Below are positions 1 to 64,000 of a stretch of DNA of 64,000 nucleotides, piece after piece (position 1 is the first letter of the stretch; every line of letters starts with the position of its first letter). The notes under the pieces were generated by a model. It saw only the letters and a list, made by a program, of their open reading frames with translations, ran no database searches and had not been told where the DNA came from. The DNA comes from Eretmocerus hayati (taxonomy: Eukaryota; Arthropoda; Insecta; Hymenoptera; Aphelinidae). The translations under genes and the position numbers were made by a program. The DNA lies in contig CM056742.1 in assembly GCA_029851415.1 (NCBI GenBank), forward strand, positions 79,412,748 through 79,476,747. Direction: 5' to 3'.

Positions 1-553
1 TTCGTAGGGCTTTTATCTCGTCGGTGATCCAGTACTCTGGTTTCCTCCAAAAGCATGATGTTGTCTTGCGAGGCATCGATGCGTCACAAGCTCTTGTGAT
101 GGTGGTCGTCACCATATCCACAGCCTCGTCCGCGGTGATGTTCATCGGGAGATCTTCGGCTGTTCCTATCGATTCCCGGAATTTCCCCTCATCCAGCTTG
201 CGTACCTGCCACCCCGTCGGTCGCGGTCTGTGTGTCGTCTGTCTCTGTCTGTCAGTCCTAAGCCGAAACCGAATATGTCGATGGTCACTCAATGTTTCCG
301 TGTCCAGAACCTCCCACGATGTCATACGTCCCATGAGCGACGGGCTCATGAACGTCAGGTCGAGGACCGAAGACGAACCTCCCTCCCTGGACCGAGTGTC
401 GTGTCGGTAGTAGGTGATAACCCCCGTCTCGTTCGCGAGCACTAATCCCAATGCCTCCATGGCATCAGCGAGTATTACCCCCCGTCTATCACGCGGCCCC
501 CCGCTCCAAGTCGGTTCCTTGGAGTTGGAATCCCCCGCGAGAACCATTTGGAC
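1..553 (-). CDS. R1-type LINE endonuclease fragment (partial)
   Basis: Read on the minus strand, one frame is open from about 553 to the window edge and encodes an apurinic-type endonuclease of a non-LTR retrotransposon, the enzyme that nicks target DNA for target-primed reverse transcription. Seen: an AGDSNSKEPTWSG block where the family has GDFNA, then a SSVLDLTF strand, then the catalytic LSDHRHI motif (SDH). The SDH-to-linker spacing and the RFRL continuation resemble the R1/TRAS/Waldo group; that assignment is from family knowledge. The N-terminal part is missing because the frame runs into a (GA)n tract. The downstream reverse transcriptase would lie beyond the left edge. No stop codon is visible, so it may be a fairly young copy, but it is 5'-truncated here. 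Confidence 0.75.
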
Positions 554-559
554 CTCTTC

Positions 560-563
<4 letters not shown>

Positions 564-627
<64 letters not shown>
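564..627. repeat. (CT)n microsatellite at a LINE-LINE junction
   Basis: An uninterrupted CT dinucleotide run of about 64 bp. It separates the minus-strand R1-type endonuclease fragment from the plus-strand LINE that follows. It creates long artificial Leu-Ser reading frames in both neighbours. Confidence 0.95.
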
Positions 628-630
<3 letters not shown>

Positions 631-2127
631 GCCTCATGCCCTGAAATCCTATCACCACTCACAAACATCTACAATTCATCCATCTCATCTGCGTCCTATC
701 CAGCTCTTTGGAAACGCACACTCGTTACGCCCATTCCCAAATCAGCACTGTTGTCTGACTTATCAGATCTCAGACCCATTGCTCGCATATCAGAATGTTC
801 AAAAATCCTTGAGAAGATCGTTGCGAAACAGTTAACACGTCATCTTGAAGAGAATCACCTTCTCGATCCTCGTCAAGCAGGCTTTCGTGCGGGTCACAGC
901 ACTCAGACAGCGTTACTAGGTGTTTTGGATGACGTGAGACACGCAATAGACAAATCACAATACACCATTCTTGTGCTATTTGACTTTTCCAAAGCGTTCG
1001 ATAAAATACCTCACCACATACTCATCCAAAAGCTGCGCTCATATCATGTCGATAATCACACCATCAAATGGTTCCTCTCATATTTGGCTGACAGGTGTCA
1101 AGCCGTCATAGACGGCGGCGGTACAGTGTCTGACTGGCTCAAAACCACTGCAGGTGTTCCCCAAGGATCGGTACTAGGACCCCTTCTATTTTCAATCTTC
1201 ATTAATGATCTACCCCAAGTTCTCAAGTATAGTCGCTATATGATCTACGCTGATGACACACAGATCTACAGGAGTTGGCAGCATTATGAAATTTTTGACA
1301 CGCTTAAAAAAGTCGAAGCGGATGCCAATGCTATAAATCAATGGGCTCTTGCTAACGGACTCGAACTAAACTTGAAAAAGACAAAAGTCATGATCATGGG
1401 CAGCAGTGAAAATCTTCGTCTTCTTAACATCGGTAACTTGCCTCGACTCCAAATCGATGGCACTCCTGTAGACTATGTGTCAGAGGTAAAGAATCTGGGC
1501 ATATGGATAGCTAGCGACTTGAACTGGAAGAAACAAGTGTCTCATATTTGCCAACAAGTTTTCAGAACCCTGCGCCAACTCAGATCCCACCGTCATGCAC
1601 TTTCCTTCACAATCAGGAAAACTCTTGTTCAATCCCTTATCATGCCTTTCTTTGATTACGCATGCCTTGTATTCCACAATCTCGATAAGGGACTGAACCT
1701 TAAACTTCAAAGAGCCCAAAATGCATGCACACGCTTCATCTTTGGCAACATTCCGTGGCGTGACCATGTCACTCCTTTTCGGAAACAGCTGGGATGGCTA
1801 TCCGTCGAGTCTCGTCGAGAATACTTTTTGGCTAGTCAAACTTTCCAAATCTTGAAATGCGGTTCCCCTAGTTACTTGGCAATTAACTTCACTGAGATTT
1901 GCAACACTACCCTTCACCGGTCCAAAAGACTGCAGTCAGGGAATTTGCTTATTCAACCGGCCAGGACGAAGGCATATGAAAACTCATTTCGAATCTCAGC
2001 TGCAAGATTTTGGAATAAGCTACCTCACGAACTCACATCGCTTCCTCGAGACACAACATCGATCGAAACATTCAAGAATCATCTCTTAAACTATTTGCAT
2101 AGCAAAGAAGATGACTCTGAACCATGA
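628..2127 (+). CDS. LINE reverse transcriptase, C-terminal part of ORF2
   Basis: About 500 residues are open in one frame up to the TGA at 2125-2127. The product is an RNA-directed DNA polymerase that copies LINE RNA at a nicked target. Seen in order: the LRPIARISECSKILEK start of the RT domain, the AGFRAGHSTQTALL fingers motif, FDFSKAFDKIPH with the first catalytic Asp, GVPQGSVLGPLLF, and the YADDTQIY catalytic box near 1246. After the RT comes the usual thumb and C-terminal region, including CTRFIFG and SAARFWNKLPHEL blocks typical of insect Jockey/CR1-type LINEs. The frame also reads back through the (CT)n run, but those Leu-Ser residues are not protein of the element. No ATG of its own is needed because the copy is truncated. 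The domain itself has no internal stop, suggesting recent insertion. Confidence 0.85.
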
Positions 2128-2502
2128 CTCATACTTGACAATTCGCATTTCAAAATCTGGTCGTGACATTCATATCGGTATTTTCATATTTTCATACCTT
2201 CATATTCTTATATTCTTATATTTTTGTTTTCATATTTTTATATTCTTATATTTTAGTTTTTATGTCTTGTTTTTGATGTTGCCTCACTAGCATCTGTGAT
2301 AAATGTACATATATACGTATAGATATTTTCATACCAATTGTTTTTGGGATAAAGTACCCACCACTAGCATTAAATTAGTTAAGTTCTGTTCACACGAACA
2401 ATTCGAACACTATATCTGTTTATCTCAAATTTGTAAAATTATGTATTCATCAAGTTTCGTTTTGCCCCATGGGACTCATTGTCCCCGGGCTAATAAATTG
2501 AA

Positions 2503-2529
2503 ATCAATCAATCAATCAATCAATCAATC
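2503..2529 (+). repeat. (AATC)n tail of the LINE
   Basis: About seven ATCA units directly follow the LINE 3' UTR. This marks the 3' end of the inserted copy. Confidence 0.85.
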
Positions 2530-2552
2530 TCTCTCTCTCTCTCTCTCTCTCT
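2529..2552. repeat. (CT)n microsatellite
   Basis: A 24-bp CT run abutting the LINE tail. With the 564-627 run, the LINE is therefore bracketed by CT tracts, as though it had inserted into a longer (CT)n. Confidence 0.85.
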
Positions 2553-3105
2553 GGGGTCCTCGTGGTGCCGCGATGCATTGTGCCCTGAGCTCTGACATTA
2601 ATCTTGTCTTTGCTCGGGCCCGGCGCCTTGCCTCGTAGTCGCTGATGTCTTGAGCTGTCACCTCCTGGTGACGACGGTGAGGGGGTGTCGGGGGGGGGGC
2701 GCCTGGGCATCGCAGGTGCTCTGGGCGTCACGGCGGTTTCTGCAAGGCGGCGGTTGATATTTGAGCTTGCGCTCGAATTATTCTGTGGCTCGCGCCACGT
2801 GGGGTTCGGATAATGTCGTGTTGCACTCGCGCACATTCTCTCGCGCGCGGGGCACTTGCACTGCTCACTCCACTGGCGCGGGCACTAATTGTTTGTGGTC
2901 TTTCGAGCCGGATTTGATCATTGTTTGTAGCACTCACGGAAACGGGATTTGGCTCACTCGCGCACTGATAAGCGTCCTGTGGGTTACTTCCGGTTCCCGG
3001 GTGCTGCTTCATGGAGTTGCTGGCGCGCTAACCCATCTTTCGCCACTGGTGCAGGCTTGCTCCGATTTGAAGCGCGCATTCTCGCCCTTGTACGTGGGCC
3101 CTTGA
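2553..3105 (-). pseudogene. GC-rich coding-like debris, probably 3' part of the Gypsy element
   Basis: No intact gene. On the minus strand one frame near 2550-2660 reads like real protein (TAQDISDYEARRRARAKTR), rich in Arg, Ala and Glu, but neighbouring frames are broken. The sequence is GC-rich with CTCGCGC words like those in the Gypsy leader at 9.4-9.7 kb. It lies downstream of the Gypsy integrase in transcription order, so it could be the end of its coding region plus 3' UTR. I do not recognise a domain and cannot find a matching 3' LTR. Confidence 0.3.
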
Positions 3106-3330
3106 GGGTGCGTCCACAAATGGAGCGCGTGCGCTGCCCCCATGCTCCCGCGCGGCTCCCGGCGCGCGCGCTGCTCTCACAAGAGAGGAATTATAAGTTT
3201 CCCACGTTACCGACTCAATAAGTCGGTAACGTTGGGAACTCATAATTCCTCTATTGTGAGAGCAGCGCGCGCGCTGGGAGCTGCGCGGGAGCATGGGGGC
3301 CGCGCGCGCGCTCCATTTGTGGACGCACCC
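3106..3330. mobile_element. 225-bp palindromic MITE with TGA flanks
   Basis: The two halves are near-perfect reverse complements: GGGTGCGTCCACAAATGGAG at the left end is mirrored at the right end, with arms of about 105 bp and a short centre around AATAAG. TGA flanks both ends (3103-3105 and 3331-3333), giving a 3-bp target duplication. GGG termini and a 3-bp duplication recall PIF/Harbinger MITEs, though those usually choose TWA. It has no coding capacity and sits in the 3' part of the Gypsy element, so it arrived later. Its termini resemble short direct repeats at 46.44-46.53 kb. Confidence 0.8.
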
Positions 3331-3333
3331 TGA

Positions 3334-4146
3334 CAGGTTGGCTGCGTTCGCCCTCGCTGTCGCTCGCGCACTGCCGGGATTTTGAAAATTCCGGAGCACG
3401 TTCCGCGGGGGGAGGGGCCGCGCTGCTGCTGTCGCCCGTACTTATGGGCTCAGGTGGCGTCTTCTTCTTCGGCGGTCTGCCTCTCTTTCTTTTCGGCTTC
3501 TCTTCAATCTTCATTTCTTCGTTCGATGATTCTTGCTGCTGTTGACTTGTGGCTGAGCGAGTACCTATATTTACTACTCTAAAATCTTTTGCATGATGTA
3601 AACCATCGACCCTGATTCCATCTTTTTCTACCCTATACACATTTTCGCCTAGTTTTTCGCAAATGATCGGGCCATCGAATTTTTCGGATAGTTTACCAGA
3701 AATTTGCTTCGAAGCTGACGAAAGTACCCTGTTACGCATGTAAACTCTGTCGCCAATTTTAAATTCTTCCACGCGTTTACTTTGATTGAAATATGACATT
3801 TGTTTCTCTTTCGCGGATTCAATATTTTTCAGAGCGCTGTCGTGAACCTCGGGTAATAAACGCATACGTTTTGACCATTCTTCTAGCGCTTCTTCGTTTG
3901 ATATACTGCGGTTTTTGTCAACTTTCGCCTCGGAATTTTTTATATCAGATAAATCGTTCGTACCGCTACTACTACTTTTTTCAGACTCTGAAAGTTTCTT
4001 ATTTAATTCAACGATATTTTCTGACTCATCTAATTTTTCTAAATTTTGAACACATTCTTCTTGTGAAGTGTTCTCACTTAATTTTCTGAATGTGTTTGAA
4101 ATTATCTCTACAATACGTTTCCATCGTTTTGGTTGTTCCAATTCTC
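3334..4146 (-). pseudogene. Gypsy integrase C-terminal region with GPY/F-like module and AT-hook
   Basis: This continues the integrase in the same frame after two stop codons (TAA and TGA near 4147). Seen: a Ser/Glu-rich linker, then FKIGDRVYMRNRVL followed by KLSEKFDGPIICEKLG, which fits the GPY/F-like module that ends many Gypsy integrases and contributes to DNA binding. Beyond it lies KPKRKRGRPPKKK, an AT-hook-like GRP core flanked by basic residues, then a proline-rich stretch. The open frame passes from here into the MITE, so its last residues are not original. Adjacent to the DDE region at 4.15-6.2 kb. Confidence 0.7.
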
Positions 4147-4320
4147 ACCCTTACATCAAGAATGCAGGTGATTTCTTCGTTACTGAATAAACGCTTGAGT
4201 TATGGGCAAATTGAGACTGTGGGATATACTTATCCCATTCTTTGTGCTTTTCAGCAAACATTGCTATCATTGTTTTGATATCCTTATTTACACGTTCCGT
4301 TGGATTGCTGACCGGATGAT
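4147..4320 (-). pseudogene. Gypsy integrase segment with frameshift and stops
   Basis: The catalytic Glu region of the integrase (the SNPTERVNKD block, in the family's usual position after the second Asp) lies in a different frame from the upstream domain. A single-base indel near 4310-4320 therefore separates them. The segment ends with two in-frame stops close together near 4143-4150. These lesions would abolish integrase in this copy. Confidence 0.75.
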
Positions 4321-6237
4321 ATACAGGTCATGTTCTATACCGTTGCTTGCTAAAAATTCATCGAGCAATTCGTTTTTGAACTCGCGACCGTTGTCGGATA
4401 TAAATATTTCTGGGGTGCCATGATTTATACATAACACGTTTTCTACTGCGTTTTTCACTGCTTTCGCTGTTTTCTTTCGCAACGGTACACACATGATATA
4501 ACGCGTGAATACATCCTCCATAATGAGAAGATATTCAAAGTCATTCTTGCATTTTATGAATTCTCCCATTAGATCTGCGCAAACCATTTGCGATGGTCTA
4601 TCGATCTTTCTAGTACCCATAAGACCTATTTGACCTCTTTGCTCTACTTTATACAGTTGACATTTTTCGCAGCTTTTCACATAGTTGGCTACGTCGGCAT
4701 AAATACCGGACCAGTAATATGATCTAGCTATGCGTCTGTATGTCTTATCTTTGCCTTGATGGCCTGCCGTCGGCTCATCGTGACTTTCTTTAAAAATTTG
4801 CTCTCGCCTTTCAGCTGGTATAATCAACTTCCAGGCGTCTAAATCTGTCATAATTTCATTCAATTCAGGATCTGGTCTGTACTTATCAATTCTACCATCC
4901 ACTACTTTCCAATCTCTATATCTACGTGGATGCTTTAGAATTTGATGCAATCTTTTCGTGTACCATTTATCTGACGTTTTCTCTAGAACTTTGACTGACG
5001 CAACCTCTATTGCTTGATCCTCAAACATTCTAGAGAGCGAGTCTGGCACGATGTTCAATTTACCCTTCTTGTGGACGACCTTGAACTGGTAGCTTGCAAG
5101 TTGATGGGCCCATCTAGCTACGCGTCCTACGGGATTTTTCATACTAAATAGCCATTGAAGCGCACTGTGGTCACAATATACGGTGAAGTTTTCGCCTTCA
5201 ATGTATGGACGACAGCGTTCAATTGCATATTTTATCGCGAGAGCCTCTTTTTCTGTAACTGAAAACCGTCTTTCGTTATCTCTTAATGCTCTGCTAACAT
5301 GACAAATCACTCTTTCCTCGTCGCCAACTATTTGCGTAAGCATTGCGCCAATCCCCGTGTCACACGCATCTGTATGCAAACAGTAACTGGCACGTGGGAT
5401 AGGCATGGACAACACGGGTGCATTCGTGAGGCAATCTTTGAGGGTAGTGAATGCTTTTTCTTGCTTCTCTTTCCATTCAAATTTTACAATTTTTCTCAAT
5501 AATCTATTGATTGGCTCTACTACACTTGCATAATTTTCAATGAATTTACTGTGCCATGAGACCATACCAGTGAATTGTACTATCTGTTTAACATTCTTAG
5601 GCCTTGGATGATTTCTAATGGCTTCCGTCTTTGCCGGGTCTACTCGCATGCCATTCTGATAAATAATAAAACCTAAATATTTGACTTCGTCTACACAAAA
5701 TTTACTTTTCTCTCGATTAATTGTAAGGCCCGCAGCTGTGATTCTTTTTAATAATATCTCTAATAATTCTGAATTTTTTTCAAATGTCTCTGTTACAAGT
5801 ACAATATCATCAAGATAAGCATACGCATAAGGCTCTAAGTCGCCTATTATGGGATCTAAAAGTCTCTGGAAGCATGCTCCAGAGTTAGCACTGCCCATAG
5901 GCATTCTTTTATAACACCAGTGCCCTCTACCGGGTACTGTAAAAGCTGTAATGTTTCTTGAGACTTTTTCAACTTTTATTTGGGAAAACACCATTGATAA
6001 GTCTATCGTGGTGATATATCTTGCGTTTCTCAATATCTTTAAAATTGTCTCCATGTAAGGAGTAGGATAAGCGTCTTTTTCTGACAACGAGTTTGGAACG
6101 CGCATATCTACCACCATTCGGTAGCCTCCGTTAGCTCTCTTGACTAAAAATGCTGGGTTATTCCACGGGCTGTTACATCTCTCTACTACGTCCGCATCTA
6201 TCATTTTCTGCAGCTCGTCATGCATCGCTTTTTCCAT
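4288..6237 (-). CDS. Gypsy reverse transcriptase, RNase H and integrase core
   Basis: A 649-residue open frame. RT (about residues 10-190): catalytic Asp in TIDLSM (79) and the YLDD box (141-144). RNase H (about 265-390) begins with LHTDACDTGIGAML. The integrase zinc finger (about 495-540) has the H-H-C-C pattern in SHDEPTAGH and KSCEKC. The integrase core shows the first Asp in CADLMGEF and the second in ISDNGREF near the end. The protein copies element RNA into cDNA, degrades the RNA strand and would insert the product. The frame ends early because of the frameshift near 4315. Upstream it is out of frame with the protease by one base at a run of C residues near 6245. Confidence 0.9.
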   Translation of the reverse strand: MEKAMHDELQKMIDADVVERCNSPWNNPAFLVKRANGGYRMVVDMRVPNSLSEKDAYPTPYMETILKILRNARYITTIDLSMVFSQIKVEKVSRNITAFTVPGRGHWCYKRMPMGSANSGACFQRLLDPIIGDLEPYAYAYLDDIVLVTETFEKNSELLEILLKRITAAGLTINREKSKFCVDEVKYLGFIIYQNGMRVDPAKTEAIRNHPRPKNVKQIVQFTGMVSWHSKFIENYASVVEPINRLLRKIVKFEWKEKQEKAFTTLKDCLTNAPVLSMPIPRASYCLHTDACDTGIGAMLTQIVGDEERVICHVSRALRDNERRFSVTEKEALAIKYAIERCRPYIEGENFTVYCDHSALQWLFSMKNPVGRVARWAHQLASYQFKVVHKKGKLNIVPDSLSRMFEDQAIEVASVKVLEKTSDKWYTKRLHQILKHPRRYRDWKVVDGRIDKYRPDPELNEIMTDLDAWKLIIPAERREQIFKESHDEPTAGHQGKDKTYRRIARSYYWSGIYADVANYVKSCEKCQLYKVEQRGQIGLMGTRKIDRPSQMVCADLMGEFIKCKNDFEYLLIMEDVFTRYIMCVPLRKKTAKAVKNAVENVLCINHGTPEIFISDNGREFKNELLDEFLASNGIEHDLYIIRSAIQRNV

Positions 6238-6238
6238 C

Positions 6239-7045
6239 TTATCTGAGAGGGGGGAAATAACGTTGCTTGACTGGGCGTGCGCTACTTCTCAACTTGATTC
6301 CATATTCGACTAAATCCGTAGCCTTCAAATATTTGTCATCGACCATTTTCGCTGGTAGGTTCTCATCTAGCACTCTTTTCAATCTATACCTTTCGTAATC
6401 TGATGATTTATTCAAACCCCTGTGACTCTGACCAGATCCTTTTTCTTGCGCACTTGCATTTTTGCTTTGATTTGAGTTTGCTTCTATGTTTGACTCTACT
6501 CCCGGACAACCTTTTTTAATTGATTCTACTGAAAATAATTCAAAAGAAAATTTCTCTTTCTCCTCAAGGTCTGCGAATGTATATTCGTCACTGTCGCCTA
6601 AAATATGCATTCCGAAAAACCTAACGAATTCTAATCCCAAAATGAGATCTACAGGCAGCGTTGGCACTGCAAGAATTGACATATTTTTGCAAATTCCTGC
6701 GATCTCCAAGGGAGTGGCCATCTCACCTTTTACCTGTTCCAAACCTCCGTTCGTCATTTGAACGTATAGAAAGTTGGAAGGCTCGATCTTTATGCGCGCT
6801 TGCTCTGCAATTTCTCGATACTTTGCGCCAATCATGGAACGTGCGGCACCAGTGTCGAGTAACCTTCGTAATTCTACTGAACCTACCCTAATCGTGATCC
6901 AATAGCGAGAATACTCCACCGGCTTGGACGTATCAGGGATTTTTATAATTCTTGACGCATCGATTTGTATCATCTCTACGGTTTTCTGTGCTAGTGACAT
7001 ATTTGCTTCGCTAGAATTTGAGACCTGTGAGGAACGAACTGTCAT
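6239..7045 (-). CDS. Gypsy aspartic protease region
   Basis: About 268 residues. A retropepsin-type protease is shown by the RRLLDTGAARSMIGAKY active-site block (DTGA) about 85 residues in and by the ILGLEFV motif about 55 residues later. It would cleave the Gag-Pol polyprotein during particle maturation. A charged, low-complexity linker follows, then PVKQRYFPPL, the usual lead-in to RT. A run of six C residues near 6245 shifts the frame just before RT; this could be a mutation or, less likely, a programmed slip site. Confidence 0.8.
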   Translation of the reverse strand: MTVRSSQVSNSSEANMSLAQKTVEMIQIDASRIIKIPDTSKPVEYSRYWITIRVGSVELRRLLDTGAARSMIGAKYREIAEQARIKIEPSNFLYVQMTNGGLEQVKGEMATPLEIAGICKNMSILAVPTLPVDLILGLEFVRFFGMHILGDSDEYTFADLEEKEKFSFELFSVESIKKGCPGVESNIEANSNQSKNASAQEKGSGQSHRGLNKSSDYERYRLKRVLDENLPAKMVDDKYLKATDLVEYGIKLRSSARPVKQRYFPPLR

Positions 7046-7056
7046 AATGGTCTAAT

Positions 7057-7541
7057 TTATGCAGCTTGATTCGCGTTTCCCGAAGGCGCTTGATCTTTCG
7101 CCCCATCCTTTGGCGGAGCTGGGATACTATTCGCCCCCGCAACTGGTACATTTTGAGGCACGTGAGGGGGTGGCGCTGCTTGCGTACCGGAATTGTAGTA
7201 GCCATTATGCTGATTATAGTTCCAGTACGTGCCACACCCTCTACCACGCAGATTTCCACGGTAGCCAGCGTCAAAACTACCTCTGTAATTGCCTCTAAAA
7301 TCACCGCGTTGATTATAAAAATTATTGTCATGATTGTTATATCCATAGTTCCAATTGTTCGGATTTGTGTAATTTTGATTGAAATTTTGGCTATTTGGCT
7401 GAACGCTATTCTGAAAATTGTTTTGAAAATTGCCACTCGGTTGCACTTGTTGGATCTCAATATTTGGGTTATTTCCCGAGGCAATTGAGGTATTTTGAGG
7501 GTGGCTAACGTTTTGTCCGTCGGCTTGCGCCTGGGAACCAC
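7057..7541 (-). pseudogene. Gypsy Gag nucleocapsid-like Asn/Gln/Gly-rich region
   Basis: On the minus strand the frame at 7057-7446 encodes a 129-residue Asn/Gln/Tyr/Gly/Arg-rich stretch with repeated FQNN and GNYRG/GNLRG units. It occupies the place of the RNA-binding nucleocapsid between capsid and protease. A single Cys (RGRGCGTYW) is all that remains where a CCHC knuckle might be expected. Low complexity makes alternative frames open as well, so this choice rests on position and composition. A run of ten C residues near 7561 breaks the frame towards capsid. Confidence 0.5.
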
Positions 7542-7592
7542 CCCTGTTGCCTCGTCCTCAGCCCCCCCCCCCGGCGACGCCCTTGACCCTGA

Positions 7593-9155
7593 TTATTGAT
7601 CTGGTTTTGACCGTTCGCCGCAGGAACTTGCGTGTTTCCAAACCATTTCGCCATTTCTGCAGCAATTTATTTTTGTACATCGTCTTGTGTCGTGACTTGT
7701 ACGTTGCTGTCTCAGACGTCTTTTTGTCGGACTCGGTTTTCGTCTTTTTGTCTGTGTGTTTTTGTTTTGTGTGTCCGATGGCTTGTCTTTGTTCTTCTCC
7801 AAGCGCTCATTCGCCTGATGCGTACTCGCGTCAAAAGCTTTACCGAGCTCTGATGCTTGCTTCGCGAATGTCTCTATATCTTAATGTAAATATTGTCTCA
7901 TGAGCGGGTGAAAATCGGTCTTCATATTGTAATAGATCCTTTCGACTTGTTTGTTTATCGGTGGTGGCTCTGGCATTTTATTAAAAATTGATCTGATCGC
8001 CATTATAAATTCGTGTACAGGCTCATCTTCGCCTTGAAACCTCATACGCGCTTCGTCAGCTAGACGCTCAGAATATTTCTTATCCTGATATTGGCTACGT
8101 AAGCATACTACTACGTCTTGCCACGTGCGCCAACTAGACCCGTATAGTCTAAATTCGTTTAATGCCGGACCTTTCAATCAAACCGCTACTGACCGCAGAA
8201 CGTCCTTTTCTATAATTCCTGCCACCATCCGATGCTCCGTGACCTTCGTCAGAAATTCTTCTAAACTTTGCCCTCTCTCACCGCTAAATTTCAAATTCCA
8301 CGATTTCACTGTACGCGTTGAATCTTTGAGTGCGCGTCCCGTATTATGTTCGTCTTCATCCGAGTCAATATCGATGACGTCATCAAGCGGTTGTGAAGAT
8401 CTCGCGCCTCGATTTCCTGTCACCGAATTTGACTGTCGTAAATTGTTTTGTCCGCGCGTGTGTCCAAAATTTGACCTTCTCAAATGTGGCAGCTCTGGTT
8501 GGTCTAACAGAAAAGTATTATTCATGTTCACACTTGATCTTCTCGCGAACTGCACCGTTTGATCCATAACGTTTTCGTGGATGAATAAATCCTCCTGTTG
8601 CTCGCGAGAATTGTCCACCCAATGTTGTAAAACTGAATTCGGAATTTCAAAAATCACACCCATCGCAGAGGTAACTTCTACAAATTCGTTTGGGTCTTGT
8701 AATATGTCTCGTTGTATTTGTGAATTTGCCTGTTGTTCGTTCTGTGTGCCTTGAGGCCCTTGTGGTGCTGTGTACGCCCCTGACCCCGCGCCTGTATGTG
8801 TCCGTGGCGTCGCCTTATTTTTCGCGCCTGTGGGATTTTGGGATGGGTATTTTCGGAGAGTCACGTTTCTTTGGCCCCCGCTCGCCCCAGTAATCGGCTC
8901 ATCGCCTAGCATTGAAAGCTCGGCGATGAACTCATCTAACGCCTTATCGCGTTCTGCTTTCGCTACCGAATCATCCATTGCGCGTGATTCTACAAAATCC
9001 GCTTCATGATATTCGCCCATTATTCGCCTCTCTAGAACATCTATTTTAATTGAGCGTGATCCTGTGCTCACTAGAAATAGTCGGGCTAACGTGGTATCTA
9101 ACGCCTCATCCGTTATCCCGTCTGAAAATTTCTCCAAGCACTCTTTCACCTCCAT
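7593..9155 (-). pseudogene. Gypsy Gag (capsid), interrupted by two in-frame stops
   Basis: The first part (9155-8178, 325 residues) starts at an ATG and has an acidic/Gln-rich N-terminal region followed by the start of a capsid-like fold (WNLKFSGERGQSLEEFL). A TGA at 8178-8180 interrupts it, and the same frame continues at 8177 through WRTWQDVVVCLRSQYQD and FQGEDEPVHEFIMAIRSIF, typical retrotransposon Gag capsid. A TAA at 7881-7883 breaks it again before a Lys/Arg-rich tail down to 7593. Gag would build the particle. Both stops are simple nonsense changes with no frame change, so the protein was lost by point mutation. Confidence 0.75.
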
Positions 9156-9768
9156 TGTGTCTGAATTTTAACCGCGGATTGAATCAGAAAATAGCAGTGA
9201 ATGATTCTATTTGCACATATATACGCTTGAAATCATTTGAACTCTGCAGTCATATCATCATGCATTTCCTTCTACAAATCTCTAAGATGAATTCTATTCG
9301 CGAATTTGATATATAATAAAGCGCTAGAAAAATGCTCCAACGCGAAAGCAAACTTTCGACGAACAACTCATCTCAATGTATGAATTCAACGAATTTGACT
9401 TTGACTATTTGACGAGCGTGTCGATGTTTACGTTCGCGGAGCTTGGGATGTCACGCGATCGTTAAGCCTCGACGTTCGCCGTCCGATGACCCGTTCACGC
9501 GCAATACTGTAACTGCTGAAAACTTTGAAATACCCGACGCTCGCATTTTTGTCGCCTGGGCACTCGCGCCAAAAAAATTCTTATCGCCGGGTATAAAATA
9601 TTGCGCTAAATTGAATATAGCTCCCGGTCCGAGCTTATTCGCAGGTGGGGCATGGCAAATCGACTTGCCCGGGTCACTTCGCGCACATTTCACTCGCGCA
9701 CGCGATTACCCGAGAGGTTCACCAAATAATATGAAATGAACTGATTACACCTGATTCGCCATTTTATA
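9156..9768 (-). other. Gypsy untranslated leader
   Basis: About 610 bp between the primer-binding site and the Gag start. I see no gene in it. It is rich in CGCG/CTCGCGC words, similar to the 2.6-3.1 kb segment at the other end of the element. Confidence 0.5.
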
Positions 9769-9780
9769 CGTTGGGCGCCA
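9769..9780 (-). promoter_or_regulatory. Gypsy primer-binding site
   Basis: On the minus strand TGGCGCCCAACG follows the LTR end (TTACA) by one base. TGGCGCC is the classic start of a tRNA-primed minus-strand DNA site in many retroelements. This fixes the element's orientation and the inner edge of the LTR. Confidence 0.75.
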
Positions 9781-9781
9781 A

Positions 9782-10042
9782 TGTAAGCGTGCATATAGCC
9801 CGAATAATGCATGCTTGCATGATTAGATTCTCATCACCTGATTTCGGGGATATTTGATCAAAATTATAATCTATCATATGTATATATCTATATATGGATT
9901 TATGAATAATCGAATATATAAAAGGGTATTCTCATGATAATCAACTCTGGGTTTCTATTTAACTTTGGTATACTATTCGCATCCTTCGATTAGTTTATTG
10001 ATAAGAATAATGAACCAAAATAATCATATCGCGCAAGCGATA
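9782..10042 (-). repeat. Gypsy 5' LTR (outer limit unknown)
   Basis: The plus-strand sequence starts TGTAAGCG, i.e. the LTR ends CGCTTACA in the element's direction. It is AT-rich with many TATATA words. The outer end is unknown because no second LTR copy is in the window; sequence up to the giant palindrome at 10043 may or may not belong to it. Confidence 0.5.
9915..9926 (+). promoter_or_regulatory. TATA-box-like site facing the giant palindrome
   Basis: TATATAAAAGGG on the plus strand, about 120 bp before the palindrome. It fits a core promoter TATA box. The LTR it sits in belongs to a minus-strand element, so a plus-strand promoter would read into the palindrome. Activity is inference; AT-rich DNA gives such matches easily. 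Confidence 0.3.
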
Positions 10043-13000
10043 CACTATCTTTTCAAAATCTCAACTTTGATAGAAAATCCGCTTCCATCGAATTCATCAG
10101 CTATCGGGATGATTCAAACGGGCTTCTCTTCGAAATTTCCTCAGCTACACGATGCGCGATGCCTTTTTTGTCCTAAACTCAATAGGGAGGGGTGGGGGGG
10201 GGCGTACAACGAAATTTTACCGAAACAAAACATACACGTGACGAGTCCCTCGTTCTACTGCCAACTTGAATATACTTGGAGTACATTCTAGGACCCTATA
10301 CTTGAATTTTGGGCCTGTCCCCGAACCTGGAAATCACTGCTATGAATTTTAAGAGCGATTTTTAGCTAGGAACATGTTATAGACACTGTATATTCGACCA
10401 AAATCGTTGATTCTAAGTCGGTGAACGTTCTGCTGCCTCCTGAAAAACAATAGCGATGAATTCTGGGATTATTTCACGAGATTTTCAGCTAAGCCTCGAA
10501 TTCAGAAATTCCTGTTGACATTGATGCGATGCGGTTTGAGCTAAAAACGGTTGAAAATGCCTTACCGCCTGCTCAAAGTCATGGATTTTAGCTCGGATTT
10601 TCTACTACTGCCAGCTCAAAAACACTTGGAGTGCACTCTAAAATGACTGAACATGATTTTGACGTCAATCCCAAGTCTCAAACTTACTGCAGGATGATTT
10701 ATGACCGATAACAGGACAGGAAAGCTACAAAAAAATTGACGTTTGGGAAAAATCGATGAATTTTAGATGGAGTAAAACTCTACTGCCAACAAGTTAGGGC
10801 TTGACGTACATTCCAGTCCTCCCTCACAAAATTTCAAGCTCAAGCCCGAATCTGGGAATTGCTGCTGAGAGCTCTGAGATCGATTCTGAGCCGAAAGGGT
10901 GAGATGAATCGGGCAAATTTTTGCGTAATTATGAATCATAGGTTGGAAACCGCTCTACTGCCACATGAAAAATGGTCACATCACAATCCAGGGTTGAACA
11001 GCAAAATTTTAAGCCTAATCCGAGATCGGGGATAACTTCTGAGAGTACTGGGATCGATTCCAATACGGCATGTGCCAAGAGTGTGTCACTAGCGTTGCAA
11101 ATCATCCCGATTGACCGATTTTAGCTCGGAATTCCTATTGCTGCCAGCTTAGAAATACTTGGAGTATACTCTGTGATCACTCGGCAAGATTTTGACACTG
11201 ATACCGAGTCCGAGAACTGCTGCAGTGAGATTGAGTGCCGGTATTGGGACGAAAAAGGCTCACCGATACGGCATTTTTGGCGCAAAATGATGATATTCGG
11301 GTGAATAAAAGAAGGACTGCCAACTGATCAACAATTGGAACCAATTCTAGATCTCACTCACAAAATTTCGCGCCCAATCTCACCCCCGAGAATCGCTGCT
11401 AAGAGCACTGAGATCAATCCTTATCCAGCAGCATTTCAGAAGGGTAGAGAGTTCTCGCATGATCGTGGATTATACGGCAGAAATCGTCCTACTGCCACCT
11501 GAACAGCAATCGAGAATCATTTTGGGATCATTTGACGTGATTTTGAACAGAACCTCGATTCTTTATATATCTGCTGAGAGCTTTGAGATCGATTCTGAGG
11601 CAGAAATTGCGAAGTGGCACTAGGAATGAGCCAGATCTGATGATTCTAACTCCCAATAAGTACTACTGCCAACCCAAGAATACATACAGTGAAATCTAGA
11701 ATCATAGACGGGAATTTCTAGGCGAATCCTGCATCTGATAATTGCTGCAGACAAATTTCAGATGCATATTGAGCTCAGTATTGTCGTGAATTACAGTCGA
11801 TCTGACGAGGGATAGTTGAATTTTTTTCTTCAATTCTACTACTGCCAAGGTAAGTACCATTCCATCTCGTTACCAGTCTTTTGGACTTGTAACGAGATGG
11901 AATGGTATGAGTGAATATTTTGAGCCCGGTGTCATGCCCCCGAATCACTGCAGTGTGAACTGCAATCAAGATTGAGCCGAAATCATCGGAAATCCGTGCG
12001 GATCCCACGGAGAATGACGAGTTTTAGGAGGAAAACCATATTGCCAGTGAATACCATTTGCCAGTGAATTTTTTGGGCACATTCCCGTGTCTCAAAACTA
12101 CTGCAGTGCGATCTGAGAACAGTATTTGGGCCAGAGTACTCGCAAATCAGCGCGGGTCATATAAAAGAAGATGGACTCTAGGGCGTAAATCCTACTCCTG
12201 CCAACTTGAGAATGAATTCAGGACATTTTTAGTATAGCTGCGGGTATTTTTGGCCCCATCCTGTGTCTGGCGATAACTGCAGTGCGATCTGCGATCGGTA
12301 TTGGGCCCAGAATTGTGGGAAACTTCTGCGGATCCTACAGAAAATGGCGATTTCTAGGAGGTAAATCGTACTACTGCCAATTTCATCAGAAATCCAATAC
12401 ATTTTTGAATCGACTAGAAACATTTTAAGCCGAGCCTCGTCGCTCAGAATCAATGCAGTGCGATCTAAAACCCGAATTGGGCACTGAAACGTTGGAAATT
12501 CATAAGGATTCTACGGGAAATGATGGGGTTCAGGATGGAAATCGTAATACTGCCAAACCGCGAGCGATCCCACCGTATTCCATGTTTGTCAGTCACTACC
12601 TAGGGCCCGTTCCCATGGCTCAGAGTTACTGCAGTGCGATCTGAGATCGGTATTGGGCCCAGAATCATCGGAAATGATCACAAATCGTATTCAGAATCAT
12701 GAATCCTAGGGGGTAAATCCTATCCCTGCCAACTCAATGAGGAATCCAGTTGATTTTGGGATTGAATAGGAATATTTTGAGCTCAGTCCGTCACTCAGAT
12801 CCACTGCATTGCGATGTAAAACCAGTATTGGGCCCCGGATCGTCGGAAATCGGTGCGAATCCCACGGATAATGAACAATCTTAGGACGGTAACCGTACTC
12901 TTGCGACCCTTAAAAGCGACTCAGCACATTTTGAATTAGAATAGGGATATTTTGGGCCCAGTCCCGTCACTCAGATCCACTGTAGTGCGATCTGCGATCG

Positions 13001-15240
13001 GTATTGGGCCCAGAATTGTCGGAAACTCCTGCGAATCCTACAGAAAATGACGATTCCTAGGGGACGAATCGTACAACTGCCAACTGGATGATGAATCCAG
13101 TACAATCCGGGATTGACAAGGAATACTCTGGGCCCGGTCCCATGTCTCAGAGTTACTGCAGTGCGATCTGAGATCGGTATTGGTCCCAGATTCATCGAAA
13201 ATGATCACAAATCGTATTCAGAATCATGAATTCTAGGGGGTAAATCCTATTCCTGCCAACTCAATGAGGAATTCAGTTGATCTTGGGATCGAATAGGAAC
13301 ATTTTGAATCCAGTCCCGTCACTCGGATCCACTGCAGTGCGATCTCCGATCAGTATTGGGCCCAGAATCGTCGGAAACTTCTGCGGATCCTACAGAAAAT
13401 GACGATTTCTAGGGGGTGAATCGAACCACTGCCAACTGGATATTGAACTCAGTACATTTTGGGATTGACTGAAAATATTCTGGGCCCAAGCCCGTCACTC
13501 AGATCCACTGCAGTGCGATCTGAGATCGGTATTGGGCCCAGAATAATCGAAAATGATCACAAATCGTATTCAGAATCATGGATTCTAGGGGGTAAATCCT
13601 ATTCCTGCCAACTCAATGAGGAATCCAGTTGATCTGGGGATCAAATAGGAATATTTTGAATCCAGTCCCGTCACTCAGATCCAATGCAGTGCGAGCTCCG
13701 ATCGGTATTGGGCCGAGAACCGTCGAAAACTTCTGCGGATCTTACAGAAAATGACGATTCCTAGGGGGTGAATCGATTCACTGCCAACTGGATAATGAAC
13801 TCAGTACATTTTGGGATTGACTGAAAATATTTTGGGCCCAAGCCGGTCTCTCAGATCCACAGCAGTGCGATCTGAGATCGATATTGGGCCCAGAATCGTC
13901 GAAAACTTCCGCGGATCCTACAGAGAATGACGATTTCGAGGGGGTGAATCGAACCACTGCCAACTGGATAATGAACTCAGTACATTTTGAGATTGACTGA
14001 AGATATTTTGGGCCCAAGCCCGTCACTCAGATCCACTGCAGAGCGATCTGAGGTCGGTATTGGGCCCAGAATCATCAAAAATGATCACAAATCGTATTCA
14101 GAATCATGAATTCTAGGGGGTAAATCCTATTCCTGCCAACTCAATGGGGAATCCAATTGATTTTGGGATCGAATAGGAATATTTTGAGCTCAGTCCCGTC
14201 ACTCAGTTCCACTGCAGTGCGATGTAAAACCAGTGTTGGGTCCCGGATCGTCGGAAATCGGTGCGGATCCCAAGGATAATGAACAATCTTAGGACGGTAA
14301 CCGGACTCCTGCGACCCTTGAGAGCGACCCAGCACATTTTGAATTAGAAGAGAAAATTTTTGGGCCCAGTCCCGTCACTCCGATCCACTGTAGTGCAATC
14401 TGCGATCGGTATTGGGCCCAGAATCGTCGGAAACTCCTGCGAATCCTACAGAAAATGACGATTCCTAGAGGACGAATCGTACTACTGCCAAATGGATGAT
14501 GAATCCAGTACATTCCGGGATTGACAAGGAATGTTTTGGGCCCGGTCCCATGTCTCAGAGTTACTGCAGTGCGATCTGAGATCGGTATTGGGACCAAAAT
14601 CATCGGAAATGATCACAAATCGTATTCAGAATCATGAATTCTAGGAGGTAAATCCTATTCCTGACAACTCAATGAGGAATCCAGTTGATCTTGGGATCGG
14701 ATAGGAATATTTTGAGTCCAGTCTCGTCACTCAGATCCACTGCAGTGCGATGTAAAACCAGTATTGGGCCCCGGATCATTGGAAATCCGTGCGGATCCCA
14801 CGGAAAATGATCAATCTTAGCACGGAAATCGTATTACTGCGACCCTCAAAAGGGACCCGGCACATTTTGAATTAGAACAAAAATATTTTGGGCCCAGTCT
14901 CGTCATTCAGATCCACTGCAGTGCGATCTCCGATCGGTATTGGGCCCAGAATCGTCAAAAACTCCCGCGGATCCTACAGAAAATGACGATTTCGAGGGGG
15001 TGAATCGTACTTCTGCTAACTGAATGATGAATTCAGTACATTCGGGGATCGACAAGGAATATTTTGGACCCACTCTCGTGGCTCAGAGTCACTGCAGCGC
15101 GATCTGAGATCGGTATTGGGCTCAGAGTCGTCGAAAGTTCCTGCGGATTCCACTGAAGCATGATGACAATTTCGAGGAGGGATCGTAACCTTGTGAACAT
15201 GGTAATAATTCCATTTGTTCGAGGCACACGAGGAAATATG
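10043..15240 (+). repeat. Left arm: about 29 monomers of 175-176 bp
   Basis: Taking CTGCC as a phase marker, units begin at 10258, 10433, 10608, 10783, 10958, 11141, 11317, 11492, 11666, 11842 and so on to about 15013, nearly always 175-176 bp apart. The first 14 or so are strongly diverged from one another, sharing mainly the marker and the CTGCAGTGCGATC-like block. From about 12.7 kb inward three monomer types recur (CTCAATGAGGAATCCAG, TGCGACCCT, CTGGATGATGAATCC), several times in A-B-C order, a higher-order repeat of about 528 bp. One monomer near 12041 carries a local 18-bp duplication replacing sequence that the right arm still has. All short open frames here are incidental. Confidence 0.9.
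11855..11907. repeat. 19-bp-arm hairpin in left arm
   Basis: TACCATTCCATCTCGTTAC and its perfect reverse complement are separated by 15 bases. It sits right after the tenth monomer marker. The right arm has the same hairpin at the mirrored position with a slightly different loop. Confidence 0.9.
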
Positions 15241-16310
15241 TTTCGTTGAATACCTATTCAAAATATTGGCGGAGAGTCAATCGTCATTTGTGCCGAACTC
15301 GACAAATTCGATAGCCCCCGCAAGTCCATTTCAGATTGAAGTAAATTTGAATGGATGACTTCCTACTTTCAACTCTGAATGAGTCGTGAGTCATGTTTTA
15401 TCCCAGCCCTAAGTCGGGACTTCAATCTGAGAATCATTGCCAAGAGATCGCAAAACTCCCATGTATAGGAATGACAACTAAAGTTCATTTATCCATCATC
15501 ATCACATTTCAAACTCTAGATTTTTTTAAGTTTCTATCGTATCATGAAATTGAATGACAAGCGGTCCTATCCCTGTCATACAAAGAAATCCGAAAGACTT
15601 CCTTTCTCAATATTGAGTAAGATTAACTCACATACGAATCACTTAACTGATAACTGTACATTCCAAAATGTTCTCATAACTCGGGACATCATAGAATTAA
15701 TAGATCACCGATTATGTATTCGTAACAGAAAAATTCCGCAACGCAACGATTCGGTAAGCAATACACATCCTCATTGATTGAATAATCACTGTCAATGGAA
15801 AAATTTCTCAAGCGTACATGAAATTGTTGACTAGGAAGGTAACCAATTAACTGTGTGATACTTCATGAGTATGTACTCATTCAGTATCATCAACTGTATC
15901 ATTGAACAAAAAAGAACCTTAATGAGAAGATCAGATAAGTTTGATCCACATACTAATAACTCAATGATCGTGCATTTTCTGTGGGAAAGTAATGTGATAT
16001 ACAAAATACTCCACGAATATCAACAGATTCGATGATTTGACGCCCTCGTAGGCCTCATAATGGAATTTCTCTGTCTCGTCTGGGGGAACAGAAAAGCAAG
16101 AGGAATGAGCAATTTTGTCAGGTGTTGCCGGGATCGAGATTCAGTAGGTCCAAACTTTTGTTAATCAACGACATCTTCAGAGGAAACAGACGACCTGAGA
16201 CTTCAGCAATACCCACTCTACTGTTTCTGCATTCTCATTGACATACAAATCTTGGACTCGTGATCATCACCTGATATTCATACGTATTTTCATAGTTCCA
16301 TTCCACTTTT
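15241..16310. other. Spacer at the centre of the giant palindrome
   Basis: About 1.07 kb of AT-richer single-copy sequence between the arms. I see no monomers and no recognisable domain; the longest open frame (15544-15777, 77 residues) has no familiar motif. It would form the loop of a hairpin transcript, or the core of a foldback element. Confidence 0.6.
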
Positions 16311-19300
16311 GAATCTCATGCAAGAGTGAATTTCAAATCGATTCACCCCCTAGAAATCGTCATTCCCTGTAGGATCCGCAGAAGTTTTCGACGATTCTGG
16401 GCCCAATACCGATCTCAGATCGCACTGCAGTGAGTCTCAGCCACGGGACTAGGCCCAAAATACTTTTAGTCAATCCCAGAATGTACTGGATTCATCATCC
16501 AGTTAGGAGTAGTACGATTCGCCCCCTAGAAATCGTCATTTTCTGTAGGATCCGCAGGAGTTTTCGATGATTCTGGGCCCGATACCGATCACAGATCGCA
16601 CTGCAGTTGATCTGAGTGACGTGACTGGGCCCAAAATATTTTCATTCGATCCCAAAAAGTACTGAATTTATTACCGAGTTGGCAGTAGTACGATTCACCC
16701 CCTAGAAATCGTCATTTTCTTTAGGATCCGCAGGAGTTTTCGACGATTCTGGGCCCAATACCGATCTCAGATCGCACTGCAGTGGATCTGAATGACGGGA
16801 CTGAGCTCAAAATAATCCTAATCCATCTCAAAATCAACTGGAACCCTTATCTATTTGGCAGGAGTACGATCCACCCTTCAGAAATCGTCATTTTCTGTAG
16901 GATTCGCAGAAGTTTCCGACGATTCTGGGCCGAATACCGATCCCAGATCACACTGCAGTGGATCTGAGTGACGTGACTGGGCCCAAAATATTCCACTTCT
17001 AATTCAAAAAGTGCTGGGTCGCTTTTGAGGGTCGCAGTAGTACGATTTCCGTCCTAAGATTGATCATTTTCCGTGGGATCCGCACGGATTTCCGACGATC
17101 CGGGGCATAATACAGGTTTTACATCGCACTGCAAATGATCTGAGTGACGGGATTGGGCTCAGAATATTCCTATTTGATCCCGACATCAACTGAATTCCTC
17201 ATTGAGTTGGCAGGGATAGGATTTACCCCCTAGGATTCATGATTCTGAATACGATTTGTGATCATTTCCGATGATTCTGGGCCCAATACCGATCTCAGAT
17301 CGCACTGCAGTAACTCTGAGCCATGGGAACGGGCCCTAGGTAGTGACTGACAAACATGGAATACGGTGGGATCGCTCGCGGTTTGGCAGGATTACGATTT
17401 CCATTCTGAACCCCATCATGTCCCGTGGAAACCACACGAATTTCCAACGTTTCAGGTCCCAATTCGGGCTTTAAATCGCACTGCAGTGATACTGAGCGAC
17501 GGGGCTCGGCTTAAATTGTTTCTAGTCGATTCAAGAATGTATTGGATTTCTGATGAAATTGGCAGTAGTACGATTTACCTCCTAGAAATCGCCATTTTCT
17601 GTAGGATCCGCAGAAGTTTCCCACAATTCTGGGCCCAATACCGATCGCAGATCGCACTGCAGTTATCGCCAGACACAGCATGGGGCCAAAAATACCCGCA
17701 GCTATACTAAAAATGTCCTGAATCGATTCTCAAGTTGGCAGGAGTAGGATTTACGCCCTAGAGTCCATCTCCTTTTATATGACCCGCGCTGATTTGCGAG
17801 TACTCTGGCCCAAATATTGTTCTCAGATCGCACTGCAGTAGTTTTGAGACACGGGAATGTGCCCAAAAAATTCACTGGCAAATTCGGAACTCGATAAGAT
17901 CGTTCTCGAGTTGGCAGTAGTATGGTTTTCCTCCTAAAACTCGTCATTCTCCGTGGGATCCGCACGGATTTCCGATGATTTCGGCTCAATCTTGATTGCA
18001 GATCACACTGCAGTGATTCGGGGGCATGACACCGGGCTCAAAATATTCACTTATACCATTCCATCTCGTTACAAGGCCAAAAGACTTGTAACGAGATGGA
18101 ATGGTACTTATCTTGACAGTAGTAGAATTGGAGAAAAAAATTCAACTATCCCTCGTCAGATCGACTGTAATTCACGACAATACTGAGCTCAATATGCATC
18201 TGAAATTTGTCTGCAGCAATTTTCAGATGCAGGATTTGCCTAGAAATTCCCGTCTATGATTCTAGATTTCACTGTATGTATTCTTGGGTTGGCAGTAGTA
18301 CTTATTGGGAGTTAGAATCATCAGATCTGGCTCATTCCTAGTGCCACTTCGCAATTTCTGCCTCAGAATCGATCTCAAAGCTCTCAGCAGATATATAAAG
18401 AATCGAGGTTCTGTTCAAAATCACGTCAAATGATCCCAAAATGATTCTCGATTGCTGTTCAGGTGGCAAAAGGACGATTTCTGCCCTACATCCACGATCA
18501 AGCGAGAATTCTCTACCCTTCTGAAATGCTGCTGGATAAGGATTGATCTCAGTGCTCTTAGCAGCGATTCTCGGGGGTGAGATTGGGCGGGAAATTTTGT
18601 GAGTGAGATCTAGAATTGGTTCCAATTGTTGATTAGTTGGCAGTCCTTCTTTTGTTCACCTGAATATCATCATTTTGCGCCAGAAATGCCGTATCTGTGA
18701 GCCTTTTTCGACCCAATACGGGCACTCAATCTCACTGCAGCAGTTCTCGGACTCGGTATCAGTGTCAAAATCTTGCCGAGTGATCACAGAGTATACTCCA
18801 AGTATTCCTAAGCTGGCAGCAATAGGAATTCCGAGCTAAAATCGGTCAATCGGGATGATTTGCAACGCTAGTGACACACTCTTGGCACATGCCGTATTGG
18901 AATCGATCCCAGTACTCTCAGAAGTTATCCCCAGATCTCGGATTAGGCTTAAAATTTTGCTGTTCAACCCTGGATTGTGATGTGACCATTTTTCATGTGG
19001 CAGTAGAGCGGTTTCCAACCTATGATTCATAATTACGCAAAAATTTGCCCGATTCATCTCACGCTTTTGGCTCAGAATCGATCTCAGAGCTCTCAGCAGC
19101 AATTCCCAGATTCGGGCTTGAGCTTGGAATTTTGTGAGGGAGGACTGGAATGTACGTCAAGCCTTAACTTGTTGGCAGTAGAGTTTCACTCCATCGAAAA
19201 TTCATCGTTTTTTCCCAAACGTCAATTTTTTTGTAGCTTTTCTGTCCTGTTATCGGTCATAAATCATCCTGCAGTAAGTTTGAGACTCGGGATTGACGTC

Positions 19301-19938
19301 AAAATCATGTTCAGTCACTTTAGAGTGCACTCCAAGTGTTTTTAAGCTGGCAGTAGTAGAAAATCCGAGCTAAAATCCATGACTTTGATCAGGCGGTAAG
19401 GCATTTTCAACCGTTTTTAGCTCAAACCGCATCGCATCAATGTCAACAGGAATTTCTGAATTCGAGGTTTAGCTGAAAATCACGTGAAATACTCCCAGAA
19501 TTCATCGCTATTGTTTTTCAGGAGGCAGCAGAACGTTCACCGACTTAGAATCAACGATTTTGGTCGAATATACAGTGTCTATAACATGTTCCTAGCTAAA
19601 AATCGCTCTTAAAATCTATAGCAGTGATTTCCAGATTCGAGGACAGGCCCAAAATTCAACTATAGGGTCCTGAAATGTACCCCAAGTATATTCAAGTTGG
19701 CAGTAGAACGAGGGACTCGTCACGTGTATGTTTTGTTTCGGTGAAATTTCGTTGCTTTTGGGGGGGCGGGGGAGTTCATCGCCCCCCACCCCTCCCCATT
19801 GAGTTTAGGACAAAAAAGGCATCGCGCATCGTGTAGCTGAGGAAATTTCGAAGAGAAGCCCGTTTGAATCATCCCGATAGCTGATGAAGCCGATTGAAGC
19901 AGATTTACTAGCAAAGTTGAGATTTTGAAAAGATAGTG
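16311..19938 (-). repeat. Right arm: about 20 inverted monomers
   Basis: The phase marker appears as its reverse complement (TTGGCAG) near 16503, 16679, 16855, 17031, 17206, 17382, 17558, 17734, 17911, 18115, 18290, 18465, 18640, 18813, 18998, 19172, 19350, 19524 and 19698. The outer 17 pair one-to-one and in order with the outer 17 of the left arm. For example, the unit with GATCGCTCGCGGTTTGGCAG at about 17370 mirrors the left one at about 12550 with only a few differences in over 100 bp. The left arm's extra monomers all lie in its homogeneous inner zone. Confidence 0.9.
18054..18106. repeat. 19-bp-arm hairpin in right arm
   Basis: Same stem as the left-arm hairpin at 11855-11907, at the mirrored monomer, with a changed loop. 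Its presence in both arms shows it predates the palindrome or has been kept in step by conversion. Confidence 0.9.
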
Positions 19939-20421
19939 CGATGGCCCGCGTTCATTCTTCCTCGCAAATCGCATCGCATCTCCTCGCGCTTACATATATA
20001 TATTTCATTGGTCTCCGCGCGCGTGACCTTCCGCAATCGCGATCCGTCGTAAGCTAAAAGTGTGGTTCCTCTCTCTGGCAGCTCTCCGCCGTTTTCTCCC
20101 TCTTTTCCTCAAAACTCTCGCCTAAAGTGTCATCGTTTGTGTGTCGTGTTCGCACGACGTGATGGTCAATTTGCACCGTCACAAGAAAATCATAATTCTA
20201 AGAAACTTAGATCATTTGAGACATTTGTCATAAAAGTGGGAGATCGAAAGTATAATTTACAATCTCAAATTAAATTTTCCGAAACATAGTGAAACGTATA
20301 TCCAGAAAAATCCTAATCATGATTATTGAAAGCTCTTGTGGCATCGAAAGGATATCAGTGTCTATATATATTTATCTATTCATTTGATTTTTTGGAGAAG
20401 TCAAGCACGAAGCTCAGTTAC

Positions 20422-20455
<34 letters not shown>

Positions 20456-23400
20456 TGAGAAATGTTTCATTCACTTTGATATTTGAGAAATACACTAACT
20501 GATCATTGGAAAAAGGTGGATTGTCAAGCAATAACTTGACGTTATACGAACTAATTGAGTAGGAGAATATTCCTTCACCGCTAGACACGCGAATAAGGAT
20601 CGCATTCTCTTTCTGAATGAATCAGAACAAAAGGAAGAAGAGGAAAATAATAGAAATTCTAGGTCTATTTCATAAGAATTGATCGGGACGAGAGGAACTG
20701 AGTACAAAACAAGCATTTAGAATAATCGAGAATGATACCATGATAAATGAACAGAGAATGAGCTAGTTCAGAACAGGATATAATTTTGACAAATTGATGA
20801 ATGACCGAATGACCATATTCGTATTTCATTTAGAAACATATCAATAGAAATGACTGATGAATGAAAACATATTTTCGGTTAAAACTAGCAAACGAACATT
20901 AACATTCTCCATAATGAAACGAACCAGCCCAAAGTACTTGATATTGAGGAAGGGTATCTGAACGAAATCACCAAGTACTCATTTTATACCATAGAATCAG
21001 ATATTTGGAAAGAAAAACTTGCAATAAGAAGGTTGTGTAGTTCATCCACTCGATAGCAAATTTCAGGTCAATTTTTGAATCTTGATTTACGCAAAACCTG
21101 AATTCATGACATAAAACGATTGGTCCACGAAAAGGGATCACAATTTATTACATAGATTAATTTATTAGTAGAGAAGTATCCAATTGAGGCTATTAAGCGA
21201 ATTAAACCGTGAGAGAATGGAAAGGGTAATTAGAATTTGTTGATCACAACTTTTTGCAGCCAATCAAAAGTTGGTTAAGTACACATAATATCTCAGTTTG
21301 AGGTACAATAACTGAATACATCCCTTACGAAGAGAATTATTGATCAAAGTTTAGAATTTAGGGAAAATATCAAAGTCTATCCTCGTATCATTAGAGTCAA
21401 CCATCCAAACTCATTATCTTTGAAAATAAGATAACCAAAGAGCAACGGTGCACAATGGCGCAAATTTACATTCGCAATCAAAGCAAAGATTTTAGTCGAG
21501 AATCAAAAAGGCTTCAGATTCTTATTAGTGATTTTCTCCTCATTTGTTCACTTTTTGAAGAAAGTATTCATCCAGTTGATTTGAGAACTCAGAAAGATCT
21601 CAAGGAACTCATAATCAATCATTGATATCAAAACACTTGTTTAGTTTTTGATATTCTGGCGAGAAAGCTCCCATTTTGGAAGAAGAGAGAACTCAAACAA
21701 TCCACGAAGTTTCATATGCCCACCACTTTTCTTAGTTTCTAGGCGGAAAGATCGCAACGAAAATTGATGAAAGATTCATCTCCCAATTCGGAGTGAGTCT
21801 GTAACGAATATCTAGCAAAATCTAAATTTCCAATGATGAGACACTTATTAAACATAGTTGGGTGAGATTTATACTGCTCGCCAATGACCTATTCATAGAA
21901 ACATTCGGCCTCGAAATACGATATGCACCCCCTATCTATTGATTCTCCATGGTCGATAAATGACCTTGGTAGAGAATATTTATATTGATACAATTTGAAT
22001 TCAACTGAAACTCCCCGGAAAATCTGAATTCAAGTTCCTCAAAACGTGAACGAAACTAAATGAATGAGAGGATATGGAAAATCAATGAGTATCATATCAG
22101 AGAAAAATCTCAAGGATGATCGAGGATGACTAGCATTATACTAGGGGTGAAATACAAGAGAGCTCAAAGACGAATCATTGAGAATTGATTCAGTGAGACA
22201 CCTTTTGAGGAGAGCATCAAGGAATTTCTAATGGAAGCTTCAATTCGAGTAAACATTTTCCATAGACCGCATGAATTTGCTGCCTGTAACGTTATTCAGT
22301 ATAAATGAAGCGAAAGAAGATGACGATTATCACGTGGAACAAGTGAGTAATATAATCAATAGAGGGGAAGATAAGGTATAATGAATCTTAGTAAGAATTT
22401 ACTACCTAGAGACAAGATTAGATCATCAATATTGACTTTTTGGGAATAACTTCAGTCTATACTCTTGAGAGAAATCACACAATCATGAATATAATGATAT
22501 AATTTCAGATAGGTTGGGACGACGACTACATCTTAATGTTAGGAGTTATGGTAGGACGAGAATGAAAAATGAGCTACAAAATAGATTGTCCACATTACGA
22601 ATACATTTATATCAATCGTGTAGGAAAACAACGTAATAGATATTATAGCTCCGTAGAATTGATCAGCAGAGTATTCCAAGCTCACAACAGCTTTTGTTTC
22701 CCTACGACCAAATGAAAATTCTCAAATTCATAGGGCACCGATGCTTTGAATGACCACTGAGATGTGAGATCAATTAAGAAATAGGTCACGAGCCTTCCCC
22801 CGAAATTATTCCATCGTATACTTTATTTCACTCACAGAACTTTGAAAAACTCAATACAAATCTAAGATTCTCTTGAATGAATTGAAGGCCTTCAATCATT
22901 CTGAGTAGAAAATGACACTATTCTAAATTACCGAGATATCCATATGACTTTCATTGGAATAGTGAAAGAGTAAGTACAGCCTATATTTTAGTCTACAAGA
23001 ACGGATCCCAGCAGTATCAGATGTTTTTCAATACCGATAGAAATAATCTCTCTGAAATAAAACTAACTGACAAAGTGAGAGTTTTCATATACATAACAAA
23101 CTATGGATGGATTCCACTTCACTTTCGAAGGGACTTTGATTTCTCCAAAATTCCGTCGGATGGAAAACCAAATCAGAATTACGAGAATTGCATTAATATT
23201 CCATTCGAAGGCATCAGAATCTAGAGTAAGGATTTTATTGATGAGCTTGCAAGATAATATAACAATAATTACTACTTGATATCATAACCAAGTATGTAAA
23301 CTTCGAATATAGATAGATGATAATGACGAAACAATGACCCTTATGTGTTATGCTTATTGAGAATTGAGAATATTTCTTACCGGAAATTCAAACAAACATA

Positions 23401-24160
23401 TATGTTACTCACATTCAATCGCTTGCAGAATCAAACGATCAATACTGTAATCCCTCAAGATTTGCCAGCACACCATTGAACATTTACTCAAAATACATCT
23501 TCCGATGAAAATATCCAAGGATTCTTGCAATCAACTTGAATTTGAAAAATGCGTTAACTTTTGTGCTTTCGTTGATTGTTGAAAAACCAATAACGATTCA
23601 AAATTTGATGGAGTGGATATTCAGCACAATCAATTCAAGTTATACTGAAAACTTTGACGAAGTGATGATATATCTAAAATAAAAATATTAGGATAAATAT
23701 GTGAAGCAGGTTTCGATAGACATAACATCTAATCAACATACAGAGTCTAATTCAAGTGCAGCTCTGGTACACTCATAACTTATTCTGGTTCAAACTTCTA
23801 TTATCAACTGATTGAAACAAATTGATCGATAGTCCCAAAATAGTTATTTGAAGAAATCACTCATACATTCGATAATTTAGTCATATCAGTAATTTTTCGG
23901 GTTGCTACTATGATGAAATTTCATGACATTAAGTAAACCCACCTCAGCTTGAAGCTTCATTGTGACTTTACTGCACGAGGCTCAAAATACCATGTCGAAT
24001 GGAAATTTAGAAAAAACAAGTAGAATTGAATTCGAATACGAATTTAATGGAAAGAACGATACGCAAATTATCAACTATGGAGTCGCACCACTTTCAAAAT
24101 CAAATTCCATCCATCACATGAAGACGAAAAATTCACGTATCCGAAAATTTTTCTGAGCTT
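19939..24160. other. AT-rich unassigned region
   Basis: No gene recognised. 19940-20290 is less AT-rich. A (TA)n microsatellite lies at about 20421-20454. From 20.3 to 23.9 kb the sequence is AT-rich with short, broken frames. A coding-like plus-strand frame at about 22945-23224 (STAYILVYKNGS, then NTDRNNLSEIKL) and a second at 23962-24156 precede an LTR-like end, so this may be the decayed interior of a retroelement. I cannot name a domain. Confidence 0.4.
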
Positions 24161-24564
24161 AAGGGGGGAGATGTCCTATGGACTCATACTACATCTTATA
24201 GCTCTATGCATTAGCTTACTTGTATATCTATAACCTACTTGTATATCTAGAGGTATAATCCCCAAAACTGCGCGTACCCGCGCCAGTAGAGTTTTCCGTA
24301 TTTGAAAGCGGAGCTAAAGAAGCGAGGAGAGAGGAAATAGAAAAGAGGGGCGCCAAAAAGCGTCTAAGAGAAAAGGGTCCCTTGGCTTTTCAGGAGGACG
24401 CTCGGGACTAAGCATGTGTAATACATTGCCTGTTGTGCCCTCAAGCTGGCCGGAGGCTCTGTCGGCCAGCACGTAGTTGCAATAAAGTATATTCACCGTT
24501 AATTTGGCTTACTCTTCCTGTCAATATCTTAGCTCCAGAGTCCAACCCCACCGAATAGGTGACA
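24161..24564 (+). repeat. Candidate 3' LTR with polypurine tract
   Basis: AAGGGGGGAGA (24161-24171) directly precedes TGTCCTATGGAC, the arrangement of a polypurine tract followed by an LTR start. Inside are an AATAAA signal at 24481 and a GC-rich middle. A plausible CA end is at 24564 (TAGGTGACA), but with no partner LTR in the window the end is a guess. If correct, an internal region would lie to the left on the plus strand. Confidence 0.45.
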
Positions 24565-26700
24565 GTATTGTGGGAATTCGAAAGCTGGGGAATAACGCAC
24601 TCCCTAATAGGTATAGATCTACGGTATCGATGGCGTCTACTGCTGTCTACTTTCCACATCAACTCCGTCAATCGGCTAATCATTCTAAAATAGGTCAATG
24701 CGAGATCGACGTGAGTCCATACAGATTATTGTGAGTCTCAACCACAGTGTCGATGGTCAAAGTTTACTTGAGAGTGAGTAATAGCGAAGTTTATGATGAG
24801 AGTGTAAAATAGCAAAGCCTGTCGCGAGTAGAGCGGTGTTAGTTGTACTTTTTGCTGTGTTCGTGGGCTCAGTGTTCTTGTGTTAGTGCATGTATGTGCA
24901 GCCGTGCGTACGTGCCCCCGTTTTTCAATGCGCGATTCAGCTGTAAGGGGCGCCCTTAAGCAACTTGGACATAGCGAATACTCCCAAGGTGATCTCGATC
25001 GCCTCTCACCAATTATTTCGTAAATCAAGATAGCTTTTGCTGTAGACGTCCAATATACATTGTTTTGTTCTCTTTTTCCAACAACTTCTCGATAATTTCC
25101 TCTTTTTCACTCGTAATAGAGTACTTCTCTTCCTCTTATCTGTGTAACTATACTAAGTCATAGGGCTGTATATTCCACAAGAATTTCCACTTTCTCTCGC
25201 TGAGCTATACTTCATATGCAATTCTTGTACTTGACAAATCTTTAGATAATCCATCAATACTATTGTGAGTTCAAGTCTCGTTTATCCGTATCTCATTACG
25301 CATATACGTCCAGCACCTCTGTAATGACGTAATCTTTTGGAATTTTTGATAAAATACCTCATTATTTACCTGAATATGTAAGCTATTACTGACAAAATCT
25401 ATAACAGGGCTAAATATGGTCCCACCCCAAAGCCCCAATGAACAAAAAATCAATCAATCAAAATCAATTCTTTACTGAATTTTCATCGGTCTTCAGGCTT
25501 TTTCCGGGCGTGTATTGATCTTGAATTCCTCTATGGCAATTCCCGAACTTAGAATGGGGCGAATTGTATTCGATGCCTTTGAAATACGTTGAAACTGTTA
25601 TTGACCCGACAGCATATCAAGTTTGGAGCTGAAGCCCATCATCTCAAGTGGTATTTAGATCTGGAGGGACACTCCTCTCTCAAGAGAGAGCATGATCGAC
25701 CACGAACTCCCTCGGGGCGAATTTCCGAGCCGATTTGAGGCTTGGGAATTGATGGCGGAATGTATTGAAAGGACTCGGGGGGGGGGGGGGGGGGTCAGTA
25801 TAATCTCTCGGCTCATAATCCGCTACTCTCGAATAATATGCAGCTCTCATCAACTTTTGTGAGCTTAGAATCGATCGGGAAGCTGATTGCGTCGATTATC
25901 AGGCGTGAGGTTACTCTCGAGATATCATTTTGCACTCCTAGAATGTACTCCAAGTGATCGCATATCGTCTGTGAAAGGACTGACTCGCCATTCCGCAAAA
26001 TATTGATCTTCACCTTTTTTGAGTATAATGCCCCCTTCTACCCTTGTATCTGCAACAAAATCGGATGAGCACATCTACTCGTCCAGTCAATACCGGGCAA
26101 AATTCTTTTTGATTCATCCCGGTGGCTCAAAAATTCGATTCGGACGACTCCTTGACAGGACTAGGACTCGAAAACAATAGTGCGCTGGGGAGAATATTTT
26201 CGTGGCGTGTTTCGGAAGATAAAAGAGATCATGTGCATTTTTGGGCATGCAGTTTTGAACATTCGACTTTCCGAGACAGCTTTCGGGATAATTACGAGAA
26301 TTAACCTGCAAGAGGAGTCGAATTTAGATGCGACCTATTGAACTCACCCCAGTTCCGATTGAACTCATGCTGATTAGTTCCAATCTCGTCCAGTTCACTC
26401 ACAGACTGCAAAATCGAGATAGCATCAGGTTCATATATCTTTCCAGCATAATGAGGGGAATTAATGATCTCAAGAGCTATCATATGGCTTAAGTTGGAGT
26501 TGGAGACGCAGGAATATGCATGAGACTGCTGGACTCGTTAATTACTTCACCTATCGGGGACGGGTCTGCACAGAGAATTCTAGCGACCTCAGGACCGTAT
26601 GGGTATTCGAATGACCTCGGAATACGCTTCATGGGGCTAGTCCAACAGGATTTCCCACTCTGAGAGAAGAGTAACAATGCGATTTCCGGAGTCAAGGAGG
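24565..26700. other. Unassigned region with a possible LINE tail
   Basis: No gene recognised. At 25446-25470 CAATCAATCAAAATC follows CCCACCCCAAAGCCCC, resembling the (AATC)n tail context of the LINE at 2.5 kb; it may be a 3' LINE scrap. A G-run of about 14 occurs near 25780. A segment near 25935 (AGAATGTACTCCAAGTG) resembles a word in the outer monomers of the giant palindrome, too short to be sure. Confidence 0.3.
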
Positions 26701-26714
26701 ATGTCAAATGATGT

Positions 26715-28010
26715 GGATTGTTGTAAGTTGGCCTTTGCGAGCTGGTTAGTCAGCAGATCTGCTGATCTCACAAACTTCGATAGTGGATCACCCCATTCGC
26801 ACTATGGATCCTCCGAGCCCCTCTAATGTGGGTCGCAGCCTGAAGGGTTTTGATGGGAGAAAATAATTTGAGATGAGAACATACGAGTAAAATTTTGATC
26901 TTGCGCTTGGTGGCAGTGCGTTTCGTCTATCAGGTTCTCGGGGTGGGGGGGGGGGGGGCTGAAGTATTCTGGGAGGTTGGTCCCCGACGAAACCTAGCCG
27001 CCGTGACTGGGTCATCGAGATTATGCTCTTCCTCACATAGGAAAATTGCTCATGCGCAACCACTTGCGAGAAAGGTTATTTAACCCGCAATTCTGATATG
27101 ATTTAGATGATTCCATCTCGGACGTTGAAGGGCTGACAACGAAGGGCTGACAAACGGTAGAAATTGGAAGTTTACCACTCGATCGGTATGGACAATCATG
27201 ACTTTCTTGCCGGCGGGAGATTCAAATGAGGCTTCCTACCACGAGCAAGAAATTGGAAATTTCTCGTTTATTCTAATTTCAAATTATTCCTTTCCATTCA
27301 AACCTTCCAGTTGCAACCTTGCATTGAAGTAGTCTCGAAGGTACATAGTTCGGAATGTAGATATCCACTGTCGAATCGTGTAGAATCAACAGATCTGTTG
27401 ATCAACTAGCTCGCACAGGCCAATAAAAAAATTCACAAGACTTGGAGTTCCCGCTAGGGAGAAGGTTCGGTCGTTCATACAGATCAAGTGATGAATCAAA
27501 CCAAATTTCTACTGGTTATCAGCCTATCAGCGGACGCGATGGAATCATCGGAATCGTATGGGAACTACGGGTTGAAACACCTTCCTCGCAAGGGGTTGCG
27601 CATGAGCTATCTTCATGTATAAGGAAGATCAAAATCTCGATCACCAAGTCACTTGGGCTAGGTGTCGTTAGGGAATAACGTGACAGAACCCTCCAGAACC
27701 CCTGAAGAACTGGGTCTGTCGTAGAGAGGTGGAATGTTCCAACCTTAAGTGTAAGATCAAGAATATCCCAATACGTTCCAATCAATTCATTTGTTTCCAT
27801 CAAAAACCTTCAATTGCGACCTCGCTTTAGGAGTACCTCAAAGGTATGTCCATAGTTTGGAGTGGAGTGATCCACTATCGAACTATGTGGAATCAGTAGA
27901 TCTGCTGATTGATCAGCTCGCGAAAGCCAACATACAAAAATTCACATCATTCGAGATTCCCGCGAGCAAAAAAGTCACAATAATTCATACCGATCGAGTG
28001 ATGGATTAAT
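26715..28010. repeat. Cluster of coding-like repeats in both orientations
   Basis: A segment at about 27590-28010 (plus) recurs inverted at about 26715-27066, and parts recur at 27275-27500 (plus) and 27165-27245 (inverted). Shared words include AGATCTGCTGAT, CTCGCGAAAGCCAAC and CATACCGATCGAGTG. The copies keep similar protein readings (HELSSCIRKIKISITKS against HEQFSYVRKSIISMTQS; SKKVTIIHTDRV against GKKVMIVHTDRV), so the ancestor was probably coding. I do not recognise the protein. Likely debris of an unknown mobile element or gene family. Confidence 0.6.
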
Positions 28011-29790
28011 ACAAATTGCGAGAAGAATGTGAATATCCAAGTCATTCAATCCCTTGTTATGCCCATTCAGTATATGAACGAGAATTGCTGAACGAATCCA
28101 TTTGCGATCGTCCGTTGGGGATGAACGGAATGGCAAATCATCCAAGCATGAATACAATGTTTCTGGAGACAGAACGGAAAGAGCACGTTATTCAATACTC
28201 CCCGGAAGCATCTTGCCATGGGTCTCGGGGTATTCTCAATTGAACGTCAGAAAGTGAATTATCGAAAGATACACCATTCGAGATTGTCAAGAAGGGTACG
28301 AATTATTAACTACTCCGCAGGTTACGAGATCATGGGTGGCATGATGTGCTTCGCACAGCGTTTTGTAGATATGTAGGAGTCCATGTACAATGAGGATCAA
28401 AACTAGGAAGGAGGACATTCGTGTTATCTTCACAAGCATTGGAAGCGATCACGTCTGTCTGGTTTTTTACCTCAAAGTATGAGAGGAGCAAGGGGTTTTT
28501 CGGTTCCAAGGTTGCCCCTGTTTTTGCAGTGTAACAGTAAGGGAGACTCGTTATGTAGAAGCGAGAGCCTGTTTTAATTCGAAAGGCTCAAGGGGTCAGC
28601 TGTAGGCATCCTGCATCTTTTCTAGCCCCCGCTCTCACAAGAAGGTTTGTGAGGTCCCGGAAATCGAGGTAAGTATTGTGCGATTGAGGAAAGGATTCCC
28701 AGTATGATGTTGCGCCTCGAAGAAATTGTTTGAGAGTCGGACGACTGTATCCCATGTCGTATAATTACATCTGATCACCTGAATCCGAAATTGACTTATA
28801 TTGATACATCTGTTCGGGGTGAATTCGTTGAGAATGATCATACGGGATGATTCCTTCCAAACTGTGGGATACTCTGTGTAATGATTCGAATAATTTATTT
28901 AGAAGAAAGAAGGTTGATTCTGCTGCACTATCGATGGCCCGCACTCATATATCGCACCTTGATGATTAGAACTCATTGATATCGCATCTTGAAGGGTCAA
29001 TCTCGCGCCTTGGGAGAGAGAGAAATTCCGTCGGGAACCGTACCCCACTGAAAATGCTCACGTACGGCGGAACGTACGTCCCGCCGTACGTCCCCACGCC
29101 CGTTGAACGATTCGAAAACGAGTGACGAAATTGACCCTCTCGGGAAGGATCGGAGGAGAGTCAACGAGTGATACTGAATGATACTGGATAAGCGGATTGG
29201 ATAATTGCATGAGAAATGAATGTCACTTGGAGATCATATTTCAGTTCCTCATTTTATTCATTGATATATTACAGGTGTAACGTTCATGAGTGCATCGTTA
29301 TTGAAATCAATCACAAAAAAACAAATGGATCAGTAGGCAAAATCACATGAAACAATTTGTAACGATCGTATGTACCAGTAGATAGTATAAGTAAGAAATC
29401 AACAAGAGCTCTCTTCACAGATTCTCCATGAATATTGATCGATAATGAATAATAAATCGCTAGTATCCTCAACAAAATAGGAACATTATTGCCAACGCTT
29501 CACATTCCTGACAAATATATGAATATATCTGAAATGAATAATATTTACAATATCGACTGATGGAGGAAGCCACAGTCATGAATAGATCTCCCACGTATTG
29601 GATGAATTATGAATAATGATAAGATTCCACAAAATTTTATTGCACTTTCCCAAGATGAGGTCTGGTATTCACAAATTTTTGAGCTCACTCATGACATTCA
29701 TTGGAATATACATTTCCCGAGAGAACATTCCTCTCAGGATCTGCGTTTGGAGTTCAAATTAGATAGTAGTTCATGAGAAAGCTATCTCAG
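28011..29790. other. Unassigned region
   Basis: No gene recognised. A 43-bp segment at 28626-28668 is framed by consensus splice signals (TTTTCTAG before, GTAAGTATT after) on the plus strand, but no partner exon could be joined to it. The rest is AT-rich and featureless apart from a short hairpin at 29060-29091. Confidence 0.35.
29060..29091. repeat. Short GC-rich hairpin
   Basis: ACGTACGGCGG and CCGCCGTACGT are perfect 11-bp arms around a 10-base loop that itself contains ACGTACGT. Confidence 0.8.
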
Positions 29791-29796
29791 CAGATA

Positions 29797-30575
29797 TCAA
29801 TAGATGAGGTTATTTGGAGTTACCACTATGAAATCTTTCTCTCCATTCGCAATAAATACGCATACTCTGTGTATTGTTTCCGTTGGAACAGCAGTTTCAT
29901 TGTGAGGAATTTCCATTACCCCAAAAATAGATCGACAAATTCTATGACGAGAAACTTTCAAGATGTTACAAACAGCGAGCTCTCTGCGGTCCTTGAAATT
30001 GATGATGAAATCTACTATCCTGACAAACTTACCATTTCTCAGGCGAGCGAAATAGTTGCAAGTTCTCAAATTTCATTTAGCAGTTGTCATAAACAACGTC
30101 CCATCGATAACAACTTTACCGTAGCCAACTGCTTGCTGAGACAGTCCAAGGTTCTGTATATCGTATTCTTGGATACGATGTTGATGACCAAAATATGTAG
30201 CTGCTTTTAATTTCAATGATTTTTTCACTTTTGCATCTGATATTGTTTCATAAATAGCTCTCTCAACGTCAGAGCAGTTAGGGTATAACAGTTGCTCAAG
30301 TTTTTGCACGTAACGGCGGAGATTTGCAAGAGCTTCATAAGTTCTGCTGTTGATGAAAACGGTAGAGAAGCTTTCAGAGAAAGTTTCAAAGCCAACAACA
30401 GAACCATTCTTGGATCCTTCTCAGCAGAGATTGTGATAAGGTTAGGCAGATTCACTCCAGGTGTAGTCTTTCCATTATCAACTCTGAGCTTGTCAAGCAA
30501 CCTCTCGGTTCCTTCAAATTCTTCATCACTGTCGTATCCTTCCCTTGTCACATCATCTGGATCTTTTTGGATCAA
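29797..30575 (-). pseudogene. Transposon-associated gene, C-terminal remnant
   Basis: Three overlapping minus-strand frames make one decayed product. 30575-30225 begins with an acidic stretch (REGYDSDEEFEGTERLLD) and a Leu/Lys helix region. 30309-30073 has KAATYFGHQHRIQEYD and ends GKVVIDGTLFMTTAK. 30069-29797 has NGKFVRIVDFIINFKD and VPTETIHRVCVFIANGEKDF. The last two resemble the C-terminal part of long 'transposase-domain' proteins that are repeated in insect genomes; this is from memory of family style, not a search. At least two frameshifts or stops separate the pieces. The N-terminal catalytic part is absent. Confidence 0.5.
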
Positions 30576-30609
30576 CGGCTGGTGTTCGAAATCTCCGCTC
30601 TATACATAG

Positions 30610-32717
30610 GATTTCATGGCTCTTGAATCTATTTCGACCAAATTAAGATATTATCTTACATACATCAGAACAACTTACAATGCTCATTGTGCTGTGACGT
30701 GGAAAATGGTTTACCAGCACAACTAATTTATATTCGACGGACTCTTAACCTAAATCGCAGGTCTCGCGCGCAAAGTTCGGCGAACGCAATTCTAAATTTT
30801 AACAGCAACTCGGCTTCACTGCACCACTTACCGTGATCCTACCTGAAAATCGAAAAAGGGGGTGGGGAACGCTCGCACACGCACTCCAAATAATAATTCA
30901 GAATTCTCAATAATGTAATTCGGCCTATATTCTGTACACGTTCCTTTTTCGCGGCGATACATGAATCTACATATGAGGATTCCGACAATAACGGCCAGAA
31001 ATATTCAAAAAGATTCAATAATTATCAGCAAAATGTCTCTCAAAATTCCCTGTAAAACACGAAAATTCACTTCACAATCCTGAAAATACAACGTAAAGTA
31101 CACTTCACTAACGGCCTGGGCAATTCACTATCGGCCTAGTCAATTAGTCAGCGGCCTAGTCGACTTCACTCACGATGGACTCCAAATTCAAGGAGCACGC
31201 TGCTCCGAAATTTACTCAAAATGGCCGCTCCACGCTACGAATAATTACCGCGTTGGGACAATGGCCAACTGCTCCAATTTGTGGAGCACGAGCTCCGCGA
31301 TTACCGGACTCTACTGGCCAAGTACTCCGCGATTACTCAGGGTGGCGATCCACCGGGGGTACGGCCTTGCTCGTCGTCGTCCGGACGACAGCAACCCTGA
31401 ATTTCCACGCGATTTTTCCCCCAAAGCACTGTCTGGTACGCGCACTACGTCTTCACGAGGGTTCACCTCGACTTATCGGCCTCTGGTCACAATATTCTCG
31501 GCCCCCGGGGCGTGCTATTATTTTCCCGCACTGTTCGGCCTTAGCACGTGGTCCCCCAGGAGTCGGCAGGGGTACGAGCGCACGAGGCTCAAGTTTCAGC
31601 CAGGACGAGGGAATTCACATTAATAAAATGAGCAATAAAAGGACTCACCGTTATTTTCCATCACTTTCGATAATTGCAATTCTCTGATTATGATTTATAA
31701 AGACTCTTGAAGTCTCGTGTGCTGTCCTCCGGGACTCCTGGGGAACACACGGCAATTTCACCCGGCGGTGAAGACGAGCGGAGCACAAGCACGTGCACGT
31801 AAGACAACGTCCGAACCACAAGTGGCCTAATGGCCGGCTTCTTCTTCAAGTTGAAGTTCCATCTTCTTCAACAAAGAAGACGCTCTCTGATTGGCCCATA
31901 GATTTTGTCCGGAAAACTGGCAGCACCCTCTATCGGGGCTGCGCGGCCAAGTTTGAAGTACATAAGGGTACATTGCGGCCAGCATGCGCACGAAATTCAC
32001 GGAATTACACGGCCGAATAGCACGGAAACATATGTACGGTACTGCCTTTGGCCTCCACTCGTACCGTCTTTTATCTCACTTGCACCTATAGTAAGCATCG
32101 GCCGGCGTGGAGGCGCTGCGCAGCTCGCATTGCCTCCAGTTTCGGCCTTTCACTGCACCCGATATTCGTTACGTGGCCTTGTATACCTATATCTATTCTC
32201 GGCCTGTAGTACTATAGCTATATAGTATTTCCCATCCATCAGTATATCTATATGGGCCTCTGCATATTCACTACACGCTCATATGTACATAACATACTAC
32301 TACAATCAGTATCTCGGCCTCACACACACATATGCATATGTGTGTGTGGTCTGCAACGCGGATTCCCATCCAGAAGTCGATGTCCGGGTCTCTGTATTTT
32401 CCCATATCGGCCTGCTCAGGTATACCCGCCCTGAGCCATGCTACACCGTCAGGTAGCGCCATCACACCGGCAGCAACAAGTTGCCAGTGTGTCGTCTGCA
32501 AGACCGTGTGTCAACATCAGCTCCGTCGTCTCGTCCTCTGGTGAGCTACCCGGGCTCACCCGCGTTGGCCTGCGCGTCACCGGTGTCGTGGGTGACCGCA
32601 TACGTGGTGGTGTGATCGTGCGCGGGTGCATTTTCGGCCAGGTTATGCGTGGGTGCAGGCAGCAAGTGCTGCATGTACGCATAACTTCACATAACCAAGG
32701 TGCAGCTGATACTGGGC
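30610..32717. other. GC-rich region dense in GGCC words
   Basis: No gene recognised, although several 60-170-residue frames are open because the DNA is GC-rich. Between about 31.1 and 34.3 kb the word GGCC, often as TCGGCCT, recurs every 40-80 bp. At 31115-31165 three CGGCCTRG copies are spaced about 20 bp apart. It may be the leader or interior of an unknown element. Confidence 0.5.
32321..32348. repeat. 28-bp perfect palindrome of CA/TG repeats
   Basis: (CA)5 TATGCATA (TG)5: an exact inverted repeat with no spacer. It probably arose within a dinucleotide microsatellite. Confidence 0.95.
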
Positions 32718-33376
32718 TGCTGCGTATGGGACCTAGGTCCGGATGGCAGCAAGCCCAGGATGTGCTGCACGGATCATGCAGCATCACCAGCTGGCCATAA
32801 TCATTCGTGCTCGTTGTCATCTTCCTCTTCGTCGTCCTGAGAAGGACGCCCTGGCCTTGTCGTATACACCACGACAATCTCGCATACACGGTGGGACGCA
32901 GATCATGTGACATCCGGAGGGTGTGCGGGGGATGCAGCACGGGGTCTGCGGGCCCCGGTTGTTACCACCAGCATCCTCTGTTCGGCCCGTATCCAGGTGT
33001 ATCATAATAGGTACACCACGGATACATCATAGTGGTGGTCACGGCAAGGGGCATGTGCGCGGCCTTGTGTACCCGGGTAGCCCACCCGGGGCATAACTCT
33101 CCTACATTGTTGTCGTCGTCGTCGACCGCCGGCCTCCTACGGTGTGATGCCCGCGGCGATTAGCGGTGCGGGTGGGGTTGCCGGCCCGCAGGCATACTCG
33201 CGGTCGCGGCAACTCGATGTTTCGGCCGTCGTCATCGTCGCCTCGAGCAGCAGCACCTCAACAAAAAAAAAGAAGTATTCCCCGTGAATACTCGGTTTTG
33301 AGGCTGCTGCTCGAGGCATGACGAGAGAGTCACATTTATTCAAACCCCAAAAGGCTGTGACGATTATATCGTCACA
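32718..33376 (-). repeat. 660-bp direct repeat, copy 1 (candidate LTR)
   Basis: This stretch is repeated at 34787-35446 with only a handful of differences (for example ATCATTCG against ATCACTCG and CATAACTC against CATAATTC). Read on the minus strand each copy starts TGTGACGATATAATCGTCACA, an inverted-repeat start, and ends GCAGCA, so TG...CA as in LTRs. On that strand a purine-rich AAACAGGGGGTAA precedes copy 1, consistent with a polypurine tract. I could not find matching flanking target duplications, so segmental duplication remains possible. Confidence 0.6.
33240..33317. repeat. Compound hairpin in repeat copy 1
   Basis: GCCTCGAGCAGCAGC pairs with GCTGCTGCTCGAGGC; inside it CCTCAA pairs with TTGAGG and AGTATTC with GAATACT around a CCCGT-containing tip. 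The same hairpin is in copy 2 at 35309-35387. Confidence 0.85.
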
Positions 33377-34310
33377 TTACCCCCTGTTTAGGGGGGGGGG
33401 GTGTTGAGTCCGGGTCCTCCACAAGGGAGCGGCCTTGCTCAAAACATAGGTGGCGCACTCTCGCCTTATAGTGAATTCTCTCGTCGCAACCTCGAACAGC
33501 AAAATTAAATAGATTCCATAATCCATGTATATATATCATCATCATAAAAATAGATTCTTATAATTGGGGCAATCTCATCCACTCCCTCCCTCACACGACC
33601 AACCTGAAAGGGTAAAACTGTAATTCGGGACCTACATCGCTAGGGTAAGAAAAGATTCTACGGGATGGGGAGATGAGCCTCCTGGGCCCTACCAACATGG
33701 AAACTTCTCAAACAATCTCTGGAAATAAACAACAAAAAATCATAGCATCTTACTTGTTCAACTAAATGTTCAAACTCCGCGGGTCCTTCGGCCGTTTCAT
33801 ACGTGCGGGGAGGGATCAATCATTTCAACTGGGGTATGTGGGCCTCTGGCAGTTCTTCTCCTAATTCCCCGTCTAACTCATAGACTAATGGCAAGTTTAC
33901 CGCGATCATTCTGAGCAGCCCTCCGATTTCAGTGTGACCTTCATCAAGAATTCATTCGCGGCCTGAGCTAAGATGCGAGTCCTTCGTCAGACCAAATACC
34001 CGACCAAAACTCATCGTGATTCCAGCCTTAATTGCAATGCGTGGCCTATCTTTCGCTAACTCTATCGACGTCTAACCGCACTGAATCCCTCAACGCGTCC
34101 AACCCATTCATCCCGTCGGCTCACGCGGCCTCGTCGATTTCCTCTATTGGGTCACCGGCCGTTAATTCTTGTATATCTTCTAAGTATCATGTCTCACGGG
34201 TCTAGTTCCTCCCACTACACCCAACGCTTCACCGGAGACCTTTTGCGGATCCTCAACAGGTCTCTCGTCCTTGCAACCCCCGGCCTAACGAAGTGTGAGT
34301 TCGTCACACC
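33377..34310. other. Interior between the 660-bp repeats
   Basis: No gene recognised and no retroviral domain. A G-run of ten lies near 33391. If the flanking repeats are LTRs, this would be a short non-autonomous interior. Confidence 0.4.
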
Positions 34311-34786
34311 TTCCCCAAGGCGCTCAGGTTCGTGTACCCACAATGTTAGCGACTGCTTTTCCCCACCATACCTTCACAAAGGCGCTCAGGTTCTCTGACC
34401 CATGGTATCCTCATCCGCTTTTCCACCATACCTTCACAAAGGCGCTCAGATCCTCGACCCATGGTGTGCTCGATCGTTTTTTCCACCATACCTTCACAAA
34501 GGCGCTCAGGTCCTCGACCCATGGTGTGATCAACTGCTTCTTTTGCCATACCTCCACAAAGGCGCTCAGGTTCTCTGACCCATGGCATTCACAACCGCCT
34601 TTCCACCATACCTTCACAAAGGCGCTCAGGTTCCTCGACCCATGGTGTACTTGCTGGTTTCTCCACCATACCTTCACAAAGGCGCTCAGGTCCTCGACCC
34701 ATGGTGTGCTCGATTGTTTTTTTTTTATTTTTTTTTTCTTATTTTTACCACCATACCTTCACAAAGGCGCTCAGGTCCTCGACCCA
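34311..34786. repeat. 60-bp tandem array (about 8 units)
   Basis: Units repeat almost exactly every 60 bp from 34311 to about 34740, each holding CCTTCACAAAGGCGCTCAGG followed by TCGACCCATGG or a variant; the last unit is stretched by a T-rich insert (34717-34747). The array ends exactly where repeat copy 2 begins. On the minus strand each unit carries TGGGTCGAGGACC, the same sequence that would be the primer-binding site next to copy 2. Confidence 0.9.
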
Positions 34787-35446
34787 TGCTGCGTATGGGA
34801 CCTAGGTCCGGATGGCAGCAAGCCCAGGATGTGCTGCACGGATCATGCAGCATCACCAGCTGGCCATAATCACTCGTGCTCGTTGTCATCTTCCTCTTCG
34901 TCGTCCTGAGAAGGACGCCCTGGCCTTGTCGTATACACCACGACAATCTCGCATACACGGTGGGACGCAGATCATGTGACATCCGGAGGGTGTGCGGGGG
35001 ATGCAGCACGGGGTCTGCGGGCCCCGGTTGTTACCACCAGCATCCTCTGTTCGGCCCGTATCCAGGTGTACCATAATAGGTACACCACGGATACATCATA
35101 GTGGTGGTCACGGCAAGGGGCATGTGCGCGGCCTTGTGTACCCGGGTAGCCCACCCGGGGCATAATTCTCCTACATTGTTGTCGTCGTCGTCGACCGCCG
35201 GCCTCCTACGGTGTGATGCCCGCGGCGATTAGCGGTGCGGGTGGGGTTGCCGGCCCGCAGGCATACTCGCGGTCGCGGCAACTCGATGTCTCGGCCGTCG
35301 TCATCGTCGCCTCGAGCAGCAGCACCTCAACAAAAAAAAAAGAAGTATTCCCCGTGAATACTCGGTTTTGAGGCTGCTGCTCGAGGCATGACGAGAGAGT
35401 CACATTTATTCAAACCCCAAAAGGCTGTGACGATTATATCGTCACA
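34787..35446 (-). repeat. 660-bp direct repeat, copy 2 (candidate LTR)
   Basis: Near-identical to copy 1, one base longer in an A-run. Read on the minus strand it would be the 5' LTR, ending GCAGCA and followed directly by TGGGTCGAGG, a TGG-starting primer-site-like word. Confidence 0.6.
35309..35387. repeat. Compound hairpin in repeat copy 2
   Basis: Same stem-loop as at 33240-33317, with one extra A in the loop. Confidence 0.85.
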
Positions 35447-38381
35447 GTGCTGAGAAATAGTTTGAGCGGAATCTTGATGGAATTCCCGGAAAAATCGTTG
35501 CCACTATCGTTGTTTCCATGGACCCCAACTGTCGAAATCTGAGGGAAAGAACGAGAACGCTCTATTAAGAGTAGAAAGCAAGAAATGAAGAATCATGCTA
35601 TGCATTTTCCTTTCTGAATATTGATACTGAATAATCAAGATATGGTTTAAGGGAGCCGGATACTTTATCCTACAAAAGTGCAAGCGTTTCTCTAAGCCTA
35701 CTCAATAGCTCGATCTCGCATGAATTCAACGATTTTACAAATCTTGAAGCTCGTGACGGCATCATAAGCTGTTGTAAGATGAACGAATTGAGATTATCCT
35801 CTAGAACAACCTTTGGATGATAAAAGTGGAGAAAGCAAAGCGACGGTCTTGATGAGGTGAATGGAGAATGTTACTGGGTCTATATTAGATCCATAGCTTT
35901 ATGTTGTTGAGAAACATGTGACAAATGTGAAGAAGAGGGAATTTCGGTTACGGATGTAATCAGTATGGAGTTTATATGAATATTAAGGATCACTGATCGA
36001 AAATGTTCCCAGGATCTCAAAAAAAGGCTTCTGAGAGGTCATAAACATTTTGGAAATTGGCTTGGACTATAAAATAGATTGATCATCGACGGAGTTTTTG
36101 ATTGTGGGAATACTCACGGTGTAATCCATATTCATTTGAGACATCGCAACATCTGATCGTGAGTCCGACATGTGACACTGGGGATTGAAAAGAAGATCTA
36201 CTCAACTCCATTATGGTATTACAAGGATAAATATCATATCATAATCGGTTTTAGCTATTCTTCATGATGAAACTTAAAGGCTAGTGAAGATGTCAACATT
36301 TCTTTAGTATTTTTTGTAGCTCCCAAACGGACTTGCCCAACATTAACCGTAAAAGAAACTAACATTCACAGACCTGCTCTGCTGGGCAACTCAGGAATGA
36401 AATTTTTTGCATTGGGTCATCCCCAGATCCCAACCACTGTGATGGGTGATGATGATCAGAACTCGATTGGATTGCTTCTCTAACCAAAAGAGACCTTTGA
36501 GGGCCGCCAAGATTTGACGTTGGATCACCCTATATGAATGACATATATCATTAGGAGTGCATGGGCCATGACTAACTGATTTCATTCATTTGGATCACAA
36601 GGAAACCAACAATTCATATGCTGACCATTTACTCACGAAGGAATTATCATCGACTCACCTGATCCGCTGGGCAGCTTGGAGATGCAATACATTGCATTGA
36701 TTCATTCCCAGATCCCAAGCCCTATGATGGGTGATGGTAATCAGCACTTGATTCAATTGCTTCTTTAACCAGAGGAGGCCTTTGAAGACCTCCAAGATTC
36801 GACGTTGGATTACCCTACATGAATTACAAATATCATTAGGAGTGCATCGGTTGTAACTGATTGATTTAATTAATTGTGATCACAAGGGACACAATATATT
36901 TTCTCTATACTAAAGTAACAAAGTGACAAAACCAGTCTGCATCCATCTTATAAGATGGAAGGGGCTTTTCATAATTTTGCTAATATCTACTCCCATAATC
37001 ATGGAAATATCAATACCCACATTTCTCAATATCTGACGTAAAAATGTTTTGACCCTTCGAGGTAGAGGCCTGCCAGCCTTACGAAGGTGCTCCTTCTTCT
37101 TTCTGGCCATTCTCTTGCCCACTGAAATATTAAATAGCAGATGAGCAAATAAGTGGATGGCATATGGTCGCTTACTACTCCTCTCGCAACTATTCACAAA
37201 TGTTAAATCTCAATAAAAGTGTTACACATCTTTTGTTGATCTAGTGGCATCCATTCTCCAGTTTGATGATGATTATTGTGAGAGACGATGCTTTTACTAA
37301 GAACAATGTCATTGTGAAGAAATTATGGTGACACTTCAACAATTAGGATTGAATAAGCACAACGTTAGAGAATCTGAGAAATCATTTCCAACTATTCCCC
37401 TCAAAGTAGCAAGATATTGTATTCATTGTAGTGAGTTTCATTCATGCAATCCCGTTGATAATCACAATAAAGACTGGGTACAACATTTACTGAGTGATGA
37501 TCTGCATACTGCTTATGGCTGAGTCAACTTACATGTGATAGGAGAATGAGTTGTTTCAGCTTCATGAGTGGCCTAGCTATCAGAATATCAGGACTGACTA
37601 CATGGAAATGTAGACGCAAGGATGATGGGAATTCTTGCAATTAAAGGTTCTGCTTTGAGAATTTTACATTGAGCAAATCTCATCCACAGACATCTTGCAC
37701 AGAATGAAATCAGCAGAACCACATAAATTCCCAACGAACTAATAGTCATATAGAGAAAAGTTTGATTCCCACATTCAATATTCTGATACTTTACAGCCCT
37801 TCATGGAATACAGTCCTTAACGAAGTGTCATTCCACATCTTTAGAGTGGGTGACCAAGTTTTACTGGAATGGTAGTATCGAATATCCGTTGTGGACCCAT
37901 GTAGACCACAGGTCTGCTAACTGTGAGCGGCACACCTGTACCACGGGTGAAGGGGCTACGGGAGATAAAGTCCAATATGGCCGGCTCAATGAAGTCACTT
38001 GTAGCTCGAGCGATTTCATTCGGATATTGGAGATTTGATCCCACGAAAGAGGATCCCAAAGAGAAAATGGAGATACATTTTTATTGGTTTTTATTATTGT
38101 TGAAGTTCGTCATTTTGGATATCATTGAAGCGGCTTAGCATTGAAGAGTTGTGTCACTGGTTTGATGACGCATGCGCCGAAATGCAGGAGTGCGGGCTCA
38201 GAACGCGCAAGATATTCTGAATTTGTTCCTTCATCATCTGTCTCTTGATGTAGAATCACCCAAAGTAATTCTTTCTCATCATAACCCAGTGTTCTACATA
38301 TGTCCCTTCATCATGCCGCCATAGGACCTAATAGAATAACTCTCAATAAGTTCTTATCATGATAATAAAATATGAAATGTA
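35447..38381. other. Unassigned region with a duplicated module
   Basis: No complete gene. At about 36375-36600 and 36675-36895 a module of roughly 210 bp is present twice in tandem (shared CATTAGGAGTGCATSGG, TCCCAGATCCCAA, GTTGGATYACCCTA), diverged. On the minus strand both copies read like related protein (VIQRQILAALKGLFWLEKQ against VIQRRILEVFKGLLWLKKQ). At 36910-37121, minus, an exon-like segment begins after a good acceptor (AATATTTCAG) and reads GKRMARKKKEHLRKAGRPL. These could be exons of a decayed or unrecognised gene. Confidence 0.35.
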
Positions 38382-38386
38382 TCAAG

Positions 38387-38589
38387 TGTCGGAGTTTTAT
38401 GGAGCAGGTTGATTGAATAATAAGAGTTCAATTAATGAAAAAAACACTACTATTTATTAAGCACTCGATGTGCACCTCGCCGCGATGGGTACAAGACTGG
38501 GGAGACGCCGTTTTGCCAATATGGCGGCGCTCCATGGGAAGGGACTGAGAGGGGAGCGAGGAAAGACGAGCGCAGCCGCTACTCCAACA
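38387..38589 (-). repeat. Copia 3' LTR
   Basis: 203 bp with TGTTGGAG...CTCCGACA ends on the minus strand. The upstream GCCGGGAGGGAG (minus strand, just right of 38589) is the polypurine tract. Confidence 0.95.
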
Positions 38590-38793
38590 CTCCCTCCCGG
38601 CTAAGCTTAGTCTCTACGAGGTTCTTTATTTACAAAGTAATATTCATTCATATCAATTCATAGTCATATTATAAGAGCAAACGATACATGTAGGTTTCTG
38701 CATTCCGATGACATTGATAATACTTAGGACAAACTTGGCTTTATTTCCGTCCTGAAACAAAAACACACAGAATTTTGGAACTCTTGTCAAACC

Positions 38794-40113
38794 TCACGTT
38801 TGATTCATTAGGGCTCTCGCCAGAGCTACATGTCTTTCACGTGGTGAAGGCTTTGTAAATATATCAGCCAGCTGTTGTTTAGATTTGAGATATTCCACAA
38901 CAACCAATTTCTCTTTTACGCATTGTCTTATGTAATGATTGTTTATGTCAATCATATGTCTGAGTCTATTTCCTCCGCTTGTTTTAGCACAAGCCTGAGC
39001 TGGTTTACTATCACACCACAGCACCATCGGGCTGAATGATCTTTTAAAAATCAATTGCAAGGTTTTATTCATCACGATTAACTCTTCGCATGTCTTACTT
39101 ATTGTGACATACTCAGTCTCGCAGGTAGATCTACTAACGTACCGTTGCTTATGAGTGCGCCACGCGATTGGATCCCCATACAGTTGTATTATATATCCAC
39201 ACGAGGAAACAGCGTTTTTACAGTCACCGTGACTAGCATCACAATATGCTTGCAAGTCATCTGTCTCACCACGGAATTTCAAGCCTAAGTCTTTCGTACC
39301 TTTCAGGTACCTGAATACTCTTTCAAGCATTTTCCACTCGTTCTCGGTGGGATTGGTTTGATGTCGACTCAATACGTTAACTGCATATGATATATCTAAA
39401 CGAGTTGAACCGGCAAGGTACAGGAGACAATCTATCCTTTCACGATATTCCGAGACCTCTTCGGAAGTAGCATGTGCTGATTTATCTGCATAGGGCAATT
39501 CCTCTCGATCTCGCCGGTTTTGATTTAGGTCTTGATTCGAAAAACGCGTTGTCTCCATAGGAGTGCTAACGGGATACGCGCTCTCAAAACCGAATTTTTC
39601 CAGGATTTTATCGACGTATTTCTCTTGAACAAGTTCTAAGATTTGATTTTTCCTGTCCCTCAGAAGTGCTATTCCCAGAAATTCCTGAGGTTCTCCTAAG
39701 TCAGTCATCTCGAAAGCTTGTTTTAGCTTTATTTTGGTCTCTTTCAACAAGTTCAAACTATTGCTCGCCAATAGTTCATCGTCAACATATAATATTAAGA
39801 TTACAAAATCACGATCCTTTTCCAGAATGTAAAGACACGGCTCATGATCATCGTTTTTAAACTCGATCTTTTCCGCGGCTTCATTGAATTTATCATTCCA
39901 TTTCTTTGGACTTATCCGAAGGCCGTATAACGATTTCAAAAGTCTCCAGACCTTATCTCTACGCGTCTGCTCTGAACACCTGACAGCTTTGGGTATTTCC
40001 ATATAAATCTCTCCGTCATCATCCAGCGTTCCGTTCAGAAAAGCTGTTTTAACATCCATTTGAGCCCATTCGAGATTGTATTTGTTTATGATCGCAAGGA
40101 CGGCCCTGATCAA
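38794..40113 (-). CDS. Copia reverse transcriptase and RNase H
   Basis: A 439-residue frame. Seen: WAQMDVKTAFLNGTLD with a catalytic Asp, LKSLYGLRISPKKW, the YVDDEL catalytic box at about residue 115, DLGEPQEFLGI, then the RNase H start AYCDASHGDCKNAVSSCGY near residue 285 and the RHMIDINNHYIRQCV and DIFTKP blocks that end Copia polyproteins. It copies element RNA to cDNA and removes the RNA strand. It is one frame off from the integrase; family comparison places a single-base indel near 40165, so the first RT strands lie in the preceding frame. Confidence 0.9.
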   Translation of the reverse strand: MIRAVLAIINKYNLEWAQMDVKTAFLNGTLDDDGEIYMEIPKAVRCSEQTRRDKVWRLLKSLYGLRISPKKWNDKFNEAAEKIEFKNDDHEPCLYILEKDRDFVILILYVDDELLASNSLNLLKETKIKLKQAFEMTDLGEPQEFLGIALLRDRKNQILELVQEKYVDKILEKFGFESAYPVSTPMETTRFSNQDLNQNRRDREELPYADKSAHATSEEVSEYRERIDCLLYLAGSTRLDISYAVNVLSRHQTNPTENEWKMLERVFRYLKGTKDLGLKFRGETDDLQAYCDASHGDCKNAVSSCGYIIQLYGDPIAWRTHKQRYVSRSTCETEYVTISKTCEELIVMNKTLQLIFKRSFSPMVLWCDSKPAQACAKTSGGNRLRHMIDINNHYIRQCVKEKLVVVEYLKSKQQLADIFTKPSPRERHVALARALMNQT

Positions 40114-40115
40114 AC

Positions 40116-41744
40116 CTATTGGTGGAACCGGCGCGTAAGTCTTGGATAAGTCATAATCAGTTCTGTCCTTGAATCCACGTTGACAAGACGAGCTTTGTAT
40201 TTGGTTTTACCATCTGACTCTATTTTGCGTTTGAGAACTAATTTTGAATCAAATACTCTCGCGCGACTCCCCTTCTTTGTCATCGCGGGTCTGTCCACCT
40301 CTACATAAACTCCGTTTTTCTTTAGCGAATCCATTTCGCTTTGAATTGCCCCTTTCCACTTTTCCTTGTCATCGCGCTGCATCGCGTCTTGAAAGGAAGC
40401 GGGGTCTCCTCTAATGTCGGATAAAAAAGCATGATAGGTGTCGATCTCTAGATATTTTTCGTCTACTGATTTTAAATCACGTTCTGATTGCTTGATGGCT
40501 AAACTCAATTCATCTGTTAACGCGGCCAGATTCGCAAATTGAATCCCCCTTTCTGGTTGTGTTTTTCGTGGTCTACCTCTGCCACGTTTCGGTGCTCTAT
40601 CCGATTTGGTTGAATCTGTTGTTGGTTCTTCATTACGAACCAGCCAGTGTTTTTCATCTATGCTCTCAGTTACAAGAGGCAGATCTTTTATCGCGCCTTT
40701 CCCATATATGTCACCATAAACCAATTTCTCGTTGAATCTAACATCACGGCTCTCATAGTATTTACCGTTCGCTGGTGTTAGCAGGGTGTAACCCATCGGA
40801 GTGTAGCCTACTAGCACGGCTCTCATTCCCTTTTTACCAAATTTCGAACCTGATTGCCTCTGAATTTTGACGTATGCTAGACATCCGAATCGTCTGATTT
40901 GATCAATATTAAACGGACGAGTTGGTGCAAATTTTTCCATGGGAGCGACCATGTTGTTCGATTTGTGGGGGGTCATATTGTATGCATACACTGCCGCACT
41001 CAAGGCCAAGTCCCACAGGTTCATCGGCAGTTTTGAGTCAAATATGTAAGCTCTAACTTTTGTTTGTATAGTTTGATTGTAGCGCTCAGCAACACCATTA
41101 AGTTGTGGGGTATCAGGAGGAGCAGGTTCAAATTCCGCTCCTTCCGATTTTAGTACTTCCTGGGTATCACCCCCGGTATACTCCCCGCCCTGGTCTGCTC
41201 GGAGATGACAAAATTTGGCATCGTAGCCTAAAGCATTTCTCCCGGTACGGAGAAAGATTCGGAGATAGTAACCCGTTTCATTTTTACTCTTCATTGGATA
41301 CGACAAGGCTAACCTGGAATAATCATCAACAAAAGAAGCAATATATTTGTAACGTTTAGGATGTGAAGCTGGGGTAATCGGCCCCATCAAATCTGCATGC
41401 ACAAGCTGGAGCGGTTGAGTCGCACGCCTCCGCGTTTCATTGAAAGGCAACCGATTAAACTTGGCTATTTTACACACTTCACAATCCAGAATTGACTCAT
41501 CAAAAATTGCATTTTTAAGCTCTTTGTTCTCTGGGAATTTCTTCTGTAATGATTTCAAATAAGCTACTGAAGCATGACCCATTCTCACATGCCACAAGAG
41601 GGCTTCATTATTCCTTTGGAATTTTTCATTGATTTCAGAGAAAGGAGAATCGTTTTCTGACACAATAACCTCTGAAAATTCATCCAAATTATGGATCCTC
41701 CGATCCCACACAGTAGTGTCAAGATTAGAGTTCTCGTGAATCAC
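40116..41744 (-). CDS. Copia integrase and start of RT
   Basis: A 542-residue frame that continues the Gag-protease frame after one TGA at 41820-41822. The zinc-binding region has HVRMGH and CEVCK. The catalytic core has Asp in LVHADLMGPI, Asp in LRADQGGEYTG and Glu in GVAERYNQTIQ, the DDE triad that joins element cDNA to target DNA. After the core, APKRGRGRPRKTQ is an AT-hook-like GRP motif. RT begins with DAMQRDDKEKWKGAIQSEM and runs to the frameshift. Length and order are normal for Copia. Confidence 0.9.
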   Translation of the reverse strand: MIHENSNLDTTVWDRRIHNLDEFSEVIVSENDSPFSEINEKFQRNNEALLWHVRMGHASVAYLKSLQKKFPENKELKNAIFDESILDCEVCKIAKFNRLPFNETRRRATQPLQLVHADLMGPITPASHPKRYKYIASFVDDYSRLALSYPMKSKNETGYYLRIFLRTGRNALGYDAKFCHLRADQGGEYTGGDTQEVLKSEGAEFEPAPPDTPQLNGVAERYNQTIQTKVRAYIFDSKLPMNLWDLALSAAVYAYNMTPHKSNNMVAPMEKFAPTRPFNIDQIRRFGCLAYVKIQRQSGSKFGKKGMRAVLVGYTPMGYTLLTPANGKYYESRDVRFNEKLVYGDIYGKGAIKDLPLVTESIDEKHWLVRNEEPTTDSTKSDRAPKRGRGRPRKTQPERGIQFANLAALTDELSLAIKQSERDLKSVDEKYLEIDTYHAFLSDIRGDPASFQDAMQRDDKEKWKGAIQSEMDSLKKNGVYVEVDRPAMTKKGSRARVFDSKLVLKRKIESDGKTKYKARLVNVDSRTELIMTYPRLTRRFHQ

Positions 41745-41819
41745 TTTATCCTTTTTCCCAGCACATTGTTCAGTGTTATTATCATTTCGTTGACGATTCT
41801 GAATTTGTGCTGTCTCATT

Positions 41820-43760
41820 TCAAGTTTGACACTTATGCGCATCTGCGCTCAAAGCTGTAGCAAGATTTACCAAGACACAGTTTTCAGACTCATTTCTCAT
41901 TAAATCGTCATTGGCATTTTTGTATAGATTAATTATCCAATACGGGCTTTCATAGATACCAGAAATGAAGGTTTCTCTAGAGTTCTTATCGAAAATGTTG
42001 ATTTTCTCGTTGTCTAAATAAATTTCAAGACCTAGTTCAGCAAATTTTCGAAGGGACATCAGATTCTCTGACAAGGATTCTGCGTAAATGACTCTGTTGA
42101 ACTTGAAAAAACCATTCTCCCCGAGGAACTCTACCACACCAGTTCCATCAGTTTGAATGTCAGCATTCGAATCTTTATTGGCGCAGCGAATTTTGCTAAC
42201 GTCGTTCTCGTCTAGTGATTGGAATATAAGTCTGGATTTTGACATGTGCTCGGTTGCTCCTGAATCAGCGATGAATCTCTCTATGATTAAGTTTCCATCG
42301 ATAGTATTTTGACTCTCACCTCGGTTGTTGCTCGATGCGTTATTGGCGTGTTGATTGCTCTTGTTATTGTTGTCATTATTGTTGCGTCCATTATTGTTGT
42401 TATTGTTATTGTTGTTGCGTCCATTGTTAGTGTTGCTGTTATTATTGTTCCGCTTCCAATCTCCTCTCCTCGAAGTATGCGCACGTTTTTGGCCTCTTGG
42501 ATTTGGATTTCGCCTGATTCTCTCCATCAGCTTTTCATATCTGTCATCCATTATCTTTCGCCCCGGGCTTTTCCTAACCATATGCTTAACTATGTAGTTG
42601 CAGTTTAGACATTTCTTGATGCCTCTGTCTCTGTGAGGGCAGTCATTGGTTTCGTGAGCGGTGAAAAAGTCATCGCAGCACTTACACTTTAGCCTGCCAA
42701 GTCTGATCTTGAAAATAGGCTCCTCGTTGCCTCCCGCAAGAAAGGCCGCTCGGGCATTATTCTGAGGATTACTGTTCCTGTTTTTCAACTCCGCCTCCTT
42801 CAACAAAAACACCCTTCTCATGTGTTCCAAAGAAAGAATTTCGGGGTCGATTGTTTTCCCGTTCTCATCTTTCTCTTTCGCTGAATTTCGCTGCTCGGTC
42901 AGGGACTTGAGTATTTGTATCTCGTTGCATGACCGGAACACGGATCTAAAGAAGGCGTTACTCTTCGATTCTTCATCGAGCTTCTTTACACCTTCAATTT
43001 CATCGTGTTCTCTCACTAGCCTATCGAATTTCGCAATAAAGCTCATAGCGGACTCTCTTCTTCTGTCATACCTGATGTGGTACAAATCTTCTTCTGCCTC
43101 GGCCGGATCTTTTAGGTTCTCTGAAATCTTCAGTAGTTTCGACTTCCTCAACATTTCTACTGGATCTCTCAATTCTTGGATCTGTTCAAAATATTTCCTC
43201 TCGATCCGATGCATCAGCAAATCTCTGATAGAATCTTTGATTGCTGTGGTTACAAAACCCGTAAAATTGAAGTTACGGTCCAATGCAATTTCTCCTTTGG
43301 ACCTTGATTTGACCTCTAGCCGGAATTTCTCCAGGAAGAAGGACCATGATTCCTTCTCTGTCAGAGTGTAATGTCTTTCGACATTAGTTAAGTCAATCCA
43401 AACTGGCCTGGGTGTCTCTGGGGCTGCATTTCCGAGTTCCTCATGAACCTGGGCATCTACTCCGATTCTGTCAGTGTTTGGGGTAGGAAATTGCGGGACC
43501 TCTGATGATCTTGACGAGGATGCACGAGGGGGGACAGAAGATCGAGACGAACCAGAGCCCAATCTGACAGTACTGGCCAGTGAGTCGTGCTCCCGCTCCA
43601 AAGTTTGATAGCGCAAGCCTTGCGCTTCAGTGACCCTGGTTAGGTCATCCAGTCTGGTCGACAACAGACGATCTTTTGTCTGTTGCTCCTTCCACTTCTT
43701 CATGCTCATCCTCATAGAGTTTTTGGTTAAATTGTACAGCGTTGACAAAGTATCAGCCAA
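41820..43760 (-). CDS. Copia Gag and aspartic protease
   Basis: A 646-residue frame from an ATG at 43760. The N-terminal part is helical/charged and may form coiled coil. The capsid region includes WSFFLEKFRLEV and YHIRYDRRRESAMSFIAKFD. Cys pairs (CKCC, CLNC) with nearby His occur around residues 350-390, a degenerate nucleocapsid. A striking Asn-rich tract follows (about residues 425-475). The protease is shown by FIADSGATEHMS (DSGA active site). The TGA at 41820-41822 cuts it from the integrase in the same frame; a Copia element normally reads through as one polyprotein, so this is likely a nonsense mutation. Confidence 0.9.
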   Translation of the reverse strand: MADTLSTLYNLTKNSMRMSMKKWKEQQTKDRLLSTRLDDLTRVTEAQGLRYQTLEREHDSLASTVRLGSGSSRSSVPPRASSSRSSEVPQFPTPNTDRIGVDAQVHEELGNAAPETPRPVWIDLTNVERHYTLTEKESWSFFLEKFRLEVKSRSKGEIALDRNFNFTGFVTTAIKDSIRDLLMHRIERKYFEQIQELRDPVEMLRKSKLLKISENLKDPAEAEEDLYHIRYDRRRESAMSFIAKFDRLVREHDEIEGVKKLDEESKSNAFFRSVFRSCNEIQILKSLTEQRNSAKEKDENGKTIDPEILSLEHMRRVFLLKEAELKNRNSNPQNNARAAFLAGGNEEPIFKIRLGRLKCKCCDDFFTAHETNDCPHRDRGIKKCLNCNYIVKHMVRKSPGRKIMDDRYEKLMERIRRNPNPRGQKRAHTSRRGDWKRNNNNSNTNNGRNNNNNNNNNGRNNNDNNNKSNQHANNASSNNRGESQNTIDGNLIIERFIADSGATEHMSKSRLIFQSLDENDVSKIRCANKDSNADIQTDGTGVVEFLGENGFFKFNRVIYAESLSENLMSLRKFAELGLEIYLDNEKINIFDKNSRETFISGIYESPYWIINLYKNANDDLMRNESENCVLVNLATALSADAHKCQT

Positions 43761-44403
43761 GTTGTCGATACGTCTACTCAGATCTTCGGTTCGATTTAGA
43801 CTGCTGCTTCTGGATTGATCTTCCTCAGTCCCTCTATTCCTAGGCGCAACTGATCGGCCTCTAGCAGATCTCTCATATTCAACCCCAATGTTTTCATCCG
43901 GAAGAGCAATGAGAGTTTACCACTGACACGCGGCTCAAGTGGCCGAATCCCACCACTTTGAAAAGCCCGAGCAATGAGAGAAGGGCGAAACACGCACAAT
44001 ATCAGCGTAGAATCAAAATTTTTCATCAAGTTTCTCATTTTCTCATCTTTACTTTTCATTCCTTGCCATCAAAATCCTTTAGATGCATCCTCGGAACCAT
44101 ACGAGGCTCTAAAGGTGCATTGATCGAGAGTGGAGAAAAAATCCATTCTCGATTGATGCTAAAAATTCAGCAAAATTTGCCGACTTTAACTCGCAAAGAC
44201 CGATAAAATTACATCTTCATAATTTGAAATTCCCGCGAGTGATAAATACGATATCCGATCATATCGATCGAGTGTCAAAATTAATTACATATATCTCCGG
44301 CAGAAGGCCGAAGAGCTGCCGAAGTAAAAATGTTGAGAAATCGAATGGAAATAGCGGGTTAAATTGACCTTTCTCGCAAGCGCATAACGAAGATGAACTT
44401 TCG

Positions 44404-44410
44404 TATATAA
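44404..44410 (+). promoter_or_regulatory. TATA-like box in array unit 1
   Basis: TATATAA followed by GGGCG, on the plus strand, antisense to the Copia element. Repeated in unit 2 at 44932-44938. Promoter activity is inference. Confidence 0.3.
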
Positions 44411-44931
44411 GGGCGTTCAAACCATCGAACATTCGGCCACTTGAGCCGCGTGTCAGTGGTAAACTCTCATTGCTCTTCCACCACTTTGAAAAGCCCGAGC
44501 AATGAGAGAAGGGCGAAACACGCACAATATTAGCGTAGAATCAAAATTTTTCATCAAGTTTCTCATTTTCTCATCCTCACTTTTCATTCCTTTCCATCAA
44601 AATCCTTTAGATGCATCCTCGGAACCATACGAGGCTCAGAAGGTGCATTGATCGAGAGTGGAGAAAAAATCCATTCTCGATTGATGCTAAAAATTCAGCA
44701 AAATTTGCCGACTTTAACTCGCAAAGACCGATAAAATTACATCTTCATAATTTGAAATTCCCGCGAGTGATAAACACGATATCCGATCATATCGATCGAG
44801 TGTCAAAATTAATTACATATATCTCCGGCAGAAGGCCGAAGAGCTGCCAAAGTAAAAATGTTGAGAAATCAAATGGAAATAGCGGGTTAAATTGACCTTT
44901 CTCGCAAGCGCATAACGAAGATGAACTTTCG

Positions 44932-44938
44932 TATATAA
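44932..44938 (+). promoter_or_regulatory. TATA-like box in array unit 2
   Basis: Same context as 44404-44410 in the next 528-bp unit. Confidence 0.3.
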
Positions 44939-45348
44939 GGGCGTTCAAACCATCGAACAGTCGGCCACTTGAGCCGCGTGTCAGTGGTAAACTCTCATTG
45001 CTCTTCCACCACTTTGAAAAGCCCGAGCAATGAGAGAAGGGCGAAACACGCACAATATCAGCGTAGAATCAAAATTTTTCATCAAGTTTCTCATTTTCTC
45101 ATCTTCACTTTTCATTCCTTACCATCAAAATCCTTTAGATGCATCCTCGGAACCATACGAGGCTCTAAAGGTGCATTGATCGGGAGTGGAGAAAAAATCC
45201 ATTCTCGATTGATGCTAAAAATTCAGCGAAATTTGCCGACTTTAACTCGCAAAGACCGATAAAATTACATCTTCATAATTTGAAATTCCCGCGAGTGATA
45301 AATACGATATCCGATCATATCGATCGAGTGTCAAAATTAATTACATAA

Positions 45349-47040
45349 ATCATCGGAATCATCTGAAACAAAATCAAAAATATTTTCCAAATGTTCCTCT
45401 CAAGCCATGCTCCAAATATGCTCCTAGCTCAGTCTCTCTGACTCAGAGTGAACCGAGCTGGAACGAGTGAAAATACAGTTGGCCCGAACACAAGATCAAC
45501 CATATAATCACCCTAGTCATCACAACAAAACTTGGGAACACACCAGGTTTCTTAATGCAATGACCCATCCAGAAAGTCGGCGGATATCTCGAGATTTAAT
45601 ATGAAACTCAAACTCTGCTCGTAAATATGGCAAACTCAATGATTTATCTCCGGAGAAACTCAAATGAATATACACTCATGGAATTCCAAAATAAAACTCG
45701 ATGTACTCTTCTGAAAATAAAATTAGGGAGGGTATTAATTTGTTTCATGTACACACCTATGACAAACAATGCACCGTTGTCGATTGACAGAATGATTTCT
45801 CCATCGATTACTATCAAGTGCATTCTCTGACCCACATGGTCTATATTCAGATGATAGTCGCTCGTGACTTTGTACCAAAAGTCGGTGAAAAGGGTGGTAT
45901 CTAAACAGAAAAGATTTGTTTTCCCCATTATAGCTACACACCTCGGCTCTATTTTCATTATTTGTGTGAATACACATATTCACATATTTTGAATGCTCAA
46001 CTCTTATGGATCTCACTTTCCAGAGGAGCGTCATAGGGTGTCGATTCAATGTCATTCAATATTAATACAATTATTATGCCAAGTCATGTGTAATTATGGT
46101 GGGTTAAAATATCGCCTACATAAAGAGTCATAATCACGTAAAGTTTCAAGGCTGAAGTCAGTAAGATATTAATTAATTATTCATTTCTAAATGTCATCTG
46201 CTTGGCTGCCATATTCTCCATATACAGCTAACAATCTCGAGCTATGCCTAATTTAAGCCTAGAAAAGGTTTAGTATTTATTGCACGGCCGCAGCACACGG
46301 GAGTATTCACAACGAATAGCTAAACTGGACTATGCGACTACTAACTCGGCACTCTCGCGCGCCACGTTTGAATTTTCGTGCCGCGCGACAACTTACAGCG
46401 GTGCCAACATGAATGCACCTGGTTAGGGACCCTAGAATCTAGGGACCCTACAAATGGTGCGCGCGCATCCTCCAATGCCGCCCTAGGGACCCTACAAATG
46501 GTGCGCGCGCATCCTCCAATGCCGTCACCTACTTTCACCACCACCGCTGCTCGCGCGCCGCCGCGGCTCGCATCAAATATGGCGTCACTACAGCCAGCAC
46601 TCGAACAATGAAACGGCGTCTTCAATGACGCGCAATTCACATATACACACTCACACAAGCAGTATCTCGATCCAATACTCACTCGCGGAAGACGGCTTAC
46701 AATCGAATAATCTGACGCGAATCAGCTGACGAGTTCACCCGATCTCACATGTGCTGCGCGCGCGCAATTCAAAAACATAAACAAACTTTGCTCACCCGTA
46801 CCTCTGTTACTGCGGGCCAGGTCGACCTCGTTCCCGCTGCTCTCAGCATCACTGTTGCTGCGTGCCGACATCTTGAAATACTATATGCACAGCTAGTGCA
46901 GCGATACTTATATATATATATATATACTGCCCGTCAATGACTTTTTGAAACGTCGCCGGCGCTTGCTTTAGCGTGGGTGACGCGACGCACAACTTTCATT
47001 CAACAAAACTTTCACAGATCGAAAAACACTTTTCCCTGAA
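45349..47040. other. Rest of the Copia leader, unassigned
   Basis: No gene recognised. Short minus-strand frames near 45.6-46.05 kb overlap each other and have no familiar motif. 46.3-46.9 kb is GC-rich and may hold another insertion. A (TA)n run lies near 46908-46926. Confidence 0.4.
46429..46528. repeat. 44-bp direct repeats related to MITE termini
   Basis: TAGGGACCCTACAAATGG followed by GCGCGCGCATCCTCC occurs twice, 44 bp apart, after a partial TAGGGACCCTAG. ACAAATGG followed by GCGCGCGC closely parallels the ends of the 225-bp MITE at 3106-3330. Confidence 0.7.
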
Positions 47041-47061
47041 CCGAACCACGCTCTGCAACCA
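47041..47061 (-). promoter_or_regulatory. Copia primer-binding site
   Basis: TGGTTGCAGAGCGTGG (minus strand) directly abuts the 5' LTR. Its complement resembles the 3' end of an initiator methionine tRNA (CTCTGC then ACCA) with a mismatch; Copia elements often use that tRNA. The tRNA identity is inference. Confidence 0.6.
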
Positions 47062-47264
47062 TGTCGGAGTTTTATGGAGCAGGTTGATTGAATAATAAGA
47101 GTTCAATTAATGAAAAAAACACTAGTATTAATTAAGGCCTCGATGTGCACCTCGCCGCGATGGGTACAAGACTGGGGAGACGCCGTTTTGCCAATATGGC
47201 GGCGCTCCATGGGAAGGGACTGAGAGGGGAGCGAGGAGAGACGAGCGCAGCCGCTACTCCAACA
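47062..47264 (-). repeat. Copia 5' LTR
   Basis: 203 bp, same ends as the 3' LTR, five differences. The target duplication TCAAG follows at 47265-47269. Confidence 0.95.
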
Positions 47265-47269
47265 TCAAG

Positions 47270-48983
47270 TTGTGTGCTTCATTCATGCGGTTCGCGCATT
47301 GATGTGTTCCCAGACCGGCATGACCGTCATTTGAATGATGTGACAAATCTGATAATTTCGTATCAGTCTGTGTTTCTCGTCATAACAACATATAGGTAGA
47401 ATTGATCATCTGCAAAACCTCTTCTCGACAATCGATGCATATAGGGAATAATGCAGTGTATCATACTCTTCAAGTGTAATATTTTCTGCAGAGTGTAAGA
47501 AGAAATGATGCGTATCCACAGTGGGTTCTTATAATGATTATTTGATGAACTGTGCTTAGCTTGCACTAGTCTCAATAGAAGTTGGATGTACAAGTCCATT
47601 GGTACCAAGCACTCACTCCAAAGCTTGATGATAGTAAACTACATCTGCTGGTTCGAGAAATTCGTTGAGGGATTCGGTGAGCAATCTATGTACAAACAAA
47701 TGAATATCCTTAATGGTGCCATCAGGTTGGATCAATTAATTGCTGCTGTTGATTAGTGAGATAATGTCTCATGTGACTGGCAACTCTAATCTCTCAGTTA
47801 GAATTTCATTCCATCAAATCACTTATTAAGATTAATAGATCATCTCAACAAAGCCAACCAGTTGACGCATTAGAGTTTTGACGAGGATGATTCTCCCATT
47901 AATTGTACCAAAAATGTTCCAAGTCAAACAACCTGACCAATGGCACCATCATTCACAATGTAAATGGCTGTTTCTGTCCATTGACTTAGGGACGCTCATC
48001 CTGAAGCTTCCTCACACGAGTTTCTTTAATATATACTATATAGAACTATGAATCTGTAGAGGCACATTCCATGCAACATACAATGAAGATGACTGAATTT
48101 TAAAAAGATGAGGAAACTCTACTCGGTGTTGAGCAAAGGGAACAGCAAGTGCCATAGCTAATATCGGGAGGGGTATGATGCACTCCTCACACTTACCACA
48201 TATACACGTTTGGTACCTGAATCTTCATTCTGTGATCTACGGAGTTGTGGAGAATACAACCACATCTATGAGGGATATCTTTATTGATGCTAATAAAGTA
48301 ATGAGATGTGGGCAACTCAGACTCAGTTTTTAACATGCATATCTCTTGTGTAACCTCAAAACATTGATGACTAGTGGAGATTAGTACAAAAGTTGCTAGA
48401 CCCAAAGGCCTTGAGCAGTTGCAAAATGCTCCGTCACAATGATACATAAAAGGTCTTGAACATATAACACAACTGCTTAAAAATAGTTTCTACAGGAACT
48501 ATTTAGTTCATTCTCTGTTGCTATCAATTTTCTGAGTTTGGGCGAGATTGATTGATGTTGGAAACTGAATCTGCCTTGCTCACATCTTAATATTTTTTGG
48601 GCATCAAAAGAGATGGACTTTGAGTAATGGTGTTCTTCATAATTCCACATACAGATGATGAATCACCAGTCCAAGTTTGAGGTGCACTACTCTGTTAACT
48701 AGTAGTTGAAACTATCAAAAGCCACATTCAATACTTCACTTGAATGCAGGTTCTAATAGTTTTGACTATTTCTCCCAATAATAGATCAAACTTTGACCAG
48801 TAATTCAGTATATGAGTTGACTTATGAAGAAGATCTGAGGGCCATCTCTTCTGATGTTGACAAAGTATTGAGATGTGAGCTAGGCAGATTCATTTTCCAA
48901 CATGAATCTGTCTTGTTCCGCCTCAAAACATTCATGGTAATTGAAGCTGAGTCATTTCGGAGCATTTCGACAAATGCCGTCAC
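47270..48983. other. Unassigned region with exon-like repeats
   Basis: No complete gene. A segment of about 150 bp occurs at about 48220-48400 (plus), 48530-48680 (inverted) and 48800-48960 (plus), with shared words such as GAGATGTGRGCWA and CCTCAAAACATT. The best copy reads TYEEDLRAISSDVDKVLRCE; another reads SMRDIFIDANKVMRCGQL with stops. This suggests decayed copies of one coding exon that I cannot name. Before the Copia insertion this DNA was continuous with 35.4-38.4 kb. Confidence 0.4.
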
Positions 48984-48991
48984 GGGGGGGG

Positions 48992-50996
48992 GGGTCTGGA
49001 GAAAATCCCTAAAAATCTTCCTCCATTATTCCTATCTTTGAATACAAATCTATAGAAATTTTATTTTGGACTTTTCCGAAGCTCCCTAGGTGTCCTAGGG
49101 CCCAATATACGCTCATTTTGTGACCCTTTACAAGCCTATTTTCGAAAAATCATAGCTCCGACTAGATTCGATACTTTTCGACGTACTGGGGCGCATTTTC
49201 TTTGTTGAGACTGGTACTTTTGAGGAAAAAATTACTCGACACCAATAATTTAGCCTATTAACGTCTAAAAGCTTTCTACTGGGAGCGTATTTTAGCGATT
49301 TTCGGGCCTTCCTCCAAGTGACTTAGCTCCTACTAGAAAATCGATAATTGACTCTTACCGGTATTAATTTTGGGGGTCTTGGAAAAACCTACAATTTGAC
49401 CACTGGTAAAAGTCGATTATCGTAATTTTCATAGGAGTTATAGTCAATACAAGTTGAGCAGTTTTGTAAGAATGACAAACTTTGAGCTCAATTTGAAAGA
49501 CCCGTTTTTTCGTCATCTAACCTACGAGAATATGTTCTAAAAGACAAGTTTCATTGGTTAGAACTACGATCTGGGTGGTTTTTTTGATTCCTGATTTCTG
49601 GGAGACTGTTCGAAGTACCCTAATCAGACTTTTTGCTAAAAATTACCTCATAAATATGGCTCGCATATGCTTCCATCTGAACTGATGGTCATCAATATGT
49701 GTAGAATGACTCTCCAAAGCAGACCTAAATAGTGTGGGAACTTTCGGAAGCGAGCCTCGAGCTAGCTGCGAGCAGGAGGTTTCATTTTACGAGTTGAAAA
49801 TGGGAATTATTTTGTCTATTTGGACGCGGGTGAGTGCGAGTGGTATTCCACTCATTCTAGCCCACAAATGAGATGAGCGGCTAAAATAGGAATTCGAACA
49901 TTGTTTCCCGACTCATGACAATCTAAACACGATTCTTATGTTAGATTGGCTCTTAGATGTCATCTAATGCTTCAACGTCGGTGAACCCGGTTGTCCAGGT
50001 TTTGGTGGCTCTAGAGCAAAATGGCCATGATTCAGAGCCAAACGGACCACGAGATCGTGTTTAGATGGTCATTTTGAGTCAGAAAAACAGGTTTGTGTCC
50101 CTATTTTAGCTACTCGTCTCATTTGATAGCTAGAATGAGTGACATCCCTCCCACGCTCGCCTGCTCTTGAATATACTGAATATTGCCAATTTGGAAACGT
50201 TGGTTTGAATATCCAGCTCGTTTCTGGCTTGGGGCTTGCCTCTGAAAGTTTCCGCACATATTTGAGGCTACTTTGCGGAGTAATTCCACACATATTGATG
50301 CCCATTAGTTCAGATAGAAGCATATGCAAGCCATATTTATGAGGTAATTTTTAGCAAAAAGTCAAAAAAGGGTACATTGAACAGTCTACCAAATATCAGG
50401 AACCAAGAAAGCCACCCAGATCATTGTTCTGACCAATAGTACTTGTCTTCGAGATCATATTCTCACAGGTGAGACGATGAAGAAACAAAAACGGTTTTTT
50501 CAAATCGAGCTCAAGGTTTGTCATTCTTACGAAACTGCTCAATCCGTATCTACTGTAACTCCTATGAAGAGTACGACAATCGACATGTACTAGTAGTGAA
50601 GTTGTAGGTTTTCCCGAGCTCTTCAAAATGATTACCGGTAGAAGTCAATTATCACTTTTCTAGAAGGAACTAGGTCACTTGGAAGCAAGCCCAAAAATCG
50701 CTCAAATATGCTCTCAGTAGAAATCTTTTCGAAGTTGCTAGGCTGAATTATCGATATCGGGCAATTCTTTTCTCAAAAGTACTAGTTTCGACAAAGAAAA
50801 TGCACCGAAGTACGTCGAACAATATTGAGTCTAGTCGGGGCTATGATTTTGCGAAAACAGGCTCGAAAAGGGTAAATTTGGGCCTTTTTGGCCCTAGGGC
50901 CTACGGGGAGCTTCGAAAAAGTCCAAAAGACATTTTTCTGTACCATTCAAAGTTAGAACTGATGGAAAAAAATTTTTAGGGGTTTCTTCCAGACCC
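48992..50996. mobile_element. 2-kb foldback element with 944-bp arms
   Basis: GGGTCTGGAGAAAATCCCTA at the left is mirrored by the right end (TTAGGGGTTTCTTCCAGACCC), and the match continues to about 49935 and 50053, leaving a centre of about 117 bp. Arms are equal in length within the accuracy of reading and differ by scattered substitutions. A G-run precedes the left end. No coding capacity. Its target duplication is not clear. It is a non-autonomous foldback or large MITE of unknown superfamily. Confidence 0.85.
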
Positions 50997-51644
50997 TCCT
51001 CATACACACTGCAATTGCAAGACAAAGGAGCGTCAAGCAGTTGTGAGATCTCCCTCACAACTCATTTGCAATCATACGCCCATAGCTTAATTGAGTCTCA
51101 TTCTTCTAGAGCTTTGTGAGTAGATTATGAACTTGAAAAAATATGAAACCATTCCCACTTTTGTATTCAACAGAGGAATTTTGAGAGACAGAAATGAAGA
51201 TGTCAAGGATTATGGGTAACGTAAGAAACGTACATAAGTGTGTACGGGGGTAGTGTAAGATGTGTGTGGTACCCCTCCTGAACAGCAGAGTACTCTATAT
51301 TTGGCGTCATGCCTCAATGCTCGCTTTCCAAGGATGTGGAGACAATAGAATGATTTTGATAGCTATTACGGGAATTATGCTGTTATAAATGTGTATTCAG
51401 TATTCAATTGAAATTTCATCCCAGTGTTGTTCTACATCTTGCCATGAAAACATAACTTGGACAACTGAATGTTCAAGAGAAAATGATTGCATTCTGTAGA
51501 ACCATGTATGAGTGATCTGATTACTTCTCTTGATGAAGAATTATATTCTCGTGACTATAGATATTGCTTGCAGATGCTGGAAATCACACTGTGACCTGAG
51601 TGAATTGAGGAATCGGATCTTTTTGGGATTAATGTGTAGCAGTC
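50997..51644. other. Region upstream of the BEN-domain gene
   Basis: No open gene seen. It should contain the promoter and 5' UTR of the BEN gene, but I find no convincing core promoter. TGTGTAG at 51633-51639 could be a splice acceptor for a 5' untranslated exon. Confidence 0.35.
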
Positions 51645-54159
51645 ATGTCGATGAAGTACGTTGATGTAACTTTCAGTCAAGATGGTCAGGGTAAAATAGC
51701 TCCAGTTTATGAAGTGATTGATCCTGATTACCCTGCCAGTCACATTCGTCCAAGAGACGAGAATGATTTCATCAAAGAACATGAGTATGATGTAAAATGG
51801 TTCAAATGTGGCCCTGATGGATACAAATGTCTCAAGAAACATAGGCATTTACATGACTTCTATCCAGCAAAAATCAATGGTATTGCAGGTAAATACCGGA
51901 GATTTGAGAGGCTCATTATGTCTGCAAATGTATGCCTGCTCGCTCTCACTTACCTTTTCAGAAAAATATATTGTTCACATTTACTGTGGAAGTCGGTTTT
52001 ATTGATCTACTATCTACTATATATTACCTACTATCTAATCTTACTATCTACTATCTAATCTACTAACTACTTTTTAATCTACTATCTACTACCTAATCTA
52101 CTACCTACTATTTGATCTACTATCTGTTCCCGTCCAGCTGAAGTAACATCCTTATTTTTTTACATTCACCTTATTCTACAACTACGAGTAATTTTATTCT
52201 TGCATGTGAGACTTACTGCATGAAACTGATTGTCCGCTGTTTATTCACAGAAACATCAGAAGAATTACGAAAGCTTGCGGCACTGAGGAAACGTATCCCT
52301 AAACGGAAATATGACGATGGCAGCGAAAAGAGTGATAGCAATTCACTGAAAGAGATAAATCAGGTACAATATAATGCTGTCTTATCCATCATAGGACATG
52401 AATTCTAACAGAATGAATTTTATGCTCCTTTTGCTGAAGGAGTTGCAGCGTCAAAAAAAAAGTAAGAGAACTGTCACTGAGAACAGATCTGCATCAGTTT
52501 TGAGAGACGTACAGAGGAAGACGCCTTTGTCATCATTGGCTCCTCAATTCGAGGATAGCGATTACGATATAGCTCAGAAGGACGACTTTCATGACGGAGA
52601 TAACTTCGATGGAGGCCTTGCCAACATTGAAACGGTGGTGTACCGCAGTAAAACTCCAGATAAAACCAATACCTTTTTGAAACCAACCGGAACGAGTACT
52701 CCCCTACCATTTCCAACCTCTCAAATATATGCATCTTTCTCGCCTGTAACTCCTCCAACTCGGCAACCGAGCTCAGATGGACGTTCACCAAATTTGTACT
52801 CCCATGATCTTGGCAGATCAACTACGCCTGATCCAAATAGTGCAAACCTTCCTGAGAACTCTGAACAAGGATTCAGATCAGTATTGAGTTCAAGAAGGCA
52901 TGGGCTATCGTTGAATGCGGAGTGTGGGTCAAGGGGTAGAGTGGCAAATGCTCATTCGGAACGTCTTCATCAATCAGCTACAACAGCTCATACAACGAGT
53001 GTCGATCCTAGTAAACGAAGACCATCACCTGCAAGTGTTGAACGATTGTCGCAGATGAGTACAAGTGCAAGAGCACAAACCAACAACAGCAGGAGACCAT
53101 CACCAAGGGAGCCCGTAACATTGCCTAGGGCGAGAGCAATGGCAGGCTACAGAGATGGTTACGGGGAAAGGCATACGCGACGGAATGCACGTGGTAATTG
53201 TTTGAATGTTTTTTTCTAGGAAAACACATGCGTGTTCTATTCGTTCACTACGTGTTCCTGTCTTTACAGCTCGAACAGATCGTTCGCGTAGGAGTAGGCG
53301 GTTTCTCGTCACGAATAGCCTACAACACTACCACATGAGATCGGGAGCTGGTTACGAAGAGAGAAAAGCTATCAGGTACAAGCATGTACCTGATACTAAT
53401 AAGGAACAAGTGAGTTGAGAGCTGATCCGCTCATATTCCCTTTGTCACGCACTCCATTTGAGGCCAGCTTCCAACATGTAAATGAGATATCTTTGTGGAA
53501 GTGATCCGAATGAATGAATTTCAATGCATATCCATTGTAATGTTATTTAGAAGCGTAAGCGTCAGGGTAAGCATCATGCTTGGCTTCTTGAGTTGAGACT
53601 AAGGAAGCCTGACCAGATATCAAAGTAGTGCTTCATGAATGATACTCACCTCCTCAAACCTTCCCCTTCACCAGCCCACTATCAATTGATATTTTTCTAT
53701 TTTCTCCAGATTTACTTGGCAGAGAATATTGCCGTGGACCAATTGAGATGGAATTTGATTATGAAAGAAAATGACAAAACTTACATTGAGATAACAGCAG
53801 AAGTTTTGTGGAGTGCAGAGGAAATCGCAGACACTGCTCTTGATATCACTCAAGTCAGGAATGCAATCCCTGGGAGGCCCATTAGGCCCATCGATCGAGA
53901 AAGATTGCTCCTCTTGATAAGTGAGTATATCTCATATTGCATCATCTTCGTTACCTACTTCATATTCATTGATGATGAACTCGTATTTTTAGGTCTATAC
54001 TACGACTACTTGCTCGAAAAGAAGAAAAACTTGAGCGAAGATGAACGGATCAATCTCTTGTTTGAGTCTCTCTCGATTCTATCAAGGTTCAAATCCAAAG
54101 AACGAGAAGAAGCTCTGTTGGAATATCAGAACGGAGCCAATGATACCAGAGATGATTGA
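51645..54159 (+). CDS. BEN-domain protein, six coding exons
   Basis: Joining 51645-51888, 52251-52363, 52440-53193, 53270-53409, 53710-53920 and 53993-54159 gives one frame of 543 codons including TGA. Every junction has GT-AG signals (donors GTAAAT, GTACAA, GTAATT, GTGAGT, GTGAGT; acceptors TTCACAG, GCTGAAG, TTTACAG, CTCCAG, TTTTTAG) and the phases agree, so I think it is functional. The N-terminus (residues 1-80, with EYDVKWFKCGPDGYKCL and HDFYPAKINGI) looks like a small beta-barrel module seen before BEN domains. Residues 80-415 are basic then Ser/Pro-rich, probably disordered. Residues about 420-495 fit a BEN domain: ITAEVLWSAEEIADTAL, then RPIRPIDRERLLLLI. BEN domains bind DNA or chromatin partners and often repress transcription; the nucleus is the likely location. 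A charged C-terminal helix follows. The exact target is unknown. Confidence 0.75.
52003..52128. repeat. Minisatellite in intron 1 of the BEN gene
   Basis: Repeated CTACTATCTAAT-like words across about 125 bp between exons 1 and 2. No coding role. Confidence 0.8.
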
Positions 54160-54404
54160 ATTCGTATTATTTCTCCGACATATGTACAAATGACATGGTT
54201 AATGATCCATCAACTGATGATTTGTAATTTAATTATTATTTGTAGCGCTCATCTGCGTGGGGGCTTCCATTCCGTGACTCATCATTTCATTTTTTGACTC
54301 ATTGTGTTTGACAGAAAGTGTGAAAAGTAGTTTGATGTTGATTCTAGAACCAATGATCTCGCTTGTTCCCCCAAAATTGTGGTATGTTAACACTATTTTG
54401 AACA

Positions 54405-54410
54405 AATAAA
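54405..54410 (+). terminator. Polyadenylation signal of the BEN gene
   Basis: AATAAA about 245 bp after the stop codon and about 45 bp before the inserted foldback element, so the 3' UTR has probably been kept intact. Confidence 0.5.
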
Positions 54411-54455
54411 ATAATACTTCGTTGATTGATTCTTCCGAGTATGTCTTCAATTATC

Positions 54456-55362
54456 ACAGCCCCACAAAAGAATGTTCTGACCTAACTCCCAAATCATGCC
54501 ACCTTTATGTTTTTGGGGTCGCTGAACCCGAATCCGAGGTCGATTTGGTCCCAGCATAGCAAAGTTCTGACATAACCTCAAAAATTCGTGATTCTTCGAG
54601 AATGCTTGGAGCTGGTGATCAAACCATACTTTGTTTTGCACTTACTCCATGTTTTTGGGGTCGCTGAATCCAAATCCGAGGTCGATTTGGTCCCAGCATA
54701 ACAAAGTTCTGACATAACCCCCAAAATCCGTGGTTTCAACAAGTGTAAGACAAAGTATGGTTTTCGTCACCAGCTCCAAGCATTCTCAACAAATCACGGA
54801 TTTTTGAGGTTATGTCAGAACTTTGCAATGTTGGGGCCAAATGAACCTAGGATTCGAATTCAGCAACCCCAAAGACATGGAGTAAACGTAACACAAAGAA
54901 TGGTTAGACCTCCAGCTCCAAGCACTCTCGAAAAATCCCTGACTTTTAAGGTTATGTCAGGACTTTGCAATGCTGGGACCAAATCAACCTTGGATTCGGA
55001 TTCAGCGACCCCAAAAACATGGAGTAAGTGCAAAACCAAGTATGGTTTGATCACCAGCTCCAAGCGTTCTCGAAGAATCACGAATTTTTGAGGTTATGTC
55101 AGAACTTCGCTGTGCTGTGACTAAATGGACTTCGGATTTGGATTCAGCGACCCCAGAAACCTGTAGTCACTCCATAAAACTGTATTTAGTATGGTTTGGT
55201 TATGATCTCCGATCGATTTTGTGAAATTGTGATTTTTTGAGGTTATGTCAAAATCTCGACGTGCTTGGACCAAACTGACCTCGGATTCTGGTTCAGCGAC
55301 CCCGAAAACATAATGGTAGCATGGTTTGGATGTTAGGTCAGAACTTTTTTTTGTGGGGCTGT
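54456..55362. mobile_element. 907-bp foldback element of inverted ~143-bp monomers
   Basis: ACAGCCCCACAAAA at the left and its complement at the right frame the element; ATTATC and ATTATG lie just outside, an imperfect 5-6-bp target duplication. Inside, monomers with GAGGTTATGTCAGAACTT and GGTCGCTGAATCC words run inverted to about 54740 and then direct, with GAGGTTATGTC at 54806, 54949, 55090 and 55239 (spacing about 143-149 bp). The arms are therefore tandem arrays that switch polarity, as in the giant palindrome, but with unrelated sequence. No coding capacity. Confidence 0.85.
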
Positions 55363-56855
55363 ATTATGGTTGTAACGACGGCTGTCTTACGAGTCATTGT
55401 ACCGTTTTTATTGACTATGTTTCGATGTCAACCTTGTCACCCTTTTCGAGTCTACTGATTCCCCTGGTAGGAATTGTGGTCAGTGTGATGCTAGAGCCTG
55501 GTCATTGTACTGATTTGACTGATCAGGGACTGACCAGTATCCTGGTGCTTCTGAACATCGGGGACTGACTAGAAACCCTGAGTTGGTTATCATTCTAAGA
55601 ATACTCATATAATCTTACCGCACAAGATGAATTTGAGTACGCCCACCAGAATTGTCTCCTAAATCTCTCATCGTACATTCTCCAATTCTCGCGGCTCGGA
55701 ATTACAAGATCTTTATGAAAACTGCCATCAGGTAACAAAGATGTTGGAAAACTTCGAGTCCCTTGCCCATTTGTACACAGTTTTATAGAGTCATGAAATC
55801 TTACGGGCCTTGGTTTCAAGTAAGGTTACACTGATTTGATTTATAATGGGAACAGTATGATTTCCATCTATTCAGGTTGGAAATCATTCATCTATCCTAG
55901 TATCCCAAACTATCCTGTACCAGAATGTAAACTCACCTCAACAGTCTTGGCAAAAAATTGTTGGAGCTGATTAAATATTTGTTCAATCCGAGATCATTCC
56001 TAACCTTCGAAATTATATTCCTTGAAAAACTTGATTTGATTATTCTGAACAAATACGTCACTGAAAATAAGTGATACTTATCTGTTTTCAATAAATATTT
56101 GTTGAAATTGACGACGATCGTGTCTTCACAATTGAAATATCTGTTTAATGAGAACGTTAACTTATTCGTTCAAATTGAACAGACCATTCGTGACTTGAAA
56201 TAAATATTCATTCAAACCCGTGGGTGCAATTGTGTTTTATGAGGTCCTGGCTAATTGAACACATATAAATTCGAGTTTATAAAATAAATTATCATTTGGT
56301 CGCACATTATTACTCAATTGTATATATTTGTTTTGAATAAACTCGATTATTTGGTTCTATTATCAGCTTTTACTGAATGTACAACTTATGAATAAATATG
56401 TATTTGAATCGAATACAATTTATTCATTGTGGCCTAATTCATGAGTGAATAGATCACAAAATCACCAGTGAATACATATTTATCTGAAAAAAGAATCTTG
56501 TATTCACTGAGAACAAATATTTTTTCAATCTACACAAGGCATTTACGATTAAATATATTTATTCAATTCTGGCAAATAATTTTCTCAGTGTATCCTTGGG
56601 CATGTCCATTTTCTTGTCCTGACACGAAAATCTGAAGTCACACACATCGAAAACTAGCAAAAGTACTGAATTAGACGAGCCAAATGAAAATAGAAGCAAC
56701 GGGAATGATAAATTCTGGAAAAGGCAAGAGGTAAACTGAGCCACAGGCAGGAAAAGGTAACAAGCGACTTTGAGGTTATGTTAGCGAGAGCACGCACATG
56801 GTGCTTCACTCCATAACGAGATACAGGAATGCACGATAGAACAAGAAAGTACTCA
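55363..56855. other. AT-rich unassigned region
   Basis: No gene recognised. 55.95-56.58 kb is dense in AATAAATATT/AAATATTTGTT words with no clear period, perhaps a decayed repeat array. Confidence 0.4.
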
Positions 56856-57115
56856 TTGCCATGAGAGAATATAACAAACTATCTGACAAAAGAAACACCA
56901 GAAAGTAGAATGAGAACAAAAGCTGATATAACACCTGATAGCACAGGGGAACAAGTCAAGAAGAAAATAACTGCAGAGGAAAATAGCACATCAAAAACAG
57001 AAGGAAGGGGGAATTTTAAGTAATCTGAATCTAGCTAAGAAAATGGATGAAGATGAAACAAATTCACAGGATGAGAGAATGCTGGAAGCCATAAAAAACA
57101 TGATAATGGATCAAC

Positions 57116-59100
57116 TTTTGGCTTTCTACAAGTTGTACAGAATCCAATCTCTGAGAGCTCAGTGATTTGGCAGCTTTCGGTTCCTAGTCATATCTGATTC
57201 GTGGGCTTTTTCAAGCAAAAATGCTCAAATTTCGACTTCTAATACATGAATATCTCTTCCTAAAATGGTCTCACCACGCATTGAGTCACCTGAACTATGA
57301 TTTTCTCTGCGTGATTTCTTAATTGGTTGATAACGAAATTTCCTTCAATCGTTACAGATCTCAAATTTTCGAAGAAATCAAAATTTTAACCAAAATTTTC
57401 ATTTTGACCTTTTTTGAACCCATTGCATTCAAATTCCGTCTCAACCAAACGATAGATATCATCCAAAAAACCTCAGACTAGATGCCCCAAATCGCTCTAA
57501 ATGACTTCCTATAAAGAATAACTCCAAAAATAATGAAAATTTTTTCTTAATATCCATTATTCCCTCGTACCTTCTTTTATGACTCATATATCTCAATTTT
57601 GATGACCTGAACTATGATTTTCCCTGCATGATCTGTCGATTGGTTAATACCGAAATTTTATTCAATCGTTACAGATCCCAATTTTTCGTAAAAATCAAAA
57701 TTTTCACCAAAAATTTCATTTTGACCCTTTTTAAACCCATTGCATTCAAATTCCATCTCAACCAAACGATAGGTACCATCCGAAAAACCTCAAACTCGAT
57801 GCCCCGAATCGCTCTGAAAAACTTTCTCCGAAGAATAACTAAAAATAATGGAAAATTTCCCTTAATATTCATTACTTCCTCGTACCTTCTTCCATGACTC
57901 ATTCATCTCAATTTTGATGACTTAAACTAAGATTTTTTCCGCATGATCTATCGATTCGTTAATACCGAAATTTTATTCAATCTTTACAGATCTCAAATTT
58001 TCGAAAAAATCAAAATCTTCACCTAAAATTTCATCTTTACTCTTCTTAAACCCACTGCATCGAAATTCTGTCTCAACCAAATAGTAGATATCATCCAAAA
58101 AACCTCAGACTAGATTGCCTAAATCGCTCTAAAAAGTCGCCTGAAGAATAATTCAAGAAATGATGAGATTTTTTCTCGTATCCTCCTTTATGACTCTGTT
58201 ATCTCAATTTCAATAACGTAGAGACTTACTTATACGCCATTCTGAGTCGATTGTTTGATACCGAATTTTATGAAAATTTGTGAAACATTTTTCAGATGAA
58301 GTTTTTCTTTGAAAATAAGATATTCATCAAAAACTTCAATTTGATCATCTCTTTACCCACTTCATCCAAATTTCGTCTCAATCAAACCTCTCAATACGGA
58401 ATGGCGTGTATGTAAGTAAGGTTATACAATTCTGAGGATAATAACGGTTTGGTAATTCAACTTATTGTCATACGACGCTTGGAGGAAGCATTATGCTAAT
58501 CACTTTTAGCAGCGTATTTTCTGAAAAAATCACACGATAACCGAGGAATGGTGAGAAATAGCTTACTTTGGGGCATCTGGCCTTCGTTTCTGCAAAAGTT
58601 TGACTCAAAATCGGGATCACCATCGAAAATGAAGGCTACCCACCTTTAACTGGGCTGTTTCTCATCATTTTTGGATTATCGAGGGATTTTTCGAGAGAAA
58701 ACGACCCTTACTGAATCAGTCAGATCTCGAAACCAGAACTTCTAGGAGGGACATTCAAAAACGGATCTTGAAGGCCTTTTCATGGGCTTGAAGATGTCAT
58801 TGTCCTCATAGCGATCCAACAATCTCTCCAAAATTTGTAGGCGTTTGTACCTCGTCTAGAAAATTGCGAAAGGAGTATTTTTCTGACTCGTGTGTCTTTG
58901 GTATATTACGCGGGACGGGAACTAAAGGAAGGAGATTTGAAAGCGCTTGATGCGAACTACAGAATCCGACCACGCAGAGCTCTCTACGACCAATAGGTTA
59001 TGAGATATCCAGCTCTGAAGATCATCAGTTTGATTTCCAGGTGTGTCGAGACTGCTGACCGGTAGTGTACATCCTAGCTAGGAAGAGATATGGGTAAAAG
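57116..59100. repeat. Repeat block inside LINE ORF1 with ~316-bp tandem units
   Basis: From about 57230 to 58400 a unit with TCGTTACAGATCTCAAATTT and CAACCAAACGATAG repeats about three times (57349, 57667, 57981), roughly 316 bp apart, decaying to the right. Both edges of the block carry a similar word (CAAGTTGTACAGAATCC at 57130 and CGAACTACAGAATCCG at 58950) followed by AGAGCTC-like sequence. A palindrome sits at 58511-58715. Confidence 0.65.
58511..58715. repeat. Small inverted repeat
   Basis: Arms of about 85 bp: ATGGTGAGAAATAGC and GGCCTTCGTTT on the left are matched by the reverse complement of AGGCTACCCACC and GCTGTTTCTCATCAT on the right, with several mismatches. Confidence 0.6.
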
Positions 59101-59129
59101 AGTTGCTAACAGGGGAGAAATATAGACTA

Positions 59130-59600
59130 CAGAGGGAGCTGGAGAATGTTAAGAGAGGCAACAGAAGGAAAAATATACAATCAGTGGGCTTAAGATATCT
59201 GGCAATGACGGGAAAGAACAATGTAGAGCATGGATCCTGCAGAAGCTCCAGGTAACTCTCAAGTTCAAGAATACTTGGTATATGAAAGGTGCTACTGATC
59301 TCACAGGTGCAGAGCTAGAGACTGAAGAGATGAAAATAGAGGTTATGGAGAACAAAAGCAAACTCGAAAGACAAAATTTATATGTGAAAAATGAACTCAC
59401 ATATACAGAAAGAAATCATAAAAGAGAATAGGAGAAGATAGCCGAAGAAATTTGAGAAAAAGAGAAAAAGGAAGTACCAGTAAGGAACGAAGTCTTGCTC
59501 ATAGAAGGAGAGGAGTATGGATGAGATGGAAAAAAACTTTTTCGACGAGAAGACAGGAGAGAAGACAGACCCCGGAATGAGAACAGCAATACAATACACA
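59130..59600 (+). pseudogene. LINE ORF1 body
   Basis: Reads SGLKISGNDGKEQCRAWI, then EEMKIEVMENKSKLERQN and YVKNELTYTERNHKRE, the RNA-binding ORF1 protein pattern of many insect LINEs. In-frame TAG and TGA stops near 59430-59460 and a frameshift near 59185 disrupt it. ORF1 proteins coat LINE RNA. Followed at about 59600 by the endonuclease opening IWNIAGLRDINT. Confidence 0.6.
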
Positions 59601-59652
59601 CCGATTCTAATATGGAACATAGCGGGACTGAGAGATATCAACACAGATACCT

Positions 59653-60601
59653 CACGGTGGTCCTGAACCAAGTCTATCCTCCGCTGACGACAGCAAGTGG
59701 GATTCTTGTTAGATATGGTTTGGGACATCTGTGGGATCACAACCTACTAAGAGTCAAAATCGCCACTTGGGCCGTTTGTTGAAACCTTTTTCACCCTCAA
59801 AAACTCGAAAGGAACGCATTTTATCGAAAAATATGTAGAGCAACTTTTTGTAGAACTTGAAACGATGAACAAAAAAGGTCTCCACACATTTTTCCATATA
59901 AGACCTCCTGTTCCTGTAATAAACGTATTTCGTCTGAGACTCGTATTTTATCTGTCATTTTTCACGGTTTCGACCCCATAACTCGAAACGAACACATTTC
60001 ATCAAAAAATATGTACATTAAATATTTGTAGATCTTCAAAGGATAAACAAGAAATATATGTACATATTCTTTTATGTAAGGCCTTCTGTTTCTAATACGA
60101 GTCTCAGGCGGAAATACGTTTATTACGGAAACGGACGACCTTGTATCGAAAAATGTGTTGAGACCTTTTTGATTTATTTTTCAAAGATCTACAAGAAATT
60201 ACTGTACACTTTTTTCGATAAAATGCGTTCCCTTTGAGTTATGGGGTCGAAACCGTGAAAAATGACACATAAAATACGAGTCTCAGACGAAATACGTTTA
60301 TTACAGGAACAGGAGGTCTTATATGGAAAAATGTGTGGAGACCTTTTTTGTTCATCGTTTCAAGTTCTACAAAAAGTTGCTCTACATATTTTTCGATAAA
60401 ATGTGTCCCTTTCGAGTTTTTGAGGGTGAAAAAGGGAAAAACATCGAAAAAACACGTTTTTTCGACTTTTTCAAAAAAACGGCCCAAGTGGCGATTTTGA
60501 TTCTTACTAGGTTGTGATCCCACAGATGTACCGAACCATATCCAACAAGAATCCTACTTGCTGTCGTCAGCGGAGGATAGACTTGGTTCAGGACCACCGT
60601 G
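59653..60601. mobile_element. 949-bp palindromic element with Transib-like ends
   Basis: CACGGTGGTCCTGAACCAAG at the left is exactly mirrored at the right; the match continues for several hundred bases. ACCT is duplicated at 59649-59652 and 60602-60605. CACGGTG is the terminal heptamer type of Transib transposons (related to V(D)J signals), though Transib duplications are normally 5 bp, so the class is tentative. Inside, units with AACTCGAAASGAAC recur about 178 bp apart in each arm and reverse at the centre. It splits the LINE endonuclease. Confidence 0.8.
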
Positions 60602-60605
60602 ACCT

Positions 60606-60774
60606 GATAATACATAGAAGAACATGATATCATCTGTTTAGAAGAGACCTGGCACGAAAAAAAGGACAGGGCATGGATTCAGAAAAAATTAAACGGTTAT
60701 AGATGTATCTTCAGTGATGGAAGTGAAAAACACAAGAAAGCAAGATGCGCTGGCGGTATGGTGTAAGCATATAA
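60606..60774 (+). pseudogene. LINE endonuclease, N-terminal part
   Basis: Reads HDIICLEETWHEKKDRAWI, the ETW active-site strand of AP-type LINE endonucleases, then KKLNGYRCIFSDGSEKHKK and ARCAGGMV before a stop at the MITE edge. It directly continues the opening at 59.6 kb. Confidence 0.65.
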
Positions 60775-61056
60775 GGGCACGTCTTCAACTCGAGCGCATG
60801 CCATGCCATCGGCGCACGACACAGCGAACGCCGCGGCACAGGCTCATGCGATGACACCCATTTTTATTTGGTAATTGATAGCTCCATATTCTATCGCAAG
60901 TTTTGGATATAAAAAGGCTTCCCAATAGCCGAAGAGTTGAGAAATATCAACAGAAGCGCTTTGTCGACAAAAAAAATCGGCGTGTGAGCCTGTGTCATGG
61001 CGTGCACCATGTCGTGCGCCAATTCCATGGCATGCGCTTGAACTGGAGACATGCCC
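60775..61056. mobile_element. 282-bp MITE with TAA target duplication
   Basis: GGGCACGTC...GACATGCCC ends, with inverted repeats of about 90 bp (GCGCATGCCATG and GGCGCACGACA shared), flanked by TAA on both sides (60772-60774 and 61057-61059). GGGC ends and a TWA target fit PIF/Harbinger MITEs. No coding capacity. Confidence 0.8.
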
Positions 61057-61151
61057 TAAACTGAGATATCATAACCCACAGACAACACTAGTTGATAAAG
61101 AAACCATGGCCAAATCACTGAGAATCGGCCAGAAGATATTAATCTCCATAT

Positions 61152-62075
61152 GAGTAATTCCACGCCAAACAGACCTGCGAGAAAAGGCCATGTCCCAGCT
61201 TGTTTTTTCGGCTTTTCCATTTGATTCTATGGTATAAAACATGAACTTTTCACCACCCATGGGGCCCCATAAAAATTCTTTAGGGATGTGAGGCACATAT
61301 TAAATCAGACACATATTCCTCAGATCCTTTTGAGATACAGGGATGCGGTTTGCGGCATTCGAAAGGTCTTGAAAAAAACGATTGATATCAGCCATGTAGA
61401 ATTGATTTTGAGGTTATGAGCGGCTTCAGTAGGCAAGAGAATGAGAATAACAAAGATATCAATTTCTCATAAAGCCATTCTCTTGATTCCTTGGGAATTT
61501 GATATTTGATATGAAATGTTGCGTTCTTTCGGAAAAAATAGTCCCGAACATTTTTTGCGTCCTAATGCCTGTTTTTGCTACTTCCTGCAAATCTATTGTC
61601 TCGGAGATTGGAAATCGTCTGTTCCCTGCGCATGCGCAGGAATTTGGATTCTGGAAATCAATTCCATTGGAAAGCCAAGGAAATTTCCTTCAAAACGACC
61701 ACTTGGCGAAGTCAATTCCATGCATTTGGACGAGAGTTACAACGTCGAGAGGACCACTGGATTTCAGGAGGTATGTCGGAGGTACCGGAGGGAGTGATAG
61801 AAGGAATCCGCGCAGAACGCCGTACGCCTACGCATCTCTATATCTCCAAACGGATTCGAGAAATACGAATCTTACTGAAGAAAGACCCAAATTTTGTTCA
61901 TGGAGACGATTGCAAAAGATAAATTGAAATAAGCCCCACATACCTGGGAAATTTTCATGGGCTCCCGTGGGTGGTGGAAGATTCATGTTTTGTACCATAG
62001 AATCGAATGGAAAAGCCAAGAAAACAATCCGAGACATGACTCTTTTCCGTAGGTCTGTTACACGTGGAATTACTC
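61152..62075. mobile_element. 924-bp foldback element flanked by ATAT
   Basis: GAGTAATTCCACG at the left is mirrored by CGTGGAATTACTC at the right; arms of about 300 bp share GGCTTTTCCATTYGATTCTATGG blocks at 61210-61232 and, inverted, near 61998-62020. ATAT flanks both ends and may be the target duplication or part of the ends. A 16-bp perfect palindrome CCTGCGCATGCGCAGG lies near 61625 in the middle. Open frames at 61.5-61.9 kb have no recognised motif. Confidence 0.75.
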
Positions 62076-62677
62076 ATATATATGAACAAGAATAAGGAAG
62101 GAAACTCGAGAATATGAGAGCAATCAATAAAGGAATGCAAAGATCAAAACATAGTTATAGCAGGAGACGAGAATGCAAGGACAGAGAAAAAAAGTGGCAG
62201 CATAGAGCGAGAGAGACACTCTAAAGACGACGCAGTAAACAGGGAAGAAAAAATAGTGCTCGAGAAAATGGAGGAATTAGATGTGTATATCATAAATGGG
62301 AATGAGGAAGGAGATAACCTCGGTAACTATACATATATAGGACCGAGAGATGCACTACAATCGACTATGTCATCACCAATGATGAAGGACAGAACGAGAT
62401 GGAAAGTATGGAGATAGTGGAAAAAATAGCATCAGACAACATGCCAATTGTAGTGAGTCTTAGAAACTCCGAAGAAAAAGATATAGAGAAAAGAATCGTC
62501 AACAGCTGGAAGAAAAAGGATATCGGGAAATTCAGGAGAAACATGAACAGACACACAATCATCAATAACTGTACGAAGATGAAAAGAAACATACAAGAAG
62601 CAACAATAAAAGCCAAAAGATCAGCTAACGTCTCCTTACGTCAGACAACGCACTGTTCTGAGGACAGGCTGTTGTAA
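62076..62677 (+). pseudogene. LINE endonuclease, C-terminal part
   Basis: Reads QNIVIAGDENART (the GDFNA strand), later GNYTYIGPRG and a TTIDYVIT-like strand after a frame change near 62350, then VEKIASDNMPIVVSL, where DN replaces the catalytic DH of the SDH motif. After it comes a Lys-rich linker to RT, but the RT itself is missing. Confidence 0.6.
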
Positions 62678-63360
62678 AGTCAGGACAAATATTTTGCATT
62701 ATTTGCCAAATATGAGAACATGCTAGACAAATCGAGTGATGAGGATGCGAGCCGTGATGCAATGACTGATGATAAATGTGAGCGAAAGTATGAATCAGTA
62801 GTGGGCAGATTTGGACAAGATTGCTGTAGCGATATGCGTGGCGCATCGGACGGTCAGAATGATTGCCGTGGTGGACGAGTTTAGTCAAATGACGATTTGA
62901 GACGAAATCGAGCGGATATGCGAGGGCAGGGCTGCCGTGATCGGTCGATGGATATCCGTAATTCTCGACATTTTCAAAACGATCGTTCTTTGCCACAGCA
63001 CTCACGTTATGGACAAACGACGATCGTACCCAAGCGAGATGAGGGACGAGATGAGAGTCAGAAGTTGAGAAATTCATGCCAATCGTAGCGCAAGAGAGAT
63101 CAAAGTTACCGTAGCAGCAGTAATTCAGTGAGTCGGACAGTGGAAGGGAGAAATGGACGGCTAGGCCATCTGGAATAGACTCTTCTCCTGGAAATACAAC
63201 GTGCCGGACTCGACCCAAACGGACTTCCAGATCTTCCATAACCCGCTCACTTGGTCCCGAATCAGGTCGAAGAGGGTATAGCTCGGATGATGATCAGTGG
63301 ACGTGGCTCCGTGTGACGAGAGCGCTGCTAAATATGACGAGTAGTGATGTGGAATCAGGT
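62678..63360 (+). pseudogene. Arg/Ser/Asp-rich coding-like segment
   Basis: One plus-strand frame reads as a charged low-complexity protein (DKSSDEDASRDAMTDDK, then SMDIRNSRHFQNDRSLPQ, then RDQSYRSSSNSVSRTVEG) with two in-frame TAG codons, continuing after a frameshift as TRPKRTSRSSITRSLGPESG and GYSSDDDQWTWLRVTRALL. Such composition occurs in RS-type proteins and in the N-terminal part of some retroelement Gags. I cannot decide which; broken in any case. Confidence 0.3.
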
Positions 63361-64000
63361 TAGTCGAGTGAGGGCCAAGAACGAGAGTACAACACATATG
63401 AGAAGAGAAGCGATCCAATGGTGGAAAAGTGCGTGGAGGACGAGAAGCCCGAGATTCTCGTGGAAGAAACTACGGGTGATAAGTGTCAAAAGGGGAACTG
63501 GATCGAGGGTAGTAAGAACCTTCCCAAAAATCTTCCAGACCTTGGAAGTAACAGGGTCGGAGGTCAGAAGGATCTCCCCAAAAGTGAGTAGGGCATGGAC
63601 AGGTTGAAGGTTGTGGAAATCTCCCCGTGGAACACAAAGCAATGAATAGTAGGCGAAGCCACGGGTTCGTGGGAGCCCGGAGTCTCAGAGAGCGGAACTT
63701 GGACCCTCGGTGCGGCGCACAAGAAGTGAGATTTCCTTGTCAACAAGGTTATCCTCACGTGCAACCAGCCACGATGGTAGTGACTCACGCTTGAGAACGG
63801 ACGATGCTGCTCTGCGGTTTCATAGAGAACGTGGAACAATTACGTGGGAAGGAGTTTCCTCACAAAGTGTGTTCGAGGCAGCACAGCAAGAAGGGGTTGC
63901 CTCGCCGGGAATATCAAGGAAAGAGTGGGAGAAGACTAGGTGAGGAGGAGTATCTTTTTAGTTAGTGCGTCTGAGAGCCGAGCGAGAAGGCTCCTCGCAG
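63361..64000. other. Unassigned sequence to the window end
   Basis: No gene recognised. Several short frames on both strands overlap without familiar motifs. Tandem-like AAGGRWCY...AACC words near 63490-63590 suggest diverged short repeats. Confidence 0.3.

Follow-up and report, generated by a model that had tools for sequence, protein, structure and literature searches.

A probable gene-less foldback Transib with arrays of ~176-bp units in its inverted ends in the genome of Eretmocerus hayati

The palindrome at positions 10043 to 19938 of the window (the whole 64,000-nucleotide stretch of Eretmocerus hayati contig CM056742.1 analysed here) is, with a probability of about 0.94, a gene-less and non-autonomous foldback copy of a Transib transposon, whose terminal inverted repeats (TIRs) have grown by amplification of a ~176-bp unit. 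The termini, the target-site duplications, the family of copies, their common middle and the transposase pieces in members with the same ends were all seen directly.

Architecture of the palindrome

The ends of the palindrome are exact, at window positions 10043 and 19938, and the two arms (10043-13553 against 19938-16385) are 92.5% identical over 3,559 alignment columns. A palindrome of opposed ~176-bp arrays, as described in an earlier note on this DNA, is thus real. Taken in steps of 200 alignment columns, identity between the arms is 91.5-99.5% in each of the first 14, and the differences comprise 109 transitions, 72 transversions and indels. Both arms open with CACTATCTTTTCAAAATCTCAACTTTG. 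Inverted array ends account for 8.7 of the 9.9 kb, which gives the element the shape of a foldback, and the same is true of other copies. The features, in window coordinates, are as follows.

10038-10042, no strand: left target-site duplication CGATA, read from the flank; 4 of 5 letters match the right copy
10043-10246, forward strand: left terminal piece, starting CACTATCTTTTC (heptamer CACTATC); its terminus is matched 194 times in the genome
10247-15187, forward strand: left arm, 28 tandem ~176-bp units and a short partial unit
10255-10265, forward strand: first unit box, CTACTGCCAAC; the position recurs at ~175-176 bp through both arms
15188-16338, forward strand: non-coding middle domain of 1,151 bp, found in other members at 81-95% identity
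16339-19714, reverse strand: right arm, 19 oppositely oriented units and a partial unit
19715-19938, reverse strand: right terminal piece, ending GAAAAGATAGTG
19939-19943, no strand: right target-site duplication CGATG, read from the flank
25789-26182, reverse strand, outside the element: remnant of an old, related terminus, CACTATTGTTTTC..., roughly one unit in length, with outer flank CGCTG

The 28 units of the left arm and 19 of the right, each of ~176 bp, come within one of the ~29 and ~20 estimated before. Steps from unit to unit span 173-202 bp and are 174-176 bp in 40 of 45 cases, the left unit L11 having been placed by spacing only. Terminal pieces of 204 bp (left) and 224 bp (right) lie outside the units. 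The single-copy spacer that had been proposed is present, but measures 1,151 bp rather than ~1.07 kb. Chance periodicity is excluded, because identity at a lag of 175 bp in the outer left arm (0.36) is far above that at other lags (mean 0.255, SD 0.015, lags 20-599). By the same measure the outer 2 kb, which were missed by a tandem-repeat finder, are also periodic.

The earlier note was also correct that the outer units diverge strongly from each other and match their mirror partners in order. Mean identity is 49.7% among left units L01-L10 (67.1% among L12-L28), whereas the best left matches of right units R01-R14 are L01-L14 respectively, at 84-100% identity. R15 and R16 tie with other left units, and the register is gone from R17 inward. 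Given that the inner units have no mirror register, the lengths of the arms differ through the number of inner units. Within the left arm, L15-L17 and L23-L25 are 92-94% identical, which hints at turnover by segments.

Rfam and tRNA scans of the window gave nothing, and a Pfam search with seven window ORFs returned only two matches, both under the curated cut-off. There was no match to 10043-18000 in phage and plasmid collections, and one pattern scan of viral contigs also gave no match.

Copies across the host genome

A search of the host genome (692 Mb, 17 contigs) with the left end and the spacer, proposed earlier as a way to find other copies, returned both at many loci. The first 501 bp have at least 40 hits (40 scored among 351 candidates), of which 35 start at base 1 and 38 within base 3. 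Allowing up to two mismatches, the 27-base terminus has 97 + 97 = 194 matches, and the reversed control has 0 + 0. Among the 100 termini listed there are 15 adjacent opposed pairs less than 15 kb apart, including the window copy; 14 of these span 6.7-11.2 kb and the remaining pair spans 474 bp. Arm lengths and inner units vary both between the arms of a copy and between copies.

The middle domain as a query found at least 44 pieces (40 scored of 78 candidates), namely that of the window and 43 others at 81-95% identity. It is present in 14 of the 20 stretches fetched, at full length in ten, and absent from six of the stretches read (L010, L011, L012, L021, L026 and L027). We considered the middle domain as a possible gene, and rejected this. 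Its 127-codon ORF is open in only 3 of 11 copies; it has one stop in 4 of 11 and is shifted with at least two stops in another 4 of 11, among them the window copy. Codon-position deviation is 0.044/0.029/0.044 in this ORF and 0.029/0.033/0.033 in the rest of the middle, so that the third position of the ORF varies no more than the first.

An old relic of a related terminus lies in the window itself and is further evidence for a family. The relic terminus at 26182 reads leftward, has 19 consecutive bases and the end CACTAT in common with the element, and is found by nhmmer at E-values of 7.9e-11 (arm model) and 1.1e-11 (unit model).

Other arrangements of these termini also occur in the genome. 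A mini copy of 474 bp (C4:65518789-65519262) consists of two termini and little more; it has the flanks CTACG/CGACG and is MITE-like. Opposed family termini 26-61 kb apart (C2:65101697-65162283, C1:89927772-89960648 and C4:72353220-72379730), the first with a transposase match inside it, suggest nested insertions, or else composite elements of very large size. The interior of L013, with zinc-finger and hAT pieces, was considered as an autonomous copy, and is more likely flanking DNA of a truncated copy.

Target-site duplications

A 5-bp duplication is present at all 19 members for which both flanks were read (ten plus nine, the nine including the 474-bp mini element). In 14 it is exact, for instance CGACG, CGTCG, CGGCG, CGCCG, GACCG and CCTCA, and in five it matches at 4 of 5 letters, these being the window copy (CGATA/CGATG) and four others. 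The target preference of Transibs is CGNCG, which in one listing stands on at least one side at 13 of 18 sites. Because the target is so strongly preferred, the flanks of different members frequently agree: exactly in 11% of pairings and at 4 or more of 5 letters in 49%, so that only the exact duplications carry weight. In 20,000 re-pairings of the flanks the number of exact duplications reached 9 at most and never 14. A longer duplication had been guessed from the window copy alone and was dropped when other copies were read.

Transposase and membership in the Transibs

Transibs have a terminus consensus of CACWATG, and their transposases are relatives of the antibody-gene recombinase RAG1. 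A 5-bp target-site duplication is described as typical of Transibs (PMC4411706, in the extract available), as is the combination of this duplication with a CAC heptamer (PMC8355894, likewise in extract). The window copy has CACTATC at both ends. Duplications of 5 bp together with termini starting in CAC led us to suspect a Transib, and we then tested this on members with the same ends.

Three gene-bearing members with the same termini contain a piece of a Transib transposase. Two of them, C2:73818174-73827137 and C1:124428299-124436626, have a gene remnant with an array on the left and a reversed array on the right. The third, C4:47614323-47623796, has a gene remnant, both termini and a reversed array on the right, its left arm lying outside the stretch read. 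The middle domain of the window copy is absent from all six stretches read of these three members. A 103-aa piece from the first (L049, 501-809) matches residues 339-436 of HzTransib (PDB 6pqn) with an E-value of 5.1e-18; the other C-terminal piece alone had no PDB match. Pfam recognised neither piece as a transposase, and a search of the host genome with the Pfam RAG1 profile gave nothing; as the profile also gave nothing in all 14 control genomes, this result is uninformative. The pieces recognised inside members are C-terminal only, some of them with stops, and in the gene-bearing stretches read no complete gene was found between such arms. The earlier statement that there is no transposase or other gene therefore applies to the window copy and not to its relatives, which carry transposase pieces within the termini of the family.

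The association between this transposase and the termini extends beyond these members. Used as a query, the same 103-aa piece has at least 142 matching places in the genome (150 scored of 185 candidates), 68 of which were taken into a test of proximity to termini. A facing terminus lay within 13 kb of 10 of the 24 matches at 81% identity or more, of 2 of the 14 at 65-80% and of none of the 30 below 58%, where chance would give ~0.2% each. Many other Transib-type transposase matches are scattered through the genome, such as those at C2:75069846 and C4:31199715, and distant Transib-like copies, at most ~35% identical, include open frames of more than 600 codons.

A sister element at C1:123571132-123582102 (10,971 bp, duplication CGCCG/CGCCG) has CACTATA at both ends and arms with 3.5-kb arrays that are 96.4% identical over 3,455 bp. 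The strongest lag in its left array is 177 bp, and between its arms lies a transposase remnant, one ORF of which matches 6pqn at E 2.1e-13. A more distant relative, L074, is 54% identical in the transposase piece and has a recognisable terminus 1.6 kb from the gene, reading CACATTG at that one end by eye. No arrays or long inverted repeat were found across 9.8 kb at L074, so the array ends may have arisen after the split from its lineage, as this one locus would weakly suggest.

The unit box and the role of the arrays

The units carry a short box with the core CTGCC, which stands at the same unit position in 37 of the 47 units (22 of the 28 on the left, 15 of the 19 on the right) and is missing in the other 10; the exact box TACTGCCA is found in only 18 of the 47. 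Matches to the first unit box with at most one mismatch number 20 in the window, and all of them are inside the element. In a fixed 175-bp frame over the ten outer left units the box is the most conserved part, at 76 of 80 letters compared with a shifted maximum of 50, a control biased in the box's favour because the units had been anchored on it. Across 20 arms of different copies (22 minus L010_a and L013_s, which hold inserted or damaged sequence), variation is 0.021 per column in the box and 0.039 elsewhere; 3 of 156 shifted controls are as low as the box, and two other unit positions vary equally little.

We suspect that the CTGCC-core box is a candidate secondary binding site for the transposase. 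Galileo-G has four direct repeats, two of which contain THAP sites that have been tested (PMC3688188, in extract), a precedent for docking sites borne on repeats. With the box exact in only 18 and its core in 37 of 47 units, we consider docking and passive arrays about equally likely.

If the arrays are passive, a reading that we place slightly below even odds, the element would be the same Transib foldback, its arms having grown by slippage and unequal exchange, and the box would reflect the ancestry of the repeats rather than transposase binding. The variable arm lengths and inner units, the ten units in which the core is absent, and the modest two-fold conservation of the box across copies, equalled at two other unit positions, are all as expected for passive arrays. 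They explain less well why CTGCC is retained in 37 of 47 units when the outer units are otherwise only ~50% alike, and why, over the 20 arms, few 8-base windows vary as little as the box; the tested sites in Galileo-G repeats also count against them.

If the arrays do serve for docking, one can tentatively envisage a Transib lineage with a docking site in most of its 176-bp units. In this scenario, which we regard as possible rather than probable, a dozen or more sites per end would recruit the RAG1-like transposase and compensate for the cost of being 10 kb long, while the order of the outer units would be frozen, the inner units would turn over and the arms would be re-copied from each other. 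Such a docking-array lineage would, to our knowledge, be the first RAG1-superfamily transposon with kilobase repeat ends.

Alternative origins of the palindrome

A foldback of the Mutator or P superfamily, such as Tetris or Galileo, would have the same shape, with long inverted ends and internal tandem repeats. However, the duplications are of 5 bp, and not of the 7-8 bp expected for the P superfamily and Galileo or the 8-10 bp expected for the Mutator superfamily and Tetris. The transposase pieces inside members with these ends are of Transib type, and the stretches read show no transposase gene of the P or Mutator superfamily between such termini. We therefore consider this origin very improbable.

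It is similarly hard to credit that the palindrome is an inverted block of host satellite that has become a hairpin locus, as the earlier note offered for an alternative. The monomers are indeed nucleosome-sized, and transcription of the long inverted arms could give a hairpin, perhaps with small RNAs as a secondary product, but dispersed copies share the same arms, sharp ends and middle domain at many loci, with the duplications that are signatures of insertion. The other proposal made there, a foldback element, has stood up, given the 194 genomic matches to its sharp terminus, the 5-bp target-site duplications and the shared middle domain. Artificial palindromes occur in some assemblies, but an assembly or amplification artefact is the least plausible origin of all, given the transitions, transversions and indels between the aligned arms and the recurrence of opposed termini at similar spacing in 14 of the 15 close pairs.

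Proposed mechanism

For a Transib foldback, we propose that tandem amplification of the ~176-bp unit would have grown the TIRs to 5.1 and 3.6 kb around the 1.15-kb non-coding middle. The gene-less copy would move in trans, being cut at its CACTATC termini by a Transib transposase produced elsewhere and inserted with a 5-bp stagger, mostly at CGNCG. Unequal exchange may then lose and gain inner units, and conversion between the arms may keep those of one copy alike.

In a tree of 22 arm ends, the two arms are sisters in five of the six usable copies (the window copy, L009, L014, L025 and L028), L023 being the exception. An insertion in one arm led us to leave out L010, whose two ends pair on a long branch. 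Identity between the arms of one copy is 93.8-97.9% (six copies), whereas between copies the mean is 90.5% and the highest value 97.4%, so that arms from different copies can be as similar as the two arms of one copy. Sister arms would fit conversion after insertion, or a mode of transposition in which one arm is copied from the other.

Comparison with known elements

Among known foldbacks, FB elements of Drosophila melanogaster also have long, internally repetitive inverted ends, and differ in their short-period repeats and 9-bp duplications. The element resembles Galileo, a P-superfamily transposon of Drosophila, in its foldback shape, in the repeats of its ends and in that some Galileo repeats hold transposase sites. 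Galileo differs, in the extracts available, by its shorter ends (at most ~1.26 kb), which hold no more than three or four repeats, its 7-bp duplications and its P-type transposase (PMC3573991, PMC3688188). Tetris of Drosophila virilis, for which the Mutator superfamily was proposed, is likewise a gene-less foldback with a non-coding middle and has end repeats of ~220 bp. Its ends reach at most 1,735 bp, its duplications are of 8-10 bp, and its repeats also occur in longer satellite-like arrays (PMC4079207, in extract). Galileo is assigned to the P superfamily and most other foldbacks to Mutator, with cited exceptions, in the parts of these sources available (PMC4079207, PMC3573991, PMC3688188). 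The likeness to Drosophila FB and Galileo drawn earlier thus holds for shape and fails for kinship, the superfamily being Transib.

With HzTransib (PDB 6pqn) and Transibs generally, the element shares the 5-bp duplication, the termini starting with CAC and, in gene-bearing members, a transposase piece of the HzTransib family. HzTransib is 3,518 bp long with TIRs that are called long (PMC1852546, in extract), whereas here 14 of the 15 listed pairs of termini lie 6.7-11.2 kb apart, and the ends of the full-size copies read are tandem arrays of kilobase length.

Other superfamilies already provide foldbacks whose ends are filled with repeats (Galileo, Tetris, FB), and what would be new here is the foldback shape in a Transib. 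The earlier suggestion of an undescribed element agrees with our searches of the open literature, which turned up no Transib foldback; an entry in Repbase or Dfam is possible. Where the open papers found name both Transib and foldback, the terms sit, in the extracts available, in unrelated tables or reference lists. A Transib foldback with gene-bearing, array-armed relatives would indicate that the foldback shape arises repeatedly. The family offers stages that can be compared (the 474-bp mini copy, gene-less copies, gene-bearing copies and a sister family), and it is a natural case in which a RAG1-type transposase faces many candidate sites per end, so that the purpose of repetitive ends becomes testable.

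Other repeats in the window

The window contains several smaller repeat structures. A ~2-kb palindrome at 48989-50999, with arms ~76% identical and ends GGxGGGTCTGGA, is probably another inverted-repeat element. The smaller inverted structure at 54456-55362, which has a 142-bp tandem array and the ends ACAGCCCCACAAAA, is perhaps a second foldback-like element with repeats. A 950-bp palindrome (83%) at 59652-60602 has the same 46 outermost bases, TCACGGTGGTCCTGAACC..., at its two ends. Direct repeats of ~660 bp at 32718-33376 and 34787-35446, 99% identical and with a 60-bp tandem array between them, are perhaps the long terminal repeats of a short element. Overlapping direct repeats with a spacing of 528 bp and 98% identity, at 43950-45351, adjoin a copia-like polyprotein.
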